Below are positions 1-41,599 of a stretch of DNA of 41,599 bases, one piece after another. Made by a program: the position numbers and the translations under genes. The notes beneath the pieces were generated by a model, which searched no databases, had not been told where the DNA came from, and worked only from the letters and a program-made list of their open reading frames with translations. Numbering within the stretch: position 1 is the first letter of the stretch; each line of letters begins with the position of its first letter. The stretch spans positions 1-41,599 of IMG/VR virus record IMGVR_UViG_3300021961_000211; one strand, given 5' to 3'. Origin of the DNA: a virus.

Positions 1-63
1 AAAGAATCGTCAGCCTCTAAGATAATGATTTTGAAAAATAATAATCCTATCACAGTAAAATGA
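1..63 (+). CDS. 3' end of an upstream gene (partial)
   Basis: Of the three forward frames, only this one stays open from the left edge until a TGA at 61-63. The other two close within 25 bases. The TGA overlaps the ATG of uvsW in the ATGA arrangement used by other gene pairs in this operon. About 20 C-terminal residues are visible, too few to identify a family. It may be chance, since the stretch is short. Confidence 0.35.
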   Translation, partial: KESSASKIMILKNNNPITVK

Positions 64-1514
64 GAGAAGCAAAGATAATCATACGTGATGAAGTCAATTG
101 CAAGATAGAAGGTCTTGAGCTAGATTGCCGCAAGGCATTGATGCGCAAGTTTGAGCATGAGGTGCCCGGTGCAAGATATCTGCCCGCGGTCCGTCTCGGT
201 AGATGGAACGGCAAGGTAAGTTATTGTAGCCTCGCTGGCAGCACATACATCAATCTACTCACTGACATCGTACCCATACTAGAAGAATATGATTACGACA
301 TTGAGTTGGTTGATCTGCGCGAATACAAGACGAGTTACAGTTTCACAGAAGTGTCCAAAGATACGTATTCTAACACGATGTGGCCTAAAGGTCATCAACT
401 AGAAGGACAGCCTATAGAATTGCGTGACTATCAAGTAGAGATCGTCAATCAGTTCTTAGCCAATCCACAATCATTGCAAGAAGTAGCGACGGGTGCAGGC
501 AAGACATTGATCACTGCCGCACTCAGCGAACGTGTTCAACAGCATGGGCGTAGCATCGTCATCGTTCCAAACAAGAGCCTTGTCGTACAGACTGAAGCAG
601 ACTATATCAATCTTGGATTAGATGTTGGCGTATACTTTGGTGATCGTAAAGAGTATAACAAAACACATACGATCTGTACTTGGCAGAGCCTAAACAATCT
701 ATTGAAGAATACTAAAGCGGGCGAAGCAGAGATCAACATCAAAGAGTTTATCGAAGATGTTGTTTGCGTCATGGTTGACGAAGTGCATATGGCTAAGGCT
801 GATGCACTCAAGCAATTATTGACTGGCCCATTCAGTCAGATTCCTATACGCTGGGGCTTGACTGGTACTATACCTAAGGCAACATATGAGCAAGTGTCAT
901 TGCTTGTCAGTCTAGGACCCGTCATAGGCAAACTGAGTGCTGCTGAGTTACAAGAGAAGGGCGTGTTAGCACAATGTCATGTGAATATCGTACAGTTGAA
1001 AGATGGAGTTGAGTTCACAAACTATCAAAGTGAATTGAAACATCTATTAGAAGATGAAAAGAGATTAGACAAGATTGCTCAACTCATCGATAAGATAAAA
1101 GATACCGGAAACACATTGATACTTGTTGATCGCGTGAACGCAGGACGTGAATTGGTATCGCGTTTACCTGATAGCGTGTTTATCAGCGGAGAAACCAAAC
1201 TCACTGAGCGCAAAGAAGAATACGATGAAGTAAAGACTAGTGCTAATAAGATCATCGTTGCTACTTATGGGGTCGCTGCTGTAGGTATCAATATACCTAG
1301 AATATTCAACTTAGTTTTGGTAGAGCCCGGCAAATCATTCGTTCGCGTGATTCAAAGCATTGGTAGAGGTATACGCAAAGCAGAAGATAAAGAATATGTA
1401 GAAATCTGGGACATCACTAGCGACTGTAAATTTGCTAAACGTCATCTGACACAACGCAAGGCATATTATAAGGAAGCAAAGTATCCATTTACTCTTGAAA
1501 AACTTGACTACTAA
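60..1514 (+). CDS. uvsW: UvsW-type ATP-dependent DNA/RNA helicase
   Basis: This is a superfamily 2 helicase of 484 aa, close to the 503 aa of T4 UvsW. In T4, UvsW unwinds R-loops and branched DNA, drives fork regression and Holliday junction migration, and switches replication from origin-dependent to recombination-dependent initiation. Visible motifs are the Q-like region LRDYQ (about 121-125), Walker A ATGAGKT (143-149), the DEVH box near 240, motif III LTGTIPK near 270, and the C-terminal RecA-like domain with motif VI QSIGRGIRK near 430. The N-terminal 100 residues match the small DNA-binding domain of UvsW in position. It heads an early operon whose neighbours are replication genes. No strong ribosome binding site is seen; translation is probably coupled to the upstream frame through ATGA. 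Confidence 0.95.
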   Translation: MREAKIIIRDEVNCKIEGLELDCRKALMRKFEHEVPGARYLPAVRLGRWNGKVSYCSLAGSTYINLLTDIVPILEEYDYDIELVDLREYKTSYSFTEVSKDTYSNTMWPKGHQLEGQPIELRDYQVEIVNQFLANPQSLQEVATGAGKTLITAALSERVQQHGRSIVIVPNKSLVVQTEADYINLGLDVGVYFGDRKEYNKTHTICTWQSLNNLLKNTKAGEAEINIKEFIEDVVCVMVDEVHMAKADALKQLLTGPFSQIPIRWGLTGTIPKATYEQVSLLVSLGPVIGKLSAAELQEKGVLAQCHVNIVQLKDGVEFTNYQSELKHLLEDEKRLDKIAQLIDKIKDTGNTLILVDRVNAGRELVSRLPDSVFISGETKLTERKEEYDEVKTSANKIIVATYGVAAVGINIPRIFNLVLVEPGKSFVRVIQSIGRGIRKAEDKEYVEIWDITSDCKFAKRHLTQRKAYYKEAKYPFTLEKLDY

Positions 1515-1532
1515 AAATAATTGTAGTAAAAT
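1504..1532 (+). promoter_or_regulatory. Sigma70-like early promoter inside the uvsW 3' end
   Basis: TTGACT at 1504-1509, a 17-base spacer, and TAAAAT at 1527-1532. Six bases then precede the ATG at 1539, so the predicted transcript begins at or next to the start codon. The -35 box lies in the last codons of uvsW. Confidence 0.7.
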
Positions 1533-1538
1533 AACAAC

Positions 1539-2039
1539 ATGAGAATCCTAACATTAGAAAATAATTTTTACAATCTAGAAACATTACCTGATGAGATAGA
1601 TGATTTACGTTTTGCTATATTGGATAACAGTAATCCACAGAGCGTAGACTATCATTTTATTCCACTGATCTTTTTAGAAAGCTTCAACGCTCCTGCTTTA
1701 GTATTGAAGATAGGTAATAAGACACTAAAGATGCCGTTAGATTGGCAAGTGCTGATTGGTGAAAAAGATCACGGCGATCTTGAAACGTTGCCATTGAGTA
1801 GTTTGAATGATAGGGGATTTAGCGCATTTGAGTATAATCCTTTGAGCGCGTTCAGTCCTTCATTTTTGCCTGTAGAGATCATAGATATCTATCATGATGT
1901 AACTTGGTATGCTCCTAGATTGCGTAACGGACAGTTCTTGTGCGTACCTATCGACGATGGGGATAAGCCCCGCTGTGTTTATTTCGTCAAAGAGATAAGC
2001 CGCAACTGTGAGATCGTTGATTACAATCAGGTATTCTGA
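1539..2039 (+). CDS. Hypothetical early protein, 166 aa
   Basis: I do not recognise this protein. It is acidic, has no transmembrane segment or signal peptide, and is rich in aromatic and proline residues. The C-terminal third is beta-like (an RNGQFLCVPI segment, then CVYFVKEI). The start is set by an ATG six bases after a good -10 box with no Shine-Dalgarno sequence, which suggests a leaderless message. The stop overlaps the next gene's start by one base, so translation is probably coupled. The position between uvsW and the clamp-loader gene suggests an early function, perhaps in replication or host takeover, but nothing in the sequence shows which. Confidence 0.8.
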   Translation: MRILTLENNFYNLETLPDEIDDLRFAILDNSNPQSVDYHFIPLIFLESFNAPALVLKIGNKTLKMPLDWQVLIGEKDHGDLETLPLSSLNDRGFSAFEYNPLSAFSPSFLPVEIIDIYHDVTWYAPRLRNGQFLCVPIDDGDKPRCVYFVKEISRNCEIVDYNQVF

Positions 2040-2221
2040 TGAAGTATGGCGTGAAAGTTTACTGGCCTGATGGTGATTTCTTATGGGTCACTGAGGGCGA
2101 TAGCAAGTTTCAGATGCAGCCTAAACTGTTTGATACGGAACAAGAAGCACTTGACTATGCTCAGATTTGGGGAGAGAATGCAGTAGTAGAATTGTATGGC
2201 GAAAGCAAAGACACCAACTGA
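2039..2221 (+). CDS. Small hypothetical protein, 60 aa
   Basis: A small acidic protein that starts one base inside the previous stop (TGATG overlap) and overlaps the next gene by 26 bases. The pattern is KYGVKVYWPDG, a short loop, then a helix FDTEQEALDYAQIW and a strand AVVELY. This resembles a single small alpha/beta unit. No family is recognised. The tight overlaps on both sides and intact reading frame support it as a real gene. Confidence 0.65.
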   Translation: MKYGVKVYWPDGDFLWVTEGDSKFQMQPKLFDTEQEALDYAQIWGENAVVELYGESKDTN

Positions 2222-2789
2222 CGAAAAGTTTGAGAAACAAGACTTTGACTTGTTTGCTGCCTTGTCGGCTCTCGACAAGAAAGATTACGGATATTATGAC
2301 AGATTGACTGACGAGCAGAAACAGAAATTCAACCCATTCATGCTCATCAAATGGTTTACCTATGTGACAACCAAAAACAGCAGCTTAGAACAGTTTTATG
2401 TTTTGAGTACAAATCATTACTCTAACAAATATCTTTTCAATGAGAAAGTATATGGACATCCGAAACTGATATGGTTGATGCTATGCGCTAGCAGTCCTAG
2501 ACAAGGTACACTGCGCAGAGCATGGATCCCGCAGATCAGAGAGAAGATTTCAAGCATGAAAGAAAGTGCTAGCAAATCTGAAATAAAGGAATATTATACA
2601 AAGACATATCCTAACACAGATATAGATGCTATCGAAGAAATCTCATCTAGGTTTGTGGATCAACAAAACAAAAAAGTATTGTTAGCGAAATATTTCCCAT
2701 ATATGAAGCTGGAAGACATAGAAGTTCTTTCAAATTTTGTCACGGACAAAGACTTAGATCGTTACGGCAAAGAGCATGGAAATGGATAA
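2196..2789 (+). CDS. gp62: Clamp-loader small subunit, gp62-like
   Basis: A 197-aa protein of about the length of T4 gp62 (187 aa), the non-ATPase subunit that joins the gp44 tetramer to load the gp45 sliding clamp. Supporting features are a helical N-terminus (FDLFAALSALDKKDYGYYDRL), a central FNPFMLIKWF block corresponding to the conserved PFM region of phage gp62 proteins, the HPKLIWLMLC helix, and a PRQGTLRRAWI stretch that resembles the arginine-rich PRGKRYGKW region of T4 gp62. It sits in the replication operon between small unknowns. The assignment rests on motif resemblance and context, since gp62 diverges quickly; gp44 and gp45 are not in the window. Confidence 0.7.
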   Translation: MAKAKTPTDEKFEKQDFDLFAALSALDKKDYGYYDRLTDEQKQKFNPFMLIKWFTYVTTKNSSLEQFYVLSTNHYSNKYLFNEKVYGHPKLIWLMLCASSPRQGTLRRAWIPQIREKISSMKESASKSEIKEYYTKTYPNTDIDAIEEISSRFVDQQNKKVLLAKYFPYMKLEDIEVLSNFVTDKDLDRYGKEHGNG

Positions 2790-3453
2790 ATTCCATTGTG
2801 AGTTTTGTAAAAAGGATTTTATAAGAGAACAGACTCTTGTGAAACATCTATGTGAACCAAAACGTAGATATAACGATAAAGATAAAAAAGGAAATCGTAT
2901 AGGATTTTCAGCCTTTGCTCAGTTCTATCAAAAACATTCAAAAAAGAAAAAAGAATTACAGGACTTTATCAAGTCAAGTTATTATTCAGCTTTTGTCAAA
3001 TTTGGAAACTATTGTGTAGAAGCACAAGTGATCAATATACCCCGCTATATAGATTGGTTGTTAGAGAGTAATATCAGCATCGACAAGTGGAATAAAGATA
3101 CAAATTACACAAAGTTTTTGATATCATATCTAAAAACTGAAGACCCACTAGATGCGATTGCAAGAAGCATAGAGACATGTGTGATGTTAGCCGAACAAGA
3201 TAACATACAAACTAAGGATGTATTGAAATATAGCAATAGAAATAAGATATGTTTCATGATCACTAAAGGAAAGATAAGTCCCTGGATGCTTTATCAAAGT
3301 AAGACTGGCATGTTGTTCTTGGAAGATTTAGACACAACACAACAAAAGATGATATACGATTATATCAATCCCGAACAATGGGCTATAAAATTCACTAAGT
3401 CTAAAACTATCATCACAGAGATAAAGGAATTACTACATGTCGGTGGTTATTGA
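2776..3453 (+). CDS. Zinc-finger protein of unknown function, 225 aa
   Basis: The N-terminus has a clear zinc-binding pattern C8-x2-C11-x12-H24-x-C26, similar to a C2H2/C2HC finger, followed by a basic stretch (PKRRYNDKDKKG). The remaining 180 residues look helical and carry no motif I know. The gene overlaps the clamp-loader gene by 14 bases and is followed by a gene overlapping its last 17 bases. A second ATG lies two codons downstream. The finger plus basic patch suggests nucleic acid binding, and its place beside gp62 suggests a replication or transcription accessory. This is inference from position. Confidence 0.75.
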   Translation: MEMDKFHCEFCKKDFIREQTLVKHLCEPKRRYNDKDKKGNRIGFSAFAQFYQKHSKKKKELQDFIKSSYYSAFVKFGNYCVEAQVINIPRYIDWLLESNISIDKWNKDTNYTKFLISYLKTEDPLDAIARSIETCVMLAEQDNIQTKDVLKYSNRNKICFMITKGKISPWMLYQSKTGMLFLEDLDTTQQKMIYDYINPEQWAIKFTKSKTIITEIKELLHVGGY

Positions 3454-3643
3454 GAACAATAAATACCTTGTAAGAGTACACTGGCATAGCTATAGTCAAA
3501 ATTGGAATGAGATTTGTGCTTATGCTGTAGAGAGTTTTGGTTTACCGGGCGATAAATTCTCGACAGTAGTCAACCATGAGTATATGGATTTTATATTTTG
3601 CGATGAGAAGGACGCAATAGTTTTTAGTTTAGCAGTTTTATGA
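3437..3643 (+). CDS. Small hypothetical protein, 68 aa
   Basis: A short protein with beta-strand character (KYLVRVHWHSYSQNWNEICAYAVE) and an acidic C-terminal segment. The start follows an AAGGA ribosome binding site at about 3424-3428. The stop TGA overlaps the ATG of the oxygenase gene (ATGA), so the two are probably translated together. No family is recognised. Confidence 0.65.
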   Translation: MSVVIENNKYLVRVHWHSYSQNWNEICAYAVESFGLPGDKFSTVVNHEYMDFIFCDEKDAIVFSLAVL

Positions 3644-4341
3644 ACGTAAAAGACAAAATCATCAATCAAGAGGGGTACATAATCTATGAGAGTTTTGTTC
3701 CAGAACTCTTGTGTGCAGATTTCTTAGACCTCACAAAGAAACTAAAAACAGTTAGAGCGATCAACAAAAAAGAATATAAAGAAAGGGAAGATGCAGAATC
3801 TATTGATGCATCGGTGACTTGGAGTGAGATGGTTCATCAATTTCCCGAATTTCAATCTATAAAAAGATTAGTAGATCCGGTCATCAAACAAAATTTTATC
3901 GATCTAGAATTCTATGCAAGTGATGTTGTTACTGTCAAAGCAGGAAGTCAATTCGTAAATCCACATATAGACACGCCGCATAGATTCAAAAAATGGAATT
4001 ATGATAAAAGATTGTTGGGCATACAGTGTATAATTCCTATAGAACATACCACTAAAAATAATGCATCTACCGGACTGGTACCCTTCAGCCAGAAAAGAGA
4101 TTTTGATATCGATGAATGTTACAACGGAACGTTTGATCGATGGTTCTCATCTAATTGTAAGCAGCACGACATGCCCAGGGGTTCTTTACTTTTTTACAAC
4201 TGTAGGGTATTACACAGCAGCATGCCTAATAATACCGATAAGGACAGACCCGCGTTACTCCTCAATTATCTTGATCGCAATATCATCGATGAAGTCAAAG
4301 AAGTTGACAACATTTGGGAAAGTAATGGTAAACGTTCCTAA
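3640..4341 (+). CDS. 2-oxoglutarate/Fe(II)-dependent oxygenase, PhyH-like
   Basis: A 233-aa protein with the facial triad of the phytanoyl-CoA hydroxylase-type branch of 2OG-Fe(II) oxygenases. H109-x-D111 occurs in PHIDTPH, the distal histidine is H192 in RVLHSSMPN, and the 2-oxoglutarate-binding arginine is probably R203 in DRPAL. These enzymes hydroxylate small molecules, nucleobases or proteins using O2 and 2-oxoglutarate. 2OG oxygenases are common accessory genes in T4-like phages of marine bacteria, where their substrates are mostly unknown. It lies in an early operon with coupled translation on both sides. The substrate cannot be read from the sequence. Confidence 0.8.
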   Translation: MNVKDKIINQEGYIIYESFVPELLCADFLDLTKKLKTVRAINKKEYKEREDAESIDASVTWSEMVHQFPEFQSIKRLVDPVIKQNFIDLEFYASDVVTVKAGSQFVNPHIDTPHRFKKWNYDKRLLGIQCIIPIEHTTKNNASTGLVPFSQKRDFDIDECYNGTFDRWFSSNCKQHDMPRGSLLFYNCRVLHSSMPNNTDKDRPALLLNYLDRNIIDEVKEVDNIWESNGKRS

Positions 4342-4600
4342 AGATTTCCAAGATTACGATGACGATGATGCTGATATTGAGAAGCGACAGAACCGCTGGA
4401 AGTATTGGACTAATCTAAAAAATCTCAAACTAGAGTTTAGAGAAGAAACGGGTAGCCGAGACCATAAAGAATATATGGATTGGTTAGAAAACAAATATGG
4501 GTTCAGACCTACTGAAAATATTGAAGGTATGTTGAGCGACGATTATAAAGTAGTTGACGAGAAGAAATTTTTAGTGTATATTCTTAAGTATGGCAAATGA
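4325..4600 (+). CDS. Small hypothetical protein, 91 aa
   Basis: I place the start at the ATG at 4325 (MVNVPKDFQD), which overlaps the oxygenase end by 17 bases. The frame is open further upstream, to an ATG at 4061, but that part lies wholly inside the oxygenase gene and reads like a shadow frame. The protein is strongly charged (DYDDDDADIEKRQ near the N-terminus) and probably helical, with a C-terminal EKKFLVYILKYGK. The stop overlaps the dexA start by 11 bases. No family is recognised. Confidence 0.65.
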   Translation: MVNVPKDFQDYDDDDADIEKRQNRWKYWTNLKNLKLEFREETGSRDHKEYMDWLENKYGFRPTENIEGMLSDDYKVVDEKKFLVYILKYGK

Positions 4601-5138
4601 TATCATGATAGATTTGGAAACACTGGACACAAGTCCATATTGTGTTATCCTTACTATTGGCATAGTGAGATTCGATCCCTATGGCGAAGGTGTCGCTGAA
4701 CGCTGGACACTAAAACCCACTATAGAAGATCAGACTGAGCAATATAATCGCATCATCAATGATGACACTATACGCTGGTGGAGCGAACAAAGTCCTGAAG
4801 CTATAGAAGAAGCCATGAGCGATGATAATCGCATGAGTCTGCGTGACTGCATGGAAACATTATATAGCATAGGTTGGAACCGTAGAGCAGTATGGAGTCA
4901 TGGTGCTCCTTTTGACGTTGTTGCTTGTGAGACTGCTATGCGCAGCACACTCACTGATAGGCCTAATCCTATACCCTGGCCATTCTACACCGTAAGAGAT
5001 ACGCGCACATTATTTGAGATCGCGGGTGTGAAATTGCGTGACGGTGGACATGTCACACTACATAAAGCAGTAGATGACGCAGAACGTCAGGCTATCGTTG
5101 TTCAAAATGCTTATAAAAAACTGGGCATGAAAAGATGA
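4590..5138 (+). CDS. dexA: DexA-like 3'-5' exonuclease (DEDDh fold)
   Basis: A 182-aa exonuclease of the DnaQ/RNase T fold. The DEDDh catalytic set is visible: D8 and E10 in MIDLET, D109 in GAPFDVV, and H158 and D163 in HKAVDDAE. The WWSEQSPEA segment near 63-71 matches the WWKNQSPEA region of T4 DexA. T4 DexA (227 aa) is a non-essential 3'-5' exonuclease acting on single-stranded DNA. This gene overlaps its neighbours at both ends and lies one gene upstream of the DnaE-like mini protein. Confidence 0.87.
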   Translation: MANDIMIDLETLDTSPYCVILTIGIVRFDPYGEGVAERWTLKPTIEDQTEQYNRIINDDTIRWWSEQSPEAIEEAMSDDNRMSLRDCMETLYSIGWNRRAVWSHGAPFDVVACETAMRSTLTDRPNPIPWPFYTVRDTRTLFEIAGVKLRDGGHVTLHKAVDDAERQAIVVQNAYKKLGMKR

Positions 5139-5401
5139 CTGAGATAGTCAAAGCAGTACGCAGACATACACTACCATATGCTAGATATAGAGAAATGGTA
5201 CAGTGGCTGTCTGATAATGTACAAGAGAATTATCATAAAGATATGAACAAATATAACAGCAGCAGCGTGAGTCAATTTGTTGAGTGGCGCAGCAAGGATA
5301 CTAAAAGCTGGGTGTTTAGAGTGTTTGGTAATCCTCCTAAATGCTCTGTAGAGATATTAGATGAAGAAAAAGAGTTATTATTCTTACTAACATGGCAATG
5401 A
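5135..5401 (+). CDS. Small hypothetical protein, 88 aa
   Basis: A small protein with a basic N-terminal half (KAVRRHTLPYARYREM) and a beta-rich C-terminal half (SWVFRVFGNPPKCSVEILDEE). It starts with an ATGA overlap on the dexA stop and overlaps the next gene. It sits between an exonuclease and a polymerase-like protein, so a linker or accessory role is conceivable but not shown. Confidence 0.65.
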   Translation: MTEIVKAVRRHTLPYARYREMVQWLSDNVQENYHKDMNKYNSSSVSQFVEWRSKDTKSWVFRVFGNPPKCSVEILDEEKELLFLLTWQ

Positions 5402-5964
5402 AATTCAACAGCGATATCGATATTGATCTGGGAGACAGAGATAAACTATTATCTTTGATCGATCACGTTCCTGCTAGTATCAGAAAAGCAGAAACGCGCA
5501 AGCACAACACAGGTGTTTACGTGACAGATATTCCCTATGATCCTATCAATGACATGTCAGCATTGGATTATGAGATCGCTGAAGAGCGTGGTTATCTCAA
5601 ACTAGATTTGTTGAATGTGCATGTGTATAATCAAGTGCGTGACGAGAATCATCTTGTCGAATTGATGGGTGAACCAGACTGGAATAAACTCAATGACAGC
5701 AAATTTGTAGAACAACTGATACATCTTGGAAATCATTATAACAGTTTGCGCAAGATGCCGGAACCAGTAAATAGTATACCTAGACTAGCAATGTTTCTTG
5801 CTGCGATTCGCCCCGGTAAAAAACATTTGATCGGTCTACCTTGGTCAGAGGTATCTAAGACTATCTGGGAAAAAGAAGATGGTACATACACTTTCAAAAA
5901 GTCACACGCAGTCGCTTATGCGCATCTTGTGGTAGTGCATATGAATTTATTATCAAATGAGTAA
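5392..5964 (+). CDS. Miniature DnaE-like (DNA polymerase III alpha, C-family palm) protein
   Basis: A 190-aa protein with short blocks in the same order as the catalytic core of bacterial DNA polymerase III alpha. SDIDIDLGDRDKL (7-19) resembles the PDFDVDF block of E. coli DnaE that carries D401 and D403. RKHNTGVYV (36-44) resembles GKHAGGVVI. YLKLDLLNV (68-76) resembles VKFDFLGL, which carries K553 and D555. IPRLAMFLAAIRPG resembles the IALVALFRPGP block, and YTFKKSHAVAYAHL resembles YGFNKSHSAAYALV. All three catalytic aspartates have counterparts (D10, D12, D72). The PHP, beta-binding, OB and most finger segments are absent; DnaE is over 1,100 aa. An alternative start at 5398 would give an ATGA overlap. 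The alignment is by eye; polymerase activity is not shown, and an inactive or regulatory relic is possible. Confidence 0.7.
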   Translation: MAMKFNSDIDIDLGDRDKLLSLIDHVPASIRKAETRKHNTGVYVTDIPYDPINDMSALDYEIAEERGYLKLDLLNVHVYNQVRDENHLVELMGEPDWNKLNDSKFVEQLIHLGNHYNSLRKMPEPVNSIPRLAMFLAAIRPGKKHLIGLPWSEVSKTIWEKEDGTYTFKKSHAVAYAHLVVVHMNLLSNE

Positions 5965-6457
5965 TATACAATTAGTTAAAGAAAATGATCCGATACTAAG
6001 AAAGGTTGCCGATCCTTGGGATTTCACTGTTGACGGAGATCCAACTGTTCTTTGTAAAAATTTAGCACGATGCATGATCGAAAATAACGGTATAGGACTC
6101 GCGGCGCCGCAGTGCGGAGTCAGCAAAAGAATTTTCGTGATGGGAAATGAGACTAAGTTATATGCCTGCATCAACCCTGAGATACTAAATGGTGACGATT
6201 TAGTGATGGGAACAGAAGGGTGTCTAAGCTTTCCTGAATTGTGGCTGAAAGTAAAAAGACATGATGTCATCAATGTGCGATATCAAACCCCATTAGGAGA
6301 CACTGTAGAAACTACTTTCACTGGATTAGTAGCAAGAGTGTTTCAACATGAAAAAGATCACCTAGATGGTATTTGTTATGATACTAAGGTGGCAAAACTC
6401 AGCTTAGAGATGGCTATGAATCGCAGAAAAAAACGATCAGGGAAGTCGTTTTACTAA
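5957..6457 (+). CDS. def: Peptide deformylase
   Basis: This enzyme removes the formyl group from N-terminal formyl-methionine of nascent proteins. All three family motifs are intact: GIGLAAPQ (45-52), EGCLS (87-91, metal ligand C89) and HEKDH (131-135, metal ligands H131 and H135, catalytic E132). At 166 aa it is full length for the catalytic core and lacks the extended bacterial C-terminal tail. Phage-encoded deformylases are known in marine T4-like phages and may help process phage proteins rapidly. The gene is last in the operon, overlaps the upstream stop, and converges with the reverse-strand gene that ends inside its last 21 bases. Confidence 0.95.
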   Translation: MSNIQLVKENDPILRKVADPWDFTVDGDPTVLCKNLARCMIENNGIGLAAPQCGVSKRIFVMGNETKLYACINPEILNGDDLVMGTEGCLSFPELWLKVKRHDVINVRYQTPLGDTVETTFTGLVARVFQHEKDHLDGICYDTKVAKLSLEMAMNRRKKRSGKSFY

Positions 6458-6820
6458 TGTGATGCTTCTGCGCTTTGTGCGCTTCTTATATAATTCGTTT
6501 AGGCTTATGACAGGGCCATGTACGATAGTAAGATTCTTATTATTGAACGTTCTTAGATATTTCCTAAAAGGATCCCAGTCACTCTTCAGAAATATATTGA
6601 TAGGGATCTGTCGATTGCTTTCCCACCACCATACTTCTCCTAGTTCTAGAAATAGTTCTTTATGACTAGGTTCAGCGATGGATCCGTAATCATACAATGA
6701 GGTACATTGATCATCGCGATTTTGAATGATACCTACATAGTCTTGGTTAGCAAATGAAATCACCGTTATGAACGGATGATTTTGACTGAGCTTTTTGAAA
6801 AAATCTTTAGAAATGGTCAT
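6437..6820 (-). CDS. Hypothetical protein, 127 aa, reverse strand
   Basis: The start is the ATG at 6820 (MTISKDFFKKL); a TTG two codons upstream is a less likely alternative. The protein is rich in aromatic residues (GEVWWWESNR in the middle, SDWDPFRKYLRTF after it) and ends in a basic tail (KKRTKRRSITLVKRLP). A perfect TATAAATA lies just upstream on the same strand, so late expression with a very short leader is expected. The 3' end overlaps the deformylase gene convergently. No family is recognised. Confidence 0.7.
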   Translation of the reverse strand: MTISKDFFKKLSQNHPFITVISFANQDYVGIIQNRDDQCTSLYDYGSIAEPSHKELFLELGEVWWWESNRQIPINIFLKSDWDPFRKYLRTFNNKNLTIVHGPVISLNELYKKRTKRRSITLVKRLP

Positions 6821-6827
6821 TGACAAT

Positions 6828-6835
6828 TATTTATA
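6828..6835 (-). promoter_or_regulatory. T4-type late promoter (TATAAATA)
   Basis: Exact T4 late octamer on the reverse strand, ending seven bases before the ATG at 6820. No -35 box is visible. Confidence 0.65.
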
Positions 6836-6870
6836 TTTGGGTAGATACAAAAATATTTTATTTTTTACTG

Positions 6871-6878
6871 ACTAAATA
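6871..6878 (+). promoter_or_regulatory. Late-promoter octamer (ACTAAATA)
   Basis: Near-T4 late motif upstream of the structural gene at 6898. A ribosome binding site (AGGAG) lies between it and the GTG start. Confidence 0.6.
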
Positions 6879-6897
6879 CATTTAGGAGCGATAATCT

Positions 6898-7698
6898 GTG
6901 ACTATTAACACTGTAAGATATTCAACACCAGCATTTATTTTCACCCAGCGCCAGATTGTCGTCCTATTATCAGGAAACAGTCCGAGGTCCTTTATGCCAG
7001 TATATGCAAAAACCATGAATCTGCACAAAGGTGTAGACAACAAACTACAGTTTCAGTTCTTGAACCAAGAGCAGAAACCAGTCGATATAACAGGTAAAGA
7101 AATTACTTGTAGAATCATCAATTATGACGGTACTGAGGTCTTGATACGCAAGGCATTGACGCTTGAGCTACCATTGACTGGTATAGCATATCTTGAATTG
7201 AATGCCGCTGAGATCGAAGATATCCCTGCGCAGATGTGTCATTATAGCCTAGAAATTCCTGTAGGACAATTTGGATACCCTGTGTTCGTAGACCCAGCAG
7301 CGGGCGCACGTGGTCAGATCAATGTACTAGATAGCGTATTACCAAGTTTCGTTCCAAGCGAGACTGTGACTATCCCCACCGGGCAACCATTCCCCAACTT
7401 GGATAGCAACAACAGCATCAATAACGTATTACCCAATGCTAACACATATTACACTTCAGTGATCAATACCAATGACAATCCTATATTGACACTACAAGCC
7501 CACTTACATGAGTTCAATGGTGAGGTCAAGATCGAAGGTACGTTCGATAGCGGATTGCAAGATTGGTATCATATACGCACAGAAGAATACTTAGAAGTTA
7601 CCGAGACTGTTGGATATACAGTCAAGGGCTTTCACCCATTCATACGCATGGCATTCACTAGCAACACAGGCGTAGTATCAAACGTTTTGGCAAGATAA
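6898..7698 (+). CDS. Virion structural protein, BppU-like N-terminus
   Basis: A 266-aa protein starting at GTG, supported by an AGGAG about ten bases upstream and a late octamer before it. Residues 40-110 (MNLHKGVDNKLQFQF, then KPVDITGKEITCRI and YDGTEVLIRK) resemble the N-terminal domain of phage baseplate upper proteins, which attaches fibres or receptor-binding proteins to the baseplate. The C-terminal half is beta-rich and reads like a sandwich domain (TLQAHLHEFNGEVKIEGTF, then GFHPFIRMAFTSNTG). A baseplate- or fibre-attachment role is inferred. A hairpin terminator overlaps its stop codon. Confidence 0.7.
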   Translation: MTINTVRYSTPAFIFTQRQIVVLLSGNSPRSFMPVYAKTMNLHKGVDNKLQFQFLNQEQKPVDITGKEITCRIINYDGTEVLIRKALTLELPLTGIAYLELNAAEIEDIPAQMCHYSLEIPVGQFGYPVFVDPAAGARGQINVLDSVLPSFVPSETVTIPTGQPFPNLDSNNSINNVLPNANTYYTSVINTNDNPILTLQAHLHEFNGEVKIEGTFDSGLQDWYHIRTEEYLEVTETVGYTVKGFHPFIRMAFTSNTGVVSNVLAR

Positions 7699-7721
7699 GT
7701 TGCCAATAGTCTTTGTTTTTT
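7687..7721 (+). terminator. Rho-independent terminator overlapping the stop codon
   Basis: A 7-bp stem (TTGGCAA 7687-7693 with TTGCCAA 7700-7706) with a GATAAG loop, then a T-rich run at 7711-7721. The stop codon of the 6898 gene lies in the loop, and the T-run overlaps the -35 region of the primase promoter. Confidence 0.5.
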
Positions 7722-7740
7722 CGCAACACTCTGTTATAAT
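7713..7740 (+). promoter_or_regulatory. Sigma70-like promoter for primase
   Basis: A perfect TATAAT at 7735-7740 with a weak -35 (TTGTTT, 7713-7718) and a 16-base spacer. Six bases separate the -10 box from the GTG start at 7747, so a leaderless transcript is predicted. Confidence 0.65.
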
Positions 7741-7746
7741 TACTGA

Positions 7747-8724
7747 GTGTTTGATATTCTTCAAGTAATTCCTGGTAAGAAAAAACTTTCTCAAAGCGGC
7801 TGGCATAGTTTCAATGCTGTCTGTTGCCAATATCGCGGGCATAACGCAGACAAAAGAGGACGCGGTGGAATACGCATGGAAGGAGAAAACTGGAGCTATC
7901 ATTGTTTCAACTGTGGGTTCAAGACAGGTTTTACTTTAGGAAGGCAGCTCACAAAGAATACGAGGCAACTATTGTTCTGGGCTGGAATGGATAAAGATGA
8001 TATCAACAAATATAGTCTTGAGAGCCTTCAGCATAAAGATTTATTAGATTTCACAAAGGTAAAAAAAGAAAAGAAAAAAGTCGTATTCAAAGAAATGCGC
8101 CTGCCGGACGCTGAACTCATCGATAAAAATAATCCTAAGCATGAAGTGTACGTGACTTATCTAAACAAAAGGAAAATATCTATAGGTAATTATCCTTTCA
8201 TGTGTACTCCTGATTTAGAAGGCAGACAATCAAATAGGATCATCATACCCTACACATATGAAAATAAGATAGTGGGTCACACTAGTAGGTACTTAGATGA
8301 TCGTACGCCAAAGTTTATCAATGAGCAACAGCAGGGATATGTGTTTGGTTACGATCTTCAAAAGCCTGAATACGAAGTGTGTATCGTATCTGAAGGTATA
8401 TTTGATGCACTAAGCATAAATGGTTGTGCGTTGACTCACAACACGATTAGTGATACTCAAGCACAAATCTTGAAAAACCTAAATAAAAAAATCATCGTGG
8501 TGCCTGATCAAGATTCTACTGGTCTAAAAATCTGTAATAAGGCTTTAGATTATGGTTTTTATGTGAGCTTGCCTGATTGGGAAATCGGTGTAAAGGATAT
8601 AAATGACGCTGTAATAAAATATGGAAAACTAGCGACATTACTAAGTATCTTGCAGTCAGCGACTAATAGCAAGATCAAGATAGAAGTAAAGAGGAATCAA
8701 CTTGATAAACGACTACAACATTGA
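7747..8724 (+). CDS. gp61: DNA primase, gp61-like (DnaG type)
   Basis: A 325-aa primase (T4 gp61 is 342 aa) that makes RNA primers for lagging-strand synthesis in complex with gp41. The N-terminal zinc-binding region has a CC pair in FNAVCCQYRGH and a CFNCGFKTGF pair. The TOPRIM domain has VSEGIFDALS with its catalytic glutamate and VVPDQDSTGLK with the metal-binding aspartates. I keep the GTG start because the residues before the zinc region (DILQVIPGKKK) fit the expected N-terminus and a TATAAT box lies six bases before the GTG. No Shine-Dalgarno sequence is present. The gene overlaps the helicase start by 23 bases. Confidence 0.93.
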   Translation: MFDILQVIPGKKKLSQSGWHSFNAVCCQYRGHNADKRGRGGIRMEGENWSYHCFNCGFKTGFTLGRQLTKNTRQLLFWAGMDKDDINKYSLESLQHKDLLDFTKVKKEKKKVVFKEMRLPDAELIDKNNPKHEVYVTYLNKRKISIGNYPFMCTPDLEGRQSNRIIIPYTYENKIVGHTSRYLDDRTPKFINEQQQGYVFGYDLQKPEYEVCIVSEGIFDALSINGCALTHNTISDTQAQILKNLNKKIIVVPDQDSTGLKICNKALDYGFYVSLPDWEIGVKDINDAVIKYGKLATLLSILQSATNSKIKIEVKRNQLDKRLQH

Positions 8725-10108
8725 GGTACAAAAGCTATTTTTGGAGATGATGGTCACAAACGCTGAGTTGTATACCCGCGTGATGAACATCACAAACGCA
8801 GAAAACTTTGATCGTAGGTTACGTCCCGTAGCCGAATTCATAATCGATCATACTAAAAAATATAATGTTATGCCTGAGCCTATACAGATCAAGGCAGTGA
8901 CAGATGTAGACATCGAACCTATTCCGGAACTTGACGAAGGTCATTATAATTGGTTCCTAGAAGAATTTGAACAATTCACTAAAAGACAAGAACTTGAGAG
9001 GGCTATTCTTAAGAGTGCTGATCATCTTGAGAAGGGCGAGTATGGACCTGTAGAGAAACTGATCAAAGATGCTGTTCAGATTTCTCTACAGAAAGATATG
9101 GGCACAGATTACTTTGCTGATCCTCGAGCAAGACTCATGGCATTGAAATCAAGCAATGGACAGAATAGCACAGGTTGGCCAACCCTAGATAATAAATTGT
9201 ATGGGGGCTTCAATCGCGGCGAGCTACAGATTTTTGCAGGTGGATCAGGTTCAGGTAAGAGTTTGATCATGCAGAATCTTGCAGTCAACTGGGTACAGAA
9301 CGGATTGAATGGAGTCTATGTGACATTAGAACTTGCTGAAGGTCTATGTTCGATGCGTATCGATAGCATGATGACTGACACAAATACTAAAGAAATCTTC
9401 AAGGATCTTGACAACGTTGAGATGAAGGTCAAGATGATAGCGAAAAAAGCGGGTCAGTTGCGTATCAAGTACATGCCAGCACAAAGCAACGTCAACGATA
9501 TCAGAGCATATGTCAAAGAACTACAAGTACAGACAGGAATGAGAGTAGATTTCCTGTGTATCGACTATCTTGATTTGATCATGCCAGTCACTGCCAAAGT
9601 CAGCCCTAGCGATCTATTCGTCAAGGACAAGTATGTATCAGAAGAAATGCGTAACTTGGCTAAAGAACTGAACGTGTTGTTCGTCACTGCGAGTCAGTTG
9701 AATCGCAGCGCGGTAGATGAGATTGAATTCGATCATAGTCATATCGCAGGTGGTATCAGTAAGATCAACACAGCAGATAACGTGTTCGGTATCTTTACTT
9801 CAAGGTCTATGAGAGAAAGCGGTAGATATCAGATTCAGTTGATGAAAACTCGCAGCAGTTCTGGGGTAGGGCAGAAGATCGAACTCAAGTTCAATGTAGA
9901 AACATTGCGTATAACAGATGAGCTAGAAAACGAGCCTAGACCGCAGGTTTCTGGATCTACATTATTATCGCAAATAAAGGTCACTAGCCAAGTTGGAAAT
10001 ACTGTAAATGATGCCGTACAAACTACTGTCGAACCTGAAAAAAGCAGGGTTACAGCCGATGTACAAAGCGCAAAACTGCGCACTTTGATAGCATCCCTAA
10101 AGAAATAA
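8702..10108 (+). CDS. gp41: Replicative DNA helicase, gp41-like (DnaB type)
   Basis: A 468-aa hexameric 5'-3' helicase (T4 gp41 is 475 aa) that unwinds the fork and carries the primase. Walker A is GGSGSGKS near residues 180-187 and Walker B is DFLCIDYLDLI near 285. The QLNRSA sensor-like segment and the SRSMRESG segment follow in the RecA core. The start is a TTG at 8702, supported by GAGGAA at 8691-8696, five bases upstream; the next in-frame ATG is 15 codons further and would remove part of the N-terminal domain. The final 60 residues are a variable low-complexity tail. Confidence 0.95.
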   Translation: MINDYNIEVQKLFLEMMVTNAELYTRVMNITNAENFDRRLRPVAEFIIDHTKKYNVMPEPIQIKAVTDVDIEPIPELDEGHYNWFLEEFEQFTKRQELERAILKSADHLEKGEYGPVEKLIKDAVQISLQKDMGTDYFADPRARLMALKSSNGQNSTGWPTLDNKLYGGFNRGELQIFAGGSGSGKSLIMQNLAVNWVQNGLNGVYVTLELAEGLCSMRIDSMMTDTNTKEIFKDLDNVEMKVKMIAKKAGQLRIKYMPAQSNVNDIRAYVKELQVQTGMRVDFLCIDYLDLIMPVTAKVSPSDLFVKDKYVSEEMRNLAKELNVLFVTASQLNRSAVDEIEFDHSHIAGGISKINTADNVFGIFTSRSMRESGRYQIQLMKTRSSSGVGQKIELKFNVETLRITDELENEPRPQVSGSTLLSQIKVTSQVGNTVNDAVQTTVEPEKSRVTADVQSAKLRTLIASLKK

Positions 10109-10123
10109 ATCCACCCGTTTATA

Positions 10124-10131
10124 GATAAATA
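10124..10131 (+). promoter_or_regulatory. Late-promoter octamer (GATAAATA)
   Basis: Late motif seven bases before the ATG at 10139. The predicted leader is only a few bases. Confidence 0.6.
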
Positions 10132-10138
10132 CTACATT

Positions 10139-10372
10139 ATGCAAAAGCGTACACGTAGTCTGCTAGAAGAGCTTGAATCTATTGGTAGCAATCGCGACAT
10201 GAATCATGTCATCGAAAGCAGAGCCAATAATGTCATCACTAGCGCCATCAATTTATTAGAATTGATGAAAAGACACTATCCCCAGGAAAAAGCCGAACTC
10301 TTAGAAAAGAAACTACTAAGTTCTATCAAGAATCGCACACCTAATAAGTTTTCAAAGACCATCAGGAAATAA
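10139..10372 (+). CDS. Small helical protein, 77 aa
   Basis: A basic, almost entirely helical protein (SLLEELESIGSNRD, NNVITSAINLLELMKRHY, KAELLEKKLLSSIK). A late octamer directly upstream and the next gene starting two bases after its stop place it with virion-related genes. It could be a small head or chaperone-like component, but no family is recognised. Confidence 0.7.
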   Translation: MQKRTRSLLEELESIGSNRDMNHVIESRANNVITSAINLLELMKRHYPQEKAELLEKKLLSSIKNRTPNKFSKTIRK

Positions 10373-10374
10373 TC

Positions 10375-11631
10375 ATGAAATCTAAAGATATCATAAACGA
10401 AGGTCTTTTTGGCGATTTTGAAAGGGCAGCAAGTCAATTCAAAAGGGCCTATGACACACGCCAGAACGCAACCGCAGGTCTAGGCGGAAGAGTAAAAGCT
10501 CTTTTTAGTCCTACCCGTATGAAATATGGGCGCAGCACTAAAGATCAAGTGGCAGCTAATAAATTTATAGACAAATTTGTTAGCCAGGCTTTAGAAACAT
10601 TAGATGTGGCTGTGAAAAATGACTTAGTAGATGCGACCTCTAACAAGCTTGATGATAAGCCTGCTGCACAACCTGCTCAACAAGAACCGGCTGTAAAAAC
10701 AGCGGCTTCACAAAATAAAAAACCAAAACCAAAAACTAAACAACCAGCAGCAAATACACCAGCAGAGCCTATTACTTTTGGGCGAGAGAAATATACTAAA
10801 GGACCAAAAGGATGGATAGACAGCAAAGGAAAACCGGCTGATCAAAATACAACTAAAATTTTAGATCAGGCTGCACAACAATCTACAGCCCAAACAAATA
10901 CAAAGCAGGCAGGCGCGCAACAGCCCAATGCCCCCGCTGCTAAAACTAAAGCAGCAGCACCTAAAGCAGCAGCACCTAAAGCAGCAGCACCTAAAGCAGC
11001 AGCACCTAAAGCAGCAGCACCTAAAGCAGCAGCACCTAAGGTAGCAGCGAAGCCGGCAGCACAACCAGCAGCAGCCAAGGCAGCGGCACAACCAAGACAG
11101 ACTGTAGCACAAAAGATAGCGCCGCAGTTACAGGCAAAAGCAGCACGAAAGACAGCAGGTAAACGCAATCAACCAATAAAAGAAGATGCAGTATATGAAA
11201 AACTAAATCTTTTATTTGAATCATATATGGAGTTGATAGAAGCTTCATCTGTACCACAAGGAGGTGGTAGAGTGAAAGGTGCAGGTCTTAGCCAAACCCC
11301 GAATGCTATCCGTAAGCGTGAAGCAAGAGCAAAAGCCAAAGCAAGTGGCCAGCAGGCAGCACCTAAGGCAGCACCTAAGGCAGCACCTCAACAACCACAA
11401 ACAGATCCTGCATCACAACAGCAAGTACCTCCTACTGAAGAAAAACTAGGCATCAGCAAATACTTCAAAGAAAACTTTTTAGATGATTTCTTGCAAGGTA
11501 TTGACATGGGTCCCGCTAAACCTAAAATTGACGCATTGCTAAAGAATTTGCCTAATCTATATGGCACAAGTCAGTTGAAAAAAGAACTTACATCAATCGC
11601 AAATATCGCTTGGACACTGGCTAAAAAATAA
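10375..11631 (+). CDS. Ala/Pro/Lys-rich repeat protein, possible internal head protein
   Basis: A 418-aa low-complexity, strongly basic protein. The N-terminus MKSKDIINEGLF resembles a T4 capsid-targeting sequence with an INE-G site for the gp21 prohead protease. Residues about 1-100 look helical and ordered. The middle is disordered and rich in Ala, Lys, Pro and Gln, with six perfect AAAPK units (about 193-222) that recall histone H1-like tails. A short ordered motif near 140 (KYTKGPKGWIDSKGKPA) and an ordered C-terminal domain (KLGISKYFKENFLDDFLQGI) flank it. The start follows AGGAAA. DNA binding inside the head is inferred from composition and the N-terminal motif only. Confidence 0.7.
   Translation: MKSKDIINEGLFGDFERAASQFKRAYDTRQNATAGLGGRVKALFSPTRMKYGRSTKDQVAANKFIDKFVSQALETLDVAVKNDLVDATSNKLDDKPAAQPAQQEPAVKTAASQNKKPKPKTKQPAANTPAEPITFGREKYTKGPKGWIDSKGKPADQNTTKILDQAAQQSTAQTNTKQAGAQQPNAPAAKTKAAAPKAAAPKAAAPKAAAPKAAAPKAAAPKVAAKPAAQPAAAKAAAQPRQTVAQKIAPQLQAKAARKTAGKRNQPIKEDAVYEKLNLLFESYMELIEASSVPQGGGRVKGAGLSQTPNAIRKREARAKAKASGQQAAPKAAPKAAPQQPQTDPASQQQVPPTEEKLGISKYFKENFLDDFLQGIDMGPAKPKIDALLKNLPNLYGTSQLKKELTSIANIAWTLAKK
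10951..11040 (+). repeat. Six 15-bp tandem repeats (AAAPK codons)
   Basis: Six adjacent copies of GCAGCAGCACCTAAA, identical at the DNA level except for the last base of copy six. The lack of silent differences points to recent expansion by slippage or recombination. Confidence 0.95.
11356..11391 (+). repeat. Three 12-bp tandem repeats (AAPK codons)
   Basis: Three units of GCAGCACCTAAG, with the third ending CTCAA in place of CTAAG. They lie in the same gene as the 15-bp array and are a shortened version of the same unit. Confidence 0.85.
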
Positions 11632-11632
11632 A

Positions 11633-12772
11633 ATGCTTGACACTATTAGAAAAACTCTAGATGTTCTTGAGTCTATATCAATAACAGAATCAAAGGGGCA
11701 CCTCGATCATCCTGAAGACCTCGTCATCCTACAAGATGTTACCGGGGCTAATAGTGCTATCAATTCCATTGTAGCAGCCGCTCAAAAACCAAAAGAATTT
11801 ACTATCAAGTGGGACGGCTATCCTGCATTGATATTTGGCCATGGTCCAGATGGCAAATTTTCTATCATGGACAAACACATGTTCAATAAAAAAGACATGT
11901 CAGGTAGAAAAGTCTATAGCCCAGAACAATTCATAGAATACGATAAAGCGAGGGGGGTTGATCGTGCTGAACTTCATGGTATCATTTCAAACATATGGTC
12001 CGGTCTACAGAAGGCAAGTCAAGGAACTAAGGGCTACTACTGGGGGGACATGTTATTCGGGCAACCGCTCAAGGATACGAATGGTCTGTATAAATTCAAA
12101 GCGAATCCTAACGGTATAACATATACAGTTGATGTAGATAGCGATGTAGGAAAGCTAATCGCAGACAAAACTGCAGGTATTGCCGTGCATCAATTTATAC
12201 CGGCAAATGCAGCTACTACAGATGATGCGACGAGCTTGAAAGGTACTATAGGTCAACTTAAAAATAATAGTGATGTTGCATTAGTTCCTAGTGCTATGCC
12301 GGTGTTACCTAATATAAAAATTGATAAAGAATTACTAAACCAAGCCAAATCAGCGATCACGAAATATGGAAGAGATTTGCAAAAGCTAATGCAGGCTCCG
12401 CAGGCTCGGAACACGTTCAATCAATTATTTACCACATACATTAACAAAAAAATCGTTGCTGGAGATCTAAACAATCTAGCAAGCGACTTCATGGATTATT
12501 TTGAAAGCAGACCTATGACTGCTAGCATGAAGAAAAAATTATCAGATCATATCAACAGCAACAAACAGGGTATTATAGGCTTGTTCACAATATGGAGTGC
12601 TATCTATAATTTGAAAAATTCAGTTGTAGATCAATTGGCCAAGCAGGCCGAACAGAGTCCCGTCAAGGGCTATCTACAGTCAGGACAGCAGAGCCAAGAA
12701 GGTTTTGTCAGTCAGGGCTTGAAATTCGTGGATAGAATGGGCTTCAGCCGTCAGAATTTGGCTGGCCGCTAG
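11633..12772 (+). CDS. Putative nucleotidyltransferase-like protein with KWDGYPA motif
   Basis: A 379-aa protein. Residues 58-65 read IKWDGYPA, the KxDG signature used by ATP-dependent DNA and RNA ligases and capping enzymes, where the lysine accepts AMP or GMP. GKFSIMDKHMF follows, and a YYWGDMLFG segment near 141 could correspond to motif III. It resembles the uncharacterised KWDGxPA family of T4-like cyanophages (DUF6267 as I recall it). The C-terminal half is helical. It follows the repeat protein by one base with no promoter of its own. Classical motifs IV and V are not obvious, so ligase activity is uncertain; a structural derivative of the fold is possible. Confidence 0.65.
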   Translation: MLDTIRKTLDVLESISITESKGHLDHPEDLVILQDVTGANSAINSIVAAAQKPKEFTIKWDGYPALIFGHGPDGKFSIMDKHMFNKKDMSGRKVYSPEQFIEYDKARGVDRAELHGIISNIWSGLQKASQGTKGYYWGDMLFGQPLKDTNGLYKFKANPNGITYTVDVDSDVGKLIADKTAGIAVHQFIPANAATTDDATSLKGTIGQLKNNSDVALVPSAMPVLPNIKIDKELLNQAKSAITKYGRDLQKLMQAPQARNTFNQLFTTYINKKIVAGDLNNLASDFMDYFESRPMTASMKKKLSDHINSNKQGIIGLFTIWSAIYNLKNSVVDQLAKQAEQSPVKGYLQSGQQSQEGFVSQGLKFVDRMGFSRQNLAGR

Positions 12773-12802
12773 TATCTAACCCCCACCTTTTTTATCTCCA
12801 GG

Positions 12803-12810
12803 CATAAATA
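12803..12810 (+). promoter_or_regulatory. Late-promoter octamer (CATAAATA)
   Basis: Late motif 44 bases upstream of the structural gene at 12855. The leader contains AGGAG for ribosome binding at about 12841-12845. Confidence 0.65.
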
Positions 12811-12854
12811 ATAGTATGAGCCTAAACGGTTCACAACATTAGGAGATTTAGAAA

Positions 12855-13235
12855 ATGGCACAATTCACAAGAGTCAATGGTGACCTCAAGCAAGTACTAT
12901 GGCTAGACGCACCAGACTATACTAACACAGGCGTAAATGCTGTAACTTCAGGCGTAACTGTTCAGCCACAAGGTCCAAAATTGGACTTCTTCACTGCAAC
13001 AGCAAACGGCGCGTTGACTACTACTCAAGTAGCAGCAGCAGTTCAAGCAATTCAGCAATTAGCAACTATCCACATCTATGAGTACACAGACACAACTAAT
13101 GACACATTAGCATTTGCTGTATACCCAACTGGTGCATGGACAACTACTGCTCTAGTAGCAGCACTAGAAGCTGATCCAGGCCCAGCTTGGGCAAACGCTG
13201 TAACTGTAACAGCATCAGCAACTTTCACTAACTAA
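12855..13235 (+). CDS. Small virion structural protein, 126 aa
   Basis: An Ala/Thr-rich protein with few charged residues and no cysteine or methionine apart from Met1, typical of capsid or decoration proteins. The pattern is beta-strand-rich (KQVLWLDAPDY, TIHIYEYTD, DTLAFAVYPTG) with an Ala-rich helix (QVAAAVQAIQQLA) between. It is transcribed alone, with its own late promoter, a good AGGAG and a strong terminator, which suggests an abundant product such as a head decoration or outer capsid protein. No family is recognised. Confidence 0.75.
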   Translation: MAQFTRVNGDLKQVLWLDAPDYTNTGVNAVTSGVTVQPQGPKLDFFTATANGALTTTQVAAAVQAIQQLATIHIYEYTDTTNDTLAFAVYPTGAWTTTALVAALEADPGPAWANAVTVTASATFTN

Positions 13236-13262
13236 TAATTAGTTTTAGTTGATAAGACTAAG

Positions 13263-13292
13263 GCCCGAGAAGTAAAATTCTCGGGCTTTTTT
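13263..13292 (+). terminator. Strong rho-independent terminator
   Basis: A perfect 9-bp stem (GCCCGAGAA with TTCTCGGGC) with a six-base loop, followed by six T residues at 13287-13292. Confidence 0.92.
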
Positions 13293-13297
13293 ATTGC

Positions 13298-13305
13298 TGT
13301 AAATA
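13298..13305 (+). promoter_or_regulatory. Late-promoter-like octamer (TGTAAATA)
   Basis: The hexamer TGTAAA ends at 13303 and six bases precede the ATG at 13310, so a leaderless message is predicted. It starts six bases after the terminator T-run. Confidence 0.5.
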
Positions 13306-13309
13306 CAGG

Positions 13310-13756
13310 ATGAGCCATAGGTTAGCATGTTATACTTTATTTGATATCACAAAAACAGGGGTGTTGAATCGTGCTAGACCGGCGGATGACATCGTTGACG
13401 TAAACCAGTGGTATATAGATAGAAACACACAATGCAACTTTGACACTATACTGCAAATCATATCATTGAGGGCTCAGCCTGACATCGAAACTACACCTAA
13501 GCTTACCTATGTCGATTTCGATAAAAACACATTTTTCGGAGAACGATTCATAGATAATAAAAGTCATAAAGTCTGGGTTTTTGAGTTTAGCGTTCATCAT
13601 TCAGGGGTGTTTGAAGATGGAATACATCCCCTAGGATATCTCTATAAAGATTGCGAAAACGTACCTATGATCATGACAAATACTATAGACTTGTCATTAA
13701 ATAGCTATATACAGATAGACGATTATAACAGGAACATTTATTTTGTTAAGTACTAA
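13310..13756 (+). CDS. Conserved-looking hypothetical protein, 148 aa
   Basis: A mixed alpha/beta protein with a striking RNTQCNFDTILQIISLRAQP segment at about 45-64. I recall similar segments in uncharacterised proteins of T4-like marine phages. There is no transmembrane or signal segment. The late-type octamer just upstream and the structural neighbours suggest a virion or assembly role. The gene overlaps the next only if that gene uses an upstream TTG. Confidence 0.7.
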   Translation: MSHRLACYTLFDITKTGVLNRARPADDIVDVNQWYIDRNTQCNFDTILQIISLRAQPDIETTPKLTYVDFDKNTFFGERFIDNKSHKVWVFEFSVHHSGVFEDGIHPLGYLYKDCENVPMIMTNTIDLSLNSYIQIDDYNRNIYFVKY

Positions 13757-13757
13757 T

Positions 13758-14204
13758 ATGGACAAGCATCTTTTACATAAAAAGATAAAGGATCTATTCA
13801 TCGTGAAAGAAGACGATGGATCCTATGTCCTTTTCGGCAAATATATAGTAATACCTAAAGATGATCTATTTGAGATTGTGATAGAAGGAGAGACGGGTAA
13901 TATCGCTTTCAGTTCTCTAAAAAACGCTGTTACTTGGTGCGTATTTGAAAAGAATAATAAGTATAAAGAAATCAAGAGATTGCTTGAACTTGATCAAATG
14001 ATAGGAAGTCTAAGCGTACATATCTCTCAATATGAGAGATTAGCTAAAAAGAACACAGGCCTAGAAAGAGACATTTATATAGCCCGATTGATCGAAGAGA
14101 AAGCACGAAGGAAACAGGCTTTAGAAGAAATACAGGATTACGTGCAAATTTCACGTTTCCTACAGACCAAAAAGTTCAGAGAAAATCAATATAAATTTGA
14201 TTAG
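13758..14204 (+). CDS. Hypothetical coiled-coil protein, 148 aa
   Basis: I choose the ATG at 13758 (MDKHLLHKK) over a TTG five codons upstream that lies inside the previous gene. Residues 1-65 look alpha/beta (VLFGKYIVIPKDDLFEIVIEG). The remainder is a long charged helix with coiled-coil character (KEIKRLLELDQMIGSLSVHI, then ARLIEEKARRKQALEEI). No family is recognised. Its position before the scaffold-like gene suggests an assembly role. Confidence 0.7.
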   Translation: MDKHLLHKKIKDLFIVKEDDGSYVLFGKYIVIPKDDLFEIVIEGETGNIAFSSLKNAVTWCVFEKNNKYKEIKRLLELDQMIGSLSVHISQYERLAKKNTGLERDIYIARLIEEKARRKQALEEIQDYVQISRFLQTKKFRENQYKFD

Positions 14205-14209
14205 ATTTT

Positions 14210-14217
14210 GATAAATA
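14210..14217 (+). promoter_or_regulatory. Late-promoter octamer (GATAAATA)
   Basis: Late motif 25 bases before the ATG at 14243. Confidence 0.65.
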
Positions 14218-14242
14218 ATTCTATAACGATGGAAATTTTACC

Positions 14243-14959
14243 ATGAGACTTACCGACTTAGACAAATCAAACACAGCAGCGAAGGCTCTAAAAGCCAATT
14301 TCGATTTCAGTTTTGATACTTCAAGATTGAATCGCGCACAGACTAGAACTATGCTAGACAAGGTTCAAGGTCTTATCAAAGAAGCAAAAAGCAATCCTGA
14401 TTTCTACAAGAATCAGGGCAATCCTTCTTACATGAAATTAGTATTCATGGCTCAAGCATTGACTGAGCATTACATGACTACAAAAGCTGCACAGATCGTA
14501 GTAGAAAACGAAGAAGTCGAAAAGTCACAAGTCATTCTTGCTGCACAAGATATGCTTGACAGCATTCAAAAGATGATCGAAGAAGTCAATGACATGTTAG
14601 TAAAAGAGTTACCAGCATTGACTGATAGCATCCAAAGTGAGATTGGTGTAGAACAATCAGGTTCTTTCAATGCGTCAGCTAGCCAAGCCTTGACAACATT
14701 GAATCAGACACTAAGCCAAAGTAAATCAGACATGCAAAATGCTATGAACGCATTGACTGGAGTAGGTAGCCCAGATGCATTAGGCGCACCTGCTGCAGGT
14801 GGTGAAGAAGTAGCTGTCACTGACGTTGCAGCAGCAGCGGGCCCAGGCGGTGAAGAAGTTGCAGGCATGGAGATGGATGCAGAAGTCGCTCCAGAAGCAG
14901 AGCCAGCAGAAGAACCAGAAGCAGAACCAGCTGGTGGGGTCGGCCGCGAGTTACGATAA
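14243..14959 (+). CDS. Scaffold-like acidic protein, 238 aa
   Basis: The N-terminal two-thirds are helical (NRAQTRTMLDKVQGLIKEAK, then a long helix with DMLDSIQKMIEEVNDMLV). The last 60 residues are disordered, acidic and rich in Ala, Pro, Glu and Gly. That composition is typical of phage prohead core or scaffolding proteins, but also of some tail chaperones. A late octamer precedes it. I infer a prohead core or other internal assembly role, without a family match. Confidence 0.65.
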   Translation: MRLTDLDKSNTAAKALKANFDFSFDTSRLNRAQTRTMLDKVQGLIKEAKSNPDFYKNQGNPSYMKLVFMAQALTEHYMTTKAAQIVVENEEVEKSQVILAAQDMLDSIQKMIEEVNDMLVKELPALTDSIQSEIGVEQSGSFNASASQALTTLNQTLSQSKSDMQNAMNALTGVGSPDALGAPAAGGEEVAVTDVAAAAGPGGEEVAGMEMDAEVAPEAEPAEEPEAEPAGGVGRELR

Positions 14960-14962
14960 ATC

Positions 14963-15295
14963 GTGCGCCTTGACGAATTCAATAATCCCAAATTGAACAA
15001 GTTGATCGCAGCAGCAGATCAACTTAGTCATGCGTTGAACACCGGAGTTATAAAAACAAATTGGACTATAGACTTGCTCGGCGAATATTTTAGCAAATTC
15101 GGTCTGCATCTAGGTCCTGATGATTTTTATAATATGATACAACAAAAGCCATTGAACTCTATCATACAAAACATAGAGGGAGATCAAGTGATTTTCAAAG
15201 GTATACCTCAAGGAAAGAAACCTGTTGAAACTCCTCCTCCGGAACAGAGTAAAGAGATAGTTGCAAAAATGGCTAAGCACGCACAAGGTAAGTAA
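14963..15295 (+). CDS. Hypothetical protein, 110 aa (GTG start)
   Basis: Begins at a GTG three bases after the previous stop (MRLDEFNNPKLNKLI). It is helical with a conserved-looking GLHLGPDDFYNMI segment and a short strand (DQVIFKGIP), then a Pro-rich, Lys-rich tail. It has no promoter of its own, so it is probably co-transcribed with the scaffold-like gene. No family is recognised. Confidence 0.65.
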   Translation: MRLDEFNNPKLNKLIAAADQLSHALNTGVIKTNWTIDLLGEYFSKFGLHLGPDDFYNMIQQKPLNSIIQNIEGDQVIFKGIPQGKKPVETPPPEQSKEIVAKMAKHAQGK

Positions 15296-15304
15296 CCTTT
15301 TTAG

Positions 15305-15333
15305 TTGCGTTTACACAACGTCTCAATTAGAAT
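15305..15333 (+). promoter_or_regulatory. Sigma70-like promoter for the IscA-like gene
   Basis: TTGCGT (15305-15310), 17-base spacer, TAGAAT (15328-15333), then six bases to the ATG at 15340. No Shine-Dalgarno sequence is present, so a leaderless message is predicted. Confidence 0.6.
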
Positions 15334-15339
15334 ATTCTA

Positions 15340-15660
15340 ATGATTACGCTAACAGCAAGTGCCAAACAAAGATTTTTACAACAACTTGAGCAGCGCGGCG
15401 AAGGTATAGGAATCATTGTAGGTGTGAAGAAAACAGGCTGCTCGGGTTACGCCTACACCCTTGAGTTTGCCGACAAATGGAGAGCAGAAAATCATTTGAC
15501 TATATTTGATAATTTGTATATATGGGTAGAAGAAGAAGCATTAGAACTTTTAGAAGGCATAACGATTGATTACGTTGATAAAGGGTTAGGTTCGACGTTT
15601 GAATTCATAAATCCTAAAGAAAAAGCACGATGCGGTTGCGGTGAGAGTTTTACAGTTTGA
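15340..15660 (+). CDS. A-type Fe-S cluster carrier (IscA/HesB-like)
   Basis: A 106-aa protein with the three cluster-binding cysteines of the HesB/IscA/SufA family: C34 in KKTGCSGYAY, and C98 and C100 in the CGCG block near the C-terminus. These proteins bind iron or Fe-S clusters and pass them to target enzymes. The length is normal for the family and all ligands are present. Phage copies are known as accessory genes in aquatic phages; they may support host Fe-S enzymes during infection. The stop overlaps the nuclease start. It has its own early-type promoter. Confidence 0.92.
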   Translation: MITLTASAKQRFLQQLEQRGEGIGIIVGVKKTGCSGYAYTLEFADKWRAENHLTIFDNLYIWVEEEALELLEGITIDYVDKGLGSTFEFINPKEKARCGCGESFTV

Positions 15661-16346
15661 TTTACACACCCAACAAGTTCCCATATAGCGAACTGAAAAG
15701 ACAGACTATAGATGGATCAAGGAAATATATAACTCCGGACGGATTCTCAGTCCCCAGTGTCACCACAATACTAGATGCTACTAAGCCTGAAGAAAAGAAA
15801 CAAGCACTGCTTGAATGGCGTAAACGTGTAGGCGAAGAGAAAGCAAAGCAGATAACTGCTGAGGCTGCTGGTCGCGGTACACGTATGCACAAGTGGCTTG
15901 AGAATCATGTCAAGACCGGTGATACGGGTCAACCGGGAACTAATCCTTATAGCATACAAAGCCATAATATGGCTAAGACCATCATCGAAAAGGGATTGAG
16001 CAATTGCCAAGAATTCTGGGGTACTGAAGTCAGTTTATACTTCCCTGAAGTCTATGCAGGTACTACTGACCTTGTGGGAGTACATGATAATAGTGAAGCG
16101 ATCATGGACCATAAACAGACCAACAAGCCTAAAAAGCGTGAATGGATCGATGACTATTTCTTGCAGTTAGCAGCATACGCAACTGCACATAATGAAGTCT
16201 ATGGGACTAATATACGTAAGGGCGTGATCTTTATGTGTAGCGCAGCTAATGAATACCAAGAGTTTATCGTCGAGGGTAAAGAATTCGACTATTACAAAGA
16301 CAAATGGTTTGCTAGATTAGAAGAATATTATAAACAATTCCTATAG
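15657..16346 (+). CDS. PD-(D/E)XK nuclease, RecB/Cas4-like
   Basis: A 229-aa nuclease with RecB-family signatures in order: GRGTRMHKWLE (about 72-82, with the motif I histidine), AGTTDLVGV (motif II aspartate), EAIMDHKQTNK (motif III DxK), and QLAAYATAHNE (the QxxxY motif). No Fe-S cysteine cluster like that of Cas4 or AddB is seen. Phage relatives act in recombination, DNA degradation or end processing. The start is a TTG overlapping the previous stop (TTTGA), consistent with coupled translation. It is transcribed with the IscA-like gene. Confidence 0.87.
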   Translation: MIYTPNKFPYSELKRQTIDGSRKYITPDGFSVPSVTTILDATKPEEKKQALLEWRKRVGEEKAKQITAEAAGRGTRMHKWLENHVKTGDTGQPGTNPYSIQSHNMAKTIIEKGLSNCQEFWGTEVSLYFPEVYAGTTDLVGVHDNSEAIMDHKQTNKPKKREWIDDYFLQLAAYATAHNEVYGTNIRKGVIFMCSAANEYQEFIVEGKEFDYYKDKWFARLEEYYKQFL

Positions 16347-16355
16347 CCCATAAGC

Positions 16356-16363
16356 ATAAATAG
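16356..16363 (+). promoter_or_regulatory. Late-promoter octamer (CATAAATA)
   Basis: Late motif 26 bases before the ATG at 16390. Confidence 0.65.
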
Positions 16364-16389
16364 TTGTACTACTTGGTAAATGTGCAACT

Positions 16390-17652
16390 ATGTCTATCAT
16401 ACAGATTTCAAAAATTCAGCAACGTTCGGGCGATTTAGTCGACCTTCCTCAACTAGATGAAGCAGAACTAGGATTCGCTAGCGATGTAAACAGACTATTC
16501 ATTGGTAAAACCACTGGAAATACAGAAAACATAGAAGTACTCACTGCTTATTCTGACATATCATTTAGTCAATTAGTAGGCGCGGTTGGTAATCTAGATA
16601 TTTCTGCTAGTGTAGCCAACGGCGAAGTTTTAGTTTACGACGGTAATAATTGGGTAAACCGCGGTGGGAACGCAGGTGGATATATCAGTTTAGGCGAAGT
16701 GGGCAACATCTCAATCGAAGGCGGTGCTATAGGATATATTCTCACTACTGATGGTAGCGGCGGACTAAACTGGACACCAAAAGGAATAGTATCACGTAAT
16801 ATACAGGATATCTCAGCCGAATCAACAGCAAGAATGACATTAGCTGAACCTTATCCTTTCGCTGAAGGTTCTGAAATTACAATCAACATGATTGATGGTA
16901 CGTCTTTTGATGTATTGAACGGTAACGTATTTTACTTGAAATCTGTTGCTGGCAATATTCAATTGTATGATTTATTTGAAGATACTGGTTTATTATCTCC
17001 GTTAGACACTACAGGGTTTGGTGCGTATCCTAGCAATACAGGTATAGCAATCTTCAATACTGTCACAGCCAACGGCGGACTAGTAGCTGGTACTACATAT
17101 AGTGTTCAATATAATTCAGGCACAGACTTTGCAGGTGATAGCACATTCACTTATAATTTTACTACCAATACACTAAAAATTCCTAATATAGCAGCAGGTA
17201 CAGATTCAAGTTCTATAGGAACTATCCAAGGTAACTGGACTCTAACAAGCGGTTCAAGATTACAATCAACATATGCTGACCTTGCAGAATATTATTGTGC
17301 AGACCAAGAATATGCACCTGGTACTGTATTAGAATTTGGTGGTAGGCAAGAAGTCACTGTCGCTAAAGAAGAATCAAATAGAATTGCAGGCGTTGTGACT
17401 ACGACTCCTGCTTATGTCATGAACGCTCAACTTCAATGCGAAGAAAATAGTATAGCATTAGCATTGATCGGTCGTGTTCCTGTCAAAGTCAAGGGCGCTG
17501 TCACCAAGGGCGATATGCTTGTAAGCGCAGGACAGGGTTATGCTAAAGCAAGCATAGTCACACCTAAGATCGGCACAGTGATAGGTAAAGCTATCTCCAG
17601 TAAGAATGATGACGGCGAGGGCATCGTCGAAGTGTTGGTTGGCAGACTATAA
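16390..17652 (+). CDS. Tail-fibre-like virion protein, 420 aa
   Basis: A modular fibre or head-appendage protein. The N-terminus (ISKIQQRSGDLVDLP, then EAELGFASDVNRLFIG) is a recurrent anchoring segment of marine T4-like phage fibres. The middle contains short modules such as GEVLVYDGNNWVNRG and YILTTDGSGGLNW, plus a VQYNSGTDFAGDSTFTYNF segment that recurs in the fibre at 37134. The C-terminal domain begins YADLAEYYCADQEYAPG and includes ALIGRVPVKVKGAVTKGDML, a beta-rich domain shared by many phage structural proteins. A role in host recognition or decoration is inferred. It has its own late promoter. Confidence 0.8.
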   Translation: MSIIQISKIQQRSGDLVDLPQLDEAELGFASDVNRLFIGKTTGNTENIEVLTAYSDISFSQLVGAVGNLDISASVANGEVLVYDGNNWVNRGGNAGGYISLGEVGNISIEGGAIGYILTTDGSGGLNWTPKGIVSRNIQDISAESTARMTLAEPYPFAEGSEITINMIDGTSFDVLNGNVFYLKSVAGNIQLYDLFEDTGLLSPLDTTGFGAYPSNTGIAIFNTVTANGGLVAGTTYSVQYNSGTDFAGDSTFTYNFTTNTLKIPNIAAGTDSSSIGTIQGNWTLTSGSRLQSTYADLAEYYCADQEYAPGTVLEFGGRQEVTVAKEESNRIAGVVTTTPAYVMNAQLQCEENSIALALIGRVPVKVKGAVTKGDMLVSAGQGYAKASIVTPKIGTVIGKAISSKNDDGEGIVEVLVGRL

Positions 17653-17660
17653 GATAAATA
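17653..17660 (+). promoter_or_regulatory. Late-promoter octamer (GATAAATA)
   Basis: Late motif directly after the previous stop codon and 18 bases before the ATG at 17679. Confidence 0.65.
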
Positions 17661-17678
17661 CAAGATAGGACAACGGAA

Positions 17679-17954
17679 ATGGCAGCAGCAATTTACACAC
17701 CAAGTGGATCAAGTCAATTATCAGCAGCAGCTACCACGGATAAAGTTCGCATATCAACTACGACTACAGCAATCGCAGTAGCAGTAGGAAATAGTTCTGT
17801 ATCAGCAAATCTCACAGCTTGTGAGATAATTCCAGCAAACTCAATACTAAACTCATTTATAGTAGGCGAAGGCAATTACATAGCATATATTAGCGCAGAC
17901 GGCGGCACAGCAAAATTCTCAATCACTGAACTAGGCGCACCAATAGGCGAATAA
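17679..17954 (+). CDS. Small virion structural protein, 91 aa
   Basis: An Ala/Ser/Thr-rich, beta-rich protein (DKVRISTTTTAIAVAVG, then IAYISADGGTAKFSITEL). The composition is like the neighbouring structural proteins and very low in charge. It is flanked by late octamers on both sides, so it may be transcribed both alone and with the next gene. A decoration or fibre-cap role is plausible; no family is recognised. Confidence 0.7.
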   Translation: MAAAIYTPSGSSQLSAAATTDKVRISTTTTAIAVAVGNSSVSANLTACEIIPANSILNSFIVGEGNYIAYISADGGTAKFSITELGAPIGE

Positions 17955-17979
17955 GCCGCGTAAAAAATAAGCATTTTTT

Positions 17980-17987
17980 GATAAATA
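17980..17987 (+). promoter_or_regulatory. Late-promoter octamer (GATAAATA)
   Basis: Late motif 84 bases before the ATG at 18072. The leader between them is long and structured. Confidence 0.65.
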
Positions 17988-17993
17988 ATATTG

Positions 17994-18034
17994 CTAATAA
18001 CGTTGTTGTTATTAGTTTATGCGGTCCCCGCCGC
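17994..18034 (+). promoter_or_regulatory. Structured 5' leader with two hairpins
   Basis: Hairpin one has a perfect 8-bp stem (CTAATAAC 17994-18001 with GTTATTAG 18008-18015). Hairpin two is GCGG 18021-18024 with CCGC 18031-18034. Both lie between the late promoter and the ribosome binding site AGGAG at about 18059-18063. A role in transcript stability or translation control is inferred. Confidence 0.55.
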
Positions 18035-18071
18035 GTATCGGCTAGAACCCGGCATTATAGGAGATAAAACA

Positions 18072-19055
18072 ATGGGTCGTCCACTAAAAATAGCAAAAGC
18101 GCAAGCAGTTATCACTTTGACTGCTACTAACGCTTCAACAGATGTAGTCACTACATCAGCAAATCTAAGCAATCTAGGTATCATCGCTGGCATGCCATTC
18201 ATTCCAGCAAGTAACATCGGTGGCTTAGTCGCTGGTACAACTTACTGGATCCTAAGCGTGTTGTCAACAACAACATTCACAGTTTCAGCAACACAGCTAT
18301 CAGCAAACCCAACTTATACACCTGTAGATTTATCAGGTACTACTGGTCAATCAGTAGCAGCAACAGTTGGTCTAGTAGATTCATATTTCAACAATCCAGC
18401 TGGTTCAGCAAATACTTACAGTGTAGTCGGTGGTAACACAGCACTATACGGTAACCAAGTATTAGTTGGTGTATGTATCGGTATCGCAGGTGATGGTACA
18501 ATCACTTGTGCAGACGACAGTCCAAACCTAGATGGTGTTGGTACTGACTTTGCAAACACATTTGTAGATGGTACAATCGTATATGATGCTGATGGTGCGA
18601 TACTAGGCACTATCGACGACATCGCAAACGCAAACGCAACATTCGCTACATTCGCAGCAAATGCCGCAGCAAACGTTGACGGTGGTTCATACACATATGG
18701 TACACCAGAAGCAGGTTTCATCGTTCGTCAGAAAGGTAAGCAGAAGTATCTAGTCACTGGTTCAACTAGTGGTTTGACAGCAGCTTGCTATACTGCAAAC
18801 GTAGCAAACACAGCATTGTTGCCAAATACTTTCAACATTGAAGGCACATATGCAAACACTTCAACAGTTTATGTTCAATCATTGAGCGATCATACTGCTG
18901 AATTGTTCGCACTAAATTCAGGTACAACAGCATTGCCAAATGAGACAGCAAACATCAACAATGCAAGTCCTGCATTCGCAACATTCAATACTGCTTATGC
19001 AGCAGATACTTACGGTGGACAACCATATCCAATCGTAACTATCAACAAGGCGTAA
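18072..19055 (+). CDS. Virion structural protein, 327 aa
   Basis: I start at the ATG at 18072 because AGGAG lies just upstream; the frame continues upstream to a TTG at 17991 but that part reads through the structured leader. The protein is very rich in Ala, Thr, Asn and Ser and low in charge, with the beta-rich character of virion surface proteins. A GGLVAGTTYWILSVLSTTTF segment resembles a small module seen in many marine phage structural proteins. The long structured leader and strong ribosome binding site suggest high expression. Its exact location in the virion is unknown. Confidence 0.75.
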   Translation: MGRPLKIAKAQAVITLTATNASTDVVTTSANLSNLGIIAGMPFIPASNIGGLVAGTTYWILSVLSTTTFTVSATQLSANPTYTPVDLSGTTGQSVAATVGLVDSYFNNPAGSANTYSVVGGNTALYGNQVLVGVCIGIAGDGTITCADDSPNLDGVGTDFANTFVDGTIVYDADGAILGTIDDIANANATFATFAANAAANVDGGSYTYGTPEAGFIVRQKGKQKYLVTGSTSGLTAACYTANVANTALLPNTFNIEGTYANTSTVYVQSLSDHTAELFALNSGTTALPNETANINNASPAFATFNTAYAADTYGGQPYPIVTINKA

Positions 19056-19061
19056 TAAGAA

Positions 19062-19382
19062 ATGAGTGTGAATACCGGTGCAACTAAAAGAGTAGAGGCT
19101 GCTGAGACAGAGATCGCCGTCCTTCAGGTACGTTTTCATAGTCTTGAAGAAAAGATGGATGATCTGAAAGTTGAAGTCAAAGACTTACACGATTGTTTAG
19201 ATCGTAATATGCAAGAGACTAAAGCGATCTTGAAAGAATTTCAAAATGCCAACAAAGAATCGCATGACGAATTAGCAGAAAAAATTTCCAACATGGAAAA
19301 AGTAAAATGGATGCTAATGGGTGCGGCAGCAGTTTTAGGTGCAACAGGTATGGAAGCAATTCAAATGTTTTTAGCAAGTTGA
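19062..19382 (+). CDS. Holin-like protein: coiled coil plus C-terminal membrane helix
   Basis: A 106-aa protein in XhlA-like layout. A long heptad-patterned helix runs from about 10 to 80 (AETEIAVLQVRFHSLEEKM, DDLKVEVKDLHDCLDRNM). It is followed by KVKWMLMGAAAVLGATGMEA, a single probable membrane segment preceded by lysines. XhlA-type proteins act with holins in host lysis. The position at the end of a late structural transcript, just before a terminator, fits a lysis or membrane role. A virion-associated coiled-coil protein is the alternative. Confidence 0.6.
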   Translation: MSVNTGATKRVEAAETEIAVLQVRFHSLEEKMDDLKVEVKDLHDCLDRNMQETKAILKEFQNANKESHDELAEKISNMEKVKWMLMGAAAVLGATGMEAIQMFLAS

Positions 19383-19403
19383 TAAAAACATTCTCTACAG
19401 TAG

Positions 19404-19427
19404 AAACGGGGCTTATGCCCCGTTTTT
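19404..19427 (+). terminator. Rho-independent terminator
   Basis: A 9-bp stem (AAACGGGGC 19404-19412 with GCCCCGTTT 19417-19425) with a TTAT loop, and T-rich sequence continuing from 19423. It separates the forward structural block from the convergent Nudix gene. Confidence 0.88.
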
Positions 19428-19833
19428 ATTTTGTGAGTGCTTCTAATTTTTCTCTGACTATATCTATGTTGACTGTACTGAACAGTCCCGGGTGCATTGG
19501 TTTGGGATGTTGATTCATTCCTACCCAAGCGTAACCGATATGTTCATGATTCAGATCAGGAATAAATTCATCATTTACTTCACAGAAAAAAGTATGGTAA
19601 ACAAAAGTATTATTGACGAATTTTTGTATGGGTACTAATTTAGCGTTTTTTGGAAAATACCCGATCTCTTCTAAACATTCTCTTTCTAATCCTTCTAGTA
19701 AAGTTTCGTTGACATTTACTTTACCGCCCGGCACAGCCCATGAGTATTCTTTTTTTGGATCGCTCCTCAAAAGATATAAAAATCTGTCTGTTTTTCGGCT
19801 GTAGAAAAAGCAGCCGGCCGAAGTATTATGCAT
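19426..19833 (-). CDS. Nudix hydrolase
   Basis: A 135-aa Nudix enzyme with the complete box: GGKVNVNETLLEGLERECLE at about 41-60, then EIG (GX5EX7REUXEEXGU). These enzymes hydrolyse nucleoside diphosphates linked to another group, such as oxidised dNTPs, capped or 5'-triphosphate RNA, NADH or ADP-ribose. The substrate cannot be told from the motif. The gene is on the reverse strand with its own sigma70-like promoter placed six bases before the ATG, and there is no Shine-Dalgarno sequence. Confidence 0.92.
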   Translation of the reverse strand: MHNTSAGCFFYSRKTDRFLYLLRSDPKKEYSWAVPGGKVNVNETLLEGLERECLEEIGYFPKNAKLVPIQKFVNNTFVYHTFFCEVNDEFIPDLNHEHIGYAWVGMNQHPKPMHPGLFSTVNIDIVREKLEALTK

Positions 19834-19839
19834 GTTTAT

Positions 19840-19868
19840 ATTGTAGCAAAAAAATAATCAAATGACAA
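19840..19868 (-). promoter_or_regulatory. Sigma70-like promoter for the Nudix gene
   Basis: On the reverse strand: TTGTCA (19868-19863), 17-base spacer, TACAAT (19845-19840), then six bases to the ATG. The -35 box lies in the last codons of gp15. Confidence 0.68.
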
Positions 19869-21234
19869 TACTGTAATCGCCCTGATCATACCAACCTTCA
19901 TAAGATTTCATCCATTGTCCTTCTTGGTCTACATAACGATATTGTATATTCGTTGTGAGATTGGTCACATATTCGACTGTAGTGCTTTCACTAGCATCGA
20001 AACTTACTACCCATGAATTGGTACTTGAATTATATTGAATTATATCATTAGCTTCAGCCACTAGATCGCCCCATGCTATCGTAGAGCCTCCTTCAAAACC
20101 GATATCTTCTACGATAAGATATCTACGACCATTTACTGGTCCTGGTAGTCCAGCATTGGGACCTTGCAGTTGAGGATTGATGACAGCATCAACTGGATCT
20201 AATGTGTTTTGTGGTAGTGTGTCAGGATCGATATCATATATCAATAGTCGATCATCGATTGGATCGGGCACGATAGTACCAACGATATCATCTTCCATAT
20301 ATGGATTCTGCAACCATATCTGACTGATGCCTGGTTTTACTTTTCCATATACGTTCAATAAACTAGTCCAGTAGAGATTTGTATCAGGTGGGCTAGGATC
20401 ATTCAAATCAGTATTAGGTGGATAGAATGCTTCATTAGCTGGCAATAGTTGTAACTTGTTCCCTATCAACAAGACTTTATAACCATATGGTGTTATCTTT
20501 TGTCTAGTACCTAATAATAAATCTTCATCTTGTATATCTTGTAATGCACTGCCTTTATAAATGCTTGCGATGATCTTGTGTATGACTCCCATCTTCTTCA
20601 ATTTACTGCTGGTACTCAACCATATAGGCATATAGAATTTCCAGCTCAACACATCGATAGGATTACCGGTACCTACCGGAATGCTGCGTGAGCTAAATGT
20701 CAATCCGTCTTGATATACAACGCTCAACGATGTCCAGTCAATAAAATTATCTGTGCTTTGTATTTCTAAGCTAGGATTGAACAGTGTACCTAATTGTTCT
20801 ATCAACTGCAATTTTTGATTATAGTTTGTAGTCCAGAAATCAACCTGCATACGTAATGTGTAGGGAACAGGCATCAAGCGTTCTACTGTGAATGCTTGTC
20901 CTTGAACCGTCTCATAACTTTGTGTATCAGTGTTATAAGCACGTTGACGCACTTGAACTTTCTCTACGAATGTAGGATCTTGCATCCAACTCTGATTATA
21001 CTCTAATCCACTGATCCAATAGGTTATGATAGGAGCAGCAGGTAGATTGCTTGCGCTATTATTTGCTATGATAGTAGAAACTTGCCTGCTCTGATCACCG
21101 TACATGACAGGCACACGTATCAATATGTCATTGCCATTTGGATCTTTGCCTTTAGTGACATACCAGTTCGAAAATATCTTTGCGAACTGTAATAAGAATC
21201 TGCGTATCTGATTGTCGTAAAAAAATTGTGCCAT
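19858..21234 (-). CDS. gp15: Tail sheath stabiliser / tail completion protein, gp15-like
   Basis: T4 gp15 forms the hexameric ring that caps the tail and joins it to the neck. The N-terminus here (QFFYDNQIRRFLLQFAKIFS, then ILIRVPVMYGDQSR) matches the T4 pattern FYNSSFRRYATLMGDLFS and FIRVPITYASKEH. Later segments (VPYTLRMQVDFWTTNYNQKL and a DVLSWKFYMPIWL strand) fit the conserved core. At 458 aa it is much longer than T4 gp15 (272 aa); the extra length is a beta-rich C-terminal part. It follows gp14 by three bases on the reverse strand and shares its late promoter. Confidence 0.85.
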   Translation of the reverse strand: MAQFFYDNQIRRFLLQFAKIFSNWYVTKGKDPNGNDILIRVPVMYGDQSRQVSTIIANNSASNLPAAPIITYWISGLEYNQSWMQDPTFVEKVQVRQRAYNTDTQSYETVQGQAFTVERLMPVPYTLRMQVDFWTTNYNQKLQLIEQLGTLFNPSLEIQSTDNFIDWTSLSVVYQDGLTFSSRSIPVGTGNPIDVLSWKFYMPIWLSTSSKLKKMGVIHKIIASIYKGSALQDIQDEDLLLGTRQKITPYGYKVLLIGNKLQLLPANEAFYPPNTDLNDPSPPDTNLYWTSLLNVYGKVKPGISQIWLQNPYMEDDIVGTIVPDPIDDRLLIYDIDPDTLPQNTLDPVDAVINPQLQGPNAGLPGPVNGRRYLIVEDIGFEGGSTIAWGDLVAEANDIIQYNSSTNSWVVSFDASESTTVEYVTNLTTNIQYRYVDQEGQWMKSYEGWYDQGDYSIVI

Positions 21235-21237
21235 GTG

Positions 21238-22962
21238 TTACTCTATCGGTGGTAAATTGTCCGGGGCAAGAGCTAGTATACTTGATAACGGTTGGGCTGA
21301 AGGTATCAACTCTTCCTGATTGTTGTTGTATATCTCACCTTCATTATTTATAAACTGTGATTTCTGTGCTTGGTCGTCAGCAGTGAACCCTGTATCTGTT
21401 CTTACATTTGTAGAAATACGAACCCATAATTGTCCGTCCCAGCGATATAATATCTGCGGCATGTAATCAATGCGTAAGAAATAATCACCTACTTGTGGAT
21501 TTTGTGGGAAACTGATACCTGCTCCGCTTGGATAACCGTTAGGTGCAGTACCGTCGCCTGTGAGATAGCCTGCTTCATAACCGAAACTTCTAGGACTTGC
21601 GCGACTGATATATTGATATGCAGGATCGCAGTCTGCGCGCCAGTCCATCTGTGTGCTGATAGTACCTGTAAAGCCTGGCTGTGTAGGATCTGCGTCGGCA
21701 GTTGCATATGTATTGTCGGCTGTACCATATGGACCTGTGATTGGTCCCAATGACATAACAGATAGTACTTTTTCCCCTTCTAGTGCGCCCGAACCAGTAC
21801 GCTCTGGCAATTGGTATGGTGCTGTTTGTTTCACTTCTAAGCTTGCTTGAACAAATTTGTCAAATTTTTCTGACAGATCAGTATCAGCAGTCAAATCCCA
21901 TATACTTTTTATGATGTCTTTATTGATTCTAATGCCTACGCTAGGATTCTTGTACTTAGGATTGCGCATATAAACGACAGTACCAACAGAACCGGTGCTT
22001 GGTGCACCGCCGCTATATGTTACAACATTGATAGGTGGGGCAGGTTGATTTAGTTTATCAGAAAGAGTACCATTACTCTCATAGATACCATATGTAGGTA
22101 CAACGTACAAGTCTTTTTGACTGTAGCCTGCTTTAGGTACGATGCGTTTAGCTTCTTCCAACTGTTTATTGTTGATCTCAAGGTTCTTATTATATGTCGA
22201 TAAGATATCTTTGAGTTGTTCTCCTGTCTGCAATTGCCAATATGTTTCATTTGGAGGATATATGCCAGCCGGAACTTCTATCAAACTGATGTAATTCTTG
22301 TCACCGTATGTGATCACATACCCAGGTGGATATACTTTATCCTTATCCCATGGACCGAGATAATTATCTTTGTTGATTGGCTCAGTAAGTATCTGTGTAA
22401 ACTCTTGGCTATCGACTAGTGGCTCACACTTGATGCGCCATAGATGTGGATACCAAGTTTGACTAAATCCTTCACTTGCGAAGTTAGCATCAGTGATGCT
22501 ATAGAAACGTTTCAATGCGACTGGAATCGTTTCCTTCAATGGATTGTAATCAAGCAAGTGCGGTAGTTCAAGAACATCGCCCACCATCAACTTTCTGCCA
22601 ATGATGTCGATCATATCATTGTAGTGAACGGTTATGAAAATGATGTCATTATTCAAGAATAAGCCGAATTGGCTTAGATCGAAATCTAGGTTCTGTACGC
22701 TATAATGACCACGCAATCTATAAATGTTAGGATCATATACCCTATCACGATTCTCTAAAAACAACAAGTCCTGTATCTGTGTAGGATCAGGACTGATATA
22801 CTGTGGCTGAGTATAGTCAGGGCTAGGGGTCTGTGCGTTTGGACCCATGTACTTGTGAATGTAAAGATCAGTACCACCCACAGTAAGTTGCTCCGATATA
22901 TTCCTGTCGAAGAACTTGTAATCATTTGTTTTGACTGGGTGATACAGCGATAGTTTGGGCAT
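21238..22962 (-). CDS. gp14: Neck protein, gp14-like
   Basis: I start at the ATG at 22962 (MPKLSLYHP); the frame is open to a TTG eight codons further, but a late octamer lies there. Residues about 30-190 follow the T4 gp14 pattern: a GTDLYIHKYM strand, SPDPTQIQDLLF, then a region with FGLFLNNDIIFITVH, and KLMVGDVLELPHL corresponding to KEGDLIYFPM. T4 gp14 (256 aa) forms the neck with gp13, closing the filled head for tail joining. The 574-aa length reflects a large C-terminal extension. The pairing with gp15 supports the call. Confidence 0.8.
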   Translation of the reverse strand: MPKLSLYHPVKTNDYKFFDRNISEQLTVGGTDLYIHKYMGPNAQTPSPDYTQPQYISPDPTQIQDLLFLENRDRVYDPNIYRLRGHYSVQNLDFDLSQFGLFLNNDIIFITVHYNDMIDIIGRKLMVGDVLELPHLLDYNPLKETIPVALKRFYSITDANFASEGFSQTWYPHLWRIKCEPLVDSQEFTQILTEPINKDNYLGPWDKDKVYPPGYVITYGDKNYISLIEVPAGIYPPNETYWQLQTGEQLKDILSTYNKNLEINNKQLEEAKRIVPKAGYSQKDLYVVPTYGIYESNGTLSDKLNQPAPPINVVTYSGGAPSTGSVGTVVYMRNPKYKNPSVGIRINKDIIKSIWDLTADTDLSEKFDKFVQASLEVKQTAPYQLPERTGSGALEGEKVLSVMSLGPITGPYGTADNTYATADADPTQPGFTGTISTQMDWRADCDPAYQYISRASPRSFGYEAGYLTGDGTAPNGYPSGAGISFPQNPQVGDYFLRIDYMPQILYRWDGQLWVRISTNVRTDTGFTADDQAQKSQFINNEGEIYNNNQEELIPSAQPLSSILALAPDNLPPIE

Positions 22963-22967
22963 AGTAG

Positions 22968-22975
22968 TATTTAGT
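22968..22975 (-). promoter_or_regulatory. Late-promoter octamer (ACTAAATA), reverse strand
   Basis: Late motif ending five bases before the gp14 ATG; the leader would be about one base. It drives the gp14-gp15 pair. Confidence 0.62.
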
Positions 22976-23001
22976 CGATAAATCAATGACTTACAAAGGT
23001 A

Positions 23002-23030
23002 TTGACTTTACCCTCAAATTGAGTTAAAAT
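23002..23030 (+). promoter_or_regulatory. Sigma70-like early promoter
   Basis: TTGACT (23002-23007), 17-base spacer, TAAAAT (23025-23030): the same boxes and spacing as the promoter at 1504. Unlike that one it is followed by a leader of about 23 bases with a Shine-Dalgarno sequence. Confidence 0.75.
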
Positions 23031-23045
23031 AGATAAATGATTGCA

Positions 23046-23058
23046 ACAACGGAGTTGT
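23046..23058 (+). promoter_or_regulatory. Small hairpin holding the Shine-Dalgarno sequence
   Basis: ACAAC (23046-23050) pairs with GTTGT (23054-23058) around a GGA loop, so the GGAG ribosome binding site of the 23060 gene lies in the loop and stem. It could limit or present the site. Confidence 0.4.
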
Positions 23059-23059
23059 C

Positions 23060-24190
23060 ATGGTAAAGCACAAATCAGAAATCAGAGAGTTGAAGCCCAA
23101 AGACTTTGACGCAAAACACATTGGACCCGAACCTAGTTTCAACCCTGAGTTGGTTGTCACAGAATGGGAACTCGCTAAAGCGTTCAATTGGTATAACCAC
23201 TTTTATGATAATAAGGACGCTAAAGAATTCATCGCTCAATATCTAGATGTTGCGGGCAAACAACAAGTCGCTAAGAGTGTTCGCCGTGTCAATGACCGTC
23301 AGGTCAAATCGACTTATGGTTGGCTAGCACGTTGTATCGTTCGCGGCGGTGTTGTCAGTAATGATACGCTCACTAAACTCCAGGACGAGATTGGTCGTCT
23401 TGTATCTTTTGTGACTGTCGATACAAGTGACGATGAAGCACCTGCTGGCAATCGCCCCAATGTGCAGGAGATCATGCGTGAGCGTACTCTCAAAGTTGGT
23501 GGTGAACTTGAGGGCTTGTGGGACGATTATCTAAAGAGTGGTGCTGGTAAAGAAGGCATCAAGGCAATGGATGTGTTGTCACAAAGCAACATTCTACCTC
23601 AACACGTGCCTATGTTGGTCAGTGCTTGGCAATCTAAGTTGGATGAGTACAATGAAGCAAGCGCAGGCAAGGATGAGCAACTGAACGAAGCCTATGGTCG
23701 TTTCGGTAAAGTCCAGTTGCGTAACATCATCAATTCTATTGAGACCGTGATCGCCGATCTGAATTCGTATATCAATCTCAAGAAGAGTGGTAAGAAGCCA
23801 CGCGCTAAGAAGCCTGTATCGGTCGAGAAGGTGGTCAAGCGTCTCAAGTATCTCAAGTCATTCAAGTTAGAGAAACTTGAACTTGAAAGCGTGAGCCCAA
23901 CTAAACTACATGGTTGTAGCGAAGCATGGGTCTATGATACTAAGAAGCGTAAACTTCATCACTATGTTGCGGATGAGTATACCAAGAGCATTGGTGTCAA
24001 GGGTAATGCTGTAGTTGGTTTCTGTACTAAAGAATCAGAGATCAAAACATTACGCAAACCCGAACAGCAAATCAAGGAAGTGATGGGTAGCAAGCCGGCT
24101 GCACGTAAATTCTTTAGCAACATCAAAGCAGTCGCTACCAAACCTAACGGAAGATTCAACGCAAATATGATTATATTGAGGGCATTCTAA
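23060..24190 (+). CDS. Early protein of unknown function, 376 aa
   Basis: A highly charged, mostly helical protein. The N-terminal 100 residues (VTEWELAKAFNWYNHFY, then KSTYGWLARCIVRGGVV) look like a folded helical domain. A basic linker (KKSGKKPRAKKPVSVEKVVK, about 240-260) leads to a C-terminal domain with GCSEAWVYDTKKRKLHHYVA and TLRKPEQQIKEV. I recall similar proteins of unknown function in T4-like phages of aquatic bacteria. The strong early promoter and the basic linker suggest a nucleic-acid-related early role; this is inference. Its stop overlaps the next start. Confidence 0.8.
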   Translation: MVKHKSEIRELKPKDFDAKHIGPEPSFNPELVVTEWELAKAFNWYNHFYDNKDAKEFIAQYLDVAGKQQVAKSVRRVNDRQVKSTYGWLARCIVRGGVVSNDTLTKLQDEIGRLVSFVTVDTSDDEAPAGNRPNVQEIMRERTLKVGGELEGLWDDYLKSGAGKEGIKAMDVLSQSNILPQHVPMLVSAWQSKLDEYNEASAGKDEQLNEAYGRFGKVQLRNIINSIETVIADLNSYINLKKSGKKPRAKKPVSVEKVVKRLKYLKSFKLEKLELESVSPTKLHGCSEAWVYDTKKRKLHHYVADEYTKSIGVKGNAVVGFCTKESEIKTLRKPEQQIKEVMGSKPAARKFFSNIKAVATKPNGRFNANMIILRAF

Positions 24191-24384
24191 TGAGTAATAG
24201 TTTCAATCCTATAGAAAAACGTATGGAAACACTGATGACAGTGATCGATACTGCTATAATGTCAACGAATGATCGTAATGATCAATTGATGTTGGCATGC
24301 GCTATGCTGCAACGTACCAGAGAAATTTTTGATGCTACGTTAGGCGAAAATGGTCGTAAAGAAATGTTCAAGGAGTTGGTATGA
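24190..24384 (+). CDS. Small helical protein, 64 aa
   Basis: Almost fully helical (KRMETLMTVIDTAIMS, then QLMLACAMLQRTREIFDA). It overlaps the upstream stop by one base (TAATG) and the mazG start by ATGA, so all three genes are probably translated together. No family is recognised. Confidence 0.65.
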   Translation: MSNSFNPIEKRMETLMTVIDTAIMSTNDRNDQLMLACAMLQRTREIFDATLGENGRKEMFKELV

Positions 24385-24830
24385 GTCAGGTTGATCTAAA
24401 CAAGTATAAAGAGTTTGTAGAAGCAGTCACTAGCAAACAAAGTCAGGACTTGACTGAGTTTATGAATCGTCTTGATCGCATCGATGCCAACTATGAGAGT
24501 TATGGTCCAGATGGTGAATACATGCATGGTCCAAATGTCAATGTACCATTATTGCTATGCGGTGCTATCGGTCTAGGTAGCGAGACGGGCGAGTTTCAAG
24601 AGATCGTAAAAAAGATTGTGTTTCAAGGTAAACCATTGACTGAAGAAGCACACTTTCATATGAAGCGTGAACTTGGCGACATCATGTGGTACTGGGTCAA
24701 CGCCTGCAGGGCACTTGAGTTAGATCCAAACGATGTTATTGCTGAAAACGTCAAGAAACTTGAAGCACGTTATCCGGGCGGTAAGTTTGACGTACATTAT
24801 AGCGAAAACAGAAAGCAGGGCGATCTCTAA
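24381..24830 (+). CDS. mazG: MazG-like nucleotide pyrophosphohydrolase
   Basis: A 149-aa all-alpha NTP pyrophosphatase. The metal-binding pattern is GLGSETGEFQEIVKK (about 67-81) and ELGDIMWYWVNACRALEL (about 98-115), that is ExxE followed by ExxD. The C-terminal NVKKLEARYPGGKFD segment is typical of phage MazG. These enzymes hydrolyse dNTPs or ppGpp-like nucleotides; phage copies are thought to recycle nucleotides from host DNA or alter host stress state. It is co-transcribed with the early gene at 23060. Confidence 0.92.
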   Translation: MSQVDLNKYKEFVEAVTSKQSQDLTEFMNRLDRIDANYESYGPDGEYMHGPNVNVPLLLCGAIGLGSETGEFQEIVKKIVFQGKPLTEEAHFHMKRELGDIMWYWVNACRALELDPNDVIAENVKKLEARYPGGKFDVHYSENRKQGDL

Positions 24831-24834
24831 TTCC

Positions 24835-24842
24835 GATAAATA
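24835..24842 (+). promoter_or_regulatory. Late-promoter octamer (GATAAATA)
   Basis: Late motif 20 bases before the gp13 ATG, just after the early mazG gene, marking a switch from early to late expression. Confidence 0.65.
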
Positions 24843-24862
24843 CAACATAATCGGAAGTAGAC

Positions 24863-25648
24863 ATGTCAGCAGATCCACTATCAACACCAACTAATGCTAA
24901 CTTACAGCAACTAAAAGAAGAGATGTTCAACAACCTAAGGTTACGCTTAGGTGGTGACATCATTGACTTAGAGTTAGATCCTCAGCATTATGAGGCAGCA
25001 TATGATTATGCTATCAAAGTGTATCGTCAACGTGCGCAGAATGCTACGCAAGAAGGCTACACATTGATGACGATCATAAAGAACGTTGACACATATACGC
25101 TTCCTAGCGAATTCATCAACGTTCGTGCTATATTCCGTAGAACAGTTGGTCTTGAGACAGGCCCATCAAGCACAAGTTTTGACCCGTTCAGTAGTGCAAT
25201 TCTCAATACATATTTGTTGAACTACAACTATACAGGTGGTATGGCCACATATGATTTCTATGCAGGCTATGTCGAGTTGGCAGCACGTATGTTCGGTGGC
25301 TATGTCACATATACATTCAACCCTGTAAGCAAAGTATTGCGTGTAGTCCGTGATTTCAAGGGCACAGGTGAGCGTGTATTGATCTGGGCAGACATGACTA
25401 GACCTGAAACTGAGATATTACAAGATCCGGGAGCAGGTATTTGGTTAGCAGATTTCATATTAGCGCAACTCAAAGTGATCATAGGTGAAGCCCGTGAGAA
25501 GTTTGGAAGCATTGCAGGTCCAAGTGGTGGTACTACCCTCAATGGTGCTGCTATGAAGGCAGAAGGTAAAGCAGACCAAGAAAGATTATTGGATGATCTA
25601 CGCAAATATCAAGATTACAGTCAACCATTAACTTGGATTCAAGGTTGA
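24863..25648 (+). CDS. gp13: Neck protein, gp13-like
   Basis: T4 gp13 (309 aa) forms the neck with gp14. This 261-aa protein has the expected alpha-helical N-terminus (EEMFNNLRLRLGGDIIDLEL, then HYEAAYDYAIKVYRQRAQ), a central beta region (VDTYTLPSEFINVRAIFRR), and the C-terminal IWLADFILAQLKVIIGEARE helix that resembles the conserved helix of gp13 proteins. A late promoter and good upstream AAG-type site precede it. gp14 lies 1.9 kb upstream on the opposite strand. Confidence 0.85.
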   Translation: MSADPLSTPTNANLQQLKEEMFNNLRLRLGGDIIDLELDPQHYEAAYDYAIKVYRQRAQNATQEGYTLMTIIKNVDTYTLPSEFINVRAIFRRTVGLETGPSSTSFDPFSSAILNTYLLNYNYTGGMATYDFYAGYVELAARMFGGYVTYTFNPVSKVLRVVRDFKGTGERVLIWADMTRPETEILQDPGAGIWLADFILAQLKVIIGEAREKFGSIAGPSGGTTLNGAAMKAEGKADQERLLDDLRKYQDYSQPLTWIQG

Positions 25649-25673
25649 TTTCTACTTTTATATCAGTTATACT
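25645..25673 (+). promoter_or_regulatory. Sigma70-like promoter for the dNMP kinase gene
   Basis: TTGATT (25645-25650), 17-base spacer, TATACT (25668-25673), then six bases to the ATG at 25680, with no Shine-Dalgarno sequence. The -35 box overlaps the gp13 stop codon. Confidence 0.65.
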
Positions 25674-25679
25674 TAATTC

Positions 25680-26297
25680 ATGATCATAGGCGTAGCAGGC
25701 TTTATAGGTAGCGGCAAAGATACCATTGCCGATTATCTCATCACATTCAAGGGTTTCAAGCGCATGAGTTACGCTGGACCTCTCAAAGATGCGGTCGCTG
25801 CTATCTTCAATTGGGATCGTGAACTACTTGAGGGCACTACTAAGTACAGCCGTGAATGGCGTGACACTGTAGATACTTGGTGGGCAGAACGTTTGAATAT
25901 CCCACATTTGACACCTAGATTTGTGTTACAACAATGGGGAACTGAAGTAGGACGCAGGGCTTTCCATGATGATATTTGGATCGCTAGCGTAGAAAACAAA
26001 TTACGCAGCATAAAAGATAATATCGTCATCAGCGATTGCCGTTTTCCTAATGAATTGCGATCTATCAAAAATGCAGGTGGTGTTACGATAAGAGTCAGTA
26101 GAGGGGTAAATCCTGAATGGTATGACGCTGCCGTTCAGTATAATAAGGGCAATAAACATGCCAAAAGCATACTAGATCAATATAATATTCATGCTAGTGA
26201 ATACAGCAGTGTTGGGCTATCATATGATCATTATATCGATAACAGCGGCACAGTCGATGACTTACACCAGAAGATTGATTCAATAATCAACCTGTAA
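25680..26297 (+). CDS. gp1: Deoxynucleoside monophosphate kinase, T4 gene 1-like
   Basis: A 205-aa P-loop kinase with GFIGSGKDT (7-15) as Walker A and a LID-like basic region later. Segments KRMSYAGPLKDAV and RFVLQQWGTEVGR follow the pattern of T4 gp1, which phosphorylates dGMP, dTMP and hydroxymethyl-dCMP for DNA synthesis. IVISDCRFPNEL is the Walker B-like strand. It has its own promoter with six bases between the -10 box and ATG. The 3' end overlaps convergently with the HNH-like gene. Confidence 0.92.
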   Translation: MIIGVAGFIGSGKDTIADYLITFKGFKRMSYAGPLKDAVAAIFNWDRELLEGTTKYSREWRDTVDTWWAERLNIPHLTPRFVLQQWGTEVGRRAFHDDIWIASVENKLRSIKDNIVISDCRFPNELRSIKNAGGVTIRVSRGVNPEWYDAAVQYNKGNKHAKSILDQYNIHASEYSSVGLSYDHYIDNSGTVDDLHQKIDSIINL

Positions 26298-26633
26298 ATC
26301 GCCCCTTTTCCATGTGACCTGAGTTCTTTTTACCACTTCTACACAGTTTAGACAGATCGTTCTTAGATTTGTAAACTTAGCGTTACGTAAATCTCCGTCT
26401 ATATGAAATACTGTCATCTGTGAATGATAGACAGACTTGAATCCGCAAATATCACATACTGGTTTTTTCTTGTAACCAGCCTTCTCCCAAGTTGATCGTG
26501 TTGGTTTTTTCTTAGCTTTTTTACTCCCGCACTCATCACATATGCTTCTATAATGAGTGATTCCGTCGCGTATATAGTTTATAGCCTTAGGATTTTTATT
26601 GCAAGATGAACATATAGGTCTTATATGAGGCAT
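26280..26633 (-). CDS. HNH-like zinc-binding protein
   Basis: A 117-aa basic protein with three CxxC pairs (C8/C11, C32/C35, C60/C63) and an HNH-like core: FHIDGDLRNAKFTNLRTICL ending in a further C94/C97 pair. The H-x-D and the two asparagines follow the HNH pattern, and the last CxxC could bind structural zinc. Such proteins are free-standing nicking or homing endonucleases in T4-like phages, but the classical HH doublet is reduced, so activity is uncertain. A perfect TATAAATA lies directly upstream. It converges with the kinase gene. Confidence 0.75.
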   Translation of the reverse strand: MPHIRPICSSCNKNPKAINYIRDGITHYRSICDECGSKKAKKKPTRSTWEKAGYKKKPVCDICGFKSVYHSQMTVFHIDGDLRNAKFTNLRTICLNCVEVVKRTQVTWKRGDLQVDY

Positions 26634-26637
26634 ACTT

Positions 26638-26645
26638 TATTTATA
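26638..26645 (-). promoter_or_regulatory. T4-type late promoter (TATAAATA), reverse strand
   Basis: Exact T4 late octamer; TATAAA ends six bases before the ATG at 26633. No -35 box. A perfect 10-bp palindrome CCTTCGAAGG (26646-26655) abuts it upstream. Confidence 0.68.
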
Positions 26646-26685
26646 CCTTCGAAGGTTTGATAACCGACATTTTTTCGCCTCGCAC

Positions 26686-26693
26686 ACTAAATA
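26686..26693 (+). promoter_or_regulatory. Late-promoter octamer (ACTAAATA)
   Basis: Late motif 56 bases before the tail sheath ATG. Confidence 0.65.
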
Positions 26694-26749
26694 AGATTAA
26701 GAATATCAGGGGTGTTACCCTCAAAATATAACATATAGGAAAAACGAAC

Positions 26750-29700
26750 ATGGCATTAACATCACCAGGCGTAGAAGTTACAATCATTGACCAAAGTCAA
26801 TATCTTCCAGCCCCAACAAATTCAGTTCCTTTCATAGTCTTTGCGACTGCTGAAAATAAAGCGAACCCAAACGGTACAGGCATTGCGCAGGGTACAACTC
26901 CTGCTAACGCCGGTAAATTGTTTCAAGTCACTAGTCAACGTGATCTTGTCTCACTTTATGGTACACCGTTCTTTTATAGCACTACTGACGGTACTCCAAT
27001 TCAAGGTTATGAATTGAACGAATACGGTCTACTAGCAGCTTACTCAGCATTGGGTGTAAGCAATCGCGCTTACTGCTTACGTGCAGACATCGACTTAGCA
27101 AGCCTAGTAGGTCAAGCAGGTCGCCCAGTAGGCGAACCAGATGACGGTGCTTGGTGGTTAGACACTACATCAACTCAATGGGGTATTTTTGAGTTTGATG
27201 CAACAACAGGATTGTTCACACAAATTTCTCCATTAGTCATTACTGATGAAGAAAACGTTGTAGCAAGCGCACCAGCTGGATACTTAGGTTCAGTAGGTGA
27301 TTATGCTGTGATCGCTATACCAAGTTATGATGTTCCAACAGCAGCCACAGCAAAACAATTCTTCTATAAGAATGAGAACAATACTTGGGTAGTTTTAGGT
27401 TCACCAGAATGGGAACAAAGCATACCAACATTGGTTGGCACTAACTCAAATCCAACTTTGACTGCTGGTCATGAATTTAGCATCACAATCGGAGGTGCTC
27501 CTGGATTCGGTGGAACTGCTGTAATCGAAGTTCCTGGATTAGGTCAAAATAATGTGACTGGCGTAGCAGCAGCTATCAATGCATTAGGTTGGCAAGAACT
27601 AAGTGCTAGCGTAAGCTCATCAGGCAGATTACAAATATTCAGCAGCCAACAACAATATCAAGCAATCGAAATTGCTGCTGTATCAGGTACGGTATTATCT
27701 GATCTAGGTATCGCAGCCGGAACTTATCTAGAACCAACTTTGTTCTATGGTACTTCAGCACAACAGCCACTATGGCAAGTAGGTCAGGTCGGTCCGCGCC
27801 CAACTGGTTCAGTTTGGATCAAAGTAGGAAGCGCAGGTTCAGGCTTGAACCCAGTAGTCAAACAATATGACGGTGTTGCAGATGCTTGGATCACAAAAAA
27901 TGTCACATTGGCAATCAATGACGAATCAGCTATCGCTGCTCTTGATTCAACAGGTGGACAAGCAATTCCAGCTGGTACAGTCTATGGACAGTACAATTAT
28001 AATGGACAATATAATCAAGGTCCAGTATATCTATGGGAAAGAATAGCAGAAGGTCCTACAGTAGTAACAGGTACAAACACTGAACCAAGCTTTGATGCTG
28101 GCCCATATACTTTGAGAGTGTACATATCAACACCTAATAGCACTGCGGTCACTGGACCCTACACAGTAACTTTAGCAGATAATACATTTGCTGAAGAGTT
28201 TGTTGAAGCATGGCAATTAGCAAACATTCCATATACTACAGCAACTATCGCAACAGATGGTGCTATCGTATTGACACATACTCTAGGCGGTTGTATCGAA
28301 ATCAGCGATATCGACTCAACAACTGGAATATCAAACGGATTGTTAGCAGAAGCAGGTTTCGTAGCTGGCGTGACAGAAGGCGTCAAGATTGGACGTTTCT
28401 ATTCAACATCATTTACTGTTCTTCAATCTTCAACATCAGGTGGCGGTTCTAACGCACAGTTTGAGATCAGCAAGGACGGCATGGGTTATGTAGTAGGAGA
28501 CATCTTAGCTGCAGGTTCAGGCTATGCAGTCGATGACACAATCACTTTTGCAGGCACAAACTTAGGCGGCGCAAGTCCAGAAAACGATTTGGTATTGAAA
28601 GTATCAGACGTTGATGGATCAGGCGGTGTAGTGTCAGTAGTGATTGATGAAAACTCAGGCACATCAGTATCTACATATGGTATCGACATCTCAAATTGGG
28701 TAGAGTTCGATTATACCGCAAACGAAGGTGCACCAACTGCATTGCCAGCTAACAACACTAACTGGTTCTACAGCGTAACAGATGAAGCTGATATCATGAT
28801 AAGAACCACAGCAGGTTGGAAGGGTTATCGTAATGTAAACTTTGATGCTAATGGTTTCCCACTACCAACTGGTACTAATACAACTGATCCAAACGGACCA
28901 ATCGTAAGCGCAAGCATGCCAACTGCTCAATCAGATGGTACAGCACTAGCTTATGGTGATTTATGGATCGACACTAGTGATCTAGAAAACTATCCAATCA
29001 TCTCACGTTGGCAGATGGTGGATGGTGAAGATCAATGGGTATTGATCGATAACAGTGATCAGACATCAAGTTCAGGTGTTTTATTTGCTGACGCTCGTTG
29101 GTCAAGTAATCAAAATACTATCAACCCAGCAAACGATCCTATCCCAACAATCAAATCATTGTTATTGAGTAATAATCTTGATCTTGATGCACCAAGTGCT
29201 GTATTATACCCAGTAGGTATGTTGTTGTTCAACACACGCCGTTCAGGTTATAACGTCAAGCAGTGGAGAAATAACTACTTCAACTCATTGAGTTTCCCTG
29301 ATGAGACTATCCCAACTATCCGTAGTACATGGGTAAGTGTAAGTGGCTTACAGTCAAATGGTAGTCCTTACATGGGTCGCAAGGCTCAAAGAGCGATGGT
29401 CGTTGAAGCAATGCGTTCAGTGGTAGATACAAACACAGCAATACGTGATGAAGATAACTTCTTCAACTTGATGGCTGCTCCAAACTACCCAGAACTACAG
29501 CCTAACATGGTTGTATTGAATAGTGATCGTGGTGAGACAGCTTACATCTTAGGTGATACTCCAATGGGATTACCAGAAGATGCAACAGCAATTCAAGCAT
29601 GGGCAACTAACGCTGCTGGTGCAACAAGCACAGGTGAAGCAGGTTGCGTAACACGTAACACTTATCTTGGATTGTTCTACCCAAGCGGTATCGCACTAGA

Positions 29701-30316
29701 CTTGAGTGGTAATGAAGTCGCTGTTCCAGCATCACACATGATGCTACGCACATTCTTGCGCAATGACCAAGTTGCTTATCCTTGGTTAGCGGCTGCAGGT
29801 ACTCGTCGTGGTATCATCGACAATGCATTGAACATCGGTTACCTAGATCGTGAGACAGGTGAGTTCATCACAACTAAGACACGTATCGGTATCCGCGATG
29901 TTCTATACATCAACTTCATCAACCCACTAGTGTTCTTCACTGGTAACGGCTTGTTGAACTATGGTAACAAGACATCATTCAATAGTCAGAGCGCATTGGA
30001 TCGTACAAACGTAGCAAGACTAGTTGCGTACATCCGTCGTCAATTGACTATCGCAGGTCGTCCATTCGTATTCGAACCAAACGATGCGTTGACTCGTCAA
30101 CAGATCGCTGGTGTGATCGAATCATTGATGGTTGATCTTGTAGCAAAACGAGGACTCTATGACTACTTGGTAGTCTGTGACGAATCAAACAACACTCCTG
30201 CTAGAATAGATCGCAATGAATTGTGGGTCGATGTCGCAGTTGAGCCTGTCAAGGCTGCTGAATTCATCTACATCCCAGTTCGTATCTTGAACACAGGTGA
30301 GTTGTCAGGAGCGTAA
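26750..30316 (+). CDS. gp18: Tail sheath protein, gp18-like, with large insertion
   Basis: The contractile sheath subunit. The N-terminus ALTSPGVEVTIIDQSQYLP is the canonical sheath start, and the C-terminal region (PIVFF-like NPLVFFTGNGLLNYGNK, then NVARLVAYIRRQLTIAGRPF and LYDYLVVCDESNN) is the conserved sheath core. At 1,188 aa it is far longer than T4 gp18 (659 aa). The extra sequence lies in the middle, roughly residues 120-800, and is beta-rich with repeated motifs (GRLQIFSSQQQYQAIEIAAV and GAIVLTHTLGGCIEISDIDS look alike). Such insertions would sit on the outer tail surface. The start follows AGGAAAAACG and a late promoter. Confidence 0.95.
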   Translation: MALTSPGVEVTIIDQSQYLPAPTNSVPFIVFATAENKANPNGTGIAQGTTPANAGKLFQVTSQRDLVSLYGTPFFYSTTDGTPIQGYELNEYGLLAAYSALGVSNRAYCLRADIDLASLVGQAGRPVGEPDDGAWWLDTTSTQWGIFEFDATTGLFTQISPLVITDEENVVASAPAGYLGSVGDYAVIAIPSYDVPTAATAKQFFYKNENNTWVVLGSPEWEQSIPTLVGTNSNPTLTAGHEFSITIGGAPGFGGTAVIEVPGLGQNNVTGVAAAINALGWQELSASVSSSGRLQIFSSQQQYQAIEIAAVSGTVLSDLGIAAGTYLEPTLFYGTSAQQPLWQVGQVGPRPTGSVWIKVGSAGSGLNPVVKQYDGVADAWITKNVTLAINDESAIAALDSTGGQAIPAGTVYGQYNYNGQYNQGPVYLWERIAEGPTVVTGTNTEPSFDAGPYTLRVYISTPNSTAVTGPYTVTLADNTFAEEFVEAWQLANIPYTTATIATDGAIVLTHTLGGCIEISDIDSTTGISNGLLAEAGFVAGVTEGVKIGRFYSTSFTVLQSSTSGGGSNAQFEISKDGMGYVVGDILAAGSGYAVDDTITFAGTNLGGASPENDLVLKVSDVDGSGGVVSVVIDENSGTSVSTYGIDISNWVEFDYTANEGAPTALPANNTNWFYSVTDEADIMIRTTAGWKGYRNVNFDANGFPLPTGTNTTDPNGPIVSASMPTAQSDGTALAYGDLWIDTSDLENYPIISRWQMVDGEDQWVLIDNSDQTSSSGVLFADARWSSNQNTINPANDPIPTIKSLLLSNNLDLDAPSAVLYPVGMLLFNTRRSGYNVKQWRNNYFNSLSFPDETIPTIRSTWVSVSGLQSNGSPYMGRKAQRAMVVEAMRSVVDTNTAIRDEDNFFNLMAAPNYPELQPNMVVLNSDRGETAYILGDTPMGLPEDATAIQAWATNAAGATSTGEAGCVTRNTYLGLFYPSGIALDLSGNEVAVPASHMMLRTFLRNDQVAYPWLAAAGTRRGIIDNALNIGYLDRETGEFITTKTRIGIRDVLYINFINPLVFFTGNGLLNYGNKTSFNSQSALDRTNVARLVAYIRRQLTIAGRPFVFEPNDALTRQQIAGVIESLMVDLVAKRGLYDYLVVCDESNNTPARIDRNELWVDVAVEPVKAAEFIYIPVRILNTGELSGA

Positions 30317-30328
30317 TAAAAGATAAAT

Positions 30329-30350
30329 GAGAGCCTCGCGAGGGGCTCTC
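30329..30350 (+). terminator. Hairpin between sheath and tube genes
   Basis: A 7-bp stem (GAGAGCC 30329-30335 with GGCTCTC 30344-30350) around TCGCGAGG. No T-run follows, so it is either a weak terminator or an RNA-processing or stability element that lets sheath and tube levels differ. Confidence 0.5.
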
Positions 30351-30358
30351 AATTATAG

Positions 30359-30366
30359 AATAAATA
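30359..30366 (+). promoter_or_regulatory. Late-promoter octamer (AATAAATA)
   Basis: Late motif 23 bases before the tube gene, immediately after the hairpin. Confidence 0.6.
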
Positions 30367-30389
30367 AAGTATATTAGGAGATTTTACAA

Positions 30390-31022
30390 ATGGCAACAGC
30401 CTCACAATCATTGTTTAACATGACAGTCGCCGGTGACAACGCAGGTGGTAACCAGGGCTTGTTGATGCCTAAACTACAGTATCGTTTCAGAGTGAATTTT
30501 TTGAACTTTGGAGTTGATTCTGCTGGTGGTCTAGCACTTACTAAACAGGTATCGGAAGTCACACGTCCAAACGTCACATTTGCTGACGTTAATATTCCTG
30601 TTTATAACTCAACAATCAAATTAGCAGGTAAATATAGCTGGAACGATATTACTTGCAAATTGCGTGACGATGCATCAGGTACTGTTTCAAGAGCAGTAGG
30701 TCAACAGTTGCAGAAGCAATTAGATTTCGTAGAACAGGCTTCAGCAGCAACTGGTCAAGATTATAAGTTCCAGACTAACATCGAAATATTAGATGGTGGT
30801 AACGGAACTAGTGCTCCAGTCGTGTTAGAAACATGGGAACTATATGGTTGCTTCTTACAAGGTGTCAACTATGACACACTGAACTATAGTGCTTCAGAGC
30901 CAGTCACTATATCTTTGACAATTCGCTACGATAACGCTATCCAATCACCACTTGCTTCAGGCGTTGGTGCAAGCGTAGGACGTATCTTAGCAGGCGATAG
31001 CGCAACTGGTATTGGCGCCTAA
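30390..31022 (+). CDS. gp19: Tail tube protein, gp19-like
   Basis: The inner tube subunit. The 210 aa follow the tube fold: PKLQYRFRVNFLNFG (first strand), VSEVTRPNVTFADVNIPVYN, STIKLAGKYSWNDITCKLRD, and VVLETWELYGCFLQGVNYDT near the C-terminus. T4 gp19 is 163 aa. Its position right after the sheath gene is the standard arrangement of contractile tails. A strong AGGAG lies about 12 bases before the ATG. Confidence 0.93.
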   Translation: MATASQSLFNMTVAGDNAGGNQGLLMPKLQYRFRVNFLNFGVDSAGGLALTKQVSEVTRPNVTFADVNIPVYNSTIKLAGKYSWNDITCKLRDDASGTVSRAVGQQLQKQLDFVEQASAATGQDYKFQTNIEILDGGNGTSAPVVLETWELYGCFLQGVNYDTLNYSASEPVTISLTIRYDNAIQSPLASGVGASVGRILAGDSATGIGA

Positions 31023-31035
31023 TAGGTAATCCTTC

Positions 31036-32238
31036 ATGGGATTAGGTAACTGGGGCGAGGAGCTACAAAACGCTGCTGGAGCATTCTTCGGCAGCGAATA
31101 CCTTAGAGATTACCGACACGCAAGTAAAATCTTTAGGAGCAATAGTTATGCTAATGCTCCTAAATTCAAATTTCTATTTCATACATATTTCAATATCAAT
31201 GCAGACGCATACCCAGAAGCGCCGCAGCAAAATATAGGTATTTTAGTCAAAGATATAAAATTACCTTCATATAGTTTTCAGACTGATCAAAAAAATCAAT
31301 ATAATAGAAAACGTATAATTCAAACTAAAATTAAGTATGAACCTATTACTGTAAGTTTTCATGATGACAATCTCAATACCATAAACAAAGTATGGTATGC
31401 ATATTATACATATTATTATAAAGATGCTGCTAAACCAAATGTGATGTTTGCTGGTAATCGTGGTTCTGCGACACAACAAAACGGCGTTGATAATGCCACA
31501 CAATCGACTATGGCAGACTATAATGAGCGTGATATCTATAAAGATGATCTAAAGGGTAATGTAGATTGGGGTTATATTGGAGAGTCATTAGGACCTGATC
31601 CTTCAAAGAAAGTACCGTTCTTTCAAAACATCACTGTATTCGGTTTCAACCAACACAACTTTACAGCATATACACTTATCAATCCTATCATCACAGGTTT
31701 CTCGCATGATACTTACAGTTATGCAGAAAGCGGTGGTTTGATGCAAAATTCTATGACAATAGATTATGAAACGGTAGTGTATAATGAAGGCGCTATCGAC
31801 GGTAGAAATCCCGGCGATATCGTGACAGGATTCGGTGATCCTGCAAATTACGATTTGACTGATAGCCCTATCAACAAGCCAGGCGCAAGAGGCACTATAT
31901 TAGGACAAGGTGGATTGATAGATGCAGCTGGCGGATTTATTGATTCACTAACTGGCAATCCTCCTGATATTTTCGGCGCGATAAAAACTGCCGGTACTGC
32001 ATATAACACTTTCAAAAATATTGATTTGAAATCAACACTAGAACAGGAACTCAAAGCAGATATTGTCAATGTAGTAAGAGATTCTACTGTTGCGATAAGA
32101 AATATCAACTTCAATACACCTGCTAACGGTCAGACTCCTAGTTCTGTAGGTACTGCTAATTCAAAGACAGTTGGATTATCAGCACCAACTCCTCCTGATT
32201 CACAAGAAGTGAGAACTGCAGGCAAACAGATTCCTTGA
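31036..32238 (+). CDS. Second tube-fold protein (gp19 paralogue or gp54-like)
   Basis: A 400-aa protein whose first 230 residues carry tube-fold elements: ASKIFRSNSYANAPKFKFLF, VKDIKLPSYSFQTD, KRIIQTKIKYEPITVSFHDD and NTINKVWYAYYTYYYKD. The C-terminal 150 residues are Gly/Pro/Asn-rich and probably extended. A protein of this layout next to gp19 occurs in T4-like phages of marine bacteria. It may be the tube initiator (T4 gp54 role, first ring of the tube on the baseplate) or a specialised terminal ring. No promoter lies between it and the tube gene. Confidence 0.7.
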   Translation: MGLGNWGEELQNAAGAFFGSEYLRDYRHASKIFRSNSYANAPKFKFLFHTYFNINADAYPEAPQQNIGILVKDIKLPSYSFQTDQKNQYNRKRIIQTKIKYEPITVSFHDDNLNTINKVWYAYYTYYYKDAAKPNVMFAGNRGSATQQNGVDNATQSTMADYNERDIYKDDLKGNVDWGYIGESLGPDPSKKVPFFQNITVFGFNQHNFTAYTLINPIITGFSHDTYSYAESGGLMQNSMTIDYETVVYNEGAIDGRNPGDIVTGFGDPANYDLTDSPINKPGARGTILGQGGLIDAAGGFIDSLTGNPPDIFGAIKTAGTAYNTFKNIDLKSTLEQELKADIVNVVRDSTVAIRNINFNTPANGQTPSSVGTANSKTVGLSAPTPPDSQEVRTAGKQIP

Positions 32239-32246
32239 CATAAATA
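32239..32246 (+). promoter_or_regulatory. Late-promoter octamer (CATAAATA)
   Basis: Late motif directly after the previous stop, ending six bases before the ATG at 32253; the predicted leader is about two bases. Confidence 0.55.
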
Positions 32247-32252
32247 TCTTAT

Positions 32253-32618
32253 ATGTCGTTATTCAAAGTCACAAATCAATCATTAGATAGAACTGTCAAA
32301 ATTTTTGACGCATTCTATAATACTAGCCTTGTTATTCCGGCTGATCAATATGATATTATTTTCAGTTTTTTCAAGAGTGTATGTAATACTACACAGATAG
32401 CAGAAAACTATACAGTTATATTATTTTTCATAGCACAGGATGCTAATATAAATGCTATGGCTTTATTAGAAAATATAAAAGGTAATACAAAAAATAAAAT
32501 TGAAATCAACAAAATCATGGCTTATTACCTAAACAGTTTCAAATCAAAAACTAGCCTTTATGGCGTAGGACAAATACCAAGACCTTCACAGCCTGTTGCT
32601 AGAAATGTAGTGTTATGA
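32253..32618 (+). CDS. Hypothetical protein, 121 aa, between tube and gp4
   Basis: A helical protein (QYDIIFSFFKSVCN, NYTVILFFIAQDANINAMAL) with a disordered tail ending RPSQPVARNVVL. The hydrophobic stretches are short and amphipathic rather than membrane-spanning. Its place between tail-tube genes and gp4 suggests a tail or head-completion chaperone, but no family is recognised. The next ATG follows its stop by one base. Confidence 0.7.
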   Translation: MSLFKVTNQSLDRTVKIFDAFYNTSLVIPADQYDIIFSFFKSVCNTTQIAENYTVILFFIAQDANINAMALLENIKGNTKNKIEINKIMAYYLNSFKSKTSLYGVGQIPRPSQPVARNVVL

Positions 32619-32619
32619 C

Positions 32620-33057
32620 ATGGCTAATTTTGCGCAAGGGAAATTCGTACCAAAGAATCCAGGTAAATATGTAGGTAAACACGCACCTAGATATCGAAGT
32701 GGTTGGGAACTGACATTCATGATGTTCTGTGATAATCACGAAGGCGTAATTCAATGGGCAAGTGAAGCGATTTCTATCCCTTATCGTAATCCATTGACAG
32801 GAAAACAAACTGTATATGTGCCTGATTTTTTCGTTTTATATGAAGATAAATTCGGTAGGCAGAAGGCTGAAATCGTAGAGATCAAACCTAAGAAGCAAAG
32901 CCTTATAGAAAGCAGGGTCACAAGTATAAAGGATAAAGCAGCAATAGTGTTGAATCATGCTAAATGGGCTGCTGCTATGGCCTATTGTAAAAGAGCCGGT
33001 CTAACTTTCCGAGTCATCACTGAGGATGATTTGTTTTACAAGGGCAAACGCAAATAA
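32620..33057 (+). CDS. gp4: Head completion protein, gp4-like (TnsA/PD-(D/E)XK fold)
   Basis: A 145-aa protein (T4 gp4 is 150 aa) required to complete DNA-filled heads. The nuclease-fold motif residues are visible: the E in YRSGWELTFMMFCD, D in VYVPDFFVLY, and ExK in AEIVEIKPKKQ. This matches the PD-(D/E)XK-type pattern of gp4/gp50 head-completion proteins, which are thought to trim or seal DNA ends. It is followed directly by the small terminase. Confidence 0.9.
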   Translation: MANFAQGKFVPKNPGKYVGKHAPRYRSGWELTFMMFCDNHEGVIQWASEAISIPYRNPLTGKQTVYVPDFFVLYEDKFGRQKAEIVEIKPKKQSLIESRVTSIKDKAAIVLNHAKWAAAMAYCKRAGLTFRVITEDDLFYKGKRK

Positions 33058-33060
33058 ATA
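33053..33060 (+). promoter_or_regulatory. Late-promoter octamer (AATAAATA)
   Basis: AATAAA ends six bases before the gp16 ATG at 33065, with no Shine-Dalgarno sequence. The motif overlaps the stop codon of gp4. Confidence 0.6.
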
Positions 33061-33064
33061 GTTC

Positions 33065-33547
33065 ATGACTCGCAAATTGGAAGAATTATTCAATCTCTCA
33101 CAAAATGAAGAGAAATCAGAGGAACTTGAACTACCTCCTGAGACTCAGGAGATCACTGAGACAGCACTCAATAACCTCGAGAAAATAGAAAACGCATTAC
33201 CACAGGTGCGCGGGCTTGAGACTGCTGATATTGAGATAGATAATCTAGCAGACTTAGCCCAAAACAGTTATAGAGATTTGATGGATCTAGGTATGCAGGT
33301 TGACAGCCGTTATAGTAGCGAGATATTCAATGTCGCGGGAACCATGCTAGGTCATGCTATCACCGCTAAAACTGCTAAAGTCAGCAAAAAACTAAAAATG
33401 ATCGAATTGCAACTAAAGAAAGCTGCACTAGATCAGAAGCAGAGCAAGAAGGATGAAGAAATACAAAACACCCCACTGGGTGAAGGTCAAGCGTTAGATC
33501 GTAATGAGATACTAAAGGCCCTTCTTGAGAAAAAGACGGATAAATGA
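33065..33547 (+). CDS. gp16: Small terminase subunit, gp16-like
   Basis: A 160-aa protein (T4 gp16 is 164 aa) that recognises DNA for packaging and stimulates the large terminase. The core DLMDLGMQVDSRYSSEIFNV, GTMLGHAITAKTAKVSKKLK and MIELQLKKAALDQK closely follows T4-type gp16, with helical central domain and a charged C-terminal helix. The large terminase gp17 is not in this window, unlike T4 where it follows directly. Confidence 0.92.
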   Translation: MTRKLEELFNLSQNEEKSEELELPPETQEITETALNNLEKIENALPQVRGLETADIEIDNLADLAQNSYRDLMDLGMQVDSRYSSEIFNVAGTMLGHAITAKTAKVSKKLKMIELQLKKAALDQKQSKKDEEIQNTPLGEGQALDRNEILKALLEKKTDK

Positions 33548-33553
33548 TAAATA
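33546..33553 (+). promoter_or_regulatory. Late-promoter octamer (GATAAATA)
   Basis: Late motif overlapping the gp16 stop, 20 bases before the ATG at 33574. It argues against an earlier ATG at 33544 for the next gene. Confidence 0.62.
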
Positions 33554-33573
33554 TTAGATACGGGAATATTGAT

Positions 33574-34185
33574 ATGAAAAGCCTAAAACAATACATTGCA
33601 GAAAGCATACATCTATTTGATGTAACGATCAAGATTGCAGGAGAAGTCGATAAAAACTTTTTAGATTTGTTTATATTCAATCTAAAGAAGTTCGAACCAG
33701 CTGGTCCGATCACACCTAAAAGACTTCCTATAGCAAAAGATGTATATGGTTTTCCTGGCGTACATAACGAGCCAGTCACTATTCTAAAGTGTAAGTTCCG
33801 TTATCCATGCACAGAACCAATGGTACAGCAATTAGCACAATTGTTAGGTTATAACTTAAACTATGTGCGTCTTGTCAACACTGCTTATGATGATAGCATC
33901 AACCGTGAGCAGGACGAGTATGCTAACCAGATGGAACCTAACATGAAGGATTTCGATAAGATTAGCGGTGCAGAAGAAGCAAGCAAAGCATATGGTAATT
34001 CATATCTAGATAGCATCAAAGAGCAGACTAAAGAATCAGAAATCATGATTCCTTATGCCGCTAAACCAACTCCAGACAGTTTTGATCCATTCAAACCATA
34101 CTTAGATGATCAAAAGATGGGTGATAAAAGTCCTATGACAAATATCAAACGCCCAGCAAAACCTAAAACAGGCGCGATGGCGTAA
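33574..34185 (+). CDS. Putative internal head protein with capsid-targeting N-terminus, 203 aa
   Basis: The start at 33574 gives MKSLKQYIAES, very like the capsid-targeting sequence of T4 internal proteins (MKTYQEFIAEA), in which gp21 cleaves after the Glu of IAE. The next 90 residues look like a folded alpha/beta domain (FDVTIKIAGEVDKNFLDLF, VTILKCKFRYPCTEP). The C-terminal part is disordered and Pro/Lys/Asp-rich. Internal proteins enter the prohead and are injected with DNA, often against host defences. That role is inferred from the N-terminal motif and late promoter. A frame extension to an ATG at 33544 lies upstream of the promoter. Confidence 0.72.
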   Translation: MKSLKQYIAESIHLFDVTIKIAGEVDKNFLDLFIFNLKKFEPAGPITPKRLPIAKDVYGFPGVHNEPVTILKCKFRYPCTEPMVQQLAQLLGYNLNYVRLVNTAYDDSINREQDEYANQMEPNMKDFDKISGAEEASKAYGNSYLDSIKEQTKESEIMIPYAAKPTPDSFDPFKPYLDDQKMGDKSPMTNIKRPAKPKTGAMA

Positions 34186-34196
34186 GAGGAAGTATC

Positions 34197-37025
34197 ATGG
34201 AATTCAAAGATTTTTTACAGTTTATAAACGAAGCAGAATCAACTGCTGAGAAAGATGACAAAGCCGAAAAGGCAGGCAAGAAAGTTGCCAAGGACATCGA
34301 ATACGATGAAGGTCATAAGGGCAAGGATGACGAGAAGGCAGAAAAGGCCGGAGAGAAGGTCAAGAAAGATATCGAATACGATGACAAGAAAGATAAGAAA
34401 TCTTTGAAAGACTGGTTTGAACTATTAGACAAGAAAGTTATCAACGAAGCAGATCAACTAAGATTAGAGCCTGCAAAACAATCAACACAAGTTTTGAAGA
34501 AAGGCGACGAAGTTATTGGTACTGTAACTAATCCTGCATTAGCAGCAACTATCAAATCAGCTATCGGTAAAGGCGAGATGTCATTAGCCGGAAAAGAAAT
34601 GAAAGAAGCAGAGCTTGATGAAAAATGGGCAGGCGATGCTAAAGTAAAACACACTGGCCAATACAGTGATAAAACAAAAGAAGAATTGAAATCAATGTTG
34701 GCTAAGTTACACAAAAGCGGCCCGCATGATAAAGACAGTCCTGCTGCTAAAAAGATGCGTCAAATCAATTTCGCATTACGTGCCAAAGGCGGTTGGAAGA
34801 GTGGCGAAGGCGCTGCTATGAAAGAAGAACAGTTGGATGAACTATCACCAGCAACTTATACAAGTGCTGCTCAAAAGGCAAGAGGACAAGGACAAGCATA
34901 CGCAGCTAAAGCAACAACACAAGCAGGAGCAGCGATGTATGGTTCTCAACAAGGCAAGCATGAGCCTAACTCACCTGCAGCAAAAATGGACAATTTTGCG
35001 CAACAAAGATTTGCTTTAGCAAACAAAGCAGAAAAGAAAGCAGGACTAAAACCTGGTGAAGCCGGAGTTCATTCATATGATCCAACTCCCGGCGACAAAG
35101 GATATTCAAAAAGCGGCCCAAAATCATTAGATGAAAAAGCAAAGAACCCATATGCTATTGGTATGTCACAAGCAATGAAGTCAACTGGTGATAAACCACC
35201 TTTGAAGAAATCAACAATTACTAAAGCACATGATATTGCTAAGTCAATCAAAAAGAAAACTGACGAAGCAGAAATTCCAAAGTCAGGCCCAGATTACGGT
35301 GCAGGTTTAGGGGCAGGACGCAAAGATGTATTAGAAACTACACAGGTAAACGAAGCTATGAACACATTAGAAGCAGCCTATCATGAAGGCAAATCACATG
35401 GATTGAGCAAGCACGGTTATGCTTGCCGTTATAACGAAGGTAGCGAAGAACACAAGCGTTATCATGACGGCTTCAAAGAAGGTCTTGATGAGTGCTATGG
35501 CTTGATGCCAAATCGTGGTCTTGTAGTAAGCGAGATCGAATCAGGAGCAGATGTTGTTGATGACATGGCTTCATACGGTGCAGAAGAAGGCGAATTAGCC
35601 GAAATGGATAAGACAGAATATATGCGACATAAAGCAAAAACATCTCCTGGCGACACATTCAAGGCTTTTGGTCAAACATTCAAAGATAAAGACGTATTAG
35701 AAACAGATGCTTTTGCTGATGCCGAAGTTGATGAAGATTTCGCTAGCGGTGCCAAGAAATTCATGAAAGGAATGGGTACTGTAGGTAGAGGTGTAGGCAC
35801 AGTATTAGGTAAAACAGCACGTGCCGCAGTTACAGTTCCGGCAGCAATTGCAGGCGGTGTTGCTGGATTAGCTCAAGCAGCTAAAGATGGATATCAAGCC
35901 GGTAAAACAGCAACGGGAACAGCAAATGAAGCACTTGACGAATATGCATTTGAATCATTAGACAAGAAATTGAATGATCTATTGAATGAAGGCTTGAGTG
36001 TCAATATGTCACAAGGTCTAGGTGGTCCAGGTGCAGAAGATACAGTCAGTGTCACGGCACAAGGCGACGACGCAGGCAAACTATTACAATTCATCAAGCA
36101 AGTTGGTCTAGGTGGATTAGGTGCTCCTGAACAAGTTGATGGTCCATCAGAGCCGGCAGTAGCAGTAAGTGATTACGGCGCACCTAAGTTCGGTGGCTAT
36201 GATAGTGAAAAAGGTGACATGATGGGGTTATTGAAAGTCATGTCAGGTGGTGAAGATTATAAAGATGAAGAAGGTCATGATCACGGCGATATGCCAAAAG
36301 CAAAGATGTGCGGTACACATGGCGTAGATGAAGCCAAGTGTGGTTGCGGCGAAGGTAAAGAGATGGTTGATGAAGTTGAATCAGAAGACCAGATGGAATA
36401 TCAAGTTGCTGAAGATGACGGCGAAGGTAATATCGAAGCAGATGAACAGGGCGCACAGATTGATGCAGCTTTAGCAGTAGGTTCAGAGAATGAAAAAGAA
36501 GTTACTGAAGGCGGTGACGGTGGCGAAAGTAGTCCAGAAGCAGCCGGTGCAATTGCAGCAGCAGACTCAGATGAAGAGCAAGAAGAAGCAATGAGCGAAT
36601 CAAGTTTCTTGAGTCTATACAAGAAGATCGCATTGATCGCAGAAGAGTCAACTGCTGAGAAAGATGATAAGGCTGAAAAAGCAGCTAAGAAAGTCGCTAA
36701 AGATATCGAGTATGATGAAGGTCATAAAGGTAAAGATGACGAGAAGGCAGAAAAAGCCGGAGAAAAAGTCAAGAAAGATATCGAATATGATGACAAGAAA
36801 GACAAGAAAGAAAAAGTCGATGAGTGGGCAAACGATGCCGGTAAAGATGGTACACAGCAGACATTTGAGCGTGACATCGAATTCATGACTAAGGTCATCT
36901 CAGGCGGATTGAATAAGCCTAAGTCAACTGGCCAGCAGACTATCCCTGTACTTGCAGGTGATAAAGAGCGTACTGGCGATGAAGACATGGCTGAGTACAA
37001 GAAACTAGCAGGTCTAGGACAATAA
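34197..37025 (+). CDS. Large putative internal head protein, 942 aa, with duplicated charged repeat
   Basis: The N-terminus MEFKDFLQFINEA resembles a capsid-targeting sequence with an INE-A prohead-protease site. Further possible gp21 sites ((I/L)xE) occur near residues 82 (VINEA), 597 (LLNEG) and 814 (LIAEE). A 55-aa Lys/Asp/Glu repeat occurs at about 14-68 and again at 817-871, differing in one residue. Other parts are a KKFMKGMGTVGRGVGTVLGK segment followed by a hydrophobic Ala/Gly-rich helix (about 525-570), a SVNMSQGLGGPGAEDTVSVT domain near 600, and a small Cys cluster (CGTHGVDEAKCGC, about 704-716). The protein is largely disordered and charged. A role as a processed head-interior protein is inferred. 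GAGGAAG precedes the start. Confidence 0.75.
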   Translation: MEFKDFLQFINEAESTAEKDDKAEKAGKKVAKDIEYDEGHKGKDDEKAEKAGEKVKKDIEYDDKKDKKSLKDWFELLDKKVINEADQLRLEPAKQSTQVLKKGDEVIGTVTNPALAATIKSAIGKGEMSLAGKEMKEAELDEKWAGDAKVKHTGQYSDKTKEELKSMLAKLHKSGPHDKDSPAAKKMRQINFALRAKGGWKSGEGAAMKEEQLDELSPATYTSAAQKARGQGQAYAAKATTQAGAAMYGSQQGKHEPNSPAAKMDNFAQQRFALANKAEKKAGLKPGEAGVHSYDPTPGDKGYSKSGPKSLDEKAKNPYAIGMSQAMKSTGDKPPLKKSTITKAHDIAKSIKKKTDEAEIPKSGPDYGAGLGAGRKDVLETTQVNEAMNTLEAAYHEGKSHGLSKHGYACRYNEGSEEHKRYHDGFKEGLDECYGLMPNRGLVVSEIESGADVVDDMASYGAEEGELAEMDKTEYMRHKAKTSPGDTFKAFGQTFKDKDVLETDAFADAEVDEDFASGAKKFMKGMGTVGRGVGTVLGKTARAAVTVPAAIAGGVAGLAQAAKDGYQAGKTATGTANEALDEYAFESLDKKLNDLLNEGLSVNMSQGLGGPGAEDTVSVTAQGDDAGKLLQFIKQVGLGGLGAPEQVDGPSEPAVAVSDYGAPKFGGYDSEKGDMMGLLKVMSGGEDYKDEEGHDHGDMPKAKMCGTHGVDEAKCGCGEGKEMVDEVESEDQMEYQVAEDDGEGNIEADEQGAQIDAALAVGSENEKEVTEGGDGGESSPEAAGAIAAADSDEEQEEAMSESSFLSLYKKIALIAEESTAEKDDKAEKAAKKVAKDIEYDEGHKGKDDEKAEKAGEKVKKDIEYDDKKDKKEKVDEWANDAGKDGTQQTFERDIEFMTKVISGGLNKPKSTGQQTIPVLAGDKERTGDEDMAEYKKLAGLGQ
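34236..34400 (+). repeat. 55-aa coding repeat, copy 1
   Basis: Begins ESTAEKDDKAEKAG and ends IEYDDKKDKK. It nearly matches copy 2 at 36645-36809. The unit is itself a loose inner duplication of an EKAEKAG-KKDIEYD block. Confidence 0.92.
36645..36809 (+). repeat. 55-aa coding repeat, copy 2
   Basis: Same 55 residues as copy 1 except one Gly-to-Ala change. The DNA differs at several third codon positions, so the protein sequence appears to be held by selection. Confidence 0.92.
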
Positions 37026-37050
37026 GAAGGTATATAAAACCTTAGCTAAA

Positions 37051-37077
37051 ATGCCCGGCAATGCTGGGCATTTTTTT
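37051..37077 (+). terminator. Rho-independent terminator
   Basis: A 9-bp stem with one G-T pair (ATGCCCGGC 37051-37059 with GCTGGGCAT 37063-37071) around AAT, followed by seven T residues. Confidence 0.88.
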
Positions 37078-37101
37078 GTCTAGACACTTTGTCCCTGAAA
37101 C

Positions 37102-37109
37102 GATAAATA
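37102..37109 (+). promoter_or_regulatory. Late-promoter octamer (GATAAATA)
   Basis: Late motif 24 bases before the fibre ATG at 37134. Confidence 0.65.
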
Positions 37110-37133
37110 CTATAATAACGGATTAGACTATAC

Positions 37134-39695
37134 ATGGCACAGAGAAATATAGACTTCGGTAGTTTTCCAGACGATCCAGATGCAGATGCGATAAGAAGCG
37201 CGTTTCAAAAGACTCAGGAAAATTTTACTGAATTATATCGTTTACAAACCAATACCGGCGTTCTTTCTATCAATAGAGTCAAACAGCCAGGTATAAGCGT
37301 CAACGCCAGCACAGGTAACGTACTACTCTCTGCCGATTTTTACAGACTAAATGTAAGCACTACTAGTTTAGAACTAGGTTTGACCCCTAATAGTGAAGGC
37401 TATAACACTACTGTAAACAGTGCTATACAAACATTGTATCTTGATTTACGTGACGATTCATTCATTGCTAATTCGTTGACAACTGATTATTTGATAGCTA
37501 ATAATAGCCTCACTACAGATGTCGTTTATGCAAATACAGCCAATGTCGCAGGCAACGTAAACTCTGAATTTATAAATGTATCTAATACAGTTTACACATA
37601 TGACTTGAGTGCTACAGGTACTGCTACTGTCGGTACTGCAAATGTATTAGGAAATCTTTCCGCACAAAATGCAAATCTAGGTAACTTAGCAGAAGCAAAC
37701 TTTGTCAATGTGGCAAGCAATCTCACTGCAACTTTTATAAGCAGCGGAAATCAACTCAACACAGGTAATATTGAGACCGGCGGTATACTAACAGACAATT
37801 ATTATTATGCTAACGGTGAGCCCGTAGATTTCAAACAACCGGCAGGTGCTAACACTCAAGTTCAATATAATTTGAATGATGATTTCGGTGCCAGCTCAAA
37901 CTTTACTTTTGATCAGAATACAAACAACCTAACAGTCACTGGTAATATCAACGCTACTTATTTTAGTGGAGACGGCGGTGGCTTATCAAACATTCAAGGC
38001 AACATTAGTTCTATCAACAATGGCAGTTCTAATGTAGTTGTAGAAGCCAACGCAAATGTGAATATCTCTGTAGCAGGTCAAAGCAATGCAGTAGTAGTTC
38101 ACCCTTCTGGCATGGAAGTGGCACGTAGCCTAGTTACAAACGATATCTTTGTTCAAGCAGGCAACGGTTTTACAGGTGAAATTGAAGGTAATATCGTTTC
38201 TGCAAATATATTGAATGTAAATCAAACTGCAAATCTTGGATCTATCAGCAACGTCTCAATCTTAGGCGGTAGTCCTAATTATGTTCTACAGACTGATGGA
38301 TCTGGTAATCTAAGTTGGGCAGTCAATGCAGGATTAGAAGGAGCGACGGGTGCCACAGGTCCTACAGGACTCACTGGTGCGACTGGACCCCAAGGTACTT
38401 CAGGCATAAATGGTAGCACTGGCCCTACAGGTTCAACAGGTGCTACAGGATTGCCAGGTGACATCTATTCAACTACCAGTTCAACTTCTTTGACTATTAG
38501 TACAGGTAATAAAACTTTTACAGTCGCAACTGATCTAGCATATTCATTGGCTCAAGAAGTAGTCATCGCTTATTCTATGTCAGATTACATGATCGGTAAT
38601 GTACAGTCATACAATTCATCGACTGGATCAATGACTGTAGATGTTACAGACATATCAGGAAGCGGAACATATTCTGCTTGGGATGTAAATTTATTTGGTG
38701 CAGTTGGTCCACAAGGATCAACAGGTGCTACAGGTCTTTCAGGTATCGTAGAAGGTCCTACTGCACCGACAGACACAACTGTTTTATGGTATGATACAAG
38801 TACAGCAGGTATAGATGGCGTAGGTGCTACTGGCGCTACTGGTCCGCAAGGCGCGACGGGCATAGCAGGTTCTACTTACTTACATACACAAGGCGTGGCA
38901 GCAACAACATGGACTGTCACTCATAATCTCAATAATAAGTATGTCAACGTCGAACCTATAGATAATGCAAACGTAAGTTATGTAGGTCGTTATGATTATC
39001 CTTCGATCACATTTGTTGATAATAATACACTCACACTAACTTTTGCTTCTGCCGTCAATGGATATGTCGCAGTATCATCAGGTGGTGAATCTGGTGCTAC
39101 GGGCGCAACGGGAATTCAAGGAGCTACAGGCCCAGCTGGCGCGACCGGTGCAGGAGCTACAGGAGCAACAGGTGTAGCAGGACCTACTGGGGCCACTGGA
39201 CCAGCTGGTGCTACAGGTTTAGGGGCGACAGGTGCAACAGGACCAATCGGCGCTACAGGAAGCGCAGGTGTTGCAGGTGGTAGTAATACGCAAGTTCAAT
39301 TCAATGATGCAACTGCGTTTGCAGGAGATGCAAATCTAACATTCAATAAGACTACAGGTTCACTCACTGTAGGCGGTAATTATATTCGTAGCGTGGCAAC
39401 AGGCATTAGTGCGGCAGGTTCAGTGCAAGGTGATGCTACAGCAATCACAAAAGATATCAATGTTGTCAGTACTGTAAGTTCAGGACAAGGTGTTATATTA
39501 CCTACAGCAGTAGCAGGTATGGTAATTATTATAAACAACACAAGCGCAAATACTTTGAATGTATATCCTGCAACTGGTGCGATTATAAACAGTTTAGCGA
39601 CAAATGCTGCATATACTCATGCAGCAGGTGGTAGTTTACAATATTATGCGGTGACTTCAACTCAATGGTATATTGTTGGAGCAAGTTATTCGTAA
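37134..39695 (+). CDS. Collagen-repeat tail fibre protein, 853 aa
   Basis: The N-terminus (RNIDFGSFPDDPDADAIRSA, then FQKTQENFTELY) is a conserved anchoring segment of fibres in T4-like marine phages. A beta-rich shaft follows, with repeated NTQVQYN/NTQVQFN modules (near 240 and 720) and a NYVLQTDGSGNLSW motif. Collagen-like GXY tracts rich in GAT/GPT occupy about 403-443, 523-535, 563-578 and 652-717. Between them are two folded modules, one of which (HTQGVAATTWTVTHNLNNKY and on) recurs twice in the next gene. The C-terminal 100 residues form a beta-rich tip. Host attachment is the likely role. Confidence 0.85.
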   Translation: MAQRNIDFGSFPDDPDADAIRSAFQKTQENFTELYRLQTNTGVLSINRVKQPGISVNASTGNVLLSADFYRLNVSTTSLELGLTPNSEGYNTTVNSAIQTLYLDLRDDSFIANSLTTDYLIANNSLTTDVVYANTANVAGNVNSEFINVSNTVYTYDLSATGTATVGTANVLGNLSAQNANLGNLAEANFVNVASNLTATFISSGNQLNTGNIETGGILTDNYYYANGEPVDFKQPAGANTQVQYNLNDDFGASSNFTFDQNTNNLTVTGNINATYFSGDGGGLSNIQGNISSINNGSSNVVVEANANVNISVAGQSNAVVVHPSGMEVARSLVTNDIFVQAGNGFTGEIEGNIVSANILNVNQTANLGSISNVSILGGSPNYVLQTDGSGNLSWAVNAGLEGATGATGPTGLTGATGPQGTSGINGSTGPTGSTGATGLPGDIYSTTSSTSLTISTGNKTFTVATDLAYSLAQEVVIAYSMSDYMIGNVQSYNSSTGSMTVDVTDISGSGTYSAWDVNLFGAVGPQGSTGATGLSGIVEGPTAPTDTTVLWYDTSTAGIDGVGATGATGPQGATGIAGSTYLHTQGVAATTWTVTHNLNNKYVNVEPIDNANVSYVGRYDYPSITFVDNNTLTLTFASAVNGYVAVSSGGESGATGATGIQGATGPAGATGAGATGATGVAGPTGATGPAGATGLGATGATGPIGATGSAGVAGGSNTQVQFNDATAFAGDANLTFNKTTGSLTVGGNYIRSVATGISAAGSVQGDATAITKDINVVSTVSSGQGVILPTAVAGMVIIINNTSANTLNVYPATGAIINSLATNAAYTHAAGGSLQYYAVTSTQWYIVGASYS
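38341..39270 (+). repeat. Collagen-like Gly-X-Y coding tracts
   Basis: Four tracts of GXY triplets (38341-38460, 38698-38745, 38815-38870, 39087-39270), mostly GAT, GPT, GPQ and GLT, separated by folded modules. They encode trimerising collagen-like shaft segments. Confidence 0.88.
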
Positions 39696-39711
39696 GAGCA
39701 AAAAATAGGTA

Positions 39712-39719
39712 AATAAATA
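39712..39719 (+). promoter_or_regulatory. Late-promoter octamer (AATAAATA)
   Basis: Late motif ten bases before the second fibre gene; overlapping TAAATAAATAA copies make the exact register uncertain. Confidence 0.5.
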
Positions 39720-39729
39720 ATAGAACATT

Positions 39730-41599
39730 ATGGGCGTACTAAAATATTATAACGGAACTGCTTGGGTCGAGGCAATTGTAGGTGTACAAGGTGCTAGCGG
39801 CGCCACTGGTGCGACTGGCCCTACAGGTGGTACACACTTACATACTCAAACTTCAGCAGCTACAGTATGGACAGTCACTCACAATCTAGGCGAGAGATAC
39901 GTCAACGTCGAGCCTATCGATAGTACTAACATAAGTTTTGTAGGCCGTTATGATTATCCTGAGATAGAATTTTTGAATGATAGTGTACTCACTCTAACAT
40001 TCCTCACTCCTCAAACAGGTTATGCAGCAGTATCGCTAGGTGGTATGGGTGCTACTGGCCCTTCATTACCATACAGAACAACCTCATCGACAACGATGAC
40101 AATTGTGAATCAACCTGTATTGGCAGGTAATTTTGTAAGCGGTACTACATATAGAATTTTTAGTATTGGAAGCACAGACTTTACAACTATAGGCGCTCCT
40201 GATAATAATGTTGGAACAATATTTACAGCATCATTTATTGGTTCAGACCCTACAGTAGGAACAGGTGGTACTGCTCAATTATTACAACAATGTTTTGTTG
40301 GGCTAAGCCTGGCATACACTACCGGTCAAAATATGATCGCATCTTACGATGTAAACAACTACATGGTGGGTGTTGTTGATTCATATGATCCGGGTACTGG
40401 TGCTCTAAACTTTTTTGCTGTTGGCGGAATAGGATCGGGAACATATTCAGCATGGGACGTAAATATCTTTACGCCAGAAGGTGCTACAGGTCAGATCGGT
40501 GCTACTGGTGCTACAGGTGCTACGGGTAGTTCAGTAATAGCTGGTGCTTTCGTTTATGAACAGACAACTCCATCTACTACTTGGGTAGTGCCACACAATC
40601 TTGACAGTCAATATGTCAACGTAGAACCAATCGATAGTACCGGCAATAGTTATGTAGGTAGATATGATTATCCTGTAATCAATTTCACAAGCGCGAACGT
40701 AACAACTTTGACGTTCGGTACAGCAGTCACTGGTTGGGTAAGTATCACATCAGGTGGTGGTCAAGTAGGTAGCACAGGTCCTGTTGGTGCTACAGGTCCT
40801 TCAGGTGGTCCAACTGGTGCGACTGGTGCCAGTGGTCTTGTAGGTGCTACAGGTGCGACAGGCCCTGCAGGAGCAGGCGGTGTCGCACAAAATGTTCTTT
40901 ACGTAAGTAAATCCGGCAATGACGCAAACAGCGGTGATGCTCTAGGCAATGCAAAACTAACTATAGTAAGCGCAGTTACAGCGGCAAACGCATTACAGGC
41001 ATTGAATCCAAGTGGTACTACTGTAATTTTTGTCAAAGCAGGTGATTATACAGAGATCAATCCTATATCATTGAGCGCAGGTGTCAGTATCGTAGGCGAC
41101 AATTTACGTGCAGTCACAGTAAGACCGTCAACACCGACAAGTGATTTGTTCTGGGTTCGTAATCGTTGTTATCTAACTGGTATGACATTTAGAGATCATC
41201 TTGATCCGGCAGCCGCAGTTGCCTTTCCAGGCACTGGTGCTGGTTTCATAGTCACAAGTCCTTATATTCAAAACTGTTCAAGTATTACAACTACAGGCGC
41301 AGGCATGCGTGTAGATGGTAGCCTCGCTACAGGATTGAAATCAATGGTTCTTGACAGTTATACGCAGTTCAATCAAGGTGGATTAGGTATACACATCGTC
41401 AATCAAGGTTATGCTCAATTAGTTAGTATCTTTACTATCTGCTGTACAGCAGGTGTCAAATGCGAAACTGGAGGTACTTGTTCAATCACTAACTCAAATA
41501 ATAGTTTCGGTGATTATGGCTTGTGGTCGGACGGCGCAGGCCCTGTATTATATACTGGCACATTGACTGCTGTTACACGCGAAACTATGACATTCAGTG
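39730..41599 (+). CDS. Second collagen-repeat fibre protein with beta-helix domain (partial)
   Basis: The frame opens at ATG 39730 (MGVLKYYNGTAWVEAI) and runs without a stop to the window edge, so the C-terminus is missing; about 623 residues are visible. It contains GXY tracts, two copies of the HNL...YVNVEPID module (39832-40044 and 40551-40760), and a TYSAWDVN module carrying an inserted small domain (GTTYRIFSIGSTDFTTIGAP). From 40897 the sequence becomes NVLYVSKSGNDANSGDALGN and continues as a right-handed beta-helix (pectin-lyase-like), the fold of many phage tailspikes and fibre adhesins. It is probably a host-recognition protein. Confidence 0.85.
   Translation, partial: MGVLKYYNGTAWVEAIVGVQGASGATGATGPTGGTHLHTQTSAATVWTVTHNLGERYVNVEPIDSTNISFVGRYDYPEIEFLNDSVLTLTFLTPQTGYAAVSLGGMGATGPSLPYRTTSSTTMTIVNQPVLAGNFVSGTTYRIFSIGSTDFTTIGAPDNNVGTIFTASFIGSDPTVGTGGTAQLLQQCFVGLSLAYTTGQNMIASYDVNNYMVGVVDSYDPGTGALNFFAVGGIGSGTYSAWDVNIFTPEGATGQIGATGATGATGSSVIAGAFVYEQTTPSTTWVVPHNLDSQYVNVEPIDSTGNSYVGRYDYPVINFTSANVTTLTFGTAVTGWVSITSGGGQVGSTGPVGATGPSGGPTGATGASGLVGATGATGPAGAGGVAQNVLYVSKSGNDANSGDALGNAKLTIVSAVTAANALQALNPSGTTVIFVKAGDYTEINPISLSAGVSIVGDNLRAVTVRPSTPTSDLFWVRNRCYLTGMTFRDHLDPAAAVAFPGTGAGFIVTSPYIQNCSSITTTGAGMRVDGSLATGLKSMVLDSYTQFNQGGLGIHIVNQGYAQLVSIFTICCTAGVKCETGGTCSITNSNNSFGDYGLWSDGAGPVLYTGTLTAVTRETMTFS

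Follow-up and report, generated by a model that had tools for sequence, protein, structure and literature searches.

The question raised by this locus is what a T4-like phage would gain from a 942-aa protein, encoded by the last gene of its late block, in which the same charged block of 55 aa occurs twice. The window, that is, the whole stretch of DNA that was analysed, is a 41.6-kb fragment held as an IMG/VR record, and it carries T4-type replication genes together with a late block. The order in the latter is an Ad2-like neck protein, the tail sheath, two tail-tube-like proteins, head closure, two small proteins and the 942-aa ORF, which exists on the plus strand as an earlier note on this DNA had described it. 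A strong terminator and then a collagen-containing tail-fibre-like gene come after it. We favour, with somewhat more confidence than an even chance would warrant, the explanation that the 942-aa protein belongs to the prohead core and is a polyprotein from which gp21 cuts cargo peptides. The elements at this end of the late block are the following (here and below, an arrow marks a possible cut).

33574..34185, plus strand: upstream ORF with a CTS-like start (likely start MKSLKQYIAE↓SI; homologue in the 174-kb relative G002, MKSLKHYIVE↓SV)
34197..37025, plus strand: 942-aa modular protein, last gene of the late block, with positional homologues in 79 IMG/VR loci
37048..37074, plus strand: intrinsic terminator directly 3′ of the 942-aa gene (12-bp stem, T tract)

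The start of the upstream ORF is very like the CTS of T4, which in IPIII reads MKTYQEFIAE, and its product may be a second protein of the head interior. The 41.6-kb fragment lacks the head genes gp20-gp23, which is why the phage's own gp21 is not seen, a weak point of the polyprotein reading. The gp23 of a relative is ~65% identical to those of Pseudomonas PA5oct/Paride-type and Vibrio 2.275 jumbo phages, so that a host other than a cyanobacterium is possible. When the window was scanned for the T4-type late promoter TATAAATA, the count was not above chance. Elsewhere in the window, the tail sheath (26750-30316) is, at 1188 aa, longer than usual; its best PHROG tail-sheath stretch (phrog_10581) spans residues 632-1183, with a large extra part N-terminal to it. 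A 420-aa protein encoded at 16390-17652 weakly matches Peptidase_G2 (IMC autoproteolytic domain) and tail-fibre/minor head families.

The complete homologues in the 79 loci are mostly 616-1115 aa long. Conservation was counted over 34 aligned representatives, which are built as mosaics in which small modules have been inserted and lost. No family in Pfam or PHROGs covers the 942-aa protein as a whole, and neither collection gave a match that would link it to the T4 IPs or Alt. Among isolated phages no full homologue was found, and one shared module of 50 aa is the most that was seen: gp114 of the marine Synechococcus phage S-RIM8 contains a module that corresponds to residues 311-360 and is 58-66% identical, but it is otherwise an unrelated mosaic that has no cassette, no CTS-like start and no RMF-like module. 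The gene adjoining the gp114-like mosaic protein in two marine Synechococcus phages encodes a protein of 108 aa, which starts MKSYNEFISE↓SV in S-RIM8 (L081, 9011-9337) and MKSYKQFLSE↓SV in QB2 (L082, 2548-2874). Profile searches of PA5oct, Paride, Vibrio 2.275, Phosso and Atu_ph07, which have a related gp22 and/or gp23, revealed no homologue of the 942-aa protein, and a BFVD fold search with the full-length model, mostly of low confidence, gave no significant match. In the literature consulted, mostly freely available papers, neither such a protein nor a virion RMF-like domain is described, a weak sign of novelty.

The repeated block was the starting point of the earlier note, which had reported two near-identical Lys/Asp/Glu blocks that differ at silent positions, each of them a loose doubling. 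All of this was borne out. A mechanical repeat search found a direct repeat of 172 nt (34229-34400 and 36638-36809, 2409 apart) that is 87% identical, within which two cassettes lie in frame; the halves of the block agree at 15 of 19 residues.

34236..34400, plus strand: cassette, N-terminal copy (residues 14-68), a position occupied in 6/34 representatives
36645..36809, plus strand: cassette, C-terminal copy (residues 817-871), present in 31/34 representatives

The two copies, of 55 aa each, differ by one amino acid. By contrast, they differ at 20 of the 55 codons, with 19 synonymous changes, and the differences by codon position are 0/1/20. The resulting dN is 0.007 and the dS about 2.1, near saturation (NG86), which indicates that the cassette peptide is under strong purifying selection. 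Because silent sites are near saturation while the peptide is unchanged in both places, the pair, judged from its codons, is the product of neither recent duplication nor recent gene conversion. The pattern is explained if both copies are under strong purifying selection; selection for silent divergence, blocking recombination between the copies, may be an extra factor. It could be argued that the cassette is a disordered protective filler, a hydrophilin-like or DNA-interacting spacer whose repetition is incidental. Its composition (17 Lys and 19 Asp/Glu in 55 aa), the disorder predicted for both copies in the full-length AF2 model and the varying number and position of copies among homologues would agree with this idea. 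Spacers tolerate substitution, yet the two copies agree at 54 of 55 residues with dS about 2, and of the segments compared none is as conserved as the C-terminal cassette (mean column identity 0.82, against 0.46 for the whole protein); we therefore hold the filler explanation to be highly improbable.

Judged from the alignment, the family has a mobile cassette. The 34 representatives contain 42 cassettes: 31 are C-terminal, 6 N-terminal (this window, L007, L010, L027, L063 and L070), 3 central (L032, L041 and L042) and 2 located directly before the fourth helix described below (L011 and L033), and a wider search identified tandem copies in L093 and L125. A hydrophobic-x-Glu site precedes nearly every N- or C-terminal copy. 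The suggestion of the earlier note that the two repeats give equivalent products would thus apply to this phage and a few close relatives; most homologues have the C-terminal cassette only, and some the N-terminal one only. No cellular source of the cassette was found in a collection of bacterial and archaeal genomes, searched with a peptide pattern and by tblastn. A second family of proteins (L107, L110, L113, L119, L141 and others) bears the cassette in a central position. It has neither the LAGL tag nor the RMF-like module, which counts against the polyprotein reading. Its members are mosaic proteins that mostly start M[TS]FFYDLNK, are encoded on contigs of up to 344 kb, and show E-ended module borders and a GGLNxPKxTGQTT-like motif.

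If the protein is a precursor, the borders between its modules should be informative. The endoprotease gp21 of T4 cleaves after L/I-X-E, and a 10-residue CTS targets proteins to the head (PMC9026906). Along the 942-aa chain, the candidate sites and the elements associated with them are as follows.

34197..34232, plus strand: N-terminal helix MEFKDFLQFINE, CTS-like, possible cut after E12 (residues 1-12; AF2 helix 3-15)
34401..34448, plus strand: second helix SLKDWFELLDKKVINE, possible cut after E84 (residues 69-84; AF2 helix 70-85)
35346..35354, plus strand: VNE motif directly before the RMF-like module (residues 384-386)
35526..35534, plus strand: VSE motif after the RMF-like module (residues 444-446; E446 in 29/34, P3 L/I/V/M in 28/29)
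35943..35990, plus strand: third helix YAFESLDKKLNDLLNE, possible cut E598↓G599 (residues 583-598; AF2 helix 579-596)
35991..36116, plus strand: GLSVxMS..DSVSVxA..LLxFIKQxGLG domain, two strands and a helix in AF2 (residues 599-640; conservation 0.71)
36600..36644, plus strand: fourth helix SSFLSLYKKIALIAE, possible cut after E816 (residues 802-816; AF2 helix 805-815)
36816..36824, plus strand: VDE motif after the C-terminal cassette (residues 874-876; E876 in 34/34, P3 L/I/V/M in 34/34)

The full-length AF2 model was used for local features only, because its mean pLDDT is 52; its four helices stop no more than about three residues from the proposed cuts. The first, MEFKDFLQFINE, has the form of an N-terminal helix of ~10 residues that ends in L/I-x-E, and its targeting role is putative; 26/34 homologues have [LIVM]xE[AGSE] with P1 at 9-16. 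The second helix and its site are found in 21/34 homologues by a strict pattern. In L022, where the first helix and the cassette are missing, the second helix takes the N-terminal position (MKSLKEYFVEVEKNILAE↓AE), as though one helix could stand in for the other. The cut sites of the earlier note are present, but its numbering deviates by one or two residues: P1 falls exactly on E12 (FINE↓AE), E84 (VINE↓AD), E598 (LLNE↓GL) and E816 (LIAE↓ES), and the new N-termini would therefore be 13, 85, 599 and 817 rather than 14, 83, 598 and 815.

The earlier note had named a lack of conservation of the sites in homologues as grounds for dropping its idea, and the idea withstood this check: E598 and G599 are invariant (34/34, with L/I/V/M at P3 in all) and E816, E817 and S818 are at least 90% conserved (E816 in 31/34, with L/I at P3 in 28). 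The border Glu is fully conserved at E386, E598, E726 and E876 and nearly so at E739, E801 and E816. In every Glu-bearing sequence, P3 is L/I/V/M at E386 (always hydrophobic, V in this protein), E598, E726, E739 and E876, against an all-Glu background of 27%; P1′ is A/G/S at E386 in 31/34, at E598 in 34/34 and at E801 in 31/32, against a background of 34%. The motif [LI]xE[AGS] occurs 131 times in the 34 representatives and 65 times (sd 7) in shuffles, counts that come from related sequences and so are not independent. The [LI]xD[AGS] and reversed-motif controls were depleted and the xK control was mildly enriched too; E-rich linkers could also yield site-like motifs for other reasons, a point against the polyprotein. 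A further point against it is that V at P3 of E386, E446, E726 and E739 lies outside the published L/I rule of T4 and is a real deviation from it; in addition, E816 has E at P1′.

The motif is not confined to this protein. In relatives, gp22 begins LLE↓SG..LNE↓AW..LNE↓AR and KKQLLAE↓S lies close to the N-terminus of gp23, so that the counterparts of two gp21 substrates of T4 carry a motif like that of the 942-aa protein, and a gp21-type Peptidase_S77 gene is present in the contigs of five relatives. In G002, two adjacent genes for small proteins (98760-99155 and 99152-99526, within L179) have the CTS-like starts MRAKEFINE↓GRT and MRAYEFLTE↓GEG, and [LI]xE[AGS] lies near the N-terminus in 13/163 ORFs, with about 4 expected from shuffles. 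An alternative is that the protein stays uncut, as an internal or tail-associated protein in which the helices are docking elements and the hydrophobic-x-Glu linkers flexible joints. This would suit a gene located among those for tail sheath, tail tube, neck and tail fibre, a location that also tells against the polyprotein, and site motifs that often depart from a strict L/I-x-E↓A/G/S. The (near) invariance of the border Glu over very divergent homologues runs contrary to it, and both the CTS-like N-terminal helix and the gp22-like tail point to the head, which makes an uncut protein improbable in our judgement.

Between two of these borders lies a module that the earlier note had missed, as it had the gp22-like C-terminal tag.

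35355..35504, plus strand: RMF-like two-helix module (residues 387-436; AF2 of the module alone, pLDDT 90.9)

A Foldseek search of 350,542 PDB chains with this module returned three matches in all, 2jrm, 9iot_y and 6h4n_v, and all three are RMF (TM 0.72-0.78, prob 0.97-0.98); with E-values about 0.5, the fold match alone is not significant. The full-length AF2 model gave the same top match. For the comparison of profiles, 60 RMF and divergent RMF-like sequences were collected, and hhalign aligned the module with the resulting profile over 41 gapless columns (prob 86.2, score 27.4). The maximum in 300 column shuffles was prob 10.6 and score 16.2, and the reversed profile gave 0.2; an earlier comparison with five RMF sequences only had given prob 33. 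Single sequences did not reach the curated cut-offs of Pfam RMF (best member E 0.058) or NCBIfam PRK14563 (best member E 0.0056), RMF being among the sub-threshold matches in both collections. A PDB sequence search with the module profile found nothing up to E = 10, and a tblastn search of phage records with E. coli RMF gave no match.

Likeness to RMF (PF04957) and to divergent RMF-like proteins extends beyond the two-helix fold and the gapless profile match to the glycines and aromatic positions, which are kept, and the CxY..GS.EH..Y..G of the module resembles the NPY..GS.EH..W..G of divergent members. On the other hand, the module differs from classical RMF in that it lacks the basic N-terminus KRQKRDR, is acidic and is embedded in a virion-type polyprotein. 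Its net charge is -4 to 0, whereas that of classical RMF is mostly +4 to +7 and that of divergent RMF-like proteins mostly -7 to 0. The basic rRNA-binding surface of RMF is not found in it, and this acidity is another argument against the polyprotein with its RMF-like cargo. Residues 387-436 are thus predicted to have an RMF-like fold, and homology to RMF is probable.

A further segment of the chain had attracted attention as a hydrophobic Ala/Gly helix that could interact with membranes.

35721..35942, plus strand: Ala/Gly-rich insert (residues 509-582, 74 aa), bracketed by VDE and LDE

The stretch exists, but it is weakly hydrophobic (the Kyte-Doolittle mean over 19 residues peaks at 1.49, at residue 544). 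A membrane-active helix was rejected as a feature of the family, because no significant counterpart of the insert was found in other members and it is unique to this copy.

At its C-terminus, the protein shares a tag with the scaffold protein of related phages.

36987..37022, plus strand: C-terminal tag MAEYKKLAGLGQ (residues 931-942), which matches the gp22 scaffold tag of relatives

In relatives, gp22 ends ..NVID[LI]KRLAGL, and in PA5oct, Atu_ph07 and Phosso it ends ..L[RK]RLAGI with one or two further residues behind the motif. Among the homologues of the 942-aa protein, most finish in ..[WYF][KR][KR]LAG[LI] plus zero to two residues. The motif K[KR]LAG[LIM] is found in 2 of the 163 ORFs of G002, which are gp22 and the homologue of the 942-aa protein, and in PA5oct gp22 is the sole ORF that ends in a LAG tag. 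We take the tag to be a putative docking peptide for shell or core, common to gp22 and the 942-aa family. The 942-aa protein was also considered as a gp22 homologue and rejected: relatives have a separate gp22 between gp21 and gp23, and the C-terminal tag is all that the two proteins have in common.

The tag also speaks for the main rival explanation, an accessory scaffold that would be a core component like gp22/gp67, cut so that all its pieces leave the head, with no effector delivered. Like core proteins, the 942-aa protein is long and mostly disordered, with acidic residues 599-801 (net -39), and most core fragments of T4 exit the head (PMC9026906). A scaffold would not be expected to vary so highly in module content between relatives. 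Moreover, the cassette has remained nearly unchanged as protein while its silent sites approached saturation, and the RMF-like module has retained its fold and invariant residues, two features that point to peptides with their own function. We consider the accessory scaffold possible, if rather unlikely.

According to the polyprotein reading, the CTS-like N-terminal helix and the gp22-like C-terminus would bring the protein into the scaffold core, where a gp21-type protease would cut it after the hydrophobic-x-Glu motifs between modules. The released peptides would include the charged cassette of 55-60 aa (twice here), the RMF-like domain of roughly 60 aa, which the VxE motifs at 386 and 446 would free as a 60-aa peptide, and others. 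Some of them would remain in the head with the DNA and then enter the host, and the protein may therefore be a package of peptides delivered to the host. The modular architecture, the selection on the cassette, the site motifs at module borders, the gp22 tag, the gp21-type proteases of relatives and the RMF-like fold of the model form the observed ground of this proposal. Cutting, injection and any action on ribosomes are inferred from there, and so is packaging in the head, for which the CTS-like start, the site motifs and the gp22-like end speak. The full version, in which freshwater T4-like phages use a head polyprotein to deliver peptides that include an RMF-like ribosome-acting factor and a charged peptide in variable copy number, we regard as doubtful and, on balance, unlikely. 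If it is true, the RMF-like factor would act on the ribosomes of the host as soon as infection begins, ahead of phage gene expression, and the domain raises the testable question of whether some phages bring a ribosome-hibernation-like factor along. The hydrophobic-x-Glu borders predict exact neo-N-termini, and the modules swapped among relatives would make a convenient list of phage peptides that may be injected.

The closest known systems include the internal head proteins of T4. IPI, IPII, IPIII and Alt resemble the 942-aa protein in having a short N-terminal amphipathic helix with a hydrophobic-x-Glu end, followed by a charged body; here, too, the setting is a T4-like phage, with a gp21-type protease encoded by its relatives. 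They differ in that each has a single CTS and yields a single mature product (in Alt there is a C-terminal cut as well), whereas the 942-aa chain contains several CTS-like helix and site units with a different cargo after each. T4 delivers few internal proteins, with one targeting sequence each, and the loading of many different peptides would be more economical with a modular polyprotein in which several helices are targeting-like. The T4-type core proteins gp22/gp67 share with the 942-aa protein the presence of several internal gp21-type sites; unlike them, the latter has variable modules, the cassette and an RMF-like fold, and the same genomes encode gp22 as a separate protein. In phiKZ-like giant phages such as SPN3US, head-internal proteins are cut after x-x-E by the prohead protease and have extra propeptide sites (PMC5694885). 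The processing proposed here would be similar, although the SPN3US-type protease motif is A/S-x-E, the propeptides are long and a modular cassette architecture is not reported there (PMC5694885).
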